From positions 1 through 41,674 of IMG/VR virus record IMGVR_UViG_3300028388_001281: a stretch of 41,674 nucleotides of DNA; one strand, written 5' to 3'. A program made the position numbers and the translations under genes. The stretch is from a virus. This document shows, one piece after another, positions 1-41,674 of the stretch (positions within the stretch are counted from its first letter, which is position 1; each line of letters starts with the position of its first letter). The notes beneath the pieces were generated by a model. That model worked only from the letters and a program-made list of their open reading frames with translations, ran no database searches and was not told the DNA's origin.

Positions 1-99
1 TTCTCGCCCGGGCAAGGCGAACTGACGAAGGCAGACCCTTTTCGGCGCGATACTGCGGGTAGATCGTTTTCGCGGTGTTCAGGGTCACGCCCCGGGCGA
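1..99. repeat. Left copy of 99-base exact terminal repeat
   Basis: These 99 bases are identical to 41576-41674. A leftward reading frame runs through both copies without interruption, so the ends join in a circular map of about 41,575 bp. The odd round length (99) suggests an assembler k-mer overlap on a circular or permuted genome rather than a biological direct terminal repeat. Confidence 0.95.
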
Positions 100-445
100 C
101 GCATTCGTCGATCGCCGCCTTGCGCTCGTCGATCCTGCCTTCTTTCCAGAACCGATCGAATATCTCGCGACACACGGCGACCGGCCGCTCTGTCTTGGAC
201 GGGTTCTTGACCTCGCGGGGCGGCACAGGCTCTAGGAGCGGCGTGGACGGCGAAGGCGGCGCGGGCGTCCTGACCGTGCACCCGGTCAGCGCTTCGCGCT
301 GTGCGGGCGTCAGAGCGGCCGGATAAACCCATACAGTCAGGGACCGGTCGGGCTCGATCTCGACGCGGGCCCGAGGCACGTCGCGCTCGATCCGGTTCTT
401 GGCGCGCTCGGCGGCCGCTTGGGATCTATATCGGCGAGGGATCAT
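1..445 (-). CDS. Hypothetical phage protein, N-terminal part (continues across the circular join to 41307)
   Basis: The ATG (complement of 443-445) overlaps the TGA of the upstream sulfotransferase gene in an ATGA arrangement. The frame stays open to base 1 and, when the 99-base terminal overlap is collapsed, continues to a stop at 41307, giving about 237 residues. The start is basic (MIPRRYRSQAAAERAKNR), followed by a proline-rich linker around residues 65-85. The second half is rich in Arg and Lys and has a segment (IDECVARGVTLNTAKTIYPQ) that resembles a helix-turn-helix or other nucleic-acid-binding helix pair. I do not recognise the family. It lies in the leftward replication unit. Confidence 0.8.
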   Translation of the reverse strand, partial: MIPRRYRSQAAAERAKNRIERDVPRARVEIEPDRSLTVWVYPAALTPAQREALTGCTVRTPAPPSPSTPLLEPVPPREVKNPSKTERPVAVCREIFDRFWKEGRIDERKAAIDECVARGVTLNTAKTIYPQYRAEKGLPSSVRLARAR

Positions 446-1020
446 AGCGGGTACTTCCAGATCTCGAAATCGAACCAGAACCGGCGGCGCACTTCGTCGA
501 TCAGTTCGGTGTCGAACCCGCCGGGGCCGTCTCCGATGTAATACCCGACGAAGCCGCCGGATCTCACGCTTGGATTGAGCCGCTCAAGACGGATTTCCCG
601 GCCGAGGTGCTTGTAACTCCACCGGGCGAACTCGGCGTTGAGATCTTCGAACCGGAACACCTTGTTGCACCCGGCGAGCCATTCGATCTGCGGCGTGCGC
701 AGGAAATCGATCTGGCGCGGCCGCGCACCGATCTTCCATTCGTCGTGCAGCACCCAAGTTCGGAAATCTGGCACGTCGGGATCGCGCTCGCGGCGATAGC
801 TCCACGCCGAGACGAGCCGATCGTAGGGGTTGCGCACGACGCCGAGCCGGTGGCGCTTGAGCGGCACGCATCCGGATCGCGGCAGGTAGTGCTTGCTCGG
901 CTTCCCGTCGGGGAATGCGTGCACGTGCTGCGGTGCGGTGAAAGGCAACAGGGCGTCGGTCACGGCCGAGGAAGCCGCTTTCGGGTTCTGCACGAATGAC
1001 CAGTCGTCGCCGAATATCAT
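442..1020 (-). CDS. Sulfotransferase family 2-like protein
   Basis: A 192-residue protein with both cofactor signatures of PAPS-dependent sulfotransferases. The 5'-phosphosulfate loop is NPKAASSA (residues 12-19) and the 3'-phosphate element is VVRNPYDRLVSAW (61-73), with Arg63 and Ser71 in the expected places. In this family the enzyme moves sulfate from PAPS to a hydroxyl or amine of a carbohydrate or small molecule. No signal peptide or membrane segment is seen, so it should act in the cytoplasm. It is coupled by 4-bp ATGA overlaps to both neighbours, so it belongs to the early operon and is not a late insertion. The substrate is unknown; a host surface glycan, a metabolite or a virion component are all possible. 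Confidence 0.8.
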   Translation of the reverse strand: MIFGDDWSFVQNPKAASSAVTDALLPFTAPQHVHAFPDGKPSKHYLPRSGCVPLKRHRLGVVRNPYDRLVSAWSYRRERDPDVPDFRTWVLHDEWKIGARPRQIDFLRTPQIEWLAGCNKVFRFEDLNAEFARWSYKHLGREIRLERLNPSVRSGGFVGYYIGDGPGGFDTELIDEVRRRFWFDFEIWKYPL

Positions 1021-1421
1021 TGCACAAACGGCCTCACGTTAGGATCTGTCAGAGGCAGGATCTCGGTAACTGCAATCCGGTATTGGCTCGGATCCGATCG
1101 AAGGATCGTTCGGCCGACACGGATCCGCACGACCTTTCCGATCGCCGCGTCGATCCGGTCGACGCCGACGGCGGCGAGAAGCTCGTCGGCGCGCAGCTTG
1201 GCGATCGCGGCCGTTCGGGGGTTCGGGTCGTCGAGATCGAGGAAAGCCCGTGCAATCCGGCCGCCCATGCCAGCTTGCGGATGCTTGCTATCGGGCCCGG
1301 GTTCGGTCAGGCGGAAGAATATCACCGTCACGTTGTGCGGGACTTCGCCAGTCTGCACGGCCGCAACCTCGGCCTGATACTCTCCCGGCGGCAGTTCGAG
1401 CCTGTCGTCGAAATTGGTCAT
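1017..1421 (-). CDS. DUF669-like phage replication-associated protein
   Basis: A 134-residue protein. It opens with a LPPGEYQAEV element, followed by beta strands, a short loop with Gly-Gly, then an alpha-helical stretch (NPRTAAIAKLRADELLAAVG) and a return to strands (GKVVRIRVG). That order matches DUF669 proteins, which sit next to polymerase, SSB and helicase genes in many phages and are suspected to be ssDNA or recombination partners. The match is by pattern only and the role is inferred from context. The start ATG overlaps the stop of the upstream RHH gene. Confidence 0.55.
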   Translation of the reverse strand: MTNFDDRLELPPGEYQAEVAAVQTGEVPHNVTVIFFRLTEPGPDSKHPQAGMGGRIARAFLDLDDPNPRTAAIAKLRADELLAAVGVDRIDAAIGKVVRIRVGRTILRSDPSQYRIAVTEILPLTDPNVRPFVQ

Positions 1422-1570
1422 GACTTGCCTTCCCTTTCGAGCTTCTCCTCGATCGCTTCGCGGATGAATTCGGCGCGTCGGCCCTTGAGGCTCGGCCGGG
1501 GCAGTTTCTTGAGCGTATCGGCCGTGACGCGAACCGATATCACTTTCAGGGTTTGTTGATCCTTTGCCAT
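1418..1570 (-). CDS. Small ribbon-helix-helix (RHH) DNA-binding protein
   Basis: A 50-residue frame beginning MAKDQQTLKVISVRVTAD. A basic N-terminal strand (LKVISVRVTAD) is followed by two helices separated by a Gly-containing turn (LKKLPRPSLKG, then RRAEFIREAIEEKLERE). This is the architecture of CopG/Arc/MetJ-type RHH repressors. An AGGAG ribosome site lies six bases before the ATG, and the stop overlaps the next gene in ATGA fashion. RHH proteins act as dimers on operator DNA, so this is the best candidate for a phage transcription regulator in the window. Confidence 0.8.
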   Translation of the reverse strand: MAKDQQTLKVISVRVTADTLKKLPRPSLKGRRAEFIREAIEEKLEREGKS

Positions 1571-1580
1571 GGGGTTTCTC

Positions 1581-2906
1581 CTATGTCGCGGCATCGATCA
1601 GAGCGTCTTGCAGGCGGCCGTGCGCCGCGAGATTACGGGCTACGTTATCCTCGATCGTATTCTGTAATGCAAGGACAAGGGCGCGCACCTCCTCTTTTTG
1701 GCCCTTTCTGGCAAGGCGTCGGTTGCCTTGTTCCCATAGCTCCTGACTGTCGGGCAGCGTAAACCATACGCTCGTCGAGCATCCGCCGACGTGCAGGTTG
1801 AGGCCGTGCGCCGCGCTTTCAGGATGCACGGCCAGCGTTCCGCCTTCCCTGAGCCATTTCTCGGCGTCTTCGATCGTGAGAAGCCCGGGGATCAAATTCT
1901 GCATTCGCTCAAGCTCGTGCCGGAACCGGTAGAACACGAGGAGCGGCTCGCCTTGCATTTCCTCGACGATCTCGCCGAGGGCCTCGATCTTGGCGTCATG
2001 CACCTGAACCCAATGGGATCGGTCTGCGGTTGTGTAGATCGCACCCGAGCACAGTTGCAGGAGCTTGCCCCGGTTCACGGACGGCTCGACGGCGACGATC
2101 TCGTGCCCGCCTATCTCGACAGAGAGGTCGGCCTCAAGGGCGGCATACAGGCGGCGTGTGGCGGCGTTCACGGTCACGGACACCGGCACGACCCGGGCCT
2201 CGGGCGCGGCCGTCTCGCGGGGCATGGAATAGGCGTAGCGATCGCTCATGCCCCGGATCTCTTCTTCGGCACCGCTCAGGGGTCGCCAGACGCGCCGATC
2301 GGGATCCACCGGATAGAACCAGCGGGCCTTGTAGTGCCCCATTGATTGCGCGAGCGGCGTGTGTTCGGGCGTCGCGCAGGTTACGAACGATTGCCCCCAC
2401 AAGCCAAGGATCGAGTTTCCGCGCGGCGTTCCGGTGAGGCCGATCCGCACCGGGATATCCTGCACCGGGGTTCTGACTTTCTTGAACCGCCGGGTTCCCG
2501 GCCATTTCATCTTCGACACCTCGTCCCATATGATCGAGGCGAAGGGCCATGGGCCGCCGCGCAGCGTATCGGCCAGCCATGGCAAAAGCTCGTAGTTTAT
2601 CAGGTAGAAGTCGGCCGACGACGCGAGGAGCTTCTCACGCACCGCAGGAGAGCCGAAGAGGAGCACCGGTTCGAGGTGCGCTAGGTGATCCCATGCGGCA
2701 AGCTCCTGCCTCCACACAAGCTCTGCGATCCGCTTGGTGGCGACGACGAGCGTCGGGCCCTCGAACATATCGGCCACGGCCGTGGCGGCCACCACGGTCT
2801 TACCGGATCCCGGCTTGGCCCAGAGGCTCGCCCGGCGACGCCGCACCAGTTCGTCAATCGCGGCGTTTTGCGCGATCGATAGCTCTTCTCGCTTTCGCAA
2901 CGGCAC
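1581..2906 (-). CDS. SNF2/SF2-type DEAD-like helicase
   Basis: A 441-residue protein with superfamily 2 motifs in order: Walker A AKPGSGKT (30-37), motif II WDEVSK (127-132, DEVS instead of DEAH), motif III LTGTPRGNS (157-165), and a C-terminal RecA-like half with HPESAAHGLNL (motif V) and QGNRRLARKGQ (motif VI). These are the short SNF2-like helicases common in phage replication modules next to VRR-NUC and pol A genes. The start is GTG at 2906, preceded by GAAAGAGG, and overlaps the VRR-NUC gene by 53 bp. It probably remodels or unwinds replication or recombination intermediates together with the adjacent nuclease. Confidence 0.9.
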   Translation of the reverse strand: MPLRKREELSIAQNAAIDELVRRRRASLWAKPGSGKTVVAATAVADMFEGPTLVVATKRIAELVWRQELAAWDHLAHLEPVLLFGSPAVREKLLASSADFYLINYELLPWLADTLRGGPWPFASIIWDEVSKMKWPGTRRFKKVRTPVQDIPVRIGLTGTPRGNSILGLWGQSFVTCATPEHTPLAQSMGHYKARWFYPVDPDRRVWRPLSGAEEEIRGMSDRYAYSMPRETAAPEARVVPVSVTVNAATRRLYAALEADLSVEIGGHEIVAVEPSVNRGKLLQLCSGAIYTTADRSHWVQVHDAKIEALGEIVEEMQGEPLLVFYRFRHELERMQNLIPGLLTIEDAEKWLREGGTLAVHPESAAHGLNLHVGGCSTSVWFTLPDSQELWEQGNRRLARKGQKEEVRALVLALQNTIEDNVARNLAAHGRLQDALIDAAT

Positions 2907-3171
2907 CTAGGGCCTCTTTCACTGAGCGGCACACGGCAACGGTTTGTCCCATCTGGGCGAGTTGCCTGTGCCGGATTTTCTGGTTCGGCCGAAGACGGCC
3001 GGTCGCGTTCTTGAACTCGATCCAGACGACGGCCCCGGGGTAGTCCTTGCCGAGCGGGACGAGCCGATCCGGCCAGCCGTCGAGCCCGACCTTGAGGGCC
3101 GTCGTGCCGAGCTTCTGCACCTCGATCACGAACTTGGCTTCGATCGTGCGTTCGAGCGTCATTTCGCGCAC
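2854..3171 (-). CDS. VRR-NUC domain nuclease
   Basis: A 105-residue single-domain protein. The PD-(D/E)XK core of the VRR-NUC family is visible: Glu11 in the first helix, GWPDRL with Asp35, then VVWIEFK with Glu52 and Lys54, and Gln64 in RPNQ. Small phage VRR-NUC proteins are structure-selective nucleases thought to cleave branched DNA such as Holliday junctions. It lies between the wHTH/Zn-ribbon gene and the SNF2 helicase, an association conserved in many phages. The alternate in-frame methionine at residue 4 is also possible. Confidence 0.9.
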   Translation of the reverse strand: MREMTLERTIEAKFVIEVQKLGTTALKVGLDGWPDRLVPLGKDYPGAVVWIEFKNATGRLRPNQKIRHRQLAQMGQTVAVCRSVKEALGAVAKARRAIDRAKRRD

Positions 3172-3473
3172 GTCGGGCAGCGGTAGACGGACCCCGGGAT
3201 CAGGAACGAAACGTCACGGCCGCACCCGGGGCATTTGCCGGTCGCGTGTTTTCGCCAGACGTGAAGGTGCACCGGCGACTTTAGCTCTTCCTTCCCGACG
3301 AGGCCGACGTTTTCCATGTCGCGGAGGTGCCGCGACACGACAAGGGCCGTCGTGTTTTCCCTGCCCTCGCGATTGAGCTTGTCGGCGATCTCGCTCGCCG
3401 TGCGTTCGCGTCCATCGTCCATCGCGCGGAGGATCGCGATTTTCACGTCGTGGCGCGACAGTTGCATGGTCAT
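3159..3473 (-). CDS. Winged-helix protein with C-terminal zinc ribbon
   Basis: A 104-residue protein. Residues 1-70 resemble a winged helix: a first helix (HDVKIAILRAMDDG), ASEIADKL as the second, and TTALVVSRHLRDMENVGLV as recognition helix and wing. The tail has paired cysteines (CPGCG and CPTC) spaced as in a zinc ribbon. The start at 3473 is chosen because its ATG overlaps the upstream TGA (ATGA); the longer frame would run back into the neighbouring gene. Likely a DNA-binding regulator or replication accessory factor; no target can be named. Confidence 0.75.
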   Translation of the reverse strand: MTMQLSRHDVKIAILRAMDDGRERTASEIADKLNREGRENTTALVVSRHLRDMENVGLVGKEELKSPVHLHVWRKHATGKCPGCGRDVSFLIPGSVYRCPTCAK

Positions 3474-3718
3474 TCTTCGGCCTCCTCGACGGTCAGGATT
3501 ACCGGCGGATGCGAGTTTCCGAGGATCGACAGTTCGACCTCCGCGCCGCCCATGAGGGCGGCGATCTCGTCGGCCGTCGGCTTCCATCGGGATCGCATCA
3601 CCGGAACGCGGCCGACCACCTCAACTTCGATCACCTCGCGACGGATCATGAGGTTCCCGTATTCGTCCTGATCCTCTGCGAGGATATCGGTTGCGTTCTT
3701 GATCTTGGTCGGGTTCAT
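3470..3718 (-). CDS. Hypothetical protein in the replication operon
   Basis: An 82-residue acidic protein. The start at 3718 is chosen by its ATGA overlap with the polymerase stop; the longer open frame upstream lies inside the polymerase gene. It contains a strand-rich middle (REVIEVEVVGRVPVMRSRW), a helix PTADEIAALMGG and a Glu-rich end. I do not recognise a family. Tight coupling on both sides argues that it is a real gene expressed with the polymerase. Confidence 0.75.
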   Translation of the reverse strand: MNPTKIKNATDILAEDQDEYGNLMIRREVIEVEVVGRVPVMRSRWKPTADEIAALMGGAEVELSILGNSHPPVILTVEEAEE

Positions 3719-5679
3719 TTCCTGTACCTTTCTGTCTGGAAAGCATCGGTCGCGAGCGGGAAATCGTCGGTCAGCCATTCGGGCCGCGTGGTCATTTCCC
3801 GCCTGAATTCGTCGTAACGGCCGTCGTCGGCCTCGACGAGTTCATCGTGCACGGTCAAGACAAGCTCGTGCCCGAGTTCGTCGAGCCGCACCATGGCCGA
3901 GGCCATGATATCCCGGGCCGTAGACTGGACGATATGCCCGGTCAGCGCGCCGCCGTAGATCTTGACCCGGCCATAACCTGCGCCGCCCTTGAGACGGCCA
4001 AAGCACGACCACGAGATCCGGCGGTCTTCGACCTTTTTCTCAACCTCGTAATAGCGCAGGAGGCGGCCGCTCGGGAGCTTGATCCAGAAGCGATCCGCCC
4101 GGGTAAACTTGATCGAGATCTTGCCCTTGATTACGGCGAACTCGGTTCCGACGTTCTCGCTCGCATGCGCGAGGGCGCGATCGAGCCGTCGCCAGAACTT
4201 CACCACGGCGGGCGCGTTCTTGCGATATAGGCCGACAAGCTCGTCGCTTTCGTCGCGCTCGATCTGCACGTCGTATGTCGTATCGAGCATGTACTGGAAA
4301 CCGCCGCCGCCGAGCCCGTAGCCGCAACCTAGGACGGTTTGTTTGCCCATGAACCGCTCGGCGCTCGTGATCTCTTCGACCGGCTTGCCGTAGATCTTCG
4401 CGGCCATCATGCGGTAAGGATCGTCGCCCCGGGCGAACGCGCCGAGCAGATCCTCGTCTCCGACGATCCATGCGAGGAGCCGCGCCTCGATCTGCGAATA
4501 GTCGGCGACGTTGAGGTAGCGGCCGAGGTCGGCGATCAAGCCCCGGATCACGTTCGCGATCGTGTCGAGTTCCTGCCCGCCCCATGTGAACTCGAACAAG
4601 CCGTCGATCTCGATCGCCTCGAAAACGAGATCTTGCTTGGAACCCATGCCGCGCACGAGGTTCTGCGGCTGCACGCCCGCCCCGGCGAACCGCAGGGTTC
4701 GCTCGGCCGCCCCGTAGATAACGCCGTCATGGACGCGGCCATCTACCCTTGAGCGGGCCAGCATGGCCTTGATCTTGTCGACCGACGTTTTCGCGTATGT
4801 CTGCCGGGCCTCGGCGACGGCGCGACGGTCTTCGGGTAGCGTGGGATCCTTGAGGTAGTCGCGCAAGGGAGCCTTGGCGATGCTCGACAGACCCAGAAAC
4901 GCGGCCACGTCCTTGACCTGTGTCAAGGTGAAGCCGTGCCGGGTTTCGACCTCGGCCGACATGCGCTCGCGGGTACGGCACGTGATATCCCAGAGGCGTT
5001 CCGCGCTCGGCCGGTCGATCGGGAACCCGCGCTCGTTCATGCGGTAGGTCGCGGCGTAGACCTTCACCTCGAAAGGCGAGAGCGGCGGCATATAGCGCAT
5101 GGCCCGGCGCATTTCGTGCACGTCCCATCCGCAATAGGCATACATCAATTCGAAGTCGTCGGGCTTCTCGTCGGGTCGCCAGAACCGAACGCCGGGGTTT
5201 TTCTTCGACTTGTTGCGCGGCCGGGAAAGCTTGAGCATGCACGAGCGGCCGATCTTGTCCTTTTCGCCGCCGAAGAACTGAGCGAGATCGTCGAGCCCGC
5301 CGGGCAAACCGGCCGCCCGGGCTACGGCTGCGCTATCGACGATCCGCTCGATTTCGATATCGATCCCGATCTTCTCCCGCAAGATCTTCGGCTCGAATTC
5401 GGCGTTATGCACGCAGAGGAGCGTGCGCGGGTCGGACAGCAGCGAACAGGCGGTGTCGAGCGGATCCGAGAACGTCTCGTCCCAATGCTGGATTGGGTTG
5501 TCGTCGATCGCCCATCGCGCGCACATGATCTCGGTCGAGGGGTGGCTCGCGTATGTATGGGCGTCGATATCCCGCAGGTTCAACTCCGACCGGGTTTCGA
5601 GATCGAGGAATAGCACGCGATGGAACGTGCGCCCCGTGGCGGCCTCTGCGGCGGCGATATGATCGGAGAACGGGTTCAT
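3715..5679 (-). CDS. Family A DNA polymerase with 3'-5' exonuclease
   Basis: A 654-residue replicative polymerase. The proofreading domain is at the N terminus: exo I DLE (Asp26, Glu28), exo II HNAEFEPK (91-98), exo III YCGWD (Tyr182, Asp186). The polymerase domain has motif A DYSQIEARL (from Asp393), motif B from Arg442 through Lys446 to Tyr454, and motif C VHDELVEAD (610-618). There is no 5'-3' exonuclease domain, as usual for phage pol A enzymes. The start ATG at 5679 follows a short intercistronic region with a strong GC hairpin and only a weak ribosome site, so translation may be limited relative to the SSB upstream. Confidence 0.97.
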   Translation of the reverse strand: MNPFSDHIAAAEAATGRTFHRVLFLDLETRSELNLRDIDAHTYASHPSTEIMCARWAIDDNPIQHWDETFSDPLDTACSLLSDPRTLLCVHNAEFEPKILREKIGIDIEIERIVDSAAVARAAGLPGGLDDLAQFFGGEKDKIGRSCMLKLSRPRNKSKKNPGVRFWRPDEKPDDFELMYAYCGWDVHEMRRAMRYMPPLSPFEVKVYAATYRMNERGFPIDRPSAERLWDITCRTRERMSAEVETRHGFTLTQVKDVAAFLGLSSIAKAPLRDYLKDPTLPEDRRAVAEARQTYAKTSVDKIKAMLARSRVDGRVHDGVIYGAAERTLRFAGAGVQPQNLVRGMGSKQDLVFEAIEIDGLFEFTWGGQELDTIANVIRGLIADLGRYLNVADYSQIEARLLAWIVGDEDLLGAFARGDDPYRMMAAKIYGKPVEEITSAERFMGKQTVLGCGYGLGGGGFQYMLDTTYDVQIERDESDELVGLYRKNAPAVVKFWRRLDRALAHASENVGTEFAVIKGKISIKFTRADRFWIKLPSGRLLRYYEVEKKVEDRRISWSCFGRLKGGAGYGRVKIYGGALTGHIVQSTARDIMASAMVRLDELGHELVLTVHDELVEADDGRYDEFRREMTTRPEWLTDDFPLATDAFQTERYRK

Positions 5680-5695
5680 GCCGGGTTCTGAGCAA

Positions 5696-5725
5696 CCGGC
5701 CCGGGGGTGAGGAGCCCCGGGCCGG
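5696..5725 (-). other. Intercistronic GC hairpin before the polymerase gene
   Basis: Arms CCGGCCCGGGG (5696-5706) and CCCCGGGCCGG (5715-5725) pair perfectly over 11 bp around an 8-base loop. No T tract follows on the leftward transcript, so it is not a standard terminator. It could attenuate, or stabilise the 3' end of the upstream SSB message. Confidence 0.6.
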
Positions 5726-5767
5726 TCTCATTGCCTTCCCTGCGCCAACAGGGTCGGCAAGCTCGTG

Positions 5768-6310
5768 TCAGTCGATCGAGAAGCCTTCGTCTTCGTCGTC
5801 GTCGATCGCCTCGAACTCTTCGTCGGCGTTCGGGACACCGCCGAGGCGCTCGCCTTCCTTCACCTTCTGCACATTGTTGAGCCCGAACGAAACGCCCTTG
5901 TTCTCGGGTACGTCGAACGGGAAGACAGTGATCGAGACGTTAGCGTAGCAGCCCGACCAGATCTCGCTATCGTCGAGGATCGGCTGCACCTGCCGGTCGA
6001 CAACCTGCGGCTTACGCTTCGACGACGTGTTGATATAGAGCATGCCCTCGTAGACGGGGTCGTCGTCGGCCTTGCCGTCTTCGTCGGCGTCATGGAGCGG
6101 GTCGTTTTTCTTCCGCATCGAAGCCCATTTCTTGCCGAACTTGTTCTCGCCTTCGGCATCGATCGCGGCGTTGAGGTCGTCAACCTGCGGATGATCCTTA
6201 GGGATCAGGAGCGAGACGGAATAGCGGAGTTCGCCGCTCTTGTTCTCGCGAGCTTCGAAGAGGTTCGCGTAGCTCAGGCGCACGTTTTTAAGCTGGATCT
6301 TGGTCGTCAT
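5768..6310 (-). CDS. DUF2815 single-stranded DNA-binding protein
   Basis: A 180-residue protein matching DUF2815 throughout. It begins with KIQLKNVRLSYANLFEA, followed by a strand-rich core (YSVSLLIPKDHP), an OB-fold-like middle and an acidic tail (EEFEAIDDDEDEGFSID). DUF2815 proteins are gp2.5-like SSBs that coat ssDNA and use the acidic tail to recruit polymerase and helicase. Position immediately upstream of pol A and downstream of DUF2800 is the usual order for this module. Confidence 0.9.
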   Translation of the reverse strand: MTTKIQLKNVRLSYANLFEARENKSGELRYSVSLLIPKDHPQVDDLNAAIDAEGENKFGKKWASMRKKNDPLHDADEDGKADDDPVYEGMLYINTSSKRKPQVVDRQVQPILDDSEIWSGCYANVSITVFPFDVPENKGVSFGLNNVQKVKEGERLGGVPNADEEFEAIDDDEDEGFSID

Positions 6311-6384
6311 GTTGACGGTCCTTTCTGGATGATAGCCCTACGGGCAGACAATGCCGCGAAACCCTCGCGGCCGGGGATTACAGA

Positions 6385-6570
6385 CTACGGGACCACGTGC
6401 GGAAACGTCAAGCCCCAAGTCAGGAGGCCGAGAACGATCGCGAGCCCGAGGATCCCGGCAGACGAGCCCGGCGGAAGCTCCTCGCGACCTAGCAAGCCCA
6501 GAGCGGCCACGATCACCACGAGGGCGATCGTGATCGCCGCGTAGGCGTAGGCTATCTCGGCCAAGATCAA
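6385..6570 (-). CDS. Small two-span membrane protein with TTG start
   Basis: A 61-residue frame starting at TTG, which overlaps the TGA of the DUF2800 gene (TTGA). It has two hydrophobic segments: about residues 8-29 (AYAAITIALVVIVAALGLL) and about 40-59 (AGILGLAIVLGLLTWGLTF), joined by a short loop REELPPGSS. No ATG exists in this frame, so simple ORF callers miss it. The role is unknown; small inner-membrane proteins of phages include exclusion factors and replication anchors. Translational coupling to DUF2800 supports expression. Confidence 0.6.
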   Translation of the reverse strand: MILAEIAYAYAAITIALVVIVAALGLLGREELPPGSSAGILGLAIVLGLLTWGLTFPHVVP

Positions 6571-7703
6571 TCGAGGGCCTCGAACTCGCCGTCGAGCGGG
6601 TTCTTCGCCTCGCTGGCGCGCACGAGCTTGATCTCGCCCGGCGGCCGCACGACGAGGGCCTCGACAACGTCCTTGCCGAGGGCGCGCTTGAGGGCCGTTT
6701 GCGTGACCGGTTTGCGCGGCGCGTACTCGTCGAGATCCAGACCGGCGGCCTCGATCTCGGCGACGACCTCTTCCTCGTCGCGCCACCGGGCCCGACCGTT
6801 GCCTTGTTCCCGGGCCCAACCGGGCACCTTCCGCCCGGCGGCCATGCGTTGCAGCGCGGCCGCCTGCATAGCCTTGATCGTCGCGATCATGTGGTCGGCC
6901 TTGTCCAGCCACGCGGCGAGATCCTCGTCGCTCAGGGCGTCGGGATCCTCGGCCTTGTCGAGATCTTCGAACTCGTCGAGCACCTGCGCCTTGCAGGATC
7001 CGCTCGCGGGGCAGAAACGGCATTGATCCTCGCCCGGGATGAACGGCGCATCGTCGGACAGGGCAAGCATGATCGCCGCCCGGGCCTCTTCCTTGAACGC
7101 ATGGATCTCGGGCCATGAAACTGAGGCGCGCTTAACGCCACCTGCGCGAGGCTGCACGATCACGATCTCGAACTCGTCGAAGTCGTGCCCGGGGAAGCGC
7201 TCGGCGAGAACCTCAAGCGCTCCGATCAGGTAACACATGCCCTGCGCGTTGAGCTTGCGATCGCCTGTCTCGGGGTCAGTCGTGACGGCCTCAACCGGAA
7301 CGAACCCGAACTTGAAGTCGACAACCGAAACGGCAGATCCCCGGATCCCGATCACGTCCGACGTACCCCACATGATCTCGGGATCGTTAAGCCCGAGGGC
7401 CTGCCCGACGGGCACCTTGATCTCGGTCATGATACGATCGAACTCCTCGTCGGCGACGAAGTCGAAACACTCCTCGACGTGCCCGAACCGGTCGACCGTG
7501 ACCTCGACGCCGTTGTCTGCGACGAAGCCGGGTTCCACGAGTTCGCCGTCGAGCATGCGCTCGACGGCTTCGTGACAGGCGGTGCCTTCCTCGGCCGCCT
7601 TGTTCGTCTCGTTCGGGAACATGGCGGCGAACCTCAGGGACGCCGGGCATGCCTTCACGCGCGAGAATGACGACGGGCCGATCTTGGCGTGATGCTCGGG
7701 CAT
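6567..7703 (-). CDS. DUF2800 family Cas4/RecB-like nuclease
   Basis: A 378-residue protein. The RecB-type nuclease motifs are visible: His44, GTSD with Asp116, VVDFK with Asp129 and Lys131, and QxxxY (Gln154, Tyr158). Cys19 together with Cys228, Cys231 and Cys237 forms the pattern of a 4Fe-4S cluster seen in Cas4/AddB-like enzymes. Phage DUF2800 proteins are presumed exonucleases partnering the DUF2815 SSB in recombination-dependent replication. The ATG shares bases with the stop of the preceding gene (TAATG), and the 3' end overlaps the small membrane protein start. Confidence 0.9.
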   Translation of the reverse strand: MPEHHAKIGPSSFSRVKACPASLRFAAMFPNETNKAAEEGTACHEAVERMLDGELVEPGFVADNGVEVTVDRFGHVEECFDFVADEEFDRIMTEIKVPVGQALGLNDPEIMWGTSDVIGIRGSAVSVVDFKFGFVPVEAVTTDPETGDRKLNAQGMCYLIGALEVLAERFPGHDFDEFEIVIVQPRAGGVKRASVSWPEIHAFKEEARAAIMLALSDDAPFIPGEDQCRFCPASGSCKAQVLDEFEDLDKAEDPDALSDEDLAAWLDKADHMIATIKAMQAAALQRMAAGRKVPGWAREQGNGRARWRDEEEVVAEIEAAGLDLDEYAPRKPVTQTALKRALGKDVVEALVVRPPGEIKLVRASEAKNPLDGEFEALD

Positions 7704-8326
7704 TACTCCATCGCCTCGACGAGCTTGTCGGCCAGATCGCGACGCTCTTCCTCGGGCACCTGCCCGGGGTTCTTGTAGGGCGCGACGAGCTTGCCGACGG
7801 TTTCGTTGCCGAGCTTCTTGGCCGCCTTGACGACAATGCCCCGGAACTCGTCGAGATCCATGGGATCGCTCGCATCTTCGTCGTCTTCGTCGCCGCCGGG
7901 ATCGAAGCCCTTTTCTTCCTCGGCGAGAACATCCTTGGCCGGTTCTCCCTCGGGGATCTCGATCTTGTGAAGCTCGGCGAGAACATCCTCGGCCGGTTCG
8001 TTCGTCGGGATCGACTTCGGCAGACCGGCGACGCCCGCATCCTTGGCGAGGTTGAACAGTTTTTCGATCTCGGCGTCGATCGCCATTTCGTCCTTGGTGC
8101 GCTTCTTACGACCTTCGGACGGCTCGCCGTAGACGCGACCCGCCGGGGCATCGTCGTCGTCAACGGACAAGTTTTCATCGGTCGCGGGTTTATCTTGTCC
8201 CGCCCTGCGGGCACCGACCATGTCGCCGTCGAGCAATGCGAGGAGGACGGATCCGCCGAGGAGCGAGATCGCCTCGGGGGTCTGGTGCTCGCCCTTGTCG
8301 GTGTCGATTTCGATCGTGATTTTCAT
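7703..8326 (-). CDS. Acidic hypothetical protein, first gene of the leftward operon
   Basis: A 207-residue, very acidic protein. The N terminus (MKITIEIDTDKG) resembles a strand pair. A basic patch GRKKRTKDEMA is near residue 75, and an internal duplication EPAEDVLAEL / EPAKDVLAEE lies about residues 111-137. The C-terminal third is mostly helical. An AGGAG site precedes the ATG. It is directly upstream of DUF2800 and first from the promoter region at 8.35 kb. I do not recognise a family. Confidence 0.8.
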   Translation of the reverse strand: MKITIEIDTDKGEHQTPEAISLLGGSVLLALLDGDMVGARRAGQDKPATDENLSVDDDDAPAGRVYGEPSEGRKKRTKDEMAIDAEIEKLFNLAKDAGVAGLPKSIPTNEPAEDVLAELHKIEIPEGEPAKDVLAEEEKGFDPGGDEDDEDASDPMDLDEFRGIVVKAAKKLGNETVGKLVAPYKNPGQVPEEERRDLADKLVEAME

Positions 8327-8344
8327 CTTGCCGGGTCTCCTGTG

Positions 8345-8374
8345 TTGACGTTGTGGCAGAGGTTACGATATACG
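8345..8374 (+). promoter_or_regulatory. Candidate rightward promoter for the helicase/structural unit
   Basis: TTGACG at 8345-8350 and TATACG at 8369-8374 are spaced by 18 bases, close to a sigma-70 promoter, 45 bases before the helicase start. It lies in the gap between the two divergent operons. Prediction only. Confidence 0.5.
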
Positions 8375-8388
8375 GAATACGCCGACGA
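8360..8388 (-). promoter_or_regulatory. Candidate leftward early promoter with shared 14-base motif
   Basis: The 14 bases TACGGAATACGCCG (8371-8384) occur identically at 38353-38366, also just upstream of a leftward gene. Read leftward, a weak -35 (TCGTCG) and -10 (TAACCT) are 17 bases apart, the same layout as the better promoter at 38342-38370. It would drive the replication operon starting at 8326. The shared core may be a binding site rather than the promoter itself. Confidence 0.45.
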
Positions 8389-8418
8389 CGGCAAGGCTAG
8401 ATTTGAGGAGCTAGAGAC

Positions 8419-9756
8419 ATGACACTGAACCCCGGTCAACAGCGCGCTTTCGACGACTTCGTAGAGTTCGCGCAGGATCCGAACGCAACCCTTTTCGCCA
8501 TGTTCGGCGCAGCGGGAACCGGTAAGAGCTTCACGAGCGGGCGCATGCTCGACGTGATCCGGCCGTCCGACGCATTCTCGCTCGACGAAATGCTCTGGCT
8601 CGCGCCGACGTGGAAAGCCGTCCGGATCGCCGGCCGTTTCCTGAGCGAGAACGGGCTCAACGATTACGAGATCGGCTACGACGCCTTTCATCACCGGGTT
8701 GGGTCGCTGATCCTGACCACGACGCAACAGGCGCTCGGCCTGCGGCCGGTGATCGACGACGACCAGACGGCCGACAACGTTTCTTTCGGTCGGGTCGGCA
8801 AGGGCCTGATCGCCAAGCTCAAGCCGCGCTGGATCGTGATCGACGAAGTGTCGATGCTTTCGTGGCAGCACCTCAAGGAACTGGCGCAGGAGTGCCGCAC
8901 GCACGGCGTCAAGGTTCTGATCCTCGGCGACCCGAACCAGTTGCCGCCGGTCAAGGCGCAGGAAATCAAGTGGGACAAGATCGCGAACCGCCGGGAACTG
9001 ACCCAGATCATGCGGCAGTCGGGCGACAGCGCGATCCCGCATTTTGGCCGGGCGATCCTTGACGGCGAGGATTGGGACGGCATGAGCGGCGCGGGCCTGA
9101 CGAAGAGCGCGCGGGCCGTGTCGCAGTTCATCGAAGAGGTCGGCGTGCCGTCGGCCAACGAAGAGGAGCGCGACGTGTTCGTCGCCTACCGTAACGCGAC
9201 GGTCGACCGCGTGCAGGAGGCGGCCGCACAGAAGGTATATGGCCACGGCGCGACGGAGTTCGCCCCGGGCGAGGTCGTGATCGCGCAGAGCGCTTTGCAC
9301 AACCGCTCGGGAATGATCGTGGCGAACCAAGATCAACTAGAGGTTCTCTCGATCGACGGAGAAGGCGAGTGGGGCCAATTGGTCAAGGTGCGCAACCTCG
9401 CGGGCCGCGTGGTCTACACGGAGTACCTGAGCGGGGCCGACATGGCGAACCCTAGGCATCCGTTCCGCCGGGAGCTTGAGGCGCGTCGCGAGGCCGCCGT
9501 GCGGCTTCAAGCCGAGTGGAAAGAGAACCGCCGCGACGACGGCCTGAATGCACGCCGCAAGGCCGCGTGGGCCTCCTTCTTCGAATTGAAGGATCGGACG
9601 GTTCTCGATTTTGCGCACCCGTTCGCGATCACCTCGCACAAGTCGCAGGGGTCGAGCTACCGTCGGACCTTCATCGCTGCGCAGGAGCTTGCGCAGTTCT
9701 CGAACCGGTCGCTTTACGTGGCCGCAACCCGACCCAAAGAAGAGCTTGTCTACTGA
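8419..9756 (+). CDS. Dda/RecD2-like superfamily 1B helicase
   Basis: A 445-residue helicase. Walker A GAAGTGKS is at 30-37, Walker B VIDEVSML with Asp142-Glu143, motif III GDPNQLPP at 170-177. Near the C terminus come FAITSHKSQGSSY (motif V) and LYVAATRPKEEL (motif VI). Size and motif order fit T4 Dda-type 5'-3' helicases, which assist origin melting, fork restart and protein displacement. A GAGGAG site precedes the ATG. It is the first gene of the rightward unit, opposite the leftward replication operon. Confidence 0.93.
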   Translation: MTLNPGQQRAFDDFVEFAQDPNATLFAMFGAAGTGKSFTSGRMLDVIRPSDAFSLDEMLWLAPTWKAVRIAGRFLSENGLNDYEIGYDAFHHRVGSLILTTTQQALGLRPVIDDDQTADNVSFGRVGKGLIAKLKPRWIVIDEVSMLSWQHLKELAQECRTHGVKVLILGDPNQLPPVKAQEIKWDKIANRRELTQIMRQSGDSAIPHFGRAILDGEDWDGMSGAGLTKSARAVSQFIEEVGVPSANEEERDVFVAYRNATVDRVQEAAAQKVYGHGATEFAPGEVVIAQSALHNRSGMIVANQDQLEVLSIDGEGEWGQLVKVRNLAGRVVYTEYLSGADMANPRHPFRRELEARREAAVRLQAEWKENRRDDGLNARRKAAWASFFELKDRTVLDFAHPFAITSHKSQGSSYRRTFIAAQELAQFSNRSLYVAATRPKEELVY

Positions 9757-10130
9757 TGAAAGATCTATCCGGACTGAGAGCGGCGGCCGAGAAGGCCGCC
9801 GCAGCGAAACAGGAAGCCGAGCAAGCGCTTGGGGATGCAAAGCGAGAACGCGGGAACAGGTTCCATCGATACAACGCGGCGCGCGCCGAAGCGATGGGGA
9901 TCGTGTTCGGTGAAACGATTATCGAATATTATCAGAACCGATGGGATGAAGAGAAGGGCCGTAGAACACGAGCCGTCGTCATGGAGCCGAGCACCCTCTG
10001 GCTCGACAGCGTGAACGTGCGAGCCGTGACCTTGAAAAACAAGCTTCATCTTGGGCGGCAACGGAGGTCGCGGGCCGTTCGGATCGAGGACATACTGCCG
10101 GGGCCGTGGGATAAGGTAGCGTCAGAATGA
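9756..10130 (+). CDS. Hypothetical protein with N-terminal coiled coil
   Basis: A 124-residue protein. Its start at 9756 shares a base with the helicase stop (TGATG); the longer upstream frame is inside the helicase. Residues 5-40 are an Ala/Glu/Lys-rich helix (LRAAAEKAAAAKQEAEQAL) likely to form a coiled coil. A beta-rich, basic second half ends in RAVRIEDILPGPWDKV. The stop overlaps the next start (ATGA). No family recognised; context suggests a replication accessory role. Confidence 0.7.
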   Translation: MKDLSGLRAAAEKAAAAKQEAEQALGDAKRERGNRFHRYNAARAEAMGIVFGETIIEYYQNRWDEEKGRRTRAVVMEPSTLWLDSVNVRAVTLKNKLHLGRQRRSRAVRIEDILPGPWDKVASE

Positions 10131-10801
10131 CGGTCGGGCGGAACCTGTCGACCGCATGGCAAAACGCAACGGCCGAGGATATAGAGATCGGATCCCAACT
10201 ATACCGGGAGTACCGGCAGCGGATCCTCGTAATTGCGATCGATTACGGGAAGCCCTTGTCGGCCGCCTGCGGGGCCTTCGCGGCCCTTTCGCCGGTGACG
10301 AAGATCGAGGGCAATTTCCGGTCGCTCGTCACGTGCATGGAGGCGGTGCGGCACGGCCTGTCGGCCTCTGACATATCGGTCACGACCTATAACAGGGGTA
10401 AGGAGGCCGCGCTCAGGATCCTGAGAGGCTCGGTCGATTTCTCGGACGTGTGCAGCGGGCCGAAGATCACGGCGTTTCGTCACAACCTCCTGTTTCCGGA
10501 CACGAGCGATCGCGTGACGATCGACGGGCACATGATCGGGATCATGTCAGGGCGGCCGCTCACGATGCGCGAGGCTCTTCTGTCGGATAAGGCACAGAGG
10601 GGCGGCGGCGATCGGACGCGGTACGAGGCCGCAGAGCGCGCATTCCTGCGATGGTGGCGCAGGCATCCGGAGGCGCGCAAGGTGCCGCCCTGCGCCGCTC
10701 AGGCGATCCTCTGGCACGCCAAGAGACGGCAAGAGCGGGGCGAGTTTCCGCTCGGGCATGGACTGCCCGACAGGTTCGAGCCCTACCCCTTGCGCGAGTG
10801 A
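10127..10801 (+). CDS. DUF7178-like phage protein
   Basis: A 224-residue protein. A central segment has the features of DUF7178 proteins: a helix NRGKEAALRILRG, then GPKITAFRHNLLFPD, then a conserved VTIDGHMIGI, which in this family resembles the active-site region of small helix-hairpin nucleases or glycosylases. The remainder is helical and basic (RRHPEARKVPPCAAQAI). The family is abundant in phages of diverse hosts; its biochemical role is not established. It overlaps its upstream neighbour by 4 bp and is followed by a hairpin and the primase gene. Confidence 0.6.
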   Translation: MTVGRNLSTAWQNATAEDIEIGSQLYREYRQRILVIAIDYGKPLSAACGAFAALSPVTKIEGNFRSLVTCMEAVRHGLSASDISVTTYNRGKEAALRILRGSVDFSDVCSGPKITAFRHNLLFPDTSDRVTIDGHMIGIMSGRPLTMREALLSDKAQRGGGDRTRYEAAERAFLRWWRRHPEARKVPPCAAQAILWHAKRRQERGEFPLGHGLPDRFEPYPLRE

Positions 10802-10824
10802 TCATGGCCCTTAAAAGTGAGAGA

Positions 10825-10846
10825 CCCCGGGCGAAGGAACCCGGGG
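10825..10846 (+). other. GC hairpin between DUF7178-like and primase genes
   Basis: CCCCGGG (10825-10831) pairs with CCCGGGG (10840-10846) around an 8-base loop. There is no T tract downstream. It may partly terminate or stabilise the upstream transcript. Confidence 0.5.
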
Positions 10847-10914
10847 CCTCGACCTGCCTCACTGTCCCGGTGATGCAGAACCCGACGATCCACACAACAA
10901 GATGAGGTGCCCTT

Positions 10915-13290
10915 ATGAGTAAACCCAATATCTCGGTTCCGCAAGCCCTGCCTAGTGTTTTCGAGGATGCACGGCACGAGAAGAATTGGCTCATATTCGC
11001 GATCGGCAAGGCCGATGAAAACGGGAAAAGACCCAAGAGGCCGGTTGCGCGCGACCGGCCTTATATCTGGGTCAACCGGGACAAGGCGGCGAGCTTCACC
11101 TACGACAAGGCGATCTCGCGCATGCGCGAGTTCCGCGAATGGGACGGCGGGCTCGACGGGATCAACCGGCGGGCCGAGGAACGTCGCGAGAAGGCGATCG
11201 AGGAGGGCAGGAAGCCCGGGCCGTCGATCGAGGTCGAGGGGTATTGCGTGGGGTACTTCCCGCGCGAGGGGAGCGCGCTCGTGGCGCTCGACTTCGACAA
11301 CGTGGTCGCCGACGGCGTGATCCTCGATTTCGAGCTTGCCCCGATGGTCGAGGCGAGCCCGGCCTATGTCGAGATCTCGTCGAGCGGATCCGGCCTGCGC
11401 GTGTTCATGCCGCGCGGTTGGGGCGACGACACGCTGCACGCCGGGGAAAAGAACGACGTGGGGTTGTTCGTGTCTGGCAAGGGCGCGGCCTGCGCGTTGA
11501 CCTTCGACACGATCCGCGACGGGGGCGAGCGCGATTGGGATCTCCTCGATCTCGTGATCGAGCGGCACGGGGCCGCCGGAACCAAAGGGGAGGACCGCAA
11601 GCGCAGCGACGGGGTCGTCGAGGAGGTACTCGAACACGGCCGCGTCGAGGTCGACCGGTTCGTCGGCGAGATCGTGCCCTTGGTCGTGAACGATGATCGG
11701 TTCTCAGAGGTCGGCGAATGGATCGGCATGATCCGCGCGGCGAAAGAGTATTTCGAGGTCGTGGATCCTGACCGGCTCGACGAGGTCGAGGACGCCATGC
11801 GCGCTTGGTCTGAAAGCTGGACAGGGGGCGAGCACGACGAGGAGAAGTTCGCCGAGGTCTGGGCGCGCGAAAGCAAGGGCGGCACCGGGCTAGGGTCGTG
11901 GATCCATTACGCACGCGAGGCCGGGTTCGAGTGGGATCCCGTGCCCGAGGTAGACGAGAGCGAGCCGATCGCGGAGATCGTCACGACCCGCAAGGAAGCC
12001 CTAGAACGGTTCGTATTGGTCGGCGGCCAGTTCTATGACCGGTTGCAGCGCGAGCTACTCGATCGCGGCAACGCCGGGCTTGTGAACACGATCGCCCGGG
12101 CCTTCACGGAGAAGGGCAAGAGCGGGCCGACGCCCATGGGGGCCGACAAGGTCGTGACCTACATGCGGCACAACGCAAAGGCCTACCGGTCGCTCGAATT
12201 CCGCCCCGGGGAGCCCGAGATCGTCGGGAACGTGCTCAACCTGTGGGAGCCATACGGCGAGTATCCGGCCGGGGATATCGGGCCAATGCGCGAGCATGCC
12301 CAGAAGCTATTCGGCGTCGAGGATACGGAGATCCTTTTCGACTGGCTCGCGTTCAACCTGCAATTTCCCGGGCGCAAGGCGAATTGGTCGCCGGTCCTGA
12401 TCGGGCCGCCCCGGTGCGGCAAGGATACGATCATCACGCCCGTGGTGCGGGCGATCGGGCGGCACGCGGTGCCGAACATGGGCCTAGACGCCTTGGAAAA
12501 GGAGCACAACGGATGGATCGAGCGCGCGCTCCTCTTGGTGATGCAGGAGAACGTGACCGGCCGGATGCACAAGGCGAACGCCATGGAAAAGCTCAAGACC
12601 ATGATCGCCGCGCCGCCCGAGACCCTGCCCATGCGCAAGATGCAACGCGACACGGTGCAGGTTCCGAACGTGCTCAACCTCATATTCCTGACGAACCACA
12701 TGGACGCCCTCTATATCGAGCGCGAGAACAAGGATCGTTTCTTCCCCATGGTCACGACGGTGAAGCCCGAGCCGGAGCATTTCGAACGGCTCTATGCGTG
12801 GCTCAAGGCGGGCGGATCCGAGCAGTTCGTCGGGCACCTGATGCGGCGGCGTATTACCCGGGTCAGGGAAGGTGGGGTCGCGCCGCCGAGCAAGCACATT
12901 GACCAGATCGTCGCGGAGAGCCTGCCAGAGGGCGGCCTCGACGTGATGGACTACGTGAGCGACAAGCGCTGGATCTCGACGAAGCACCTCAAGACGGCGA
13001 TCGGATCCGAGGGGTTCGGATTGTCGCCGGGGTGGCGCATGAGCGACAAGGCGCTTTCCGCGACCCTGAGGGCGGCCGGGTTCGTCAAGCCGTGGGATCG
13101 GGTTTCCGTAAGGGATGGATCGACGGTCATTCATCACCGGGTCTGGGTTCGCGCCGATGCTGTTCCCCTTTCGTATGATCTTGTCGCCGAAGCTTTACGC
13201 CAAGGAGGCGAAAAACTGAGCCAAGCTCAATCGTTACCCGTTGAAGGGGTAATAGAGGCTCAAAGGGGTAATGAGAAAAAGATAGAGTGA
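10915..13290 (+). CDS. Primase-helicase (AEP-like primase plus DUF5906/D5-type helicase)
   Basis: A 791-residue fusion. The N-terminal part shows archaeo-eukaryotic primase-like signatures: VALDFDN with Asp126 and Asp128 as likely metal ligands, then SSSGSGLRVF (155-164) and GLFVSGKG (183-190). The C-terminal half is an SF3/DUF5906 ATPase with a P-loop IGPPRCGKDT near residues 496-505 and a later NLIFLTNHMD sensor-like strand. Such proteins prime and unwind at phage origins, acting as a hexamer. A GAGG site lies before the ATG. The 3' end contains three of the eight GGGTAA motifs of the candidate origin. Confidence 0.9.
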   Translation: MSKPNISVPQALPSVFEDARHEKNWLIFAIGKADENGKRPKRPVARDRPYIWVNRDKAASFTYDKAISRMREFREWDGGLDGINRRAEERREKAIEEGRKPGPSIEVEGYCVGYFPREGSALVALDFDNVVADGVILDFELAPMVEASPAYVEISSSGSGLRVFMPRGWGDDTLHAGEKNDVGLFVSGKGAACALTFDTIRDGGERDWDLLDLVIERHGAAGTKGEDRKRSDGVVEEVLEHGRVEVDRFVGEIVPLVVNDDRFSEVGEWIGMIRAAKEYFEVVDPDRLDEVEDAMRAWSESWTGGEHDEEKFAEVWARESKGGTGLGSWIHYAREAGFEWDPVPEVDESEPIAEIVTTRKEALERFVLVGGQFYDRLQRELLDRGNAGLVNTIARAFTEKGKSGPTPMGADKVVTYMRHNAKAYRSLEFRPGEPEIVGNVLNLWEPYGEYPAGDIGPMREHAQKLFGVEDTEILFDWLAFNLQFPGRKANWSPVLIGPPRCGKDTIITPVVRAIGRHAVPNMGLDALEKEHNGWIERALLLVMQENVTGRMHKANAMEKLKTMIAAPPETLPMRKMQRDTVQVPNVLNLIFLTNHMDALYIERENKDRFFPMVTTVKPEPEHFERLYAWLKAGGSEQFVGHLMRRRITRVREGGVAPPSKHIDQIVAESLPEGGLDVMDYVSDKRWISTKHLKTAIGSEGFGLSPGWRMSDKALSATLRAAGFVKPWDRVSVRDGSTVIHHRVWVRADAVPLSYDLVAEALRQGGEKLSQAQSLPVEGVIEAQRGNEKKIE

Positions 13291-13441
13291 TCAACGGTTT
13301 GTCTCCTGTTACCCTATGTTACCCCTTAAATGACAAATTATAGTACAAGAGGGAAAAAGCGTATGAACAGGCTAAAATGCCCCAGAATGTCTCCCCATGG
13401 GATAACTTCTGAAAAAGGGGTAACGGGTAACACAGGGGTAA
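13233..13441. repeat. Cluster of eight GGGTAA motifs; candidate replication origin or regulator site
   Basis: GGGTAA or its complement occurs at 13233 (-), 13245 (+), 13264 (+), 13308 (-), 13318 (-), 13416 (+), 13424 (+) and 13434 (+). Five copies extend to GGGGTAA. The middle (13326-13380) is unusually AT-rich for this genome. The cluster spans the end of the primase-helicase gene and the following non-coding gap, where iteron origins are often placed. The same hexamer also appears in the divergent promoter repeat at 39.8 kb. Confidence 0.5.
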
Positions 13442-13480
13442 AACCCTCGCCCCAGATGGATCGCTAGAAGGAAAATGACC

Positions 13481-13696
13481 ATGAACGAAAGATCGAAACT
13501 GATAGCCCAGATCGCAGGGCAAATCTTCGCGGCAGACCGGGGCGCGGTCATCGCGTTAAACGGCGCAGGGATCACTACCCCGGCCGATTGGTCCGACGAA
13601 GATGATGCGATCGACCATAGCCTCAATCTCGCGGTGCGGATCGTCGATCTCGCCGAGGATCATGAAGACCGGCAGTTGCCGTTGCCAGATTGTTGA
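13481..13696 (+). CDS. Small hypothetical protein
   Basis: A 71-residue acidic, helical protein (MNERSKLIAQIAGQIFAAD...). An AGAAGGA ribosome site at 13467-13473 fits the ATG at 13481 better than the in-frame ATG at 13475. It follows the candidate origin and precedes the small terminase. No family recognised. Confidence 0.65.
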   Translation: MNERSKLIAQIAGQIFAADRGAVIALNGAGITTPADWSDEDDAIDHSLNLAVRIVDLAEDHEDRQLPLPDC

Positions 13697-13717
13697 TTTG
13701 CCAATATCTTGCGGCAC

Positions 13718-14110
13718 ATGCCTAAGCCGCAGACATATCTGGCGCGAGCCGACGAAATAGATCACCTCGTCCTAGAGTGCGGGGCCCATGGGTACTCCTA
13801 CGCCCAGATCGCGGCGTGCATCGGGATCAGCCGGGACCGGCTCAACCTGTGGGCCAAGGAGCACCCGCGCCTCGCCGAGGTGCTGGATCGCGCGCAGACG
13901 CTATCTCAGGCATGGTGGGAGGGCCGCGCCATGGACGGCACGGCGAACCAGCGTATAGGCGCGACCGTCTGGCACAAGAGCATGGCCGCCCGGTTCCCGC
14001 ACGACTACGCCGACCGGCAGGAGGTCGGCACGATCGGGGAAAGCGGCCGCGTGGCGAAGGTCGAGTGGAAGATCGTTGATCCGGCCGGGGAGCCGCAGAG
14101 TGGAGGATAG
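13718..14110 (+). CDS. Putative terminase small subunit
   Basis: A 130-residue protein immediately upstream of, and overlapping, the terminase large subunit. A helix-turn-helix is visible at about residues 25-50 (GYSYAQIAACIGISRDRLNLWA), as in small terminases that recognise packaging sites. A helix-rich middle follows (DRAQTLSQAWWEGRAM), and an extended acidic C terminus may bind TerL. A TTG nine bases upstream is an alternative start; no clear ribosome site was seen for either. Assignment rests on the HTH and position. Confidence 0.75.
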   Translation: MPKPQTYLARADEIDHLVLECGAHGYSYAQIAACIGISRDRLNLWAKEHPRLAEVLDRAQTLSQAWWEGRAMDGTANQRIGATVWHKSMAARFPHDYADRQEVGTIGESGRVAKVEWKIVDPAGEPQSGG

Positions 14111-15398
14111 CGGGTTCGATCCTTTCGGCGATCTCGTAGAGACAAGCGATCTTGTCCCTACGGATCCGCCGGGCATTGGACACAACGGCGGCCCGTCGAT
14201 CGAGATCGAGGTCGCCCGGGTCGTCGCTCCTGCGCTCGCTCCTGCCCGGTACAAAGCCCTGTATGGCGGCCGTGGTGGGACCAAGTCTTACTTTGCGGCC
14301 GACTATACCGTCGCGAAGGCGATGCAGGGCGTGAAATGCCTGTGCGTTCGCGAGGTGCAGATCTCGCTCGACCAATCGTCGAAAGCCCTGATCGAGGAGC
14401 GGATCGACGCGCACGGCCTGCGCGGCGAGTTCCGGATCCTGCGCAGCCATATCGAGCATCCGGCCAGCGGCGGCCGGATCGAGTTCAAGGGCATGCAACA
14501 GTTCAACGCCGCGAACATCAAGTCGCTGCAAGGCTACGGTCTGGCGTGGTGGGAGGAGGCGCACACGGCGTCGCAGTACGCGCTCGATCTCCTGATACCG
14601 ACGATCCGGAAGGAAGGATCCGAGCTAATATTCACATGGAACCCGGAGTTTCCCGACGACCCGGTCGACGCCATGTTCCGGGGGCCGAACGCTATCCGCG
14701 ACGACGTGATCCTTATCGAATGCTCTTCGGAAACGAACCCTTGGCTACCGGCCGTGCTCAAGGCCGAGCGCGACGAGCTATTCCGCCGGGATCCGGAAAA
14801 GGCCGCTTGGGTCTGGGGCGGCGACTATCGCACGATCTCGGACGCGAACGTCCTGAAAGGCCTGTATCGAGCGGAGCGGTTCGAGCCAAAGCCGCATTGG
14901 GACGGGCCTTATCAGGGCCTCGACTTCGGCTTCGCGAACGATCCGACGGCGGCGATCCGGCTCTACACGTTCGGCAAGTCGCTATACATCCACTACGCCG
15001 TCGGGACCGTGCAGCTTGACCTCGACGACACCGAACAATTCATCCTCGAACGTGTGCCCGAATGGGATCGATACGCCGTTCGCTGCGACAACGCGCGGCC
15101 CGAGAGTATTTCGTATCTCAACAAACACGGCTCGGGTCGTTATAGTGCCGCGCCAAAATGGCCGGGGTCGGTCGAGGACGGCATTGCGTGGTATCGGGCC
15201 TTTAACGAGATCGTCGTACACCCGGATCACGCCGCGCCTTTCTTGAAGGAATGCAAGCGCTACTCGTACAAGGTGAACAAGGCGGGCGACGTGCTACCGC
15301 AGATCGAGGACAAGGATAACCATTGGATCGACGCCGGGCGTTATGCCGCGTCGCCCCTGATCAAGGCCACCGGCCTTCCGAACATAAGGAGCCTCTGA
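14100..15398 (+). CDS. terL: Terminase large subunit (Terminase_3 type)
   Basis: A 432-residue protein from GTG at 14100, which overlaps the small-subunit gene; a TTG at 14076 in frame would add eight residues. The ATPase has a modified Walker A GGRGGTKS and Walker B GLAWWEEA, followed by IFTWNPEFP. The C-terminal RNase H-like nuclease shows GLDFGFANDPTA, VRCDNARPESI and EDKDNHWIDAGRYA, with three acidic metal sites. This is the PBSX/SPP1-like class that packages DNA into proheads. Class alone does not settle pac versus cos packaging, but pac-type headful filling would suit a circularly permuted assembly. Confidence 0.95.
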   Translation: MEDSGFDPFGDLVETSDLVPTDPPGIGHNGGPSIEIEVARVVAPALAPARYKALYGGRGGTKSYFAADYTVAKAMQGVKCLCVREVQISLDQSSKALIEERIDAHGLRGEFRILRSHIEHPASGGRIEFKGMQQFNAANIKSLQGYGLAWWEEAHTASQYALDLLIPTIRKEGSELIFTWNPEFPDDPVDAMFRGPNAIRDDVILIECSSETNPWLPAVLKAERDELFRRDPEKAAWVWGGDYRTISDANVLKGLYRAERFEPKPHWDGPYQGLDFGFANDPTAAIRLYTFGKSLYIHYAVGTVQLDLDDTEQFILERVPEWDRYAVRCDNARPESISYLNKHGSGRYSAAPKWPGSVEDGIAWYRAFNEIVVHPDHAAPFLKECKRYSYKVNKAGDVLPQIEDKDNHWIDAGRYAASPLIKATGLPNIRSL

Positions 15399-15401
15399 CC
15401 C

Positions 15402-16655
15402 ATGGCCTTTTGGGACTTCCTGCGCCGAAAGTCGAGCGAAACAAGCCGCCTCCTCGTCACCAACCCGGGACAACCGAAATGGACGCCGCGCGACTATGCC
15501 AAGCTCGCCCGGGAAGGCTACGTCTACAACGTCGTCGCCTATCAGGCGGTTAACCGCGTGGCAGACGCCGTCTCGTCGATCGAGTGGGAGTTCTGGCAAG
15601 GCGACAGCCCTATCGAGGATCCCAATCATCCGCTCAAGGTCTTGTGGAACAAGCCGAACCCGCAGCAATCCGGCGGCGAGTTCATCCGGTCCCTGATCGG
15701 CTATCTCCTCCTCTCGGGCAACGGCTACGTCGAGGCGGCCGAGGGCACGCGAGCGCGGCCTCAGGAACTTTACGCCCTGAGATCCGACCGAATGCGCGTG
15801 ATCCCGAACGCCGAGGGCCTCGTCGATCGGTTCGAGTACAAGCACAACTCGCAGCGGGTTGTATGGGAGGTGGATCCGATCACCGGCAAGGGGCCAATCC
15901 TGCACCTGAAAATGTTCCATCCGCTCGACGACTTCTACGGCATGAGCCCGATCGAGGCCGGGGCGTTCGCCGTCGACCAGAACAACGAGGCGATGAAATG
16001 GATGCAGGCGCTCCTGCAAAACTCGGCCCGGCCGAGCGGCGCGCTCGTGCTCAAGGAGGGCCAGAACCTCGGCGACGAGCAGATCGCCCGGCTGCAAGCC
16101 CAGATCGAGGAGCAATACAGCGGATCCTCGAACGCGGGACGGCCCATGCTCCTCGAAAACGGGCTCGACTGGAAACAGATGGCCCTGAGCCCGAGCGATA
16201 TGGCGATCCTCGATACCAAGTTCTCAAGCGCTCGCGACGTGGCGCTTGCCTTCGGCGTGCCGCCGCAGTTGCTCGGGATCCCGGGCGATAACACGTACTC
16301 GAATTACAAGGAGGCGCGGCTCGCCTTCTACGAGGACACGGTTATCCCGCTCCTGAGCCATATCCTCGGATCCTTCAATCCGTGGTTCGAGGAGCCGTTC
16401 GGTGGCGCGTACCTCATGCCGAACCTCGACAGCATTCCGGCGATCGCCGAGAAGCGCGAGGACAAGTGGGCGATGATCGACAAGAGCCGCGAACTGACGA
16501 TCAACGAACGCAGGGAAGCCAAGGGGTATCCGCCGATCGAGGAGGTCGCCCCGGGCGAGAACGGCAACCGGCTGATCAGTCCCGATCGCGCCGAGGCCGG
16601 GGTAAACACGGAAGAGGGCAAGGCGCTACTGTCGAGGCTCGCCTATGGATCGTGA
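15402..16655 (+). CDS. HK97-family portal protein
   Basis: A 417-residue portal. Diagnostic stretches include FIRSLIGYLLLSGNGYVEA, MSPIEAGAFAVDQNNEA, and FGVPPQLLGIPGDNTYSNYK with the following helix ARLAFYEDTVIPLL. These match HK97 gp3-type portals, dodecameric rings at the packaging vertex. It starts 4 bases after TerL and overlaps the MuF-zincin gene by 11 bp, the standard terminase-portal-MuF order. Confidence 0.95.
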   Translation: MAFWDFLRRKSSETSRLLVTNPGQPKWTPRDYAKLAREGYVYNVVAYQAVNRVADAVSSIEWEFWQGDSPIEDPNHPLKVLWNKPNPQQSGGEFIRSLIGYLLLSGNGYVEAAEGTRARPQELYALRSDRMRVIPNAEGLVDRFEYKHNSQRVVWEVDPITGKGPILHLKMFHPLDDFYGMSPIEAGAFAVDQNNEAMKWMQALLQNSARPSGALVLKEGQNLGDEQIARLQAQIEEQYSGSSNAGRPMLLENGLDWKQMALSPSDMAILDTKFSSARDVALAFGVPPQLLGIPGDNTYSNYKEARLAFYEDTVIPLLSHILGSFNPWFEEPFGGAYLMPNLDSIPAIAEKREDKWAMIDKSRELTINERREAKGYPPIEEVAPGENGNRLISPDRAEAGVNTEEGKALLSRLAYGS

Positions 16656-18471
16656 CGCCGAGGCGCAGGCGGTCAACGAACTGCAAGACAAGATCGCCGA
16701 CCGACACGTCGGCGAGTTGCAGGACGTGCTGACGGAAGCCATGGTGCGCGTCGCAGCCGGGATCCCGACGGGCGGCCGACCGGATCCGCCCGACACGTTC
16801 TTCCCGGCCCTGCAACGCACCATGGCCTCGATCTACCGCGAGATAACGCGCGAGACGGCCGCATCGATGGTCGACCGGTTCAAGAGCGGGTTCTCTTGGC
16901 TCGAAACCAAGGCCGACGAAGACGGCTTCTACGAGCGGCTCTACGAGGAGTACATGAGCCGCCACGGCGGCCAGCGGATCGCGCAGATCAGCGAAGCGAC
17001 CCGGCGGCAGATCGTGCGGATCATCGAACGGGGCCTCAAGGACGGCCTGAGCCTTGACGAGATCGGCGGCGAGCTTATGCAGACTGCCCCGATCCTGTCC
17101 GAGACCCGGGCGCACATAATCTCGCGCACCGAAACGCATTCGGCGAGCATGTTCGCGAGCCTGCAATCGGCCAAGCGCTCGACGATCCCGCTCAATAAGG
17201 AATGGGTCGCCGTCGAGGATCACAGAACGCGCGATTTCGGCGAGGGCGACGGTGAGGTCGATCTGTTCTCTCACAGGACCATGGACGGCGTGCGCGTGCC
17301 TATGGATGATCCTTTCGAGGTTCCGACCCGGTTCGGCACGACCGAGCAACTCATGTACCCCGGCGACCCGGCAGGCTCGGCCGCGAACGTGATCAATTGC
17401 CGGTGCGCGCAGGTTTACGTGACGGTCGAGGACGAGACCGAGGACACGCCGCCGCCGCCTCCTGCCCGGCCGCGCGACCGGTTTCGCTATGAGACGATCG
17501 AGGATCCGAAGGCGAGCCCTCAGGCGATCGCCGACTTCCTGATCGACAACGGGATCGCCGCCCGGGCGGATCTCAAGGGCGTGACGGCCAAGGAGATCGC
17601 CCCGCTCATGCGCTATATGTTGGAGGTGCACGAGCGCTTCGGTCTAGATCCGGTGATGGCGGTCGGCCCGGCTTCGCGGTTCACCAGCCGGGCACGGCGT
17701 ATAAAAGCCAACGCGGCGATCTATCCGACGTTTAGGGACGAGCAAGGCCGCCGGGGCATCTGGCACATGCCGACCTCGTTCGGCCAGCGCAAGCGCTACG
17801 AGACACAGCAGCGATACGCCGAGGAATGGCGGCGCGACGGCAAGTACCTGCGGAAGCGGCAAGCCGTGATCGAACAGAGCACCTTTATCGACGACGAGGT
17901 GCGGGCCCGGGGGCAACGGGCAATTCAAGAGGGCGTGCGGTTCGACTTCACGCTCAACGCGCCAGACGAGCCGGATCTGCACCGGCGCAAAATCATCTAT
18001 CACGAGTATGGGCACGTCGTGCATCTGACGAACACGGCCAATCCGCAAATGTCCGAGGATATCAACGCCGTTCTGCGCCAGATCGGGCACCCGGGGTCGG
18101 GTTGGGGCTACCTTCTCAGCGACTACGCGAATTCGAACGAATACGAACTCGTCGCCGAGAGCTTCTCGCTCTACATGAGCGGGCCGCCGGATCAGTATTG
18201 GCGAATTCATCCTGAGCTACTGGCAGTATTCCGGCGCTACGATCGAGCCGCCGGGCAATCGAGTTACATCCTCATGCCGCCGCCGAAGCCTGCACCGCGA
18301 GACCGCAAGAACGAACTCGGGCCCGAGTATGACGCGGCCGCCCTGATCCGCGAGATCGTGGCGCACCCGGAACGCAGGGAAGAACTCGTCGCCGCCTACA
18401 AGGGCGGGGATCTTGAGGCGATCGAGCCCTATATCGACGAGGCGCTCGCCCTCTTTATCGATCCGACGTAG
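16645..18471 (+). CDS. MuF/SPP1 gp7-like minor head protein fused to a zincin metallopeptidase
   Basis: A 608-residue fusion. Residues about 100-260 form a MuF domain (TRAHIISRTETHSASM, EWVAVEDHRTRD, ending VINCRC at 249-254). MuF proteins sit by the portal and enter the capsid. A proline linker (TPPPPPARPRDR) leads to a domain of about 290-560 with the zinc-protease signature IIYHEYGHVVH: His453, Glu454, His457. The segment NEYELVAESFSLY supplies a likely third ligand, Glu505. The pattern fits gluzincin-like domains in phage-delivered polyvalent or MuF polymorphic toxins. I infer it is packaged and could cut a host or capsid protein; activity is untested. Ordinary MuF proteins are half this length. 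Confidence 0.85.
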   Translation: MDRDAEAQAVNELQDKIADRHVGELQDVLTEAMVRVAAGIPTGGRPDPPDTFFPALQRTMASIYREITRETAASMVDRFKSGFSWLETKADEDGFYERLYEEYMSRHGGQRIAQISEATRRQIVRIIERGLKDGLSLDEIGGELMQTAPILSETRAHIISRTETHSASMFASLQSAKRSTIPLNKEWVAVEDHRTRDFGEGDGEVDLFSHRTMDGVRVPMDDPFEVPTRFGTTEQLMYPGDPAGSAANVINCRCAQVYVTVEDETEDTPPPPPARPRDRFRYETIEDPKASPQAIADFLIDNGIAARADLKGVTAKEIAPLMRYMLEVHERFGLDPVMAVGPASRFTSRARRIKANAAIYPTFRDEQGRRGIWHMPTSFGQRKRYETQQRYAEEWRRDGKYLRKRQAVIEQSTFIDDEVRARGQRAIQEGVRFDFTLNAPDEPDLHRRKIIYHEYGHVVHLTNTANPQMSEDINAVLRQIGHPGSGWGYLLSDYANSNEYELVAESFSLYMSGPPDQYWRIHPELLAVFRRYDRAAGQSSYILMPPPKPAPRDRKNELGPEYDAAALIREIVAHPERREELVAAYKGGDLEAIEPYIDEALALFIDPT

Positions 18472-18480
18472 ACAAAACCT

Positions 18481-18492
18481 GCCCTTTCGGGC
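18481..18492 (+). other. Short GC hairpin before the prohead protease
   Basis: GCCC (18481-18484), a four-base loop TTTC, and GGGC (18489-18492) follow the MuF-zincin stop. The stem is short and no T tract follows, so it is at most a weak terminator. Confidence 0.35.
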
Positions 18493-18498
18493 TAAATG

Positions 18499-18529
18499 TT
18501 GCGCAATCTGGCGATAGAAACCATATACT
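18499..18529 (+). promoter_or_regulatory. Possible promoter for protease and capsid genes
   Basis: TATACT (18524-18529) is a good -10. TTGCGC (18499-18504) is an imperfect -35 with a long 19-base spacer. It lies in the only untranslated gap between the MuF-zincin gene and the capsid module, where extra capsid transcription would be useful. Weak prediction. Confidence 0.35.
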
Positions 18530-18552
18530 TAGCGAGCGAGGATACCCGGGTC

Positions 18553-19233
18553 ATGACGCTTCAACACAAGACCCTAGCGCTTGAAGTCAAGGAGACGACC
18601 GGCGACGGCGGGTTCGAAGGTTACGCTTCGACGATGGACCTCGATCGAGGTGGCGACGTGGTCGAGATGGGCGCATTCGAGCGCTCGCTCGCACAGCACA
18701 AAGCCAAGGGCACCAAGCCGAAAATGCTCTGGAACCATAACCCCGACAAGGTTGTCGGCGTCTGGGACGAGTTTCGGCAGGACGAGAAAGGCCTCTACGT
18801 CAAAGGCCGGTGCGTCAAGGAGACGACCCTCGGCCGGGACACTTACGAACTCATGCGGGCAGGCGCGATCGACAGCATGTCGATCGGGTACATGACCCGG
18901 GAAGCCGAGTTCGACGCCGACCAGAGCGGCACGCGCCGCCTCAAGGAGGTTGATCTCTGGGAGGTATCGCTCGTGACCTTCCCCATGAACGAGGAGGCTC
19001 GCGTTACCGCCGTGAAGCGGGTCGAGAGCGTCCGAGACGTTGAGCGCTTACTCCGCGAAGGGGGAGTGCCCAACGAATTCGCCAAGCTCGTGGCCCTGCA
19101 CGGCTACGAGGAGGCAAAAGCACGGATCGACGGACGGCGCGAGGCTGACGGCGACGACGTGGTGAACCGGGACGGGCTCGCCCGTCTCATGGAAACCCTA
19201 CAGGCGAGAAAGGACATTTCCTATGCCTCCTAA
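18553..19233 (+). CDS. HK97-type prohead protease (peptidase S78)
   Basis: A 226-residue protease. After MTLQHKTLALEVKE comes FEGYASTMDLDRGGDVV, then LWNHNPDKVVGVW with His62, IDSMSIGY with Ser110 (Ser108 also close), and LWEVSLVTFPMN with the supporting Glu. This is the catalytic arrangement of S78 prohead proteases, which remove the scaffold delta-domain of the major capsid protein. The start at 18553 is preferred over an upstream ATG at 18496 because GAGG lies just before it and the extra N terminus looks non-coding. Confidence 0.93.
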   Translation: MTLQHKTLALEVKETTGDGGFEGYASTMDLDRGGDVVEMGAFERSLAQHKAKGTKPKMLWNHNPDKVVGVWDEFRQDEKGLYVKGRCVKETTLGRDTYELMRAGAIDSMSIGYMTREAEFDADQSGTRRLKEVDLWEVSLVTFPMNEEARVTAVKRVESVRDVERLLREGGVPNEFAKLVALHGYEEAKARIDGRREADGDDVVNRDGLARLMETLQARKDISYAS

Positions 19234-20566
19234 GGACTTCACGCTCGACGACGTGACCAAGGCCGTCGAAGACGGCAACCGCGCGTTCGAAGAGTTCAAG
19301 CAGAAGAACGACGAACGGCTCAAGGAGCTTGAGAGCAAGGGCCTTGACGACGTTGTCCGCAAGGACGAACTCGACAAGATCAACGCCTCGATCGAAGAGG
19401 CGCAGCGGAAAAACGACGAGTTCGCCGCACGCCTCAAGCGACAGGCTCTTTATGGCAAGAACGCCGACGAAGGCGCGACGGCCGAAGAGCGCGAAGAGAA
19501 GGCGTTCAAGTGGTGGGCTGCGCAACAGGGCCTCAAGGGCCGCCGCGTGACCCGTGACGACTTCGACGATAACGCTCAGGAAGCGGTCGCGAACTACAAG
19601 GCGGCATTCGACAGCTACATGCGCCACAACGGCGACGAGCGCAGCATGTCGCCCGAAGATCTTAAGGCTCTGAGCGTGGGCTCGGATCCCGACGGCGGCT
19701 ACGTCGTCGACGCCGACACCGGCGGCCGGATCGTGTCGCGGATCTTCGAAACCTCGCCCATGCGGCAGTTCGCGGCGATCCAGACGATCGGCACGGACGC
19801 GCTGGAAGGCCTGCACGACAGCGACGAGGCCGCGTTCGGTTGGGTCGGCGAGGAAGGCGCACGGTCGGAGACGACCACGCCGAAGCTCGAAAAGTGGCGC
19901 ATTCCGGTTCACGAAATGTACGCGAAACCGGCTGCAACGCAGAAGCTCCTCGACGATGCTGCGATAAACATGGAGGCATGGCTGCAATCGAAGGTAACGG
20001 ATCGGTTCGCCCGGGCCGAAAATACCGCCTTCGTGACCGGCAACGGTGTCGACCGGCCGCGTGGCTTCACCACGTACCCCGATCGTGCATCGGCTGACGT
20101 GTTCGAGATCGGCGCGATCGAGCGCTTCACGAGCGGCGCAAACGGCGCGTTTGTCGCGGCACCGAACGGCGGTGACGTTCTGATCGACGCCCTCTACGGC
20201 CTCAAGGCTCAGTACCGGGCGAATGCCGCGTGGTTCATGAACCGCAAGGTGGCCGCCGAGGTTCGCCAACTCAAGGACAGCGACGGGGCCTACCTGTGGG
20301 TTCCCGGGATCGCGGCGGGCCAGCCTGCCTCGCTCCTCGGCTATCCGACGGCCTCGTTCGAGGACATGGCGGATCTTTCCACGGGCTCGCTTTCGATCGC
20401 CGTCGGCGACATGCGCGAGGCCTACCAGATCGTCGACCGTATCGGCGTGCGCGTCCTGCGCGACCCGTACTCGAATAAGCCTTATGTCGAGTTCTACTCG
20501 ACGAAGCGCACCGGCGGCGACGTGGTGAACTTCGAAGCGCTCAAGCTTATCGAGTTCTCGTCCTAA
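19223..20566 (+). CDS. Major capsid protein (HK97 fold, with N-terminal scaffold domain)
   Basis: A 447-residue capsid protein. Residues 1-75 are charged and helical (EEFKQKNDERLKELESKG), the cleavable delta scaffold. The HK97-fold body starts around LSVGSDPDGGYVV, followed by the N-arm and E-loop region (IQTIGTDALEGLHDSDEAAFG), spine helix and P/A domains through YLWVPGI and GDMREAYQIVDR. It overlaps the protease gene by 11 bp; AAAGGA precedes the ATG. A strong hairpin follows the stop. Confidence 0.95.
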   Translation: MPPKDFTLDDVTKAVEDGNRAFEEFKQKNDERLKELESKGLDDVVRKDELDKINASIEEAQRKNDEFAARLKRQALYGKNADEGATAEEREEKAFKWWAAQQGLKGRRVTRDDFDDNAQEAVANYKAAFDSYMRHNGDERSMSPEDLKALSVGSDPDGGYVVDADTGGRIVSRIFETSPMRQFAAIQTIGTDALEGLHDSDEAAFGWVGEEGARSETTTPKLEKWRIPVHEMYAKPAATQKLLDDAAINMEAWLQSKVTDRFARAENTAFVTGNGVDRPRGFTTYPDRASADVFEIGAIERFTSGANGAFVAAPNGGDVLIDALYGLKAQYRANAAWFMNRKVAAEVRQLKDSDGAYLWVPGIAAGQPASLLGYPTASFEDMADLSTGSLSIAVGDMREAYQIVDRIGVRVLRDPYSNKPYVEFYSTKRTGGDVVNFEALKLIEFSS

Positions 20567-20573
20567 CATGGGA

Positions 20574-20593
20574 GGCCGGGCACACGCCCGGCC
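20574..20593 (+). other. Hairpin directly after the major capsid gene
   Basis: GGCCGGGC (20574-20581), loop ACAC, GCCCGGCC (20586-20593): a perfect 8-bp GC stem seven bases past the capsid stop. No T tract. It may stabilise capsid mRNA or lower expression downstream. Confidence 0.55.
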
Positions 20594-20631
20594 GCCCTCC
20601 ACGAAACGCGATGAAATAGGAGGTTTCACCC

Positions 20632-21048
20632 ATGTATCGCGATCTCAACTCTAACGTGGCGGCGTTCGAAAGCATCCGCCCGCAAGTGGCAACCGGCGGC
20701 GTTGACGGCGAAACCGTCGATCTCCGGGGCTATGACAGCGCCGTGATCGTCGTCTCGATCGGTGCAATCACCGGCACGGGCGGCGACGGCACCGTGACCC
20801 TTGAGGAGAGCGACGACGGCACCGCGTGGACCGACGTTGCCGACGCCGATATCCTCGGGTCCGAGCCGACCCTCGCCGCGAACAACGACTATCAGTTCGG
20901 ATACATCGGCGAGGCGCGCTACGTGCGGGCCGTGCTCGATATCGGCACCGAGACGAACATTGCCGCCTCGGCCATGGTCGTCGCCGGTCACGCGCACCGC
21001 GCGCCGACCGACGAGAGCGGCACACAGCCGACTTACACCGGCACCTAA
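20632..21048 (+). CDS. Probable head decoration or head-associated structural protein
   Basis: A 138-residue, beta-rich protein just after the capsid gene. It carries VDLRGYDSAVIVVSIG, LEESDDGTAWTDVADADI, and GEARYVRAVLDIG, a pattern common in hypothetical proteins next to capsid genes of marine and alphaproteobacterial phages. The strand-loop-strand layout is compatible with a decoration protein. Assignment is from position and pattern. An AGGAGG ribosome site precedes the ATG. Confidence 0.65.
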   Translation: MYRDLNSNVAAFESIRPQVATGGVDGETVDLRGYDSAVIVVSIGAITGTGGDGTVTLEESDDGTAWTDVADADILGSEPTLAANNDYQFGYIGEARYVRAVLDIGTETNIAASAMVVAGHAHRAPTDESGTQPTYTGT

Positions 21049-21070
21049 TCCCCGTCCCTCGTGGGATGCT

Positions 21071-21114
21071 TGACCGGGGCGATCGTTTTTCACTCCCTTC
21101 GCTCGCCCCGGTCA
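21071..21114. repeat. 12-bp perfect inverted repeat between structural genes
   Basis: TGACCGGGGCGA (21071-21082) is perfectly complementary to TCGCCCCGGTCA (21103-21114), separated by 20 bases that include TTTTT. In RNA this would be a large-loop hairpin; in DNA it could be a protein site. It lies in the 88-base gap between two head genes. Confidence 0.6.
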
Positions 21115-21136
21115 TTCTCAGCCAAGGAGAGAGCAC

Positions 21137-21352
21137 ATGGCAGCACGCACTCAAGCCAGACTTTCCGTTCGCTACGGCAAGTACCGGGTCGGCGAGACGG
21201 TTTCCGGCAGTCTGGCCGACGACCTGATCGCCAAGGGCATGGCGGTTGATGTTACGCCGAGGGCCAAGAAGGGCAAGAAAGCCCCGGCCAAGAAGGCGCT
21301 CAAGGCCGCACCCGAGAACAAGGCCGACGGGTTCGATCCCGACGGCGAGTAA
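21137..21352 (+). CDS. Small basic structural-region protein
   Basis: A 71-residue protein with a folded N-terminal half (ARLSVRYGKYRVGETVSGSL) and a Lys/Ala-rich tail (AKKGKKAPAKKALKAAPENK) that looks disordered and nucleic-acid friendly. An AAGGAGAGAGC site precedes the ATG. Located between head decoration and connector genes, so probably a head or neck component, but no family is recognised. Confidence 0.7.
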   Translation: MAARTQARLSVRYGKYRVGETVSGSLADDLIAKGMAVDVTPRAKKGKKAPAKKALKAAPENKADGFDPDGE

Positions 21353-21370
21353 AGCAAGGACATACAGGCA

Positions 21371-22057
21371 ATGGCCCTCAGGCGCGCACGGCAGATCCAC
21401 GACTACAGGGGCAACCGGCTGCAAAGCGCTCCGGGGGCCGAGCCTATTACCCTCGACGAACTCAAGACGCACCTAAGGATCACCGGGACTGACGAGGACA
21501 CCTACCTTACGGACCTGATCGCCGAGGCGCGGCAGGAGATCGAGGATATGACCGGTGTCGCGTTCATCACACAGACGTGGCAGTTGACCCTCGATCGGTG
21601 GCCTGCGGCGCGCGAGGATTGGTGGGACGGCGTGCGCGAGGCGCACGTAGACGTTCTCTACGGCGGCACCCGGCAGAACTACGCTTCCGTCAGGCTTCCG
21701 CGCTACCCGCTCCAATCGATCGACGGGATCAACGTCTACGACGAGGACGGCAACGCGACGGCCGTCACGGTCGCCGACGTGTTCGACGTTGACACGCAAA
21801 GCCTGCGCGGCCGCCTGACGATCAAGCGCGGCGCGGTATGGCCGATCGCCCTGCAAGCCAATAACGCGATCGAGATCACCTACGTCTCGGGCTACGGTGA
21901 CGCCGCGACGGCCGTTCCCGCGCCGCTCAAGCGCGCGGTGCGCCAGATGGCGGCGTACATGTATGAGCATCGGGGCGACGGCTGCACGCCCGAGGACGCC
22001 TACACGGCATCCGGTGCCAAGAACGTCCTTGACCGCTACCGCGACGTTGAGGTGTGA
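21371..22057 (+). CDS. Head-tail connector (HK97 gp6 / SPP1 gp15-like)
   Basis: A 228-residue protein. The N-terminal half has PITLDELKTHLRITGTDEDTYL and AEARQEIEDMTG, the typical helical bundle of gp6-like adaptors that dock onto the portal. A middle beta insertion (RYPLQSIDGINVYDEDG) and the C-terminal helix PLKRAVRQMAAYMYEHRG complete the family pattern. Order after capsid and before the head-closure protein agrees. Confidence 0.88.
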   Translation: MALRRARQIHDYRGNRLQSAPGAEPITLDELKTHLRITGTDEDTYLTDLIAEARQEIEDMTGVAFITQTWQLTLDRWPAAREDWWDGVREAHVDVLYGGTRQNYASVRLPRYPLQSIDGINVYDEDGNATAVTVADVFDVDTQSLRGRLTIKRGAVWPIALQANNAIEITYVSGYGDAATAVPAPLKRAVRQMAAYMYEHRGDGCTPEDAYTASGAKNVLDRYRDVEV

Positions 22058-22060
22058 CCC

Positions 22061-22879
22061 ATGGCCTACCCGCTCGCCCCGGGACTACAGATCACGCGCA
22101 ACAAGGTTCGAGGCAATACCTCGATCAATATTTTCGGCCGTAACAACCAAGTCGGGATCACTTTCGAGCCCATCACGCCCGGCGGCGTCCTGCAACTTCC
22201 CGAACCAGCGAACGCGCAGGCGCTCAGGATTGCGGCAGGCGGCAACGCCGACGACGCCGCAGACGGCCCGGGGGCCCGGCAGGTTCTCATTTCCGGCCTC
22301 GACGCAACCGGCCGCAGGGCGGCCGAGGTCGTCGCTACGGCAGGAGCCTCGGCCAGTTCTCTGACCGAAACAGAGTTCTGGCGCGTGCAGGAAGTGATTG
22401 TCCTTTCTGTCGGAACCTACGGGACCGGCCCGGGGCCGACGGCGAATGCGGGAGATATCACGATCGAAGACGCAGGCGGCAACGTCTGGGCGACCGTAGG
22501 GGCGAACCGGGGGCGCTCACAGATTGCCGCCTACACGGTGCCAGTGGGGTACAGCCTGTCGATCCTCGACATAGGCGTGTCGTCGCCGCCCGACGGTCGT
22601 CTCGACGTCATCGGCATGGCCCGGGGCGAGGCGACACAGGTCAACGGGCTAAATCGGTCGTTTCTGACCTTCTTCGAAAAGCAGGATATCGCCGAGGCGA
22701 CGGAGTTCCTTCTGCCGGCGCCGATCGGTCCTTTCATCGAGCTAACCGATATCGTGTTTTTCGCCAAGGTGGCGAACTCTACTTCGCCGTGCGCGGTGTC
22801 GTGGGACGGTGTCTTGACCCTCGGGATCGACGACGTGGATCTCAACGGCGTAACAGCAGAGGACTTCGTGATCCCATGA
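22061..22879 (+). CDS. Structural protein of a widespread marine-phage family, function unknown
   Basis: A 272-residue beta-rich protein. It carries the recurring pattern LRIAAGGNADDAADGPGARQV, then LDATGRRAAE and ATAGASASS, then VLSVGTYGTGPGP and IAAYTVPVGYSLSILDIG. The same arrangement occurs in virion proteins of many marine tailed phages, where function is undefined. Inserted between connector and head-closure genes, an unusual spot, it may decorate the head or neck. It overlaps the next start. Confidence 0.7.
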   Translation: MAYPLAPGLQITRNKVRGNTSINIFGRNNQVGITFEPITPGGVLQLPEPANAQALRIAAGGNADDAADGPGARQVLISGLDATGRRAAEVVATAGASASSLTETEFWRVQEVIVLSVGTYGTGPGPTANAGDITIEDAGGNVWATVGANRGRSQIAAYTVPVGYSLSILDIGVSSPPDGRLDVIGMARGEATQVNGLNRSFLTFFEKQDIAEATEFLLPAPIGPFIELTDIVFFAKVANSTSPCAVSWDGVLTLGIDDVDLNGVTAEDFVIP

Positions 22880-23238
22880 GGTGTTGCGACATAACGGCGG
22901 GCAAGCTTTCGTCGAAGATCACGATCGAGCGCAACACGCCCGCAGCCGACGGCGAGGGCGGGTTTACGGACGCATGGGCCGCAGATCCGGCCGGGGGCGT
23001 CTGGGCCATGGTCAAGCCGGTGGGCGGATCCGAGCGATGGTTCGCCGAGCGGGTCACGCCCGGCAACCGTTACCGGTTCGTGATCCGGTTCCGGGGCAAC
23101 GGCAGCGGTGCGCCATACTATTCCGCCGAGGATCGGGTCGTGTATAACGGCCGCACCTACGGGATCGAGAGCGTGGTCGATATCGACGACGAGAACCGCT
23201 ATCTTGAGATCGTCGCAGTCGAGAACAAGGCGAGCTAA
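22876..23238 (+). CDS. Head-closure / head-tail joining protein
   Basis: A 120-residue protein from the ATG at 22876, which overlaps the upstream stop (ATGA). It shows the Phage_H_T_join pattern: KITIERNTPAADGEGGF, then VWAMVKPVGGSERWFAE, YRFVIRFRG, and RVVYNGRTYGIESVVDID. These small beta barrels seal the connector after packaging. The order matches HK97- and SPP1-like phages. Confidence 0.88.
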   Translation: MRCCDITAGKLSSKITIERNTPAADGEGGFTDAWAADPAGGVWAMVKPVGGSERWFAERVTPGNRYRFVIRFRGNGSGAPYYSAEDRVVYNGRTYGIESVVDIDDENRYLEIVAVENKAS

Positions 23239-23690
23239 TGGTCGCGCCACGTATCCAGATCACCGGAGATAAGAAGCTCCTCGCGCAGTTTCAGAAGCTC
23301 GCCGAGCAAGGCGACGACGTGGTGCACGAGCTTGTCACGGAACTGACCCTCGACGTGCACAGGCGAGCCGTGCGCGGGATCCAGCGGGGCCCGGCGAGCG
23401 GCCGCGTCTACCAGAAATACAACCCGCGCCGCACGCACCAAGCATCCGCCCCGGGCGAATATCCGGCGAGCGACACCGGCCGCCTTGCCTCGTCGATCGA
23501 GTTCGAGCCGCCGACGAACAAGGCGAAGCCCGTCGGGATCGTCGGGACAAATCTTGCCTACGGCAAATACCTCGAATTCAAGAGCCCGGCCGCCGGTGGC
23601 CGCCCGTGGCTCATGCGCGCCTTTAACGAGGGCGTCGAGGAGGGGCAGAAGCTTCTCGAACGGATCTTCAAGCGGAGAACCAAGCTCTAA
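23238..23690 (+). CDS. HK97 gp10-like neck/tail completion protein
   Basis: A 150-residue basic protein with the family pattern: QITGDKKLLAQFQKLAEQ near the start, ASDTGRLASSIEFE centrally, GTNLAYGKYLEFKSPAAGG and RPWLMRAFNEG near the end. These proteins act at the head-tail joint during tail attachment. Start and stop share a base with the neighbours on both sides (TAATG style), indicating coupled translation. Confidence 0.88.
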   Translation: MVAPRIQITGDKKLLAQFQKLAEQGDDVVHELVTELTLDVHRRAVRGIQRGPASGRVYQKYNPRRTHQASAPGEYPASDTGRLASSIEFEPPTNKAKPVGIVGTNLAYGKYLEFKSPAAGGRPWLMRAFNEGVEEGQKLLERIFKRRTKL

Positions 23691-24097
23691 TGGCTACGAA
23701 CTTCCGCTCAGTTGCCAGACGGCGCATCTACTCGGTGCTCAACACCGGCGCTTCGTCGACCGTCTACGATCACGTTCCTTTCGAGCCCGAGGGGGCACCC
23801 GACGACGCCTTCCCCTATATCACGATCGGCGAAGCCGAGGCGACGCCGTTCGATAACGACAGCACCCGGGGGGCCTATGTGGATGCGACCGTTCACGCAT
23901 GGAGCCGCTACAAGGGGCGAAAAGAGGTGGACGAGGCCTTAGACGAGATCTACGGCCTCTTGCACAGGGCCTCGCTATCTGCGGCAGGCTACAACTTCGT
24001 CGATTGCCTTTTCGAGTTCTCGGACGTGTTCGTCGAGCAAGATGGTCAGACAAGGCATGGCGTGATAAGGTTCCGGCTAACCATACAGGAGGCTTGA
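23690..24097 (+). CDS. Tail terminator (DUF3168-like)
   Basis: A 135-residue protein: RRRIYSVLNTG at the start, PFEPEGAPDDAFPYITIGE, VDATVHAWSRYKGRKEVDE and a C-terminal strand VIRFRLTIQEA. The pattern fits DUF3168/gpU-like terminators that cap the tail tube and join it to the head. It precedes the tail tube gene, as expected. Confidence 0.87.
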   Translation: MATNFRSVARRRIYSVLNTGASSTVYDHVPFEPEGAPDDAFPYITIGEAEATPFDNDSTRGAYVDATVHAWSRYKGRKEVDEALDEIYGLLHRASLSAAGYNFVDCLFEFSDVFVEQDGQTRHGVIRFRLTIQEA

Positions 24098-24098
24098 A

Positions 24099-24509
24099 AT
24101 GGCTGGATTTAATGGGCGCGAACTAACGGTCGATTGGGACAGCACAACCCTTGTCGGCATTCGCACGAGGGGTTTGTCGATCTCGGCCGAACCGGTCGAC
24201 GTGACGACCGACGACGACACCGGCGAGCGTGTGCTCCTGCCGGATCCCGGCGTGCGCAGCGCCGAGATCAGCGTCGCCGGGATCACCTCGGACGAGGTCT
24301 TGATCGCCGAGATCCTTTCGGGCATCGGATCCCGTACCCTGACCGGTGCTACGGTCAATCTCCCGAGCGATCTCGCGACACCGGGAACGATCGCGTTCGA
24401 CGCTTTTGTCTCGGCGTTCGAGATCAACGGCGAGCATGATGGAGCGGTCGAGTTTACCGCGACCCTCATGTCGGCGGGCCCGATCACCTACACGGCTTCG
24501 GCCGTGTAA
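24099..24509 (+). CDS. Major tail tube protein
   Basis: A 136-residue protein with the tail-tube fold pattern of TP901-1/GTA type proteins: GRELTVDWDSTTLVGIRTRG, SAEPVDVTTDDDTGERVLLPD, SAEISVAGIT, and a terminal GAVEFTATLMSAGPITYT. Six such subunits form each ring of a siphovirus tail. It sits between terminator and chaperone genes. Confidence 0.9.
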   Translation: MAGFNGRELTVDWDSTTLVGIRTRGLSISAEPVDVTTDDDTGERVLLPDPGVRSAEISVAGITSDEVLIAEILSGIGSRTLTGATVNLPSDLATPGTIAFDAFVSAFEINGEHDGAVEFTATLMSAGPITYTASAV

Positions 24510-24541
24510 CCTGAAACCCTGCTAACGAGGAGAGAGCACTC

Positions 24542-24964
24542 ATGCGGGAAATGACATTCGAGCACGACGGCGAACAATACACGCTCGCGGCGACCTTTGC
24601 CGCGAGCGTCGAGATCGCCGACAAGATCGCGGATCCTCTGGCGATCGCCCGCGAGGCGGCGCTGGAAGCGGCCATGATGCAAGCGCGCATGCCGTACCGC
24701 CCCAAGTTCGAGTTTACGACGCGGAACGTTCCGCAGATCCTCCATATCGGCATGAAGGCCGCCGGGTCCGAAATGACCCTCAAGGAGGTGCAAGAGATCG
24801 TGTTCGACAAGGGCCTCGTGCACTCGCGGCTGATCGCCGCCGATTACGTCGCCTTGATCGTCGAGCCGAAGCCGTCGAAACCCGAGGTTGAGCCCGACGA
24901 TGATATCAGCGACGGAGAAGCGGCGGGAAACGGGCCAAGCTCCAAAGCTGGCGCGGCCGCGTAG
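24542..24964 (+). CDS. Tail assembly chaperone G (pre-frameshift frame)
   Basis: A 140-residue protein. The front (MREMTFEHDGEQYTLAAT, ASVEIADKIADPLAIAR) resembles GTA gp10-like tail chaperones. The tail end is charged and flexible. Ribosomes that do not slip stop at 24962-24964. Ribosomes that slip at the heptamer 24925-24931 enter the -1 frame and make a G-T fusion of about 219 residues. G and GT chaperones load tail tube subunits on the tape measure. Confidence 0.88.
   Translation: MREMTFEHDGEQYTLAATFAASVEIADKIADPLAIAREAALEAAMMQARMPYRPKFEFTTRNVPQILHIGMKAAGSEMTLKEVQEIVFDKGLVHSRLIAADYVALIVEPKPSKPEVEPDDDISDGEAAGNGPSSKAGAAA
24925..24931 (+). promoter_or_regulatory. Programmed -1 frameshift slippery site G-GGA-AAC
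   Basis: The heptamer GGGAAAC is in exact slippery phase: the last base of codon GCG, then GGA and AAC in the zero frame. The same type of heptamer (GGGAAAG) is used by the lambda G-T gene. The -1 frame is closed just upstream by TGA at 24901-24903 and then open to 25200. So the slip point is confined to a short window that contains this site. Confidence 0.9.
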
Positions 24965-25200
24965 AGCGTCTCTACGGGGTCGCCCGGCAATGGGGCATCC
25001 AACCGTCGGAGTTCTGGCGCATGTCGCCTTGGGAGTTCTGGGTTGAGTTCGACGCCCGGGCAGACCAGCACCGACGTACAAGTCGGACAGAAGTCGGAGG
25101 CCGCACGGTGCCGGTGAACGCCCTAGAGGAGGCGAAAGCCCGAGCTAGGAAGATCCACGCGGCCAAGAAGGGCAAGAAGGCACAGGAGGCCGCCGAGTGA
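24931..25200 (+). CDS. Tail assembly chaperone T extension, made by -1 frameshift
   Basis: After the slip, the frame encodes about 89 residues: RAKLQSWRGRVERLYGVA, then IQPSEFWRMSPWEFWVEFDA, and a basic helical end ARKIHAAKKGKKAQEAAE. The WRMSPWEFW element is typical of T-type tail chaperone domains. The frame has no ribosome site and its only ATG (25021) is inside that motif, so it should be made only as a fusion. The TGA overlaps the GTG start of the tape measure. Confidence 0.88.
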   Translation, partial: RAKLQSWRGRVERLYGVARQWGIQPSEFWRMSPWEFWVEFDARADQHRRTSRTEVGGRTVPVNALEEAKARARKIHAAKKGKKAQEAAE

Positions 25201-26990
25201 CACGTCTAGCCGCCTTACACGCTCGGATTACCGGAGATAGTTCCGGCTTCGTCACGGCCGCAGAGCAGGCCGAGGGGGCCGCTCGCAGCGCTTCCGGGGC
25301 CATGGGGGCGGCACAGGCACGCGGCGGCGCTCAGGGCTTGTCTGGGGCCGCCGCAAGCGCACGCGGGGCCCTGACTAAGCTATCCTCGTCGCCCGGCATG
25401 CGTATGCTTCCGATCCAGCTATCGCAGGTCGCACAGCAGGCGGCCGCCGGTGGCGGGGTCATGCGGGCGCTTTCGATACAGGCGGCGGATATCGGCCTCG
25501 CGTTCGGCGCGGTCGGCGCGGTCGTGGGTACGCTCGCGACCGTCGCCATGCCGCTTGTCATGAATGCTTTCTCGGACGCGGGCGACGAAGCCGACCGGTT
25601 CTCGGAAAGCCTAGACGCCCTTAAGGAAACGCAGGAGAGCCTGCAAGGTACGCTCGACATTCTCAATATGAGCATCGACGAGCTAATCGAGCGCTACGGC
25701 GAGGCGGCCGCAACCGTGCGCGGGTTCGCGGTCGATCTCGCACAGTTGCAATACCAACAAGCCGTCTCACAGGTGAACGAATTCGCCGTCGCGATCGACG
25801 ACGTGGGCGACGCCTTCATCCGGCAAGCGCGCCTCGGCGGCCCGGCCAGTGCCTCGGCGCGGGACTTCGCCGCAAGCCTAGGGCTCACGGCGATGGAGGC
25901 GCAGCGGGTTATCGCGGCCCTGACAGAGCTACAGGACGCCGAGGGGATCGACGCGCAGATCGCCGCCTCGCAGGAGCTAACCGAGCTATTCAACGAACTC
26001 GGGATCAGCGCCGACGATATCGACGGCTCGCTCGCCGATATCCAGATGGCGCTTTTGCAAGCCGGGATCGCCGGGGCCGAGTTCGAGCGGGTCATGGCAT
26101 TGGTTCGCGATCGGGCGAACGAAGCTGCAGACGCCGCCGCTCGGATCCCGGGCATGACCCGGGGGGATCCGGAGGCGCTTTCCGGGTTCAGCGGCGAGGA
26201 GCTTCTGCCGCCGGAATACTACAGCGAAGATAACGACGACGAGCGGCGGCGCGGTGGCGGCGGCGGCCGGGCCCGGCCGGAAGACGTGTTCGAGCGCGAC
26301 CTAGAGGCCTTGCAGGAGCAGCTAGAAGCCGAAATGCAGACGGAGAAGGAGGCGCACGACGAACGCCTCGCCATGCTGCAAGAGGCGCTCGAAAAGGAGC
26401 TTATCACGCAAGAGGAGTATCACAGCCTCATGGAGGCCGAGCGCGAGCGGTTCCACAACTCGCTTTCGGGCATGGACGTTTATCGCTACGGCAACGGCCT
26501 GCAAATGGCCGAGCAGTTCATGGGAGATATGGCGAACGCCTTCGCGAGCGGTAACGAGCAGATGATGCGGATATCGAAGGTGTTCGGCGCGGCCGAGAGC
26601 CTCATAAACGCATGGCGCACGTTCTCGCAGGTTATGGCGGATCCGTCGCTTCCGTGGTTTGCCAAGCTTCCGGCGGCGATCTCGCTCCTCGGCTCGGCCA
26701 TGCAAGCCGTGTCGGCGATCCAAGGGGTCGGCAAGGGCGGATCCGGCCGTCGGTCGGTCGGCGGTGGCGGTGGCGGTGGCGGTGGCGGCGCAGCGGCCGC
26801 AGCGGCCGCAGCACCGGCGAACGCAGGCGAGGTGGTCGGCGGCGGTGGCGGCCGGGTCGGCCCTGCGGTATCCCTGACCCTGATCGGCGATCGCGGCTTC
26901 TCCCGGGCGCAGGTTGTGCAGATCGCCGAGGCGCTCAACGAAGCGGGCACCGACGGGCAACAGTTGATCGAGATCAGGGGGCGCAGATGA
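25197..26990 (+). CDS. Tail tape measure protein
   Basis: A 597-residue protein with a GTG start overlapping the T-extension stop. It is Ala-rich and helical with repeated coiled-coil segments (DALKETQESLQGTLDILN; EQLEAEMQTEKEAHDE). Hydrophobic stretches lie near residues 95-125 (AADIGLAFGAVGAVVGTLAT) and 475-515. A polyglycine-alanine linker follows (near 520-545). At about 1.5 angstrom per residue the tail would be roughly 85-90 nm, short for a siphovirus. The membrane segments may help DNA entry. Confidence 0.9.
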   Translation: MTRLAALHARITGDSSGFVTAAEQAEGAARSASGAMGAAQARGGAQGLSGAAASARGALTKLSSSPGMRMLPIQLSQVAQQAAAGGGVMRALSIQAADIGLAFGAVGAVVGTLATVAMPLVMNAFSDAGDEADRFSESLDALKETQESLQGTLDILNMSIDELIERYGEAAATVRGFAVDLAQLQYQQAVSQVNEFAVAIDDVGDAFIRQARLGGPASASARDFAASLGLTAMEAQRVIAALTELQDAEGIDAQIAASQELTELFNELGISADDIDGSLADIQMALLQAGIAGAEFERVMALVRDRANEAADAAARIPGMTRGDPEALSGFSGEELLPPEYYSEDNDDERRRGGGGGRARPEDVFERDLEALQEQLEAEMQTEKEAHDERLAMLQEALEKELITQEEYHSLMEAERERFHNSLSGMDVYRYGNGLQMAEQFMGDMANAFASGNEQMMRISKVFGAAESLINAWRTFSQVMADPSLPWFAKLPAAISLLGSAMQAVSAIQGVGKGGSGRRSVGGGGGGGGGGAAAAAAAAPANAGEVVGGGGGRVGPAVSLTLIGDRGFSRAQVVQIAEALNEAGTDGQQLIEIRGRR

Positions 26991-28240
26991 CTATTGCGAC
27001 CGAAGCCGGGTATACATGGGCGCAGGGAAAGCACGCTCGCCTTCTGCACGTCGGCAACAAGTTCGAGATCAAGACGATAACGCCGTCGGCCGAGGCCGTC
27101 ACCGGCAACGGCCAGCTAGTCGACAACGGCTTGACGGTAGATCGGTGGGTTCCGTTCGAGAACCAAGCCGTAGACGAAACGGCGTTCGACGCGGCGGCAT
27201 GGACGGCCACCAACGTGACGATCCAGAGCGACGAGAAAACGATCGTAGAGACGACCGACACCGGCGAGCACGATCTGTCGCAGGCGTTCACCTTCACGGC
27301 GGCCGAATGGATCGTCGCGTTCAAGGTCGAGCGGCGAACCGTGCCCGAAATACAGGTGCGCGCAAACGACGGAACCTCGACGTTCTCGTGTTTCTTCGAC
27401 TTGCGGGACAAGTCGGTCGGCACGGCAGCCGGTGGGGCCGTAGGGCAGATCATCGAACAAGAAGACGGATCGCTCTTGTGCTCGATCAGGTTTACGGCGG
27501 CGGCGGGAACCGGCGTGATCGAGCTTCTACTGTCCAACGGGTCGGAGACGGTCAGTTACGCGGGGTCGACGGATAATACGATCCTCGTGCGGCGCGCATA
27601 CACGCACCTCTCCTCTGCGACCCTGCGGCTCGACACGTTCCTCGCTCAGGGCGGGACATGTTTCGCCATTGGCGCGCATACGCTCGGTATGGCCGGGGCC
27701 CGGGTCACGTTCGAGCATGACAGCAACGGGGATGATACATGGACCTCGATCGGATCCGTCTCGCCGGATAACGACAGCGCGATCATGTTCTTTTTCTCCG
27801 AGATCACCTCGGACAGGTGGCGCGTGACGGTCGACAGGGGCGTCTTGCCCGAGATCGGGATCCTGTGGGTCGGAGATCCGCTAACGTTCGAGCGGCCGTT
27901 CTATGCGGGCTTTACCCCTGCCCGCATGAACCGCAGCACGGAGATCATCGCGAACATGAGCCGATCCGGCGAGCTTCTCGGCCGGTCGATCAAGCGAACG
28001 ATCTTGCTTGAGGATTACCAATGGATGAACCTGACCTATTCATGGGTCAGAGCTAACCTCGACGGCAAGAACGGCGTAATCCAGAGCCTAGAGGACAAGC
28101 CCGGTTTCATCGCATGGCGGCCCGAGTTGACCGACGACGCCTCTTACATCATGAGAGCGCAGCCGAGCGCGCCCATGTCCATGGGTTCGCGCGATCTGTG
28201 GTCATTCTCTATGAGCGTCGAGGTATATTCCTATGAGTGA
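26987..28240 (+). CDS. Distal tail (Dit-like) protein with a beta-sandwich insertion
   Basis: A 417-residue protein whose ATG overlaps the tape-measure stop. The N terminus (YTWAQGKHARLLHVGNKFE) and C terminus (NRSTEIIANMSRSGELLGRS, then WMNLTYSWVRANLDG) match the two halves of alphaproteobacterial-phage distal tail proteins. Between them, about residues 60-215, lies a beta-rich module (TNVTIQSDEKTIVETTDTG; WIVAFKVERR) that resembles head-spike-fibre or carbohydrate-binding sandwiches. I infer a tail-tip ring with an external binding module. Confidence 0.7.
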   Translation: MTIATEAGYTWAQGKHARLLHVGNKFEIKTITPSAEAVTGNGQLVDNGLTVDRWVPFENQAVDETAFDAAAWTATNVTIQSDEKTIVETTDTGEHDLSQAFTFTAAEWIVAFKVERRTVPEIQVRANDGTSTFSCFFDLRDKSVGTAAGGAVGQIIEQEDGSLLCSIRFTAAAGTGVIELLLSNGSETVSYAGSTDNTILVRRAYTHLSSATLRLDTFLAQGGTCFAIGAHTLGMAGARVTFEHDSNGDDTWTSIGSVSPDNDSAIMFFFSEITSDRWRVTVDRGVLPEIGILWVGDPLTFERPFYAGFTPARMNRSTEIIANMSRSGELLGRSIKRTILLEDYQWMNLTYSWVRANLDGKNGVIQSLEDKPGFIAWRPELTDDASYIMRAQPSAPMSMGSRDLWSFSMSVEVYSYE

Positions 28241-31200
28241 CGAGAACACGATCGGCCGCGAGCCGGTTCAAATTCTCGAAATCATCACGCCCAAGTGTGC
28301 ACTCACGCATGGGACCGCACCTTGCGAGGCGACGCAGACCGGATCTGGCAAGTGTTTCAACACGTCGAACACGTGCAACGATTTCGACAACTTCCAGTCG
28401 CAGCCGTTGTCGAACTTTACGCCGGATCTGGATCTTTCCAGCGGCGACACGATCGCGAGCGGAGATATCGATCGCACGGCCGACATAATGGTGGTCGCGG
28501 AGGTGCGGTTCCCGGCGAGCCCGAGCGGCACGATCTGGGAACAGGGCGGCTCGGCTGACGAAGGTGCTTATCTCGGGATAACCGGAACCGATCTCGTGTT
28601 TCGCGCAGGTGACGGCACCGTAGCCTCTGGGACGAATACGGGTAAAATTACCTCGCCAATCTCGAACTTTGCCGGGCGTTCGATCATCCTGATCGGGGAA
28701 ATCGACCTTACTGACGGCGCGGTGCGCCTGTGGGAGTTCGACACGATAGAGCTTGTGCTTACCAAGATCGGAGAGGACGCATTCACGCCACCACCTCCTC
28801 CCGGTGGCGGCAGCTTGGTTTCTGTCACCGGTGCGACAAGTGACACCGAGGTCGATATAGGCGGCACGATCTACCGGATCGTTGAGTTTGGCACGTCTGG
28901 CGGGAACATCTCGGTCGGCGGCGGGGAGACGCTCACCGGGGTTGAGTATACCCTTGTCGGCGGCGGCGGTGGCGCGGGCGGCGTGACGGGAACAACCGTC
29001 GCAGGCGGCGGCGGCGGCGGTGGCGAGGTCGTTTCGAATGTGGGCGGCACCGCGATAAGCATAAGCGGCACGACGAACGCAATCACGGTTGGCGCAGGCG
29101 GCGCGGGCGGCGGGCCGACAGACGCAACCGGGGCAGACGGCGGATCATCAACTTTTGCGGGCGTAAGCGCAGGCGGCGGCGGTGGCGGGGCGCTAGAAGA
29201 TAGCAACGCGAACACGGCAAGCAACGGCACCGGAGGCGGCGGCGGCGGTGGTAACGAGAGCGGCGGCATAGGAGGCACGTCAACCGGCACGGCGGGCGAT
29301 GGTGCGAACGGCGACGAAAGCGGTAACTCGGGCGGCGGCGGTGGCGGCGCAGGTGCGAATGCAAGTGGCCCGAACGGCGGCGACGGCGTGTCAAATTCGA
29401 TCACAGGCACCGCCACGTTCTACGGCGGCGGCGGTGGATCTGACGACGCAGATCTTGCGGCGGGCGGCACCGGTGGTCAAGGTGGCGGTGCAGACGGCAT
29501 AGACGATGCGACACCGGGCAGCACCGGCAACGCAGGAACCGACGGATTGGGCGGTGGCGGCGGATCGGGCGCGCCAGCGTCCAACGGCACCTTTACCGGA
29601 GGCGACGGCGGCGACGGCATCGCGATCATTCGCTGGCCCGTGGCTAACGAACCAGAGGAAGAGGTAGCAGGCGGCATCTGGGCCGGAGAGGACGGCGGTG
29701 CGATCGGCGAAGACGGCGGGTCGAATATCGTCACGGGCGAAGACGGTGGCACGTTCAACGGAACGGTTGTAGAGGTCAGGTTCTACGAAGGCCGGGGCGA
29801 AGACGACCTTAACACGAACCCGGATGGCTACCGGCAGCGCTACTTTTTCGACGACGGCCGTCGGGCAAAGCCGGGGGATCCCGGGCTCTACATTCTTCCG
29901 CTCCTCGGTGGGGCGCAGCCGGTCGGATCTCGGATCAACGTTACCGGGGCCGATCAGAGATACGAGCCGCTCGGCCGTCGGGCGTATCTGGGGGCCGAAT
30001 TCAAGGACGCGCCGCACTCCGATTTCCCCTACGATCCGTATCTTTCCGACCGGAACTACAACCCGCTCGATCGCTCGACGTTCTGGGCGAAATGGCTGAT
30101 CCGCAACAAGTTCGGCAAGACCCGGGCAGTCGTGCGCCTATACCACGGGTACGACGGCCAAAACCTCGCCGACATGCAACAGCAACTATACGTTCTGGAC
30201 GCGATCGAATGGTCCCGGGAAAGCGTATCGATGCGGTGCCGGGATTACCTGTCCTTGACAGAGTTTCGCCGCACACAGGTTCCCGCTCCTTCCCCGGGCA
30301 AGCTTGAGGCCGATATCCTCGCGGCGGATACGAGCTTCGACCTGAGCGGCGACCAGACCGGCAATTATCCGGCCTCGGGCACCTTGCGGATCGATGAAGA
30401 GCTTATGACCTACACGGGCCCGGTAACGTATGACGCCGGGTCTGATACGACGACGATCGCGAACGTGACCCGGGGCACGGATGGATCTACGGCGGCGGAT
30501 CATGACGCCGACGAGGGCGTACAGTTGTGCCGCAGGTACACAAACGCACGGATCGACACGGTTCTCGAAGACCTGATCGTAAACGACGCGGCCGTGCCCG
30601 CTCAGATCGTGGATCTCGCCAAGTTCACAAGCGAACGCGACGAATATCTCGATGCTTACGAACTCACGACCTTGATCTCAGAGCCGACCGGGGTCGATCA
30701 GTTGATCGGGGAAATTGCCGAGCAATGTTCTTTCTATATCTGGTGGAACGAACGGCGGCAGATCGTGGATATGCAGGCGATCCGGCCGCTCGACGGGGTA
30801 GATGCGGCATTTACTCAGGAACGTGATATAATCTCGGACACTTTTGAAATCGTTGAGCGTCCCAAGGAAAGGCTCACGACGATTTCTTTCTACTATAACC
30901 CGCGAGATCTCGCCGGGGATCTGTCGAAGCCGGTGAATTACAAAAACCAGCTTGTCGTTTCCAATTCGACGGTGCAGGCAATCGATCGCTATGGCCGGTT
31001 GCCGCAGACCCGGGAAGTGTTCTCGCGGTGGCTCACGACAGAGGCACAGGTAAACCAGACGGCGAGCCGATACTCCCTGCGCTATGCAGACGTGCCCTTC
31101 TACGTGTCGTTTATGGTCGACGCCAAGGATCGGCAGATCTGGGTTGGCGACTTCGTGTCGATCTCGCACGATTTTATCGTCGACGCCCGGGGCAATCGAG

Positions 31201-31418
31201 CCCTGCGTCGGTGGCTAGTGGTCGAGGCCGAGGAGATCGAACCCGGGCACGCTCAGAGGCTTGTATGTGTAGACGTTACTCTCGACGGCCAGATCTACCG
31301 GATCACGGAGAACGGGATCGGGAGCTACACGGCCGCATTGTTCGCCGAGGGGAATGCGTTCATAACGGATAACAATGGCCTGAACCCGGATGGCACGACC
31401 GGGGCGACCATAGCGTAA
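28233..31418 (+). CDS. Central tail hub with inserted LamG-like and polyglycine domains
   Basis: A 1061-residue protein. The N terminus (EPVQILEIITPKCALTHG, with a Cys cluster) and residues about 500-1061 match the tail-hub family of alphaproteobacterial phages (YDPYLSDRNYNPLDRSTF; IEWSRESVSMRCRDY; TYTGPV, VTRGTDG). Two modules interrupt it. Residues about 70-190 look like a LamG/concanavalin fold (IMVVAEVRF; GTIWEQGG; ILIGEIDLTDG). Residues about 229-470 are extremely Gly-rich, starting YTLVGGGGGAGG and ending GDGIAIIRWPV, resembling polyglycine-II sandwich receptor-binding domains. I infer host-binding domains grafted on the hub. Typical homologues lack these. Confidence 0.85.
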   Translation: MSDENTIGREPVQILEIITPKCALTHGTAPCEATQTGSGKCFNTSNTCNDFDNFQSQPLSNFTPDLDLSSGDTIASGDIDRTADIMVVAEVRFPASPSGTIWEQGGSADEGAYLGITGTDLVFRAGDGTVASGTNTGKITSPISNFAGRSIILIGEIDLTDGAVRLWEFDTIELVLTKIGEDAFTPPPPPGGGSLVSVTGATSDTEVDIGGTIYRIVEFGTSGGNISVGGGETLTGVEYTLVGGGGGAGGVTGTTVAGGGGGGGEVVSNVGGTAISISGTTNAITVGAGGAGGGPTDATGADGGSSTFAGVSAGGGGGGALEDSNANTASNGTGGGGGGGNESGGIGGTSTGTAGDGANGDESGNSGGGGGGAGANASGPNGGDGVSNSITGTATFYGGGGGSDDADLAAGGTGGQGGGADGIDDATPGSTGNAGTDGLGGGGGSGAPASNGTFTGGDGGDGIAIIRWPVANEPEEEVAGGIWAGEDGGAIGEDGGSNIVTGEDGGTFNGTVVEVRFYEGRGEDDLNTNPDGYRQRYFFDDGRRAKPGDPGLYILPLLGGAQPVGSRINVTGADQRYEPLGRRAYLGAEFKDAPHSDFPYDPYLSDRNYNPLDRSTFWAKWLIRNKFGKTRAVVRLYHGYDGQNLADMQQQLYVLDAIEWSRESVSMRCRDYLSLTEFRRTQVPAPSPGKLEADILAADTSFDLSGDQTGNYPASGTLRIDEELMTYTGPVTYDAGSDTTTIANVTRGTDGSTAADHDADEGVQLCRRYTNARIDTVLEDLIVNDAAVPAQIVDLAKFTSERDEYLDAYELTTLISEPTGVDQLIGEIAEQCSFYIWWNERRQIVDMQAIRPLDGVDAAFTQERDIISDTFEIVERPKERLTTISFYYNPRDLAGDLSKPVNYKNQLVVSNSTVQAIDRYGRLPQTREVFSRWLTTEAQVNQTASRYSLRYADVPFYVSFMVDAKDRQIWVGDFVSISHDFIVDARGNRALRRWLVVEAEEIEPGHAQRLVCVDVTLDGQIYRITENGIGSYTAALFAEGNAFITDNNGLNPDGTTGATIA

Positions 31419-31430
31419 AGGAGAGCGAGC

Positions 31431-32303
31431 ATGGCAGTCGCATGGACAGACATAACCAACGCGCAGGTTGCCGCAGGTGCGGCGGTGACGACTGCGCTTA
31501 TGACCGCGTTGCGGGACAATCCGGAAGGGATCGCGCAGCGGGCAAGCGGTGCACCCAAGATCTTCGGCGTGCCATACGATTTTCAAGAGTTCACCACGTC
31601 AGGCACATGGAACAAGCCAAGCAATGCTGAAACGGGCGACGAGGTTTTGATACAAATCGTAGGTGGAGGCGCGTCTGGTGAGAGAAATGGCGGAAACGCC
31701 CCGGTGGACGGCGGCAAGGGCGGTGCGGGGTTCATTTTCCGTTTCGAAATTGACCGGGTACCTTCGACCTTGTCGATCGGGTCTGTCGGCGCAGGCGCTT
31801 CATCGACTGGTGCCGTGGTGGCCGGTGGGGATACCGTTATCGGCTCCAACCTAGACGAGTTTTACTTCAAGGCAGCGGGCGGTCCCTCTTCGAGCAGATC
31901 TGCACCAAACGGCGTATTCCACAAAGACGAAGACTCAGAAATCTTTGGCATTTACGGCGACCAGATAAACGACCCACAAGGCATATATGGAGACAGCCAG
32001 TTAACCGGAGGAGGCGGCGGTGGTGCCGGGAGCACAGGCGATGCAGACAGTGGCGGCTGTAGTTTTTTCGGCGGCGGCGGAGGCGGCGGTGGCTACGCCA
32101 CCACCACCAGCGCTATGGGCGGCGGTGGGCCTTCTTACATGGCAGGGTCGGGAGGAAATGCGGTAACTATATCCGCCGACGACGGCGAGCAAGATGGCCA
32201 TTTCCCCGGGGGCGGGGGCGGCGGCGTTGAAGAAAGTGCCGCCGCAGCGGCAGGATCAGGCGCAGACGGTGTCGTGCGTATCTGGTGCATAAAGAATGGC
32301 TAA
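31431..32303 (+). CDS. Tail fibre with glycine-rich C-terminal domain
   Basis: A 290-residue protein. The start WTDITNAQVAAGAAV, LRDNPEGIAQRASGAPKI is the common N-terminal module of tail-tip fibres. Then FTTSGTWNKPSNAETGD and LIQIVGGGASG open a Gly-rich domain that ends GSGADGVVRIW. The order of elements parallels the Gly-rich module inside the hub, so both are probably the same adhesin fold. Likely receptor-binding fibre. GGAGAGCGAGC precedes the ATG. Confidence 0.8.
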   Translation: MAVAWTDITNAQVAAGAAVTTALMTALRDNPEGIAQRASGAPKIFGVPYDFQEFTTSGTWNKPSNAETGDEVLIQIVGGGASGERNGGNAPVDGGKGGAGFIFRFEIDRVPSTLSIGSVGAGASSTGAVVAGGDTVIGSNLDEFYFKAAGGPSSSRSAPNGVFHKDEDSEIFGIYGDQINDPQGIYGDSQLTGGGGGGAGSTGDADSGGCSFFGGGGGGGGYATTTSAMGGGGPSYMAGSGGNAVTISADDGEQDGHFPGGGGGGVEESAAAAAGSGADGVVRIWCIKNG

Positions 32304-32315
32304 GGGAGAGGGCCG

Positions 32316-33158
32316 ATGCAAATCGAATATGAACGCGGCGTAATTGTCGACGAGGAAGGGTTTTTCCTTGGCGCGGTCAAGTGGGAAAAAGGAACGCCCG
32401 CTCCTGACCTCAAAACCGCGCGAGGCGATGGGACAAATGCATATCGGTTGCGCCTTTTGACCGAAGCCGAAGCGATCGAGAACCCAAACCCAAACGGGCG
32501 GTGGGACTTCAAGGCGAAAAAGTGGATCGCACCGGACGTACCGATCTGGATCGTCAACCGGAGGCGGGACAAACCTATCGGCACGCTCGCCGGTTCGCGC
32601 ATGATCTTTGCCGGTCGGCCACCACGTGTGGCGGATTATCAAGAGATAATCACGACGCCACCACCTGAAATGCGAAGAGGGCGAAAGCCTATTTACGACT
32701 TCACGACAAACGAATGGATTAGCCCGGTCACGGTTGCCACGTTCGACGACGCGGGCGTATGCACGAACGTCATAGTCAAGGAACGCCTTGAGGGCGGCGA
32801 CGAGGAACCTTTCGAGGTTGAGAACGAGCTAGGACGGCGCGCGCCGATTTCCCCGGGCGAGCCGAGGGACGGCGGGCATCCGGCTCGTTACCGGAGCGTG
32901 CCGGTTCGCTTCCTGCGCAGGTCGCTACAGGAGCGTAATCTCCTGCAACCCTTCGTTCAATTCCTAGAGGGCAAGGGGTTTACTGCCGACGACTTCGACA
33001 GGCTGGAAACGATCAGCCTCAACAATAAGCTCTTGCGCGAGTTCGTTACGGCGCAGGGGTTCACGATCCAGCAGGTATACAACGCCTTGCAGCGGGACGC
33101 CGAACAGCGACAAGAGCAGGAACTAGGGAAGCGTCGCCAGTTGGCCGCGCAGGAGTAA
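32316..33158 (+). CDS. Tail-fibre-associated protein with two W/Y-D-F repeats
   Basis: A 280-residue protein. Two related elements, RWDFKAKKWIAP and IYDFTTNEWISP, lie about 70 residues apart, like modules in fibre or fibre-chaperone proteins. The C-terminal third is helical and charged (FVQFLEGKGFTADDFDRLE; QRDAEQRQEQELGKRRQ). Position after the fibre suggests fibre assembly or a second tail appendage. Family not recognised. Confidence 0.6.
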   Translation: MQIEYERGVIVDEEGFFLGAVKWEKGTPAPDLKTARGDGTNAYRLRLLTEAEAIENPNPNGRWDFKAKKWIAPDVPIWIVNRRRDKPIGTLAGSRMIFAGRPPRVADYQEIITTPPPEMRRGRKPIYDFTTNEWISPVTVATFDDAGVCTNVIVKERLEGGDEEPFEVENELGRRAPISPGEPRDGGHPARYRSVPVRFLRRSLQERNLLQPFVQFLEGKGFTADDFDRLETISLNNKLLREFVTAQGFTIQQVYNALQRDAEQRQEQELGKRRQLAAQE

Positions 33159-33165
33159 AAAGGGC

Positions 33166-33831
33166 ATGACTCTGAAGCAGCGCATAGACGCAGATGGTAT
33201 GGGAATGCGGTGGATCCGGACTGCGGCCACGACGATAACGGCGATCGCAGCCGCAGCCGTTGTCCTGTGGTCGGCGATCACGTGGACCATAGGGCCTCGG
33301 ATGACCGAATGGGCCGAGAGCCTCGTTATGACGGCGACCCTAGAGCAGCGCCGGGAGATCGAGCAGGTCGCGGGCCACCTTGACCGGCTCGACGGTGTCG
33401 TCGAGGCGCTAGAGCAGACGACGAGCCGTCTCGCCGAGGCTTCCTTGATCAACCCCGCGCCCTCTTGGCGGTTCGACCCGGTCGAGACGTTAATCTCTGA
33501 CGGGGAGATCGGCGGCGAGGTCACGATAAGCGCAGCGGGGTACAAGCTGAGAGATTGCGGCGTGCCTCAGGTCGATCTGTATTTCGTCAACGGCTCGGGC
33601 GTCTACCATCGCTTTACGGATAGCTCGCTCCTGACGCCTGACGGGCGCGGCGTCGCGGCACCGGTCAACCCGGATCGCCTTTACCGGATCAACTACACGG
33701 CGACGATCCCGGTCGACGACAACGTGTCTCCCGGTCGTGCCCGAGGCTACATTTCCGTCACCTATCCGGACGCATGCCCGGCCGTGCAACCGGCCGTAGC
33801 CGGGCCCTTGCAATTCCGGATCACAGGCTAG
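33166..33831 (+). CDS. Membrane-anchored protein with coiled coil and beta domain
   Basis: A 221-residue protein. A single membrane segment at about residues 20-42 (AATTITAIAAAAVVLWSAIT) follows a short basic start. A coiled coil comes next (EQRREIEQVAGHLDRLDGVVE) and then a beta-rich domain (WRFDPVETLISDGEIGGEV; VDLYFVNGSGVYHRF). It lies between fibre and endolysin genes. It could be a lysis-associated protein or a virion-independent envelope protein; no spanin lipobox is present. Confidence 0.6.
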   Translation: MTLKQRIDADGMGMRWIRTAATTITAIAAAAVVLWSAITWTIGPRMTEWAESLVMTATLEQRREIEQVAGHLDRLDGVVEALEQTTSRLAEASLINPAPSWRFDPVETLISDGEIGGEVTISAAGYKLRDCGVPQVDLYFVNGSGVYHRFTDSSLLTPDGRGVAAPVNPDRLYRINYTATIPVDDNVSPGRARGYISVTYPDACPAVQPAVAGPLQFRITG

Positions 33832-33841
33832 GGGGTATCCA

Positions 33842-34648
33842 ATGGCGCGAGCGAACTTCCGGAGGTGCCTCGACGAGGTTCTGAAGCACGAGGGCGGATG
33901 GGCAAACCATCCCCGGGATCCCGGCGGGGCCACGATGCGCGGCGTGATCCAACGAAACTATGATCGATATCGAGATCAGAAAGGCTTGCCGCGTCGATCG
34001 GTGCGCGGGATCGAAGAGCACGAGCTTGAGGAGATCTACCGCGAGTGGTTCTGGGATGAAGTTGCGGCCGATCACCTGCCCTACGGGCTGGATCTCGTCG
34101 CCTTTGACGGCGGGGTCAACTCGGGGCCGCGCCGGGGCGCGCGGTGGCTGCAAAAGGGCGTAGGAGCCCGGGCGGATGGAAAGGTCGGCCCCAAGACGAT
34201 CGAGGCCGCGCGCCGCGCGCCGGTGACGGCGATCGAGAAGGCCTGTGCGGCGCGTATGAGCTTTCTGCGGGCCCTGAGCCATTGGGACGCCTTCGGGCGT
34301 GGGTGGAGCCGCCGCGTGGCCTCTGTGGAGGCGGTAGGAACGCGCATGTGGGTTGCGGCAGGGCAAGGCAACACGAGGGCGAGAGAAGAGATACAGAAGC
34401 GCATAGACGCCGCCCCGGGCCGTGTGACGGCTGAGAAACGCGCAGGCGGCGCGCAGGTTGGCGCGACCGGGGCCGGTGGCGTCGGCGGGGCGGGGGCGGC
34501 CAGCGGGTCGCCCGAGGCGACGGTCGTGATTGCTCTCGTCGCGATCGTCGTCGCCGTCCTGATCGTCATGAGATCCCGGCGGCGAGCACAGCACGAAGAA
34601 GACCGAAAGGCCGCTTACGAAACGCAACTCAAGGAGGTGTCGAAGTGA
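33842..34648 (+). CDS. GH108-type endolysin with C-terminal membrane segment
   Basis: A 268-residue muramidase. The catalytic segment LKHEGGWANHPRDPGGATMRG holds Glu17 of GH108 enzymes (written here in one 20-residue stretch at most by family convention), and KVGPKTIEAARR fits the PG_binding_3 part. The last 60 residues form a Gly/Ala linker and one hydrophobic span (VVIALVAIVVAVLIVM) ending in RSRRR. Most GH108 endolysins lack this. A tail anchor would place the catalytic domain on one face of the inner membrane and could delay lysis. Start ATG at 33842 after GGGGGTATCCA. Confidence 0.85.
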   Translation: MARANFRRCLDEVLKHEGGWANHPRDPGGATMRGVIQRNYDRYRDQKGLPRRSVRGIEEHELEEIYREWFWDEVAADHLPYGLDLVAFDGGVNSGPRRGARWLQKGVGARADGKVGPKTIEAARRAPVTAIEKACAARMSFLRALSHWDAFGRGWSRRVASVEAVGTRMWVAAGQGNTRAREEIQKRIDAAPGRVTAEKRAGGAQVGATGAGGVGGAGAASGSPEATVVIALVAIVVAVLIVMRSRRRAQHEEDRKAAYETQLKEVSK

Positions 34649-34854
34649 AACGGCTCAAAGGCCTCAGAACGATCCTCGTAATGGCTATCGCCGGGATCCC
34701 GGCGGCGCTCGACATTCTCATGCCGATCCTTCTCCTGCCGGAATGGCGCGGCGTGATCCCGTCCGAGTACCTGCCGCACTACACGCTCGCGGTCGCGATC
34801 CTCGGCGTGGTCATGCGGACGATCACGACGACGCCGGTCGGCCGCAAGGAATAG
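34645..34854 (+). CDS. Small membrane protein, possible holin
   Basis: A 69-residue protein with two hydrophobic spans (TILVMAIAGIPAALDILMP and YTLAVAILGVVMRTI) and basic ends. It overlaps the endolysin stop by 4 bp and precedes a three-span holin, so it is probably a holin or antiholin. Family not certain. Confidence 0.65.
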   Translation: MKRLKGLRTILVMAIAGIPAALDILMPILLLPEWRGVIPSEYLPHYTLAVAILGVVMRTITTTPVGRKE

Positions 34855-34858
34855 CGCC

Positions 34859-35227
34859 ATGAGGTTCCTTGCATGGCTCGGCAAGATCCTGACCGGCGGC
34901 GCGCTCGATCGCGTTCTCGACACGGTCGACAAGCGGATCGAGGTCGAAGAGAACCGCGACAGGATCAAGGCCGACCTCTTGGCGACGCACATGAACACAC
35001 GGGGCGACTTCATGCGTGCCGGTGGGTTCGCGCTCATGCTCCTGTTCGCGGTGCCCTTGGCGGCGTGGTTCTCGGCCGTCGTGATCTACTCGATCCTCTG
35101 GTGCGCCGATTGCGCCTATCCGCAGGAATGGACGATCGCCGCTCTTCCGCCGCCGCTTGACCAGTGGGCCGGGGCGATCGTGATCTCGATCTTCGGCGTG
35201 GTCGGCCTCGACAGGTTTCGGCGATGA
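34859..35227 (+). CDS. Three-span holin (GTA holin-like)
   Basis: A 122-residue protein. A charged amphipathic N-terminal half (LDTVDKRIEVEENRDRIKAD, then HMNTRGDFMRAGG) is followed by hydrophobic spans FALMLLFAVPLAAWFSAVVI and WAGAIVISIFGVVGLDRF. This is the layout of the GTA_holin_3TM family of alphaproteobacteria and their phages. It would form the lesion that lets the endolysin act. The stop overlaps the nuclease start (ATGA). Confidence 0.8.
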   Translation: MRFLAWLGKILTGGALDRVLDTVDKRIEVEENRDRIKADLLATHMNTRGDFMRAGGFALMLLFAVPLAAWFSAVVIYSILWCADCAYPQEWTIAALPPPLDQWAGAIVISIFGVVGLDRFRR

Positions 35228-35565
35228 ACCCGGTATTTTGCTACAGAGCCGTCGTGCGGTCTGTATATGACGGCGACACGATCCGGGTCGATATCGATCT
35301 CGGGCTCGATACGTGGGTGCACAACGTGCCCCTGCGGCTCTACGGGATCGACACGCCCGAAATGCGCGGCGAGGAGCGGCCCGAGGGGGTCAAGGTGCGC
35401 GACTACGTTCGCGAGCGGATCCACAACGCGAACAAGGTCACGGTCGAGACGATCAAGGATCGCAAAGGCAAGTATGGCCGGTGGCTCGCGATCGTGTGGC
35501 TCGACGACGAGAACCTCAATCAGACGCTCGTGCGTACCGGCCGGGCCCGGCCGTATATCCCATGA
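35224..35565 (+). CDS. Staphylococcal-nuclease-like (thermonuclease) protein
   Basis: A 113-residue protein from the ATG at 35224, chosen by its ATGA overlap. SNase residues are conserved: DGDT with Asp16 and Asp18, PLRLYGIDTPE with Arg38, Asp43 and Glu46, and GKYGRWLA with Arg86. The family is a calcium-dependent nuclease of DNA and RNA. No signal peptide is visible, so it could degrade host nucleic acid in the cytoplasm late in infection or after lysis. It ends at the convergent terminator. Confidence 0.9.
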   Translation: MNPVFCYRAVVRSVYDGDTIRVDIDLGLDTWVHNVPLRLYGIDTPEMRGEERPEGVKVRDYVRERIHNANKVTVETIKDRKGKYGRWLAIVWLDDENLNQTLVRTGRARPYIP

Positions 35566-35589
35566 AAAAGCCCCGGCCGAGGCCGGGGC
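35561..35589 (-). terminator. Rho-independent terminator for the leftward accessory unit
   Basis: A 9-bp perfect GC stem (35570-35578 with 35581-35589) is followed, reading leftward, by TTTTT (complement of 35565-35569). It ends the leftward unit that starts at 39764. It also overlaps the stop of the rightward nuclease gene, so the two units converge here. Confidence 0.85.
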
Positions 35590-35634
35590 AAGTTGATTGA
35601 GGCAGGCTCGGAACGAGCCAATGCGAGGCACAGG

Positions 35635-35874
35635 CTACGGCAGGAGCCGGTTGAGGTCAATCGGCCCGAAACGGACGCCGCCTTCCTCGATCGCCGCAAC
35701 GCCGCATTTAAGCACGACATGGACGAGATCGGCCGTTTCCGGATGCAATGCGAGCGCGACGCCTTTCTCGGGTTGATCTCTCCCCGGGCCCGTTAGCTCG
35801 ATCAGCCGATGCACGAGAAACTCCTCGTAGCTCGACAGTGTGATCCTGCCCTTGGCGATCTCTTCAACTTCCAC
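35635..35874 (-). CDS. Small hypothetical protein, last of the leftward accessory unit
   Basis: A 79-residue protein starting at GTG and overlapping the upstream gene by 11 bp. It has a mixed sequence (SYEEFLVHRLIELTG; LALHPETADLVHVVLK) with no motif I recognise. It is followed by the terminator. Confidence 0.65.
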   Translation of the reverse strand: MEVEEIAKGRITLSSYEEFLVHRLIELTGPGRDQPEKGVALALHPETADLVHVVLKCGVAAIEEGGVRFGPIDLNRLLP

Positions 35875-36133
35875 GACCTCGATCCTTCTCGTCTGCGGCC
35901 CGGCTCAGGCGGTTTGCAAGCGAATGTAGCTGCGCGCTCGACAAGCCGTCATGGTCTGCGAGGATAGCATAGACGACATTCGCGAGCGTGTCGCCTTGCA
36001 GACCGTTGAGGGCGTCCTGAGCCATGATCGCGCGGGTTCTCGGGTCGAGTTTTTCCGGTGGCTTGGGAACCGGCTGGCTTGTTTCCTCGGGCATGGGGGT
36101 CCGGGCGAACTTCCGGAGATTGCTTAGGCGCAT
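35864..36133 (-). CDS. Hypothetical protein
   Basis: An 89-residue protein from the ATG at 36133, four bases after the upstream gene's stop. Basic start (MRLSNLRKFARTPMPEE), proline-rich linker, then a helical domain (IMAQDALNGLQGDTLANVV; SSAQLHSLANRLSRAADE). The longer frame upstream lies inside the next gene. Family unknown. Confidence 0.7.
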   Translation of the reverse strand: MRLSNLRKFARTPMPEETSQPVPKPPEKLDPRTRAIMAQDALNGLQGDTLANVVYAILADHDGLSSAQLHSLANRLSRAADEKDRGRGS

Positions 36134-36137
36134 GACG

Positions 36138-36425
36138 TTAATCCTTTGGCAGGAGGAGGGGCGAGGCCTCCTCGGGCATAAGAGGCGACCGGCCGTCGGC
36201 GTCGGCCACGCACAGGCGGCCGAAACGGTCCTTGTAGAGCGGCGCGTCGATCTGCAAGCTCTCGATCGCAAGCTTGTCCTTGCTCGTCGTGCCGTTCGCG
36301 TTGAGCCGAACGTAGCCGCCCGCAGCCGCCGCGAAGAGACGGCCGTCTCGCTCGTACAGATCGGCGACCTTGTAGACACCGCCGATCCGGATAACGGCCG
36401 TCTCGCCTTCCAGCCTCTTGAACAT
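36138..36425 (-). CDS. Hypothetical beta-rich protein
   Basis: A 95-residue protein starting at 36425, where its ATG shares bases with the upstream stop (TAATG). It alternates strands and turns (AVIRIGGVYKVADLYERDG; GGYVRLNANGTTSKDKL; RFGRLCVADADGRSPL). No family recognised. Cytoplasmic by composition. Confidence 0.7.
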   Translation of the reverse strand: MFKRLEGETAVIRIGGVYKVADLYERDGRLFAAAAGGYVRLNANGTTSKDKLAIESLQIDAPLYKDRFGRLCVADADGRSPLMPEEASPLLLPKD

Positions 36426-36892
36426 TACTCGACACTCCACCCTGAGGCGATTAGGACTTCGCGAAAGCATGAGACTATATCGGCATGAAATTGCGGGGCG
36501 AACTCCTCGATCGGCGAGGCGGATTGACCGGCCATACGCAACAGAAGCTCGCCGGGGATCGCTCGGATTTCCGGCGTTGAAAACGCTACGGGGCGCATCG
36601 CTTCAAGCACAGCTTCGACCATGTTCCGGCCCGCATCTTCGATGGCCCGGCGTTCATCGCGAGTTACATGGGACGGCAATCTTTCGACCATGTCGTCAAC
36701 TGAAACCATAAGACAATACTGTCCTTCTAGGATGACCTCGGTGGGGGTTTGAGCCTTGGCGCGCTCGGGCAGGGCTAGGACGGCCAGCGTGGCAAGCACG
36801 ATCAGGGCGAGCTTGAAGGCCTCGGCGACCAGAACGACCGGATCCTCGGCCGCGCGGCGGTGGGCTTCGTTGATCTTGCGGACGATAAACAT
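36425..36892 (-). CDS. Exported hypothetical protein
   Basis: A 155-residue protein. A long N-region (MFIVRKINEAHRRAAED) precedes a hydrophobic segment (FKLALIVLATLAVLAL) and a likely cleavage at ERAKAQ, as in signal peptides or a single membrane anchor. The mature part is helical with Cys residues (ILEGQYCLMVSVDDMVE; IVSCFREVLIASGW). Probably periplasmic. Possibly involved in superinfection exclusion, but there is no direct evidence. Confidence 0.7.
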   Translation of the reverse strand: MFIVRKINEAHRRAAEDPVVLVAEAFKLALIVLATLAVLALPERAKAQTPTEVILEGQYCLMVSVDDMVERLPSHVTRDERRAIEDAGRNMVEAVLEAMRPVAFSTPEIRAIPGELLLRMAGQSASPIEEFAPQFHADIVSCFREVLIASGWSVE

Positions 36893-36925
36893 GTGTCAAA
36901 TCCTTGTGCGTGTCGGGTTGAAGGT

Positions 36926-36951
36926 GCCGGGGCGGCGCGGGCCGCCCCGGC
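36926..36951 (-). other. Intercistronic GC hairpin in the leftward accessory unit
   Basis: GCCGGGGCGG (36926-36935) and CCGCCCCGGC (36942-36951) form a 10-bp perfect stem with a 6-base loop, just after the stop of the exported 203-residue protein. No T tract. May attenuate or protect mRNA. Confidence 0.6.
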
Positions 36952-36961
36952 GGGTAGGTTA

Positions 36962-37573
36962 TCAGTTGAGGGCGTCGCGGCAATCGGCCTGTGCCTGTGC
37001 CGTCTCGGCCTCAGAAAGCCCGGCAGGGACGCGAACGATCGCCCGGCCGTCTTCCATGCCGCAGAACGAATAGAGCGGCTCTGGGGCGGCCACGGGCGCG
37101 CTCGTGGATACAACGGCAGCACTCCCGCCGCCCTGCACCGCGCGAACCGTGTTGGCGATGCGATCGATCTGGGTCAGGTGCGACACCGCGAGATTGGTGT
37201 AGCCCATGGCCTGCAAGGCCTGCGCCTCGCGCACGATCGCGCAGTTGCGATCCGATGCTGAGAACGAGATCGCGCCGACACCGGGGAGGCCGATCCCGAA
37301 GCCGTTCGTACAGGCGGCCGCGCCGACAGACGCGGAGACGGATCCCTCGACGTTGACGGAGTTGCGGTTGTTAGCCTCTCCGCCGAGGCCGATCCCCTGC
37401 GAGAACGAGTTCGCGTTCGCCTGTTGGCTCTGGGTCTGGTTCGCCGATGCAATGCCCACACCGGTGGCAGTCGCCGACGAGTTACCGCCGAACTGCGGCC
37501 CGTTGTCCATGCCTTGCGCGAACGCAGGAGCGGCGAGGGCGATTGCGATGGTCGATACGATTGCAAGTTTCAT
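36962..37573 (-). CDS. Secreted protein with Asn/Gln/Ser-rich repeats
   Basis: A 203-residue protein with a clear signal peptide (MKLAIVSTIAIALAAPAFA, cleavage before QG). The next 70 residues are low-complexity, rich in Ala, Asn, Gln, Ser and Gly (SANQTQSQQANANSFSQG), then VEGSVSASVGAAACTNGFG and a Cys-containing helical domain (DRNCAIVREAQALQAMG). Similar modular secreted proteins occur in other tailed phages with no defined function. It may act in the periplasm or outer membrane. Confidence 0.8.
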   Translation of the reverse strand: MKLAIVSTIAIALAAPAFAQGMDNGPQFGGNSSATATGVGIASANQTQSQQANANSFSQGIGLGGEANNRNSVNVEGSVSASVGAAACTNGFGIGLPGVGAISFSASDRNCAIVREAQALQAMGYTNLAVSHLTQIDRIANTVRAVQGGGSAAVVSTSAPVAAPEPLYSFCGMEDGRAIVRVPAGLSEAETAQAQADCRDALN

Positions 37574-37592
37574 GTCGATTGCTCTCTTTCAG

Positions 37593-37733
37593 TTAAAAGG
37601 GCGGTTCTTCGCCCGGGTGAGTGGGTCGCCACGGAGGCGGCCCGGGGTCACGCCGTGGCTCGTCAGGGGCGCGGCGTGTGGCGGGGAGGCCAAGCCGGTC
37701 AAGCTCGGCCTCTACGTGACGCGGCAAGCTCAT
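37593..37733 (-). CDS. Very small proline-rich protein
   Basis: A 46-residue frame from an ATG overlapping the upstream stop (ATGA). It begins MSLPRHVEAELDRLGLPATR and continues into a Pro/Arg-rich tail. Coupled start and high GC third positions support a real gene, but it is short and unrecognised. Confidence 0.5.
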   Translation of the reverse strand: MSLPRHVEAELDRLGLPATRRAPDEPRRDPGPPPWRPTHPGEEPPF

Positions 37734-38284
37734 ATCTTGCCAGCGCATTCGGGACCGAACCCGCGAGCGATACTCTCGGGATCCGTAAGCTTGCGGTTGC
37801 ACCGGGCACAGCGGCCCTCGTGCCAGAACTCGACGGTGCGGGGCATGCGGCCGATGATCAGGTTTTGCAGGAGCCAATCGAGCGCGCGGAACCGCACGTC
37901 GTCGGCGTTGCCTTTCTTGCCTGCGATCATCACGAGGCCGCGATCCTTGTCGCGGGTCTTCGCCATGAACGTGTGAACGTGGTTCGAGCCCTCGCCGAGG
38001 ATCGACTTAAAGAAGCCGACGTAGGCGTAGTCGCTCTCGTTGTCTGAGCCGACGAGCGACGAGACGAAGAACATGCGCGGATTGTCCTTGGCGACGCGAA
38101 CCCGGAACGTGTAGCGCGTGCCGGTCTTCGTCGAGACGATCGTAAACGTCGCGTTGCCGCCGAGGATGAAATCGCGCGCCGCCTCGGGATCGGCGATGTA
38201 GCCGTCGGGGGCGTCGTCGAACTGCGCCTCGTGCGCGGGGCAGGGCTGGCCGTGGTCGCCGTCTTGGATACATTGCATGCACAT
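37730..38284 (-). CDS. DUF6011-like protein with zinc-finger end
   Basis: A 184-residue protein. The start is Cys/His-rich (MCMQCIQDGDHGQPCPAH), the middle is strand-rich (FTIVSTKTGTRYTFRVRVA; MFFVSSLVGSDNESDY), and the end has CARCNRKLTDPESIARGFG, then GPEC, the DUF6011 zinc-binding pattern found in phage and bacterial proteins of unknown role. It follows a promoter-like region and is the first gene of this stretch. Confidence 0.75.
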   Translation of the reverse strand: MCMQCIQDGDHGQPCPAHEAQFDDAPDGYIADPEAARDFILGGNATFTIVSTKTGTRYTFRVRVAKDNPRMFFVSSLVGSDNESDYAYVGFFKSILGEGSNHVHTFMAKTRDKDRGLVMIAGKKGNADDVRFRALDWLLQNLIIGRMPRTVEFWHEGRCARCNRKLTDPESIARGFGPECAGKI

Positions 38285-38312
38285 TGTCTCGATCTCCTGT
38301 CTAGCTCATGGG

Positions 38313-38332
38313 CCGGGCCTCGGGCGGCCCGG
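38313..38332 (-). other. 5' leader hairpin upstream of the DUF6011-like gene
   Basis: CCGGGCC (38313-38319) and GGCCCGG (38326-38332) form a 7-bp stem with a 6-base loop in the leader between the promoter candidate at 38342-38370 and the start at 38284. Confidence 0.5.
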
Positions 38333-38341
38333 TCGCATATT

Positions 38342-38370
38342 GTCTTACAGATTACGGAATACGCCGTCAA
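38342..38370 (-). promoter_or_regulatory. Candidate leftward promoter carrying the shared 14-base motif
   Basis: Read leftward: TTGACG (complement of 38365-38370), a 17-base spacer, TAAGAC (complement of 38342-38347), then AATATGCGA. The spacer contains the motif also found at 8371-8384. The -10 and following bases resemble the arms of the divergent repeat at 39814-39898 (TAAGAG, then TATATGCGA). The -35 overlaps the stop of the upstream gene. Confidence 0.6.
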
Positions 38371-38804
38371 GCCTCTTCGTTCTCGGCGGCGACCAGAGCG
38401 GCCACCTTGTCGAAGGCCGACACTTCCTGCAGCCGGGCGGCACGCTCACCGGCCTCCTGCGCCATGCGGAAGAGCTTGGCGTAGAACTTGGCGTCGCTCT
38501 CGAACGAGACGTTTGTGCGCAGACCCTCGTGCGCCCGGATATCTTCTTCGGTGACATGGATCCGCCCGGCCTGCGAGAGAATGTCGCCGCCCGAGATCGC
38601 CTGCAACGCCTGCGTCCGGGCGATGAACTTGTCGACGTACTTGCCGTGGATCCCGGGCAGGCCGACGGCGAGGCAAATCCAGATCAGCGTTTCCGTTACC
38701 GGGTGCCATTCATCGCCGCCCTTCGTCGGGTGGTCGGTAATGCGATCGAACTCCTCGCGGCCGAGGCGTTCGATCATGTCGGTGAAGTTGAAGTCGAGGC
38801 TCAT
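38367..38804 (-). CDS. Hypothetical helical protein
   Basis: A 145-residue acidic protein. It has a mainly helical layout (TDMIERLGREEFDRITD; ETLIWICLAVGLPGIHGKY; AKLFRMAQEAGERAARLQ). The start ATG shares bases with the upstream stop. No family recognised. Small early accessory gene. Confidence 0.7.
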   Translation of the reverse strand: MSLDFNFTDMIERLGREEFDRITDHPTKGGDEWHPVTETLIWICLAVGLPGIHGKYVDKFIARTQALQAISGGDILSQAGRIHVTEEDIRAHEGLRTNVSFESDAKFYAKLFRMAQEAGERAARLQEVSAFDKVAALVAAENEEA

Positions 38805-39076
38805 TAGTCGGTTCCTTCGATAAGAGCGCGAACGATCTTGCGCATGGGGTTGGCAAGGGTTGCGATCTGATCGGCGATCCGGGCGGCCATTTTGCCGCGT
38901 GCGGCCGGGTCGTCGGGCAGCGCGTCGACTAGCGTCTCGCGCAGCTTGACCATGAGATCGGCTCTCATGTTCGCGACGATGGCGGCGTCGCGATCCAGAT
39001 GCGGCTCGCCGGTCTGGTCGTAGAACACCTTGCGCTCGACGACGGTCGGTTCGTTGTAGATGTACTCGAAAGCCAT
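38804..39076 (-). CDS. Hypothetical protein
   Basis: A 90-residue protein. It starts EYIYNEPTVVERKVFYDQ and is helical in the rest (NMRADLMVKLRETLVDALPD; IADQIATLANPMRKIV). A CAGGAGATCG region upstream supplies a ribosome site. No family recognised. Confidence 0.7.
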   Translation of the reverse strand: MAFEYIYNEPTVVERKVFYDQTGEPHLDRDAAIVANMRADLMVKLRETLVDALPDDPAARGKMAARIADQIATLANPMRKIVRALIEGTD

Positions 39077-39091
39077 GGGGTCGATCTCCTG

Positions 39092-39439
39092 TTACTTGCG
39101 GCGCTCGGCGAGGATCGCGCCGATCGCGATCATCTTGTCGACGAGTTGGGTTGTGGGAAGGTCGGCGTAAGGCACGCCGGCCTGCGAGACATGCGGTGTC
39201 GCTTTAATCTCGGTCGGCTCGTGCTGCACCTCGACCTTGATCGAGCTTCCATGTGCCCGCTCGCGCGGCCCCTCATGACCTCCCCGAACGTGACGCCTGA
39301 TCGGCTCGATCAGGGCTCGGAATGTTTCAGGGTCGATCCGCATCGATGCGGCGCTCTTCTCGATATGTCCGAGGCTCGCGAGGATCTTCTCGACACGCGG
39401 TTCGTTGATGCGGCGAAATTCTGCGATCTTGTCCGTCAC
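39092..39439 (-). CDS. Hypothetical protein
   Basis: A 115-residue protein. Helical N-terminal half (IAEFRRINEPRVEKILASLG), a charged linker (RGGHEGPRERAHGSS), and a C-terminal helix (QLVDKMIAIGAILAERRK). No family recognised. Read from the leftward unit promoter at 39.8 kb. Confidence 0.7.
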   Translation of the reverse strand: MTDKIAEFRRINEPRVEKILASLGHIEKSAASMRIDPETFRALIEPIRRHVRGGHEGPRERAHGSSIKVEVQHEPTEIKATPHVSQAGVPYADLPTTQLVDKMIAIGAILAERRK

Positions 39440-39452
39440 GGTTTCGGCCTCC

Positions 39453-39764
39453 TCAAGCGATTTCGGCGAACTTGGCGGCGGCGTAGAACTCGCCGACCCG
39501 TTCGGCGCTTGCCTTGGCGGTGATGGCGCCGGCGAACTCGTCGGACATGGTAAACTCGATTTCGGCGTCAGGGTTCACGGCGCGAAAGAACTGCACCGCG
39601 CGGCCGACGTGCAGCGGGCCAGTCGAGGCGACGAGGGTCGGCGTGGCTTCCATCACGTCAATACCGGAGACGAGTTTCTCGCCGTGCCAGACGTAGGCGC
39701 GGATCGTCAGTTTTTCGCCGTCGAGAATGTCGTAGGCGCGGATTTCAATGCGTGGCGTGGTCAT
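39453..39764 (-). CDS. Hypothetical protein, first gene of the leftward accessory unit
   Basis: A 103-residue protein beginning MTTPRIEIRAYDILDGEKL. The pattern is strands then helix (IRAYVWHGEKLVSGIDVME; AERVGEFYAAAKFAEIA). The start lies 50 bases from the left arm of the divergent inverted repeat, so it should be the first product of this unit. No family recognised. Confidence 0.75.
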   Translation of the reverse strand: MTTPRIEIRAYDILDGEKLTIRAYVWHGEKLVSGIDVMEATPTLVASTGPLHVGRAVQFFRAVNPDAEIEFTMSDEFAGAITAKASAERVGEFYAAAKFAEIA

Positions 39765-39813
39765 GTGTCTAGCTCCTGTCTAGCCGGACCACCATGGCCC
39801 GGTGATGTATGTT

Positions 39814-39898
39814 TCGCATATACTCTTACCCGGGTCAACAGGAAAAATCAGCATGCAATACCCTGTAGGGGTATTGACCCGGGTAAGAGTATATGCGA
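39814..39898. promoter_or_regulatory. Divergent promoter/operator: 25-bp perfect inverted repeat
   Basis: The 25 bases at 39814-39838 are the exact reverse complement of 39874-39898, with a 35-base spacer. Each arm, read outward, carries TTGACC, CCGGGTAAGAG and TATATGCGA, and points to a gene 45-50 bases away (39764 left, 39943 right). Each arm contains the palindrome ACCCGGGT. The spacer holds a second dyad, AATACCC and GGGTATT (39857-39875). So both promoters and operators are mirrored. The GGGTAA in each arm also occurs in the candidate origin. The regulator may be the RHH or wHTH protein (inference). Confidence 0.75.
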
Positions 39899-39942
39899 GA
39901 AGAGGATATCGAAACGAGCTAGACACCGAGGAGCTACCCGAC

Positions 39943-40362
39943 ATGACCAAAGCATTTACCAAAGGCGACCTTGTCCATTACGTCTCCGATTGGGACCGTA
40001 AGGGCACGGTCACGATCCGCGCCGCGATCGTTCATTCGTGCGGCAAGAAACAGATGGTTCTGACGGACGCCGAGACCGGCGAGGAAATGGGCCGTCACTT
40101 CAAGCCGGTTCGTGCCGAGCGCGGCAACGGTGGCACCTACCCGCGCCTCGACGCCGACGAGATCGAGGCGATCGCTTACGAGGTCGCCGAGAACATTCTC
40201 GCCGCCGAGCGCGCACGCCTGACCCATTGTCACGACGTTGTCGGCGCGACGGCCGGTCAGGGCTACCGCGACGCGATCAAGAAAGATCTCGACGCCCTGC
40301 ACGAGCCGCGCGTCGAATATTATCACGAAGCGCTCGCGAAGATCCGAGCCGCTTACAAGTAA
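39943..40362 (+). CDS. Hypothetical protein, first of the short rightward unit
   Basis: A 139-residue protein from the ATG at 39943, preceded by GAGGAG; the frame upstream covers the promoter and is not used. It begins MTKAFTKGDLVHYVSDWDRK, with an SH3-like strand pattern (TVTIRAAIVHSCGKKQMVL), then a helical C terminus (IEAIAYEVAENILAAERARL). No family recognised. Confidence 0.75.
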   Translation: MTKAFTKGDLVHYVSDWDRKGTVTIRAAIVHSCGKKQMVLTDAETGEEMGRHFKPVRAERGNGGTYPRLDADEIEAIAYEVAENILAAERARLTHCHDVVGATAGQGYRDAIKKDLDALHEPRVEYYHEALAKIRAAYK

Positions 40363-40369
40363 TCCAGCC

Positions 40370-40390
40370 GCCGGGGCCACGAGCCCCGGC
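40370..40390 (+). other. Hairpin between genes of the rightward accessory unit
   Basis: GCCGGGGC (40370-40377), loop of five bases, GCCCCGGC (40383-40390). An 8-bp perfect stem with no T tract, like the other intercistronic hairpins in this genome. Confidence 0.5.
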
Positions 40391-40414
40391 ACCAACCCTA
40401 GGAGAACCCGACCC

Positions 40415-40645
40415 ATGAACAACGCACGACGCAAGGAACTCAGCGCCTTGATCTCGGAAATCGAGGACGTTCGTTCTCGCCTTGAGACGGTCAAAGAGGA
40501 AGAGCAGGAGGCTTACGACAACTTGCCCGAGAGCCTGCAAGACGGGGAGCGCGGCGAACAGATGCAGGCGGCTATCGACGCCATGGAAAACGCCGACAGC
40601 CTCCTAGACGACTTGATCGGCTCTATCGAGGAGGCGAAGGAATGA
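40415..40645 (+). CDS. Small coiled-coil protein
   Basis: A 76-residue, strongly acidic, entirely helical protein (KELSALISEIEDVRSRLETV; MQAAIDAMENADSLLDDLIG), likely a dimeric coiled coil. AGGAGA precedes the ATG. The stop overlaps the next start by 4 bp. Function unknown. Confidence 0.7.
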   Translation: MNNARRKELSALISEIEDVRSRLETVKEEEQEAYDNLPESLQDGERGEQMQAAIDAMENADSLLDDLIGSIEEAKE

Positions 40646-40866
40646 AGGTGTCAAGCACCTATGCCGAAATCTGGTACGATCGCGACCAGTTCGAGTCGTG
40701 GTTCGTCTCTTTCTTCGAACCCGACGGCACGCCGAGCGATCGCGAGAGCGAGCCATACGCCTACAAGAACGACGCCGCGCGCAGAGCCGCACGGTTGAAG
40801 GCCGACGGCGAGATCTGTCGATACGCAGTTTTCACGAGATCCGGCGAACTGGAACGGGTCAGGTGA
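40642..40866 (+). CDS. Small hypothetical protein
   Basis: A 74-residue protein (SSTYAEIWYDRDQFESWFVS; NDAARRAARLKADGEICRYA). Its last bases overlap the end of the convergent leftward gene by 8 bp. No family recognised. Confidence 0.7.
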   Translation: MKVSSTYAEIWYDRDQFESWFVSFFEPDGTPSDRESEPYAYKNDAARRAARLKADGEICRYAVFTRSGELERVR

Positions 40867-41305
40867 GATCGTAGAAGAACTCTGATCGCCCTAGTCGCAC
40901 CGTGGCTAGGGCGATTTTCGCGTGCCGGGGATCCTCCTGCGGCGCGTTCCATTTCTCCCGGGCGAGCCAACCCTCGACGTGGCGGCCGATGTAGAAGCTC
41001 AGTTGCGGGCCGCTCGTGCCGTGGTCGAACAGGACCGGATCGGCCGCGCCGATCCGCTTGAGCTTGACCAGATCGTCGGCGTGCGGATCTTCGTTGTCGA
41101 TCAGGATCTTGCCGTCGAACAGATCACGCATCATGTCGTCGAGCCGACCGAGGGCCTCCTCGGGCACGATCAAGCCGCGCTCGTCCATTACCTCGGCCTC
41201 GAAATCGATCTCGATCTCGACCTCCCGGCCGACAAGAACACTTCGCGGGCCGTCGCGGCGCATGACGGCCGACATACGGGGCGAGCGATATCGATGATAG
41301 AGCAT
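40859..41305 (-). CDS. Possible degenerate pterin-synthase-like (T-fold) protein
   Basis: A 148-residue protein with the outline of a 6-pyruvoyl-tetrahydropterin synthase/QueD subunit. It shows VEIEIDFEAEVMDERGLIV, then LDDMMRDLFDGKILIDNEDP, and FYIGRHVEGWLAREKW. The usual catalytic and zinc His residues (HGHNY) appear as VGREV. So if this is the fold, it has lost normal metal binding. QueD-like proteins act in queuosine or 7-deazaguanine synthesis. It is the last gene of the leftward operon. Alternative: an unrelated beta protein. Confidence 0.45.
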   Translation of the reverse strand: MLYHRYRSPRMSAVMRRDGPRSVLVGREVEIEIDFEAEVMDERGLIVPEEALGRLDDMMRDLFDGKILIDNEDPHADDLVKLKRIGAADPVLFDHGTSGPQLSFYIGRHVEGWLAREKWNAPQEDPRHAKIALATVRLGRSEFFYDLT

Positions 41306-41306
41306 G

Positions 41307-41674
41307 TCAACCTCTTTTGTGATGTTGCCCGGGATCGGGCAGGGCGTGGAACTTGCGCCATTTCGGGAAAGCGATCTTGATCGTGTCCATGCCTATGTTC
41401 GGCAGTCGAGCCCGAACCTCGCCGCGCTTCGGCACGCGGCCGAGCTTGCGGTGCAGAACGTCGGCCATGTTCCAGACTTCGGCCGCCTTGGTGCCGGGCA
41501 TGGGTTCCGACACGCCGTTACAGACGCGCAAGCCCTGCGGACGGCCGTTAGGGGTCAGGTCGACCCGGGAACGGGTTCTCGCCCGGGCAAGGCGAACTGA
41601 CGAAGGCAGACCCTTTTCGGCGCGATACTGCGGGTAGATCGTTTTCGCGGTGTTCAGGGTCACGCCCCGGGCGA
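41307..41674 (-). CDS. Hypothetical phage protein, C-terminal part (same gene as 1-445)
   Basis: The 3' end of the join-spanning gene. It continues in frame from base 1 when the repeat is collapsed. The region has RTRSRVDLTPNGRPQGLRV and a C-terminal PKRGEVRARLPNIGMDTIK, again basic and likely nucleic-acid binding. The stop at 41307 is one base from the start of the next leftward gene. Confidence 0.8.
   Translation of the reverse strand, partial: ARGVTLNTAKTIYPQYRAEKGLPSSVRLARARTRSRVDLTPNGRPQGLRVCNGVSEPMPGTKAAEVWNMADVLHRKLGRVPKRGEVRARLPNIGMDTIKIAFPKWRKFHALPDPGQHHKRG
41576..41674. repeat. Right copy of 99-base exact terminal repeat
   Basis: Identical to 1-99. It should be counted once in a circular map; the true genome is then about 41,575 bp. 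Confidence 0.95.

Follow-up and report, generated by a model that had tools for sequence, protein, structure and literature searches.

Why does a short repeat crowd the end of a phage primase-helicase gene? The locus belongs to a 41.7-kb virus record (41,674 bases, analysed whole and called the window below) that carries its own small and large terminase subunits, TerS and TerL. Eight copies of GGGTAA lie within 208 bp (13234-13441), five rightward and three leftward; our recount of their positions agrees with the initial annotation, which had read them as a candidate iteron origin, of the kind that initiator genes often carry at or near their end. Comparative data strongly support this proposal, and from them we infer a role in replication.

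The repeat cluster and the gene it follows

As described before, the cluster spans the end of the primase-helicase gene: the first three sites precede its stop codon (the gene ends at 13290) and the other five follow it. The sites fall into three groups. Group A (13234-13271), within the coding end, is of mixed strands, with a leftward site at 13234 and rightward sites at 13247 and 13266. Group B (13309-13324) starts 43 bp past the last A site and consists of two leftward sites, at 13309 and 13319. Group C (13418-13441) starts 99 bp past the last B site, with rightward sites at 13418, 13425 and 13436. The hexamer is part of a longer motif, which in full reads about A(G/C)GGGTAA(C/T).

The AT-rich spacer between groups B and C (13325-13417) has about 39% GC, and a candidate unwinding element at 13269-13358 is the least stable and most AT-rich stretch of about 90 bp in the whole window. 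The interval had been called GC-rich; it is in fact AT-rich, with 45.6% GC at 13200-13460 versus 63.1% for the window. The record's second most AT-rich stretch of low stability, at 30807-30898, is situated within a long ORF (28233-31418). Outside genes, the repeats occupy a 185-bp non-coding gap, with replication genes on one side and packaging genes on the other. Neither promoter-like nor terminator-like sites overlap them, neither RNA families nor tRNAs were found in the window, and a DNA-level search of the region against phages returned no match.

GGGTAA was expected to be rare here by chance, and it is: 5000 dinucleotide shuffles of the 209-bp interval yielded 0.49 copies on average and 4 at most. 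The full window holds 17 copies versus 6.7 expected, a count never attained by shuffling the whole window; the one kind of hexamer that is more densely clustered is GCC-type codon repeats. The genome-wide count revealed no comparable second cluster of the hexamer in the window. In a composition-corrected scan of 250-bp segments, the cluster has the top repeat score of the whole window, 8.8, the runner-up reaching 5.9. This second strongest short repeat cluster consists of five copies of CGAGATC at 24176-24425.

Two further expectations fared less well. A GC-skew minimum had been anticipated at 13.3 kb; the cumulative minimum lies near 8 kb, at a gene-strand switch. Under the rule set in the initial annotation this would count as a refutation, but we take it as uninformative about the origin because skew follows gene orientation here. 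One protein had also been suggested to bind both the cluster and the arms of a repeat at 39.8 kb, where an inverted repeat of a sequence of about 25 bp (TTGACCCGGGTAAGAGTATATGCGA) surrounds a promoter-like region (39826-39886). The arms do contain GGGTAA, but the hexamer is all that the two places have in common. Scored against a matrix derived from the eight sites, the arms rank only 57th and 58th in the window, and the record of the relative L009 lacks their sequence; on these grounds we reject a shared binder.

The gene itself (10915-13290, + strand) encodes the proposed initiator, a primase-helicase of 791 residues that matches DUF5906 (Pfam PF19263; E=5.9e-13, 49.9 bits against a cut-off of 27.6) as well as phrog_1829 and phrog_1156 (DNA primase). 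A profile of 49 relatives finds the NrS-1 primase (6k9c/6k9e) at 1.7e-33 for the helicase half and 1.2e-19 for the primase half, 7ola at E=3.9e-21 and 7pds at 2e-6. We obtained an AlphaFold2 model with a pLDDT of 81.9. The archaeo-eukaryotic PrimPol domain (residues 9-223; 10939-11583) aligns with NrS-1 N300 (VIA-align Z 14.1), and the D5/SF3-type helicase region (residues about 355-650; 11977-12864) with the NrS-1 C-terminal region (Z 25.4) and the SaPI5 primase-helicase (Z 18.1), the silence of the VIA-align list on other families being no evidence against them. The protein is related to both NrS-1 PrimPol and the SaPI5 primase-helicase.

At the C-terminal side, residues 662-746 (12898-13152) have the secondary-structure order H-H-E-H-H-E-E with pLDDT mostly 75-88, and in the model they look like a winged helix. 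Searched alone, they gave no match below E 0.001, the weak matches including many winged-helix proteins. We propose this domain as the putative iteron reader. In protein searches, no counterpart of the window's primase-helicase was found in bacterial genomes, and none of the primase of the related phage PCA1 in viral contigs.

Past the repeats, on the same strand, come an ORF of 73 residues without family match (13475-13696), TerS (13718-14110; phrog_309, E=1.3e-12), which has a helix-turn-helix, and TerL (14076-15398; phrog_3717 and phrog_2). The two terminase genes served as control neighbours.

Recurrence and layout at primase gene ends

We examined 65 clusters of relatives (under 70% identity, with at least 300 bp of downstream sequence), each over a stretch from -150 to +450 around the primase stop codon. 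This stretch is in the top 5% of its own locus by repeat score in 40 of the 65 (binomial p 1.7e-35). Scores of at least 5 occur at 38/65 primase 3' ends; for the remaining large ORFs of these loci the figure is 5/220 ends (Fisher p 2.8e-24). In 25/65 relatives no significant cluster was found in the tested stretch; some of these have one a few hundred bp further on, others none. In Chi (L031) it is located at 5450-5700, a small gene further downstream, and in U5 (L032) and Haddon (L171) about 0.4 kb past the primase gene. The strict 3'-end test thus undercounts, because some clusters sit one small gene further downstream.

The repeated motif varies by phage: GGTTACA, AGGTCCGA, CCGCACA, GTGGCTA, CACGACC, CCATACAA, GGTTCGA and AAAGGCCA all occur, and many of the iterons contain GGTTA. 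VapE-type phages outside the set of 65 behave alike, among them Staphylococcus phage 47 (GATGCAAC) and APSE-1 (GTAACAAC); other VapE-type cases are Paenibacillus Pd_22F (GTTGAC) and Haddon (CTGTCCC). The highest repeat score of all is unrelated to an origin: it comes from long tandem repeats of a pentapeptide-like unit in an annotated RNA-binding protein of a Thiohalocapsa phage (L012:1384-2190).

That the repeats are a functionless product of chance or composition deserves virtually no credence. The motif is indeed short and some relatives lack a cluster, but the count is unreached in shuffles, the enrichment over control ORF ends is strong, and the repeats change sequence in concert among relatives; the comparative data refute this reading.

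Although the genes that follow differ greatly, the cluster stays linked to that of the primase. Repeats without a nearby terminase are found in Phobos, PCA1, Silvanus, Staphylococcus phage 47, Pd_22F and APSE-1, and the Phobos cluster, which is of this kind too, is flanked by convergent genes. This bears on whether the repeats could be operators for a transcription factor controlling the late genes from terS onwards, as their place between replication and packaging genes, partly in the non-coding gap, might suggest. We hold that to be very improbable, and reject it on the lack of a promoter-like site in the cluster and on the convergent-gene cases. The linkage to the primase gene despite such different neighbours speaks against operators too, and eight sites over 200 bp, with a group spacing that recurs in unrelated phages, fit a promoter poorly.

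A layout recurs: group A is followed after 43-47 bp by an inverted pair B, then come 85-120 AT-rich bp and a group C opposite to B. Taking B to be two sites inverted relative to A, at 35-60 bp past A and 70-135 bp before C, we find the layout in 18 of the 41 loci with a scored motif versus 7.3 expected, the automatic motif calls including some false sites; orientation-shuffle simulations never reached 18. With the window and L010 left out, adjacent gaps of 43-47 bp between opposite orientations number 20, versus 3-4 in neighbouring 5-bp bins, and spacings between sites of like orientation are quantised, at 7, 9 and 12 bp. The layout spacings are 44/8/107 in Psp6, 44/7/103 in PCA1 and 43/10/99 in the window, though the window, L009 and PCA1 are not independent evidence, since it was in these three that the layout was first noticed, ahead of the tests. 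L038, L039 and L040, another branch of the same primase-helicases, display a second layout, in which triplets of sites at 9-bp steps face each other across a spacer.

Primase type and terminase in close relatives

Five phages with one packaging module allow the contributions of primase and terminase to be separated. In L009, L010, L138 and L139, as in the window, a TerS gene lies downstream, its product 66-74% identical to the window TerS and with a similar helix-turn-helix. The primase of L009 is 72% identical to that of the window, and its repeats keep their positions while their sequence has shifted to GGGGTAC/GGGTATC/GGGTCAC. L138, found via its terminase, has a DUF5906-type primase and GGGGTNTC forms of the repeat. 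L010 is a chimera: residues 1-354 of its protein (L010:5038-7446) share 63% identity with the window protein, while the helicase half, unlike the window's, is a VapE-type domain (PF05272, 1.5e-65), and the downstream repeats read AGTGTCA. L139 is of the VapE type as in L010, with AGTGACA repeats. Across the five, GGGGTNTC-like repeats accompany the DUF5906 type and AGTGACA-like repeats the VapE type; judged from the sequences, the repeats are kept in relatives with concerted change.

Across both primase types of this group the spacing is nearly constant. The window, L009, L138 and L139 have the same step of 43 bp from the last A to the first B site; in L010 this step is about 47 bp if a degenerate AGTGACC site near 7487, picked by eye, is counted. 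From the last B to the first C site it is 99 bp in the window, 87 in L009, 92 in L138, 94 in L139 and 100 in L010. AGTGACACT is near-palindromic, which leaves some ambiguity in how the sites of L010 and L139 are oriented.

In these five phages the repeats track primase type, not terminase. TerS starts 0.3 kb downstream with its helix-turn-helix, in the same order in all four relatives, and the repeats might be a packaging site (cos/pac) that it binds, like the cosB R sites beside lambda Nu1. We regard this as very unlikely: the TerS proteins of these kin are 66-74% identical, yet the repeats differ completely and sort by primase type, and many relatives have repeats without a terminase near. 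We reject a cos/pac identity, since neither repeat sequence nor position follows TerS.

Given these TerS identities and the L010 chimera, the repeats follow the primase and, within it, probably its C-terminal half. The chimera lends indirect support to placing iteron specificity in that half of the primase-helicase. The N terminus, originally proposed as the reader, does not fit: L010 has the same N-terminal half with another helicase half and other repeats. A gel shift with the N terminus would accordingly probe the wrong end. Motif similarity correlates modestly with identity in the ATPase (rho 0.28) and the C-terminal domain (rho 0.30), with rho 0.07 for the PrimPol domain. This too is indirect support for a C-terminal reader, although statistically the C-terminal domain and the iteron sequence are weakly linked (partial Mantel p 0.027).

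The same data weigh on another reading, in which the repeats are single-stranded priming sites for the N-terminal PrimPol/helix-bundle part and not double-stranded binding sites. NrS-1 PrimPol, the closest solved relative, begins DNA synthesis at TTTGGTTA (PMC8718748), and GGTTA is found within many iterons of relatives. Still, L010 keeps the N-terminal half while its repeats and helicase half differ, motif similarity is uncorrelated with PrimPol identity, and groups that are paired and inverted at a fixed spacing are what one would expect of duplex binding. We consider this reading unlikely. Single-stranded priming and duplex binding at the repeats could nonetheless coexist, and by analogy with NrS-1 the PrimPol domain may possibly have an additional role in priming there.

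A proposed origin of the SaPI/PICI type

The repeats, their layout, their recurrence in unrelated phages, their linkage to the primase gene and the fold relationship of its product are what these comparisons establish. Very probably, the repeats are the replication origin of the phage, of the SaPI/PICI rep-ori type, and are read by the primase-helicase encoded just upstream. SaPI Rep uses its C-terminal domain to bind iterons that directly follow its own gene (PMC7581432). PICIs have an AT-rich region 3' of rep with an iteron set on either side, and the pri-ori replicates a plasmid; this origin organisation was stated to have no parallel in any other known bacterial replicon (PMC6092414).

The window resembles these systems (SaPI5, SaPIbov1 Rep, EcCICFT073 pri-ori) in having its proposed origin immediately 3' of the primase-helicase gene, with two iteron sets around an AT-rich region and a related primase-helicase fold: the repeats at 13234-13441 adjoin the stop at 13290, groups A+B and C flank 13325-13417, and the initiator is related to SaPI Rep (7ola E=3.9e-21, Z 18.1). 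It differs from them in its iteron sequence and in being a tailed phage of full size that encodes a family-A polymerase and a terminase of its own. We do not take it for a PICI, given its own TerS/TerL and 41.7 kb; it is a phage that has the replicon type alone in common with them.

Relatedness and layout lead us to expect that the window element works like PICI origins, and we infer binding, melting and use as an origin as follows. The primase-helicase would bind the iterons through its C-terminal winged-helix-like part, helicase rings would assemble on the A+B side and on the C side of the AT-rich stretch, and the protein would melt 13.27-13.42 kb and then load itself. Its N-terminal PrimPol domain would make the first primers, which the phage's own family-A polymerase (3715-5679) would extend. 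The layout could be used to test the placement of two helicase rings around a melting site.

Other systems match in part. SCCmec Cch2 likewise combines a D5-type helicase with short repeats (AAGTG) downstream of its gene, which its C-terminal domain binds; unlike the window, it has three iterons only and its primase is a separate polymerase plus MP protein, and the excerpts of PMC7581432 do not report a tripartite layout as in the window. The NrS-1 primase-polymerase is the closest solved structure for both halves (Z 25 and 14); unlike the window's iterons, the site known for it, TTTGGTTA, is a motif for priming on single-stranded DNA. The P4 alpha protein with ori/crr and lambda O with ori-lambda are also initiators with iterons; the lambda iterons lie inside the initiator gene, lambda O is known neither as a helicase nor as a primase, and the P4 ori is not known to lie directly 3' of alpha.

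This kind of origin is already known from satellites and SCC elements. A partial literature search found no description of the same organisation in full-size tailed phages, where earlier single-phage accounts may exist. A layout once described as special to small phage-parasite islands occurs in many tailed phages with other repeat sequences, and this breadth and the fixed spacing are its interesting part. We would put at about even chances a very widespread class of tailed-phage origins in which a double primase-helicase ring sets the fixed layout (A, ~44 bp, inverted pair B, ~100 AT-rich bp, C) and iterons are freely exchanged together with the helicase C-terminal half: a modular, reprogrammable initiator-origin pair common to phages and PICIs, probably from one common ancestor. 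Such pairs bear on the direction of replicon transfer, satellites from phages or the reverse, and offer natural initiator-iteron combinations for learning a DNA-recognition code. They also suggest a simple rule for finding origins in many uncharacterised phages, where the place to search is the stretch 3' of the DUF5906 or VapE gene.

A minor observation concerns the primase. Archaeo-eukaryotic primases usually carry a motif ending in His (sxH); at its place the PrimPol region (10915-11583) reads SSSGSGLR, and from these residues the primase may be altered or inactive.

What the first reader, a model, noticed from the sequence alone, without database searches (positions are those of the whole stretch)
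16645..18471. MuF head protein fused to an HEYGH zincin: candidate virion-delivered protease effector
The sequence directly shows a MuF-type region (ending VINCRC, residues 249-254), a proline linker, and then HEYGH (453-457) with NEYELVAESF (Glu505) downstream. Zincin families use HExxH plus a later Glu. MuF proteins are packaged near the portal, and fusions to toxin or peptidase domains are known as MuF polymorphic toxins and polyvalent proteins, but a zincin in a seemingly lytic phage of this type is unusual. Inference: the protease enters the host with the DNA and cuts a defence or regulatory protein, or matures the head. No immunity gene was recognised beside it.
Basis: partly seen in the sequence, partly recalled or inferred. 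Interest (0 to 1): 0.88.

Follow-up and report, generated by a model that had tools for sequence, protein, structure and literature searches.

The report
Phage head protein carrying a protease
A probably virulent phage makes a portal-side head protein with a zinc protease attached and a small acidic helper fused to its end; dozens of related phages carry the same protease with the helper as a separate gene, which suggests a protease that is packed into the virion and held in check until infection.

Summary
ORF 16645-18471 encodes 608 aa: a Phage_Mu_F head protein (Pfam E=4.5e-11), a variable linker, then HEYGH (453-457). No profile library recognises the C-terminal part alone. Relatives establish it as a real domain: 31 aligned homologues keep H453, E454, G456, H457, Y494, E501 and E505 without exception, and AlphaFold2 folds it confidently (pLDDT 88, pTM 0.87). 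Its profile resembles lethal-factor-like and Mx1 zincins. By Pro-Pro-endopeptidase spacing the third zinc ligand is probably Glu501, not Glu505.

Among MuF proteins recovered from viral contigs, the C-terminus is either absent or a zincin: all 19 complete long extensions carry HExGH. Two zincin classes and 'no extension' alternate on related MuF domains (70-90% identity).

The main new result concerns a partner. 35 of 36 fusion genes overlap or abut a small ORF (57-101 aa, mostly acidic), against 4 of 57 short MuF genes. The window has no such ORF because a homologue is fused to its own C-terminus (residues 554-608). So 'no immunity gene' needs revision. No lysogeny gene was found, although MuF toxins were reported only in temperate phages.

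Best reading: a virion-delivered protease acting on host proteins, with a cognate inhibitor-like partner. Delivery, target and inhibition are inferred.

The parts
16645..18471 (+). MuF-zincin-partner fusion protein, 608 aa
   Evidence: start overlaps the portal stop by 11 bases
16645..17424 (+). MuF head-morphogenesis region, residues 1-260 (Pfam hit residues 123-256)
   Evidence: Phage_Mu_F E=4.5e-11; phrog_2468 head morphogenesis E=9e-42
17425..17499 (+). Variable proline-rich linker, residues 261-285
   Evidence: pN/pS 0.91 against L002, nearly neutral; proline runs not conserved in the family
17500..18279 (+). Class A zincin domain, residues about 286-545
   Evidence: A7 alignment of 31 sequences; AlphaFold2 pLDDT 88.2, pTM 0.87; profile matches to Mx1-like and lethal-factor-like zincins
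18001..18015 (+). HEYGH zinc-binding motif, residues 453-457, on a predicted helix (443-462)
   Evidence: invariant H, E, G, H in 31 sequences; helix in the model
18124..18126 (+). Tyr494, predicted oxyanion-hole tyrosine
   Evidence: invariant; equivalent position in PPEP-3 is Tyr190
18145..18147 (+). Glu501, predicted third zinc ligand (Tyr+7)
   Evidence: invariant; PPEP-3 Tyr190 and ligand Glu197 are also seven apart; aligned with the corresponding Glu of lethal factor
18157..18159 (+).
   Evidence: invariant
18274..18276 (+). In-frame ATG (Met544) 65 codons before the stop; possible internal start or relic of the partner's own start
   Evidence: all six tail-bearing members have an in-frame ATG 60-68 codons before the stop; ribosome-site score weak in the window
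18304..18468 (+). Fused acidic partner module, residues 554-608
   Evidence: profile of the six tails finds free downstream ORFs at E=2e-12 to 2e-9, best decoy 0.13; pI 4.4, pN/pS 0.33
15402..16655 (+). Portal protein (context)
   Evidence: Phage_portal E=5.6e-78
18496..19233 (+). S78 prohead protease (context)
   Evidence: Peptidase_S78 E=7.8e-33
19223..20566 (+). Major capsid protein (context)
   Evidence: Phage_capsid E=6.1e-78
14076..15398 (+). Terminase large subunit (context)
   Evidence: Terminase_3 E=1e-28

Best explanation
The gene makes a portal-proximal minor head protein (MuF) that carries an active lethal-factor/PPEP-like zinc endopeptidase on its C-terminus. The protease is packaged with the MuF domain and enters the cell with the DNA, where it cuts one or more host proteins (defence or regulatory) at the start of infection. 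While virions are being built late in infection, a small acidic helical partner, here fused to the C-terminus (residues 554-608) and in most relatives encoded by an overlapping downstream ORF, binds the protease and keeps it inactive or correctly folded. Shown: the architecture, the conserved active-site signature, the predicted fold, modular gain, loss and exchange of the protease, and the partner's linkage and homology. Inferred: packaging, ejection, host target, and inhibition by the partner.
For: MuF domain in portal/MuF/S78/capsid synteny. H, E, G, H, Y, E, E invariant in 31 sequences and the core under the strongest constraint (pN/pS 0.21). Confident fold. Profile matches to zincins in PDB (51, 59) and Pfam. 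All 19 complete long extensions found on MuF homologues have HExGH, none of the short ones does. Module present, absent or of the other class on MuF domains 70-90% identical. The same zincin is attached to several MuF sub-types, including cultured pelagiphages HTVC026P, Aegir and Kolga. Partner ORF at 35/36 fusions versus 4/57 short MuF genes; the five tail-bearing fusions tested have none; tail and ORF homologous; partner mostly acidic (pI about 4.1-4.6) while the zincin is basic (pI 8.7). Literature: MuF proteins sit at the portal and are proposed to deliver enzymes (PMC5512222, PMC5576092), and 80alpha gp44 of this family is an ejection protein (PMC12323379).
Against: No virion proteomics, activity or toxicity data. 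The partner could be a chaperone or packaging adaptor instead of an inhibitor, and an inhibitor fused in cis would have to be released or displaced. The fold match to PDB is weak (best Foldseek E=0.046, low TM-score). The partner's ORF is too short for a family assignment (104). No host target can be named.
Confidence: 0.5

Rival explanations
1. Self-processing or virion-maturation protease: the zincin cuts its own MuF linker or internal head proteins before or during ejection, as proposed for zincins in polyvalent proteins such as phage P1 DdrB.
For: Polyvalent-protein zincins are thought to autoprocess (PMC5512222). The linker is fast-evolving and proline-rich in the window and in the L095-L110 group, and PPEP-like zincins cut Pro-Pro bonds.
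Against: A dedicated S78 prohead protease lies directly downstream in the window and is recognised downstream in many other fusion loci; close relatives with short MuF live without the zincin; the proline runs are absent in other members such as L016 and L097, so no conserved cut site is visible.
Confidence: 0.22
2. MuF polymorphic toxin proper: a toxin with immunity protein used to poison cells that receive the virion or rival bacteria.
For: Modular swapping of C-terminal domains and a small downstream ORF are the hallmarks reported for MuF toxins (89.4% versus 25.5% for short MuF, PMC5576092; here 35/36 versus 4/57).
Against: MuF toxins were found only in temperate phages (PMC5576092); this complete genome has no tyrosine or serine recombinase, rve transposase, HTH_3 repressor or ParA hit. 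Only zincins, not nucleases or ADP-ribosyltransferases, appear on these MuF proteins.
Confidence: 0.12
3. Entry peptidase: the zincin acts on envelope or peptidoglycan-associated proteins to open the path for DNA.
For: Some virion-packaged enzymes are proposed to do this (PMC5512222); the profile also matches a lipoprotein zincin (9urd).
Against: MuF proteins sit inside the head at the portal; no cell-wall-binding domain was recognised; sister phages lack the domain.
Confidence: 0.08
4. The HExxH is a chance motif in a structural extension with no enzymatic role.
For: No Pfam, PHROG or NCBIfam hit for the window's extension on its own.
Against: Seven invariant catalytic-type residues in 31 divergent sequences, a chance rate of 0.04% for the combined motif, and significant profile matches to zincins.
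Confidence: 0.02

Closest known systems
MuF polymorphic toxins (Jamet et al. 2017, PMC5576092)
   Same: N-terminal MuF domain, exchangeable C-terminal enzyme (20% are metallopeptidases), small ORF directly downstream
   Different: Reported only in temperate phages, mainly of Firmicutes, with mostly nuclease domains; here no lysogeny genes, only zincins, and in the window the small partner is fused in cis
Zincin-like MPTase domains of polyvalent proteins (Iyer et al. 2017, PMC5512222), including phage N4 virion RNA polymerase and P1 DdrB
   Same: HExxH plus later Glu zincin proposed to be delivered with phage DNA; the paper also linked such a domain to lethal factor by profile search
   Different: Single-enzyme MuF fusion of about 600 aa, not a giant multidomain protein; comes with a dedicated small partner; Pfam MPTase-PolyVal is hit only weakly and only by one class B member
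Lethal-factor-like (ATLF, PF07737) and Pro-Pro endopeptidase (PPEP) zincins
   Same: HExxH, and Tyr seven residues before the third ligand Glu; lethal factor also has the second Glu four residues on (alignment)
   Different: Below Pfam's cut-off in the members whose scores were shown; weak overall fold match; fused to a phage head protein
Short MuF proteins of Marinomonas phage P12026, Pseudoalteromonas phage Pq0 and Flavobacterium phage 11b
   Same: Same MuF domain in the same portal/MuF/prohead protease order
   Different: About 255 aa, no zincin and, in P12026 and Pq0, no small partner ORF
Pelagibacter phage HTVC026P gp30-gp31 and Aegir gp15-gp16
   Same: Head protein of about 610-630 aa with the same zincin signature, followed by an overlapping small ORF
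   Different: Partner is a separate gene; the HTVC026P N-terminal part is not scored as Phage_Mu_F; Aegir reads HEFAH

Membership tests
MuF superfamily (PF04233) | Phage_Mu_F profile above gathering score | tested here: met
   43.9 bits versus cut-off 29.6
MuF superfamily (PF04233) | Gene beside the portal in the head module | tested here: met
   portal 15402-16655, overlap 11 bases
MuF polymorphic toxin | MuF plus exchangeable C-terminal enzymatic domain | tested here: met
   class A, class B and short forms alternate on related MuF domains
MuF polymorphic toxin | Small ORF (candidate immunity) directly downstream | tested here: inconclusive
   met in 35/36 relatives; in the window the homologous module is fused instead; immunity itself untested
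MuF polymorphic toxin | Carried by a temperate phage or prophage | tested here: not met
   no integrase, resolvase, rve, HTH_3 or ParA in a genome with a 99-bp terminal repeat
MuF polymorphic toxin | Toxic activity on bacteria | not testable with these tools
   needs expression experiments
ATLF / M34-like zincin | HExxH with Tyr at -7 from third-ligand Glu | tested here: met
   H453-H457, Y494, E501; invariant in 31 sequences, with exact +7 spacing in 29 (two have an 8-residue insertion); PPEP-3 spacing from PMC12828418
ATLF / M34-like zincin | Pfam ATLF gathering score (27.4 bits) | tested here: not met
   no hit for the window; best relative with bits shown 24.7; 5 of 8 core fragments match at E up to 5, best 1e-6
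ATLF / M34-like zincin | Same fold | tested here: inconclusive
   top PDB Foldseek hits are all lethal factor, but E=0.046 and TM 0.18
Head maturation protease | Sole or required prohead protease of the phage | tested here: not met
   S78 protease adjacent; relatives with short MuF

The most novel reading that the evidence does not exclude
Phages without lysogeny genes carry a virion-packaged protease together with a dedicated small inhibitor that is encoded either as an overlapping gene or as a C-terminal cis-module, possibly also made alone from an internal start. The inhibitor would be lost or displaced on ejection, so that the protease acts only in the newly infected cell, a built-in delivery switch.
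Probability: 0.33. Interest if true: 0.82.

Novelty: new variant of a known kind. Interest (0 to 1): 0.63.

Why it matters
Which host proteins phages cleave with packaged proteases is largely unknown. This gives a defined, recurrent family: dozens of environmental loci plus three cultured pelagiphages. It has clear catalytic residues and a small cognate partner to test, and it extends MuF enzyme fusions beyond the temperate phages to which they were said to be restricted.

Tried and rejected
AlphaFold2 on the full protein with only two sequences failed (pLDDT 36); the deeper 31-sequence alignment of the extension worked. Single-sequence searches of the extension against Pfam, PHROGs, NCBIfam and 50,697 phage records, and of the whole protein against PDB, found nothing for the extension. 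Two scans of bacterial and archaeal genomes found no confirmed relative; confirmation there was against the window sequence only, so distant prophage copies would be missed. Linker autocleavage at Pro-Pro bonds was considered: proline runs are not conserved, so it is kept only as part of a rival. Head maturation was rejected as the main role because of the adjacent S78 protease. Class A and class B zincins align only over 19 residues around HEyGH, so common ancestry beyond the motif is not shown. An internal start for the partner was examined: an in-frame ATG occurs in all six tail-bearing members, but the window's ribosome-site score is at background (-2.5 against a mean of -3.2), so it may be only a relic of the partner's former start codon. 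Coordinates of the AlphaFold model were not available, so distances between His453, His457, Glu501 and Glu505 were not measured.

Full report
Observation. Pfam assigns Phage_Mu_F to residues 123-256 above its cut-off, and PHROGs assign head morphogenesis. The gene overlaps the portal stop and is followed after 24 bases by an S78 prohead protease and the capsid gene. The extension from residue 285 has no hit in Pfam, PHROGs, NCBIfam or 50,697 phage genomes on its own.

Is it a real domain? One relative at 74% identity (L002) keeps everything. A scan of viral contigs with a MuF alignment gave 80 loci. Their MuF proteins are bimodal: either they stop within about 25 residues of the NCRC motif, or they run on for 273-422 residues, and all 19 complete long extensions carry HE[YFML]GH while no short one does (motif offsets printed are shifted, corrected in 41). 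A second scan with the extension itself brought 34 loci, including re-finds of L002, L010, L011, L016, L017 and L021. In an alignment of 31 sequences H453, E454, G456, H457, Y494, E501 and E505 are invariant and H460 nearly so. The zincin core is the most constrained part between the window and L002 (pN/pS 0.21), while the linker is nearly neutral (0.91). Shuffling gives HExxH in 1.8% and the full signature in 0.04%.

What kind of domain? AlphaFold2 on that alignment gives pLDDT 88.2 and pTM 0.87, with HEYGH on one helix (443-462) and E501/E505 on a later one (499-512). Profile searches reach a zinc metallohydrolase lipoprotein (9urd, E=2.9e-6) and lethal-factor entries (E=1e-4 to 1e-2), with Pro-Pro endopeptidases as weak hits. 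Of eight core fragments, five match Pfam ATLF and five Peptidase_Mx1. Foldseek's best PDB matches are all lethal factor but weak (E=0.046); its best viral match is a 611-residue protein (E=6.8e-6). In PPEP-3 the oxyanion-hole Tyr190 lies seven residues before the third ligand Glu197 (PMC12828418). The window's Tyr494 and Glu501 have the same spacing, so Glu501 is the likelier ligand; Glu505 is the second conserved glutamate. L093 and L094 have an 8-residue insertion between Tyr and Glu. The distances themselves were not measured.

A modular extension. On a tree of MuF domains (188 columns, quick method) the three states (class A zincin, class B zincin, none) need at least 14 changes, against 37 when shuffled. 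Examples: L037 (class A) and L039 (short) share 90% of the MuF domain; L055 (class B) and L082 (class A) share 83% but 26% in the extension; the window and L013 (class B) share 70% but 28% in the extension. Class B has its own signature and aligns with class A only over 19 residues around HEyGH. The class A zincin is also attached to other MuF sub-types and occurs in cultured Pelagibacter phages HTVC026P (gp30), Aegir (gp15) and Kolga (gp59).

A coupled partner. Of 36 fusion genes without the window's tail, 35 have an ORF of 57-101 aa whose start lies between -25 and +11 of the fusion's stop. Only 4 of 57 short MuF genes have one in the tested range (Fisher p=6e-20; the sequences are not independent). 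In HTVC026P and Aegir these ORFs are annotated genes (gp31, gp16). The five testable fusions of the window's own clade have no such ORF but carry an extra tail, in the window residues 554-608. A profile of the six tails finds the free ORFs of L092 and the L095-L110 group at E=2e-12 to 2e-9, with the best shuffled decoy at 0.13. In the reverse search, with a profile of the L095-L110 ORFs, the tails of L094, L011, L093 and L002 score at E=2e-10 to 3e-4 but the window's own tail only at 0.086, no better than decoys, so the window is joined through its close relatives. Partners are mostly acidic (pI about 4.1-4.6), and the zincin is basic (pI 8.7); free partners in the L095-L110 group are under purifying selection (pN/pS 0.25). 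All six tail-bearing members have an in-frame ATG 60-68 codons before the stop, the size of a free partner, but only some have a good ribosome site and the window does not. Class B fusions have small ORFs too, of a different sequence type.

Lifestyle. The record's ends repeat 99 bases, so the genome is probably complete. It encodes DNA polymerase A, an Enc34-type single-strand-binding protein, a PD-(D/E)XK/DUF2800 protein and helicases. No tyrosine or serine recombinase, rve transposase, HTH_3 repressor or ParA was found in it or in L002's record. HTVC026P does have an HTH_3 protein. Absence of these families makes a virulent lifestyle likely but does not prove it.

Mechanism. Shown: architecture, catalytic signature, fold prediction, modular exchange, partner linkage and homology. 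Inferred: MuF proteins sit at the portal and some are ejected (PMC5512222; 80alpha gp44 in PMC12323379), so the zincin probably enters the cell with the DNA. Because the domain is dispensable among sister phages, it more likely serves a host-dependent function such as counter-defence or host takeover than assembly. The partner's tight linkage and acidity fit an inhibitor or immunity role, but a folding or packaging helper would look the same.

Comparison. MuF fusions with metallopeptidases are known (20% of 191 MuF toxins), and 89.4% of MuF toxin genes have a small downstream ORF (PMC5576092). That study found no MuF toxin in a virulent phage. Zincins are the commonest domain of polyvalent proteins (PMC5512222). 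The present case is therefore a new variant: a distinct zincin family, not recognised by the profile libraries searched here, on MuF proteins of phages lacking lysogeny genes, with a partner that can be fused in cis. It is not filed as a MuF polymorphic toxin because the temperate-phage criterion was tested and not met, nor as ATLF because the Pfam cut-off was not met; it probably works like both.

Noticed in passing
window 1-99 and 41576-41674: The two ends share a 99-base direct repeat, so the record is probably a complete, circularly permuted genome.
   Followed up: partly
window 40859-41305 (-): QueD-like 6-pyruvoyl-tetrahydropterin synthase (PHROG 2389, E=9e-6), possibly part of deazaguanine DNA modification.
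   Followed up: no
window 442-1020 (-): Sulfotransferase-like protein (Sulfotransfer_2, E=5e-5), unusual in a phage.
   Followed up: no
L012:4189-5280 and A8 members: A second zincin family (class B: HEyGHxxD ... GHGxxYY ... E.FAN) on MuF extensions with its own small downstream ORFs, several of which end in a similar P-x-x-V motif; L012 and L013 have Gln where the other members have Glu.
   Followed up: partly
L119:2250-4151: Pelagibacter phage Aegir gp15 has HEFAH where nearly all relatives have HExGH.
   Followed up: no
window 20632-21048: Conserved protein of unknown function (phrog_5707, E=9e-30) just after the capsid gene, with a faint galactose-binding-domain match, possibly a capsid decoration protein.
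   Followed up: no
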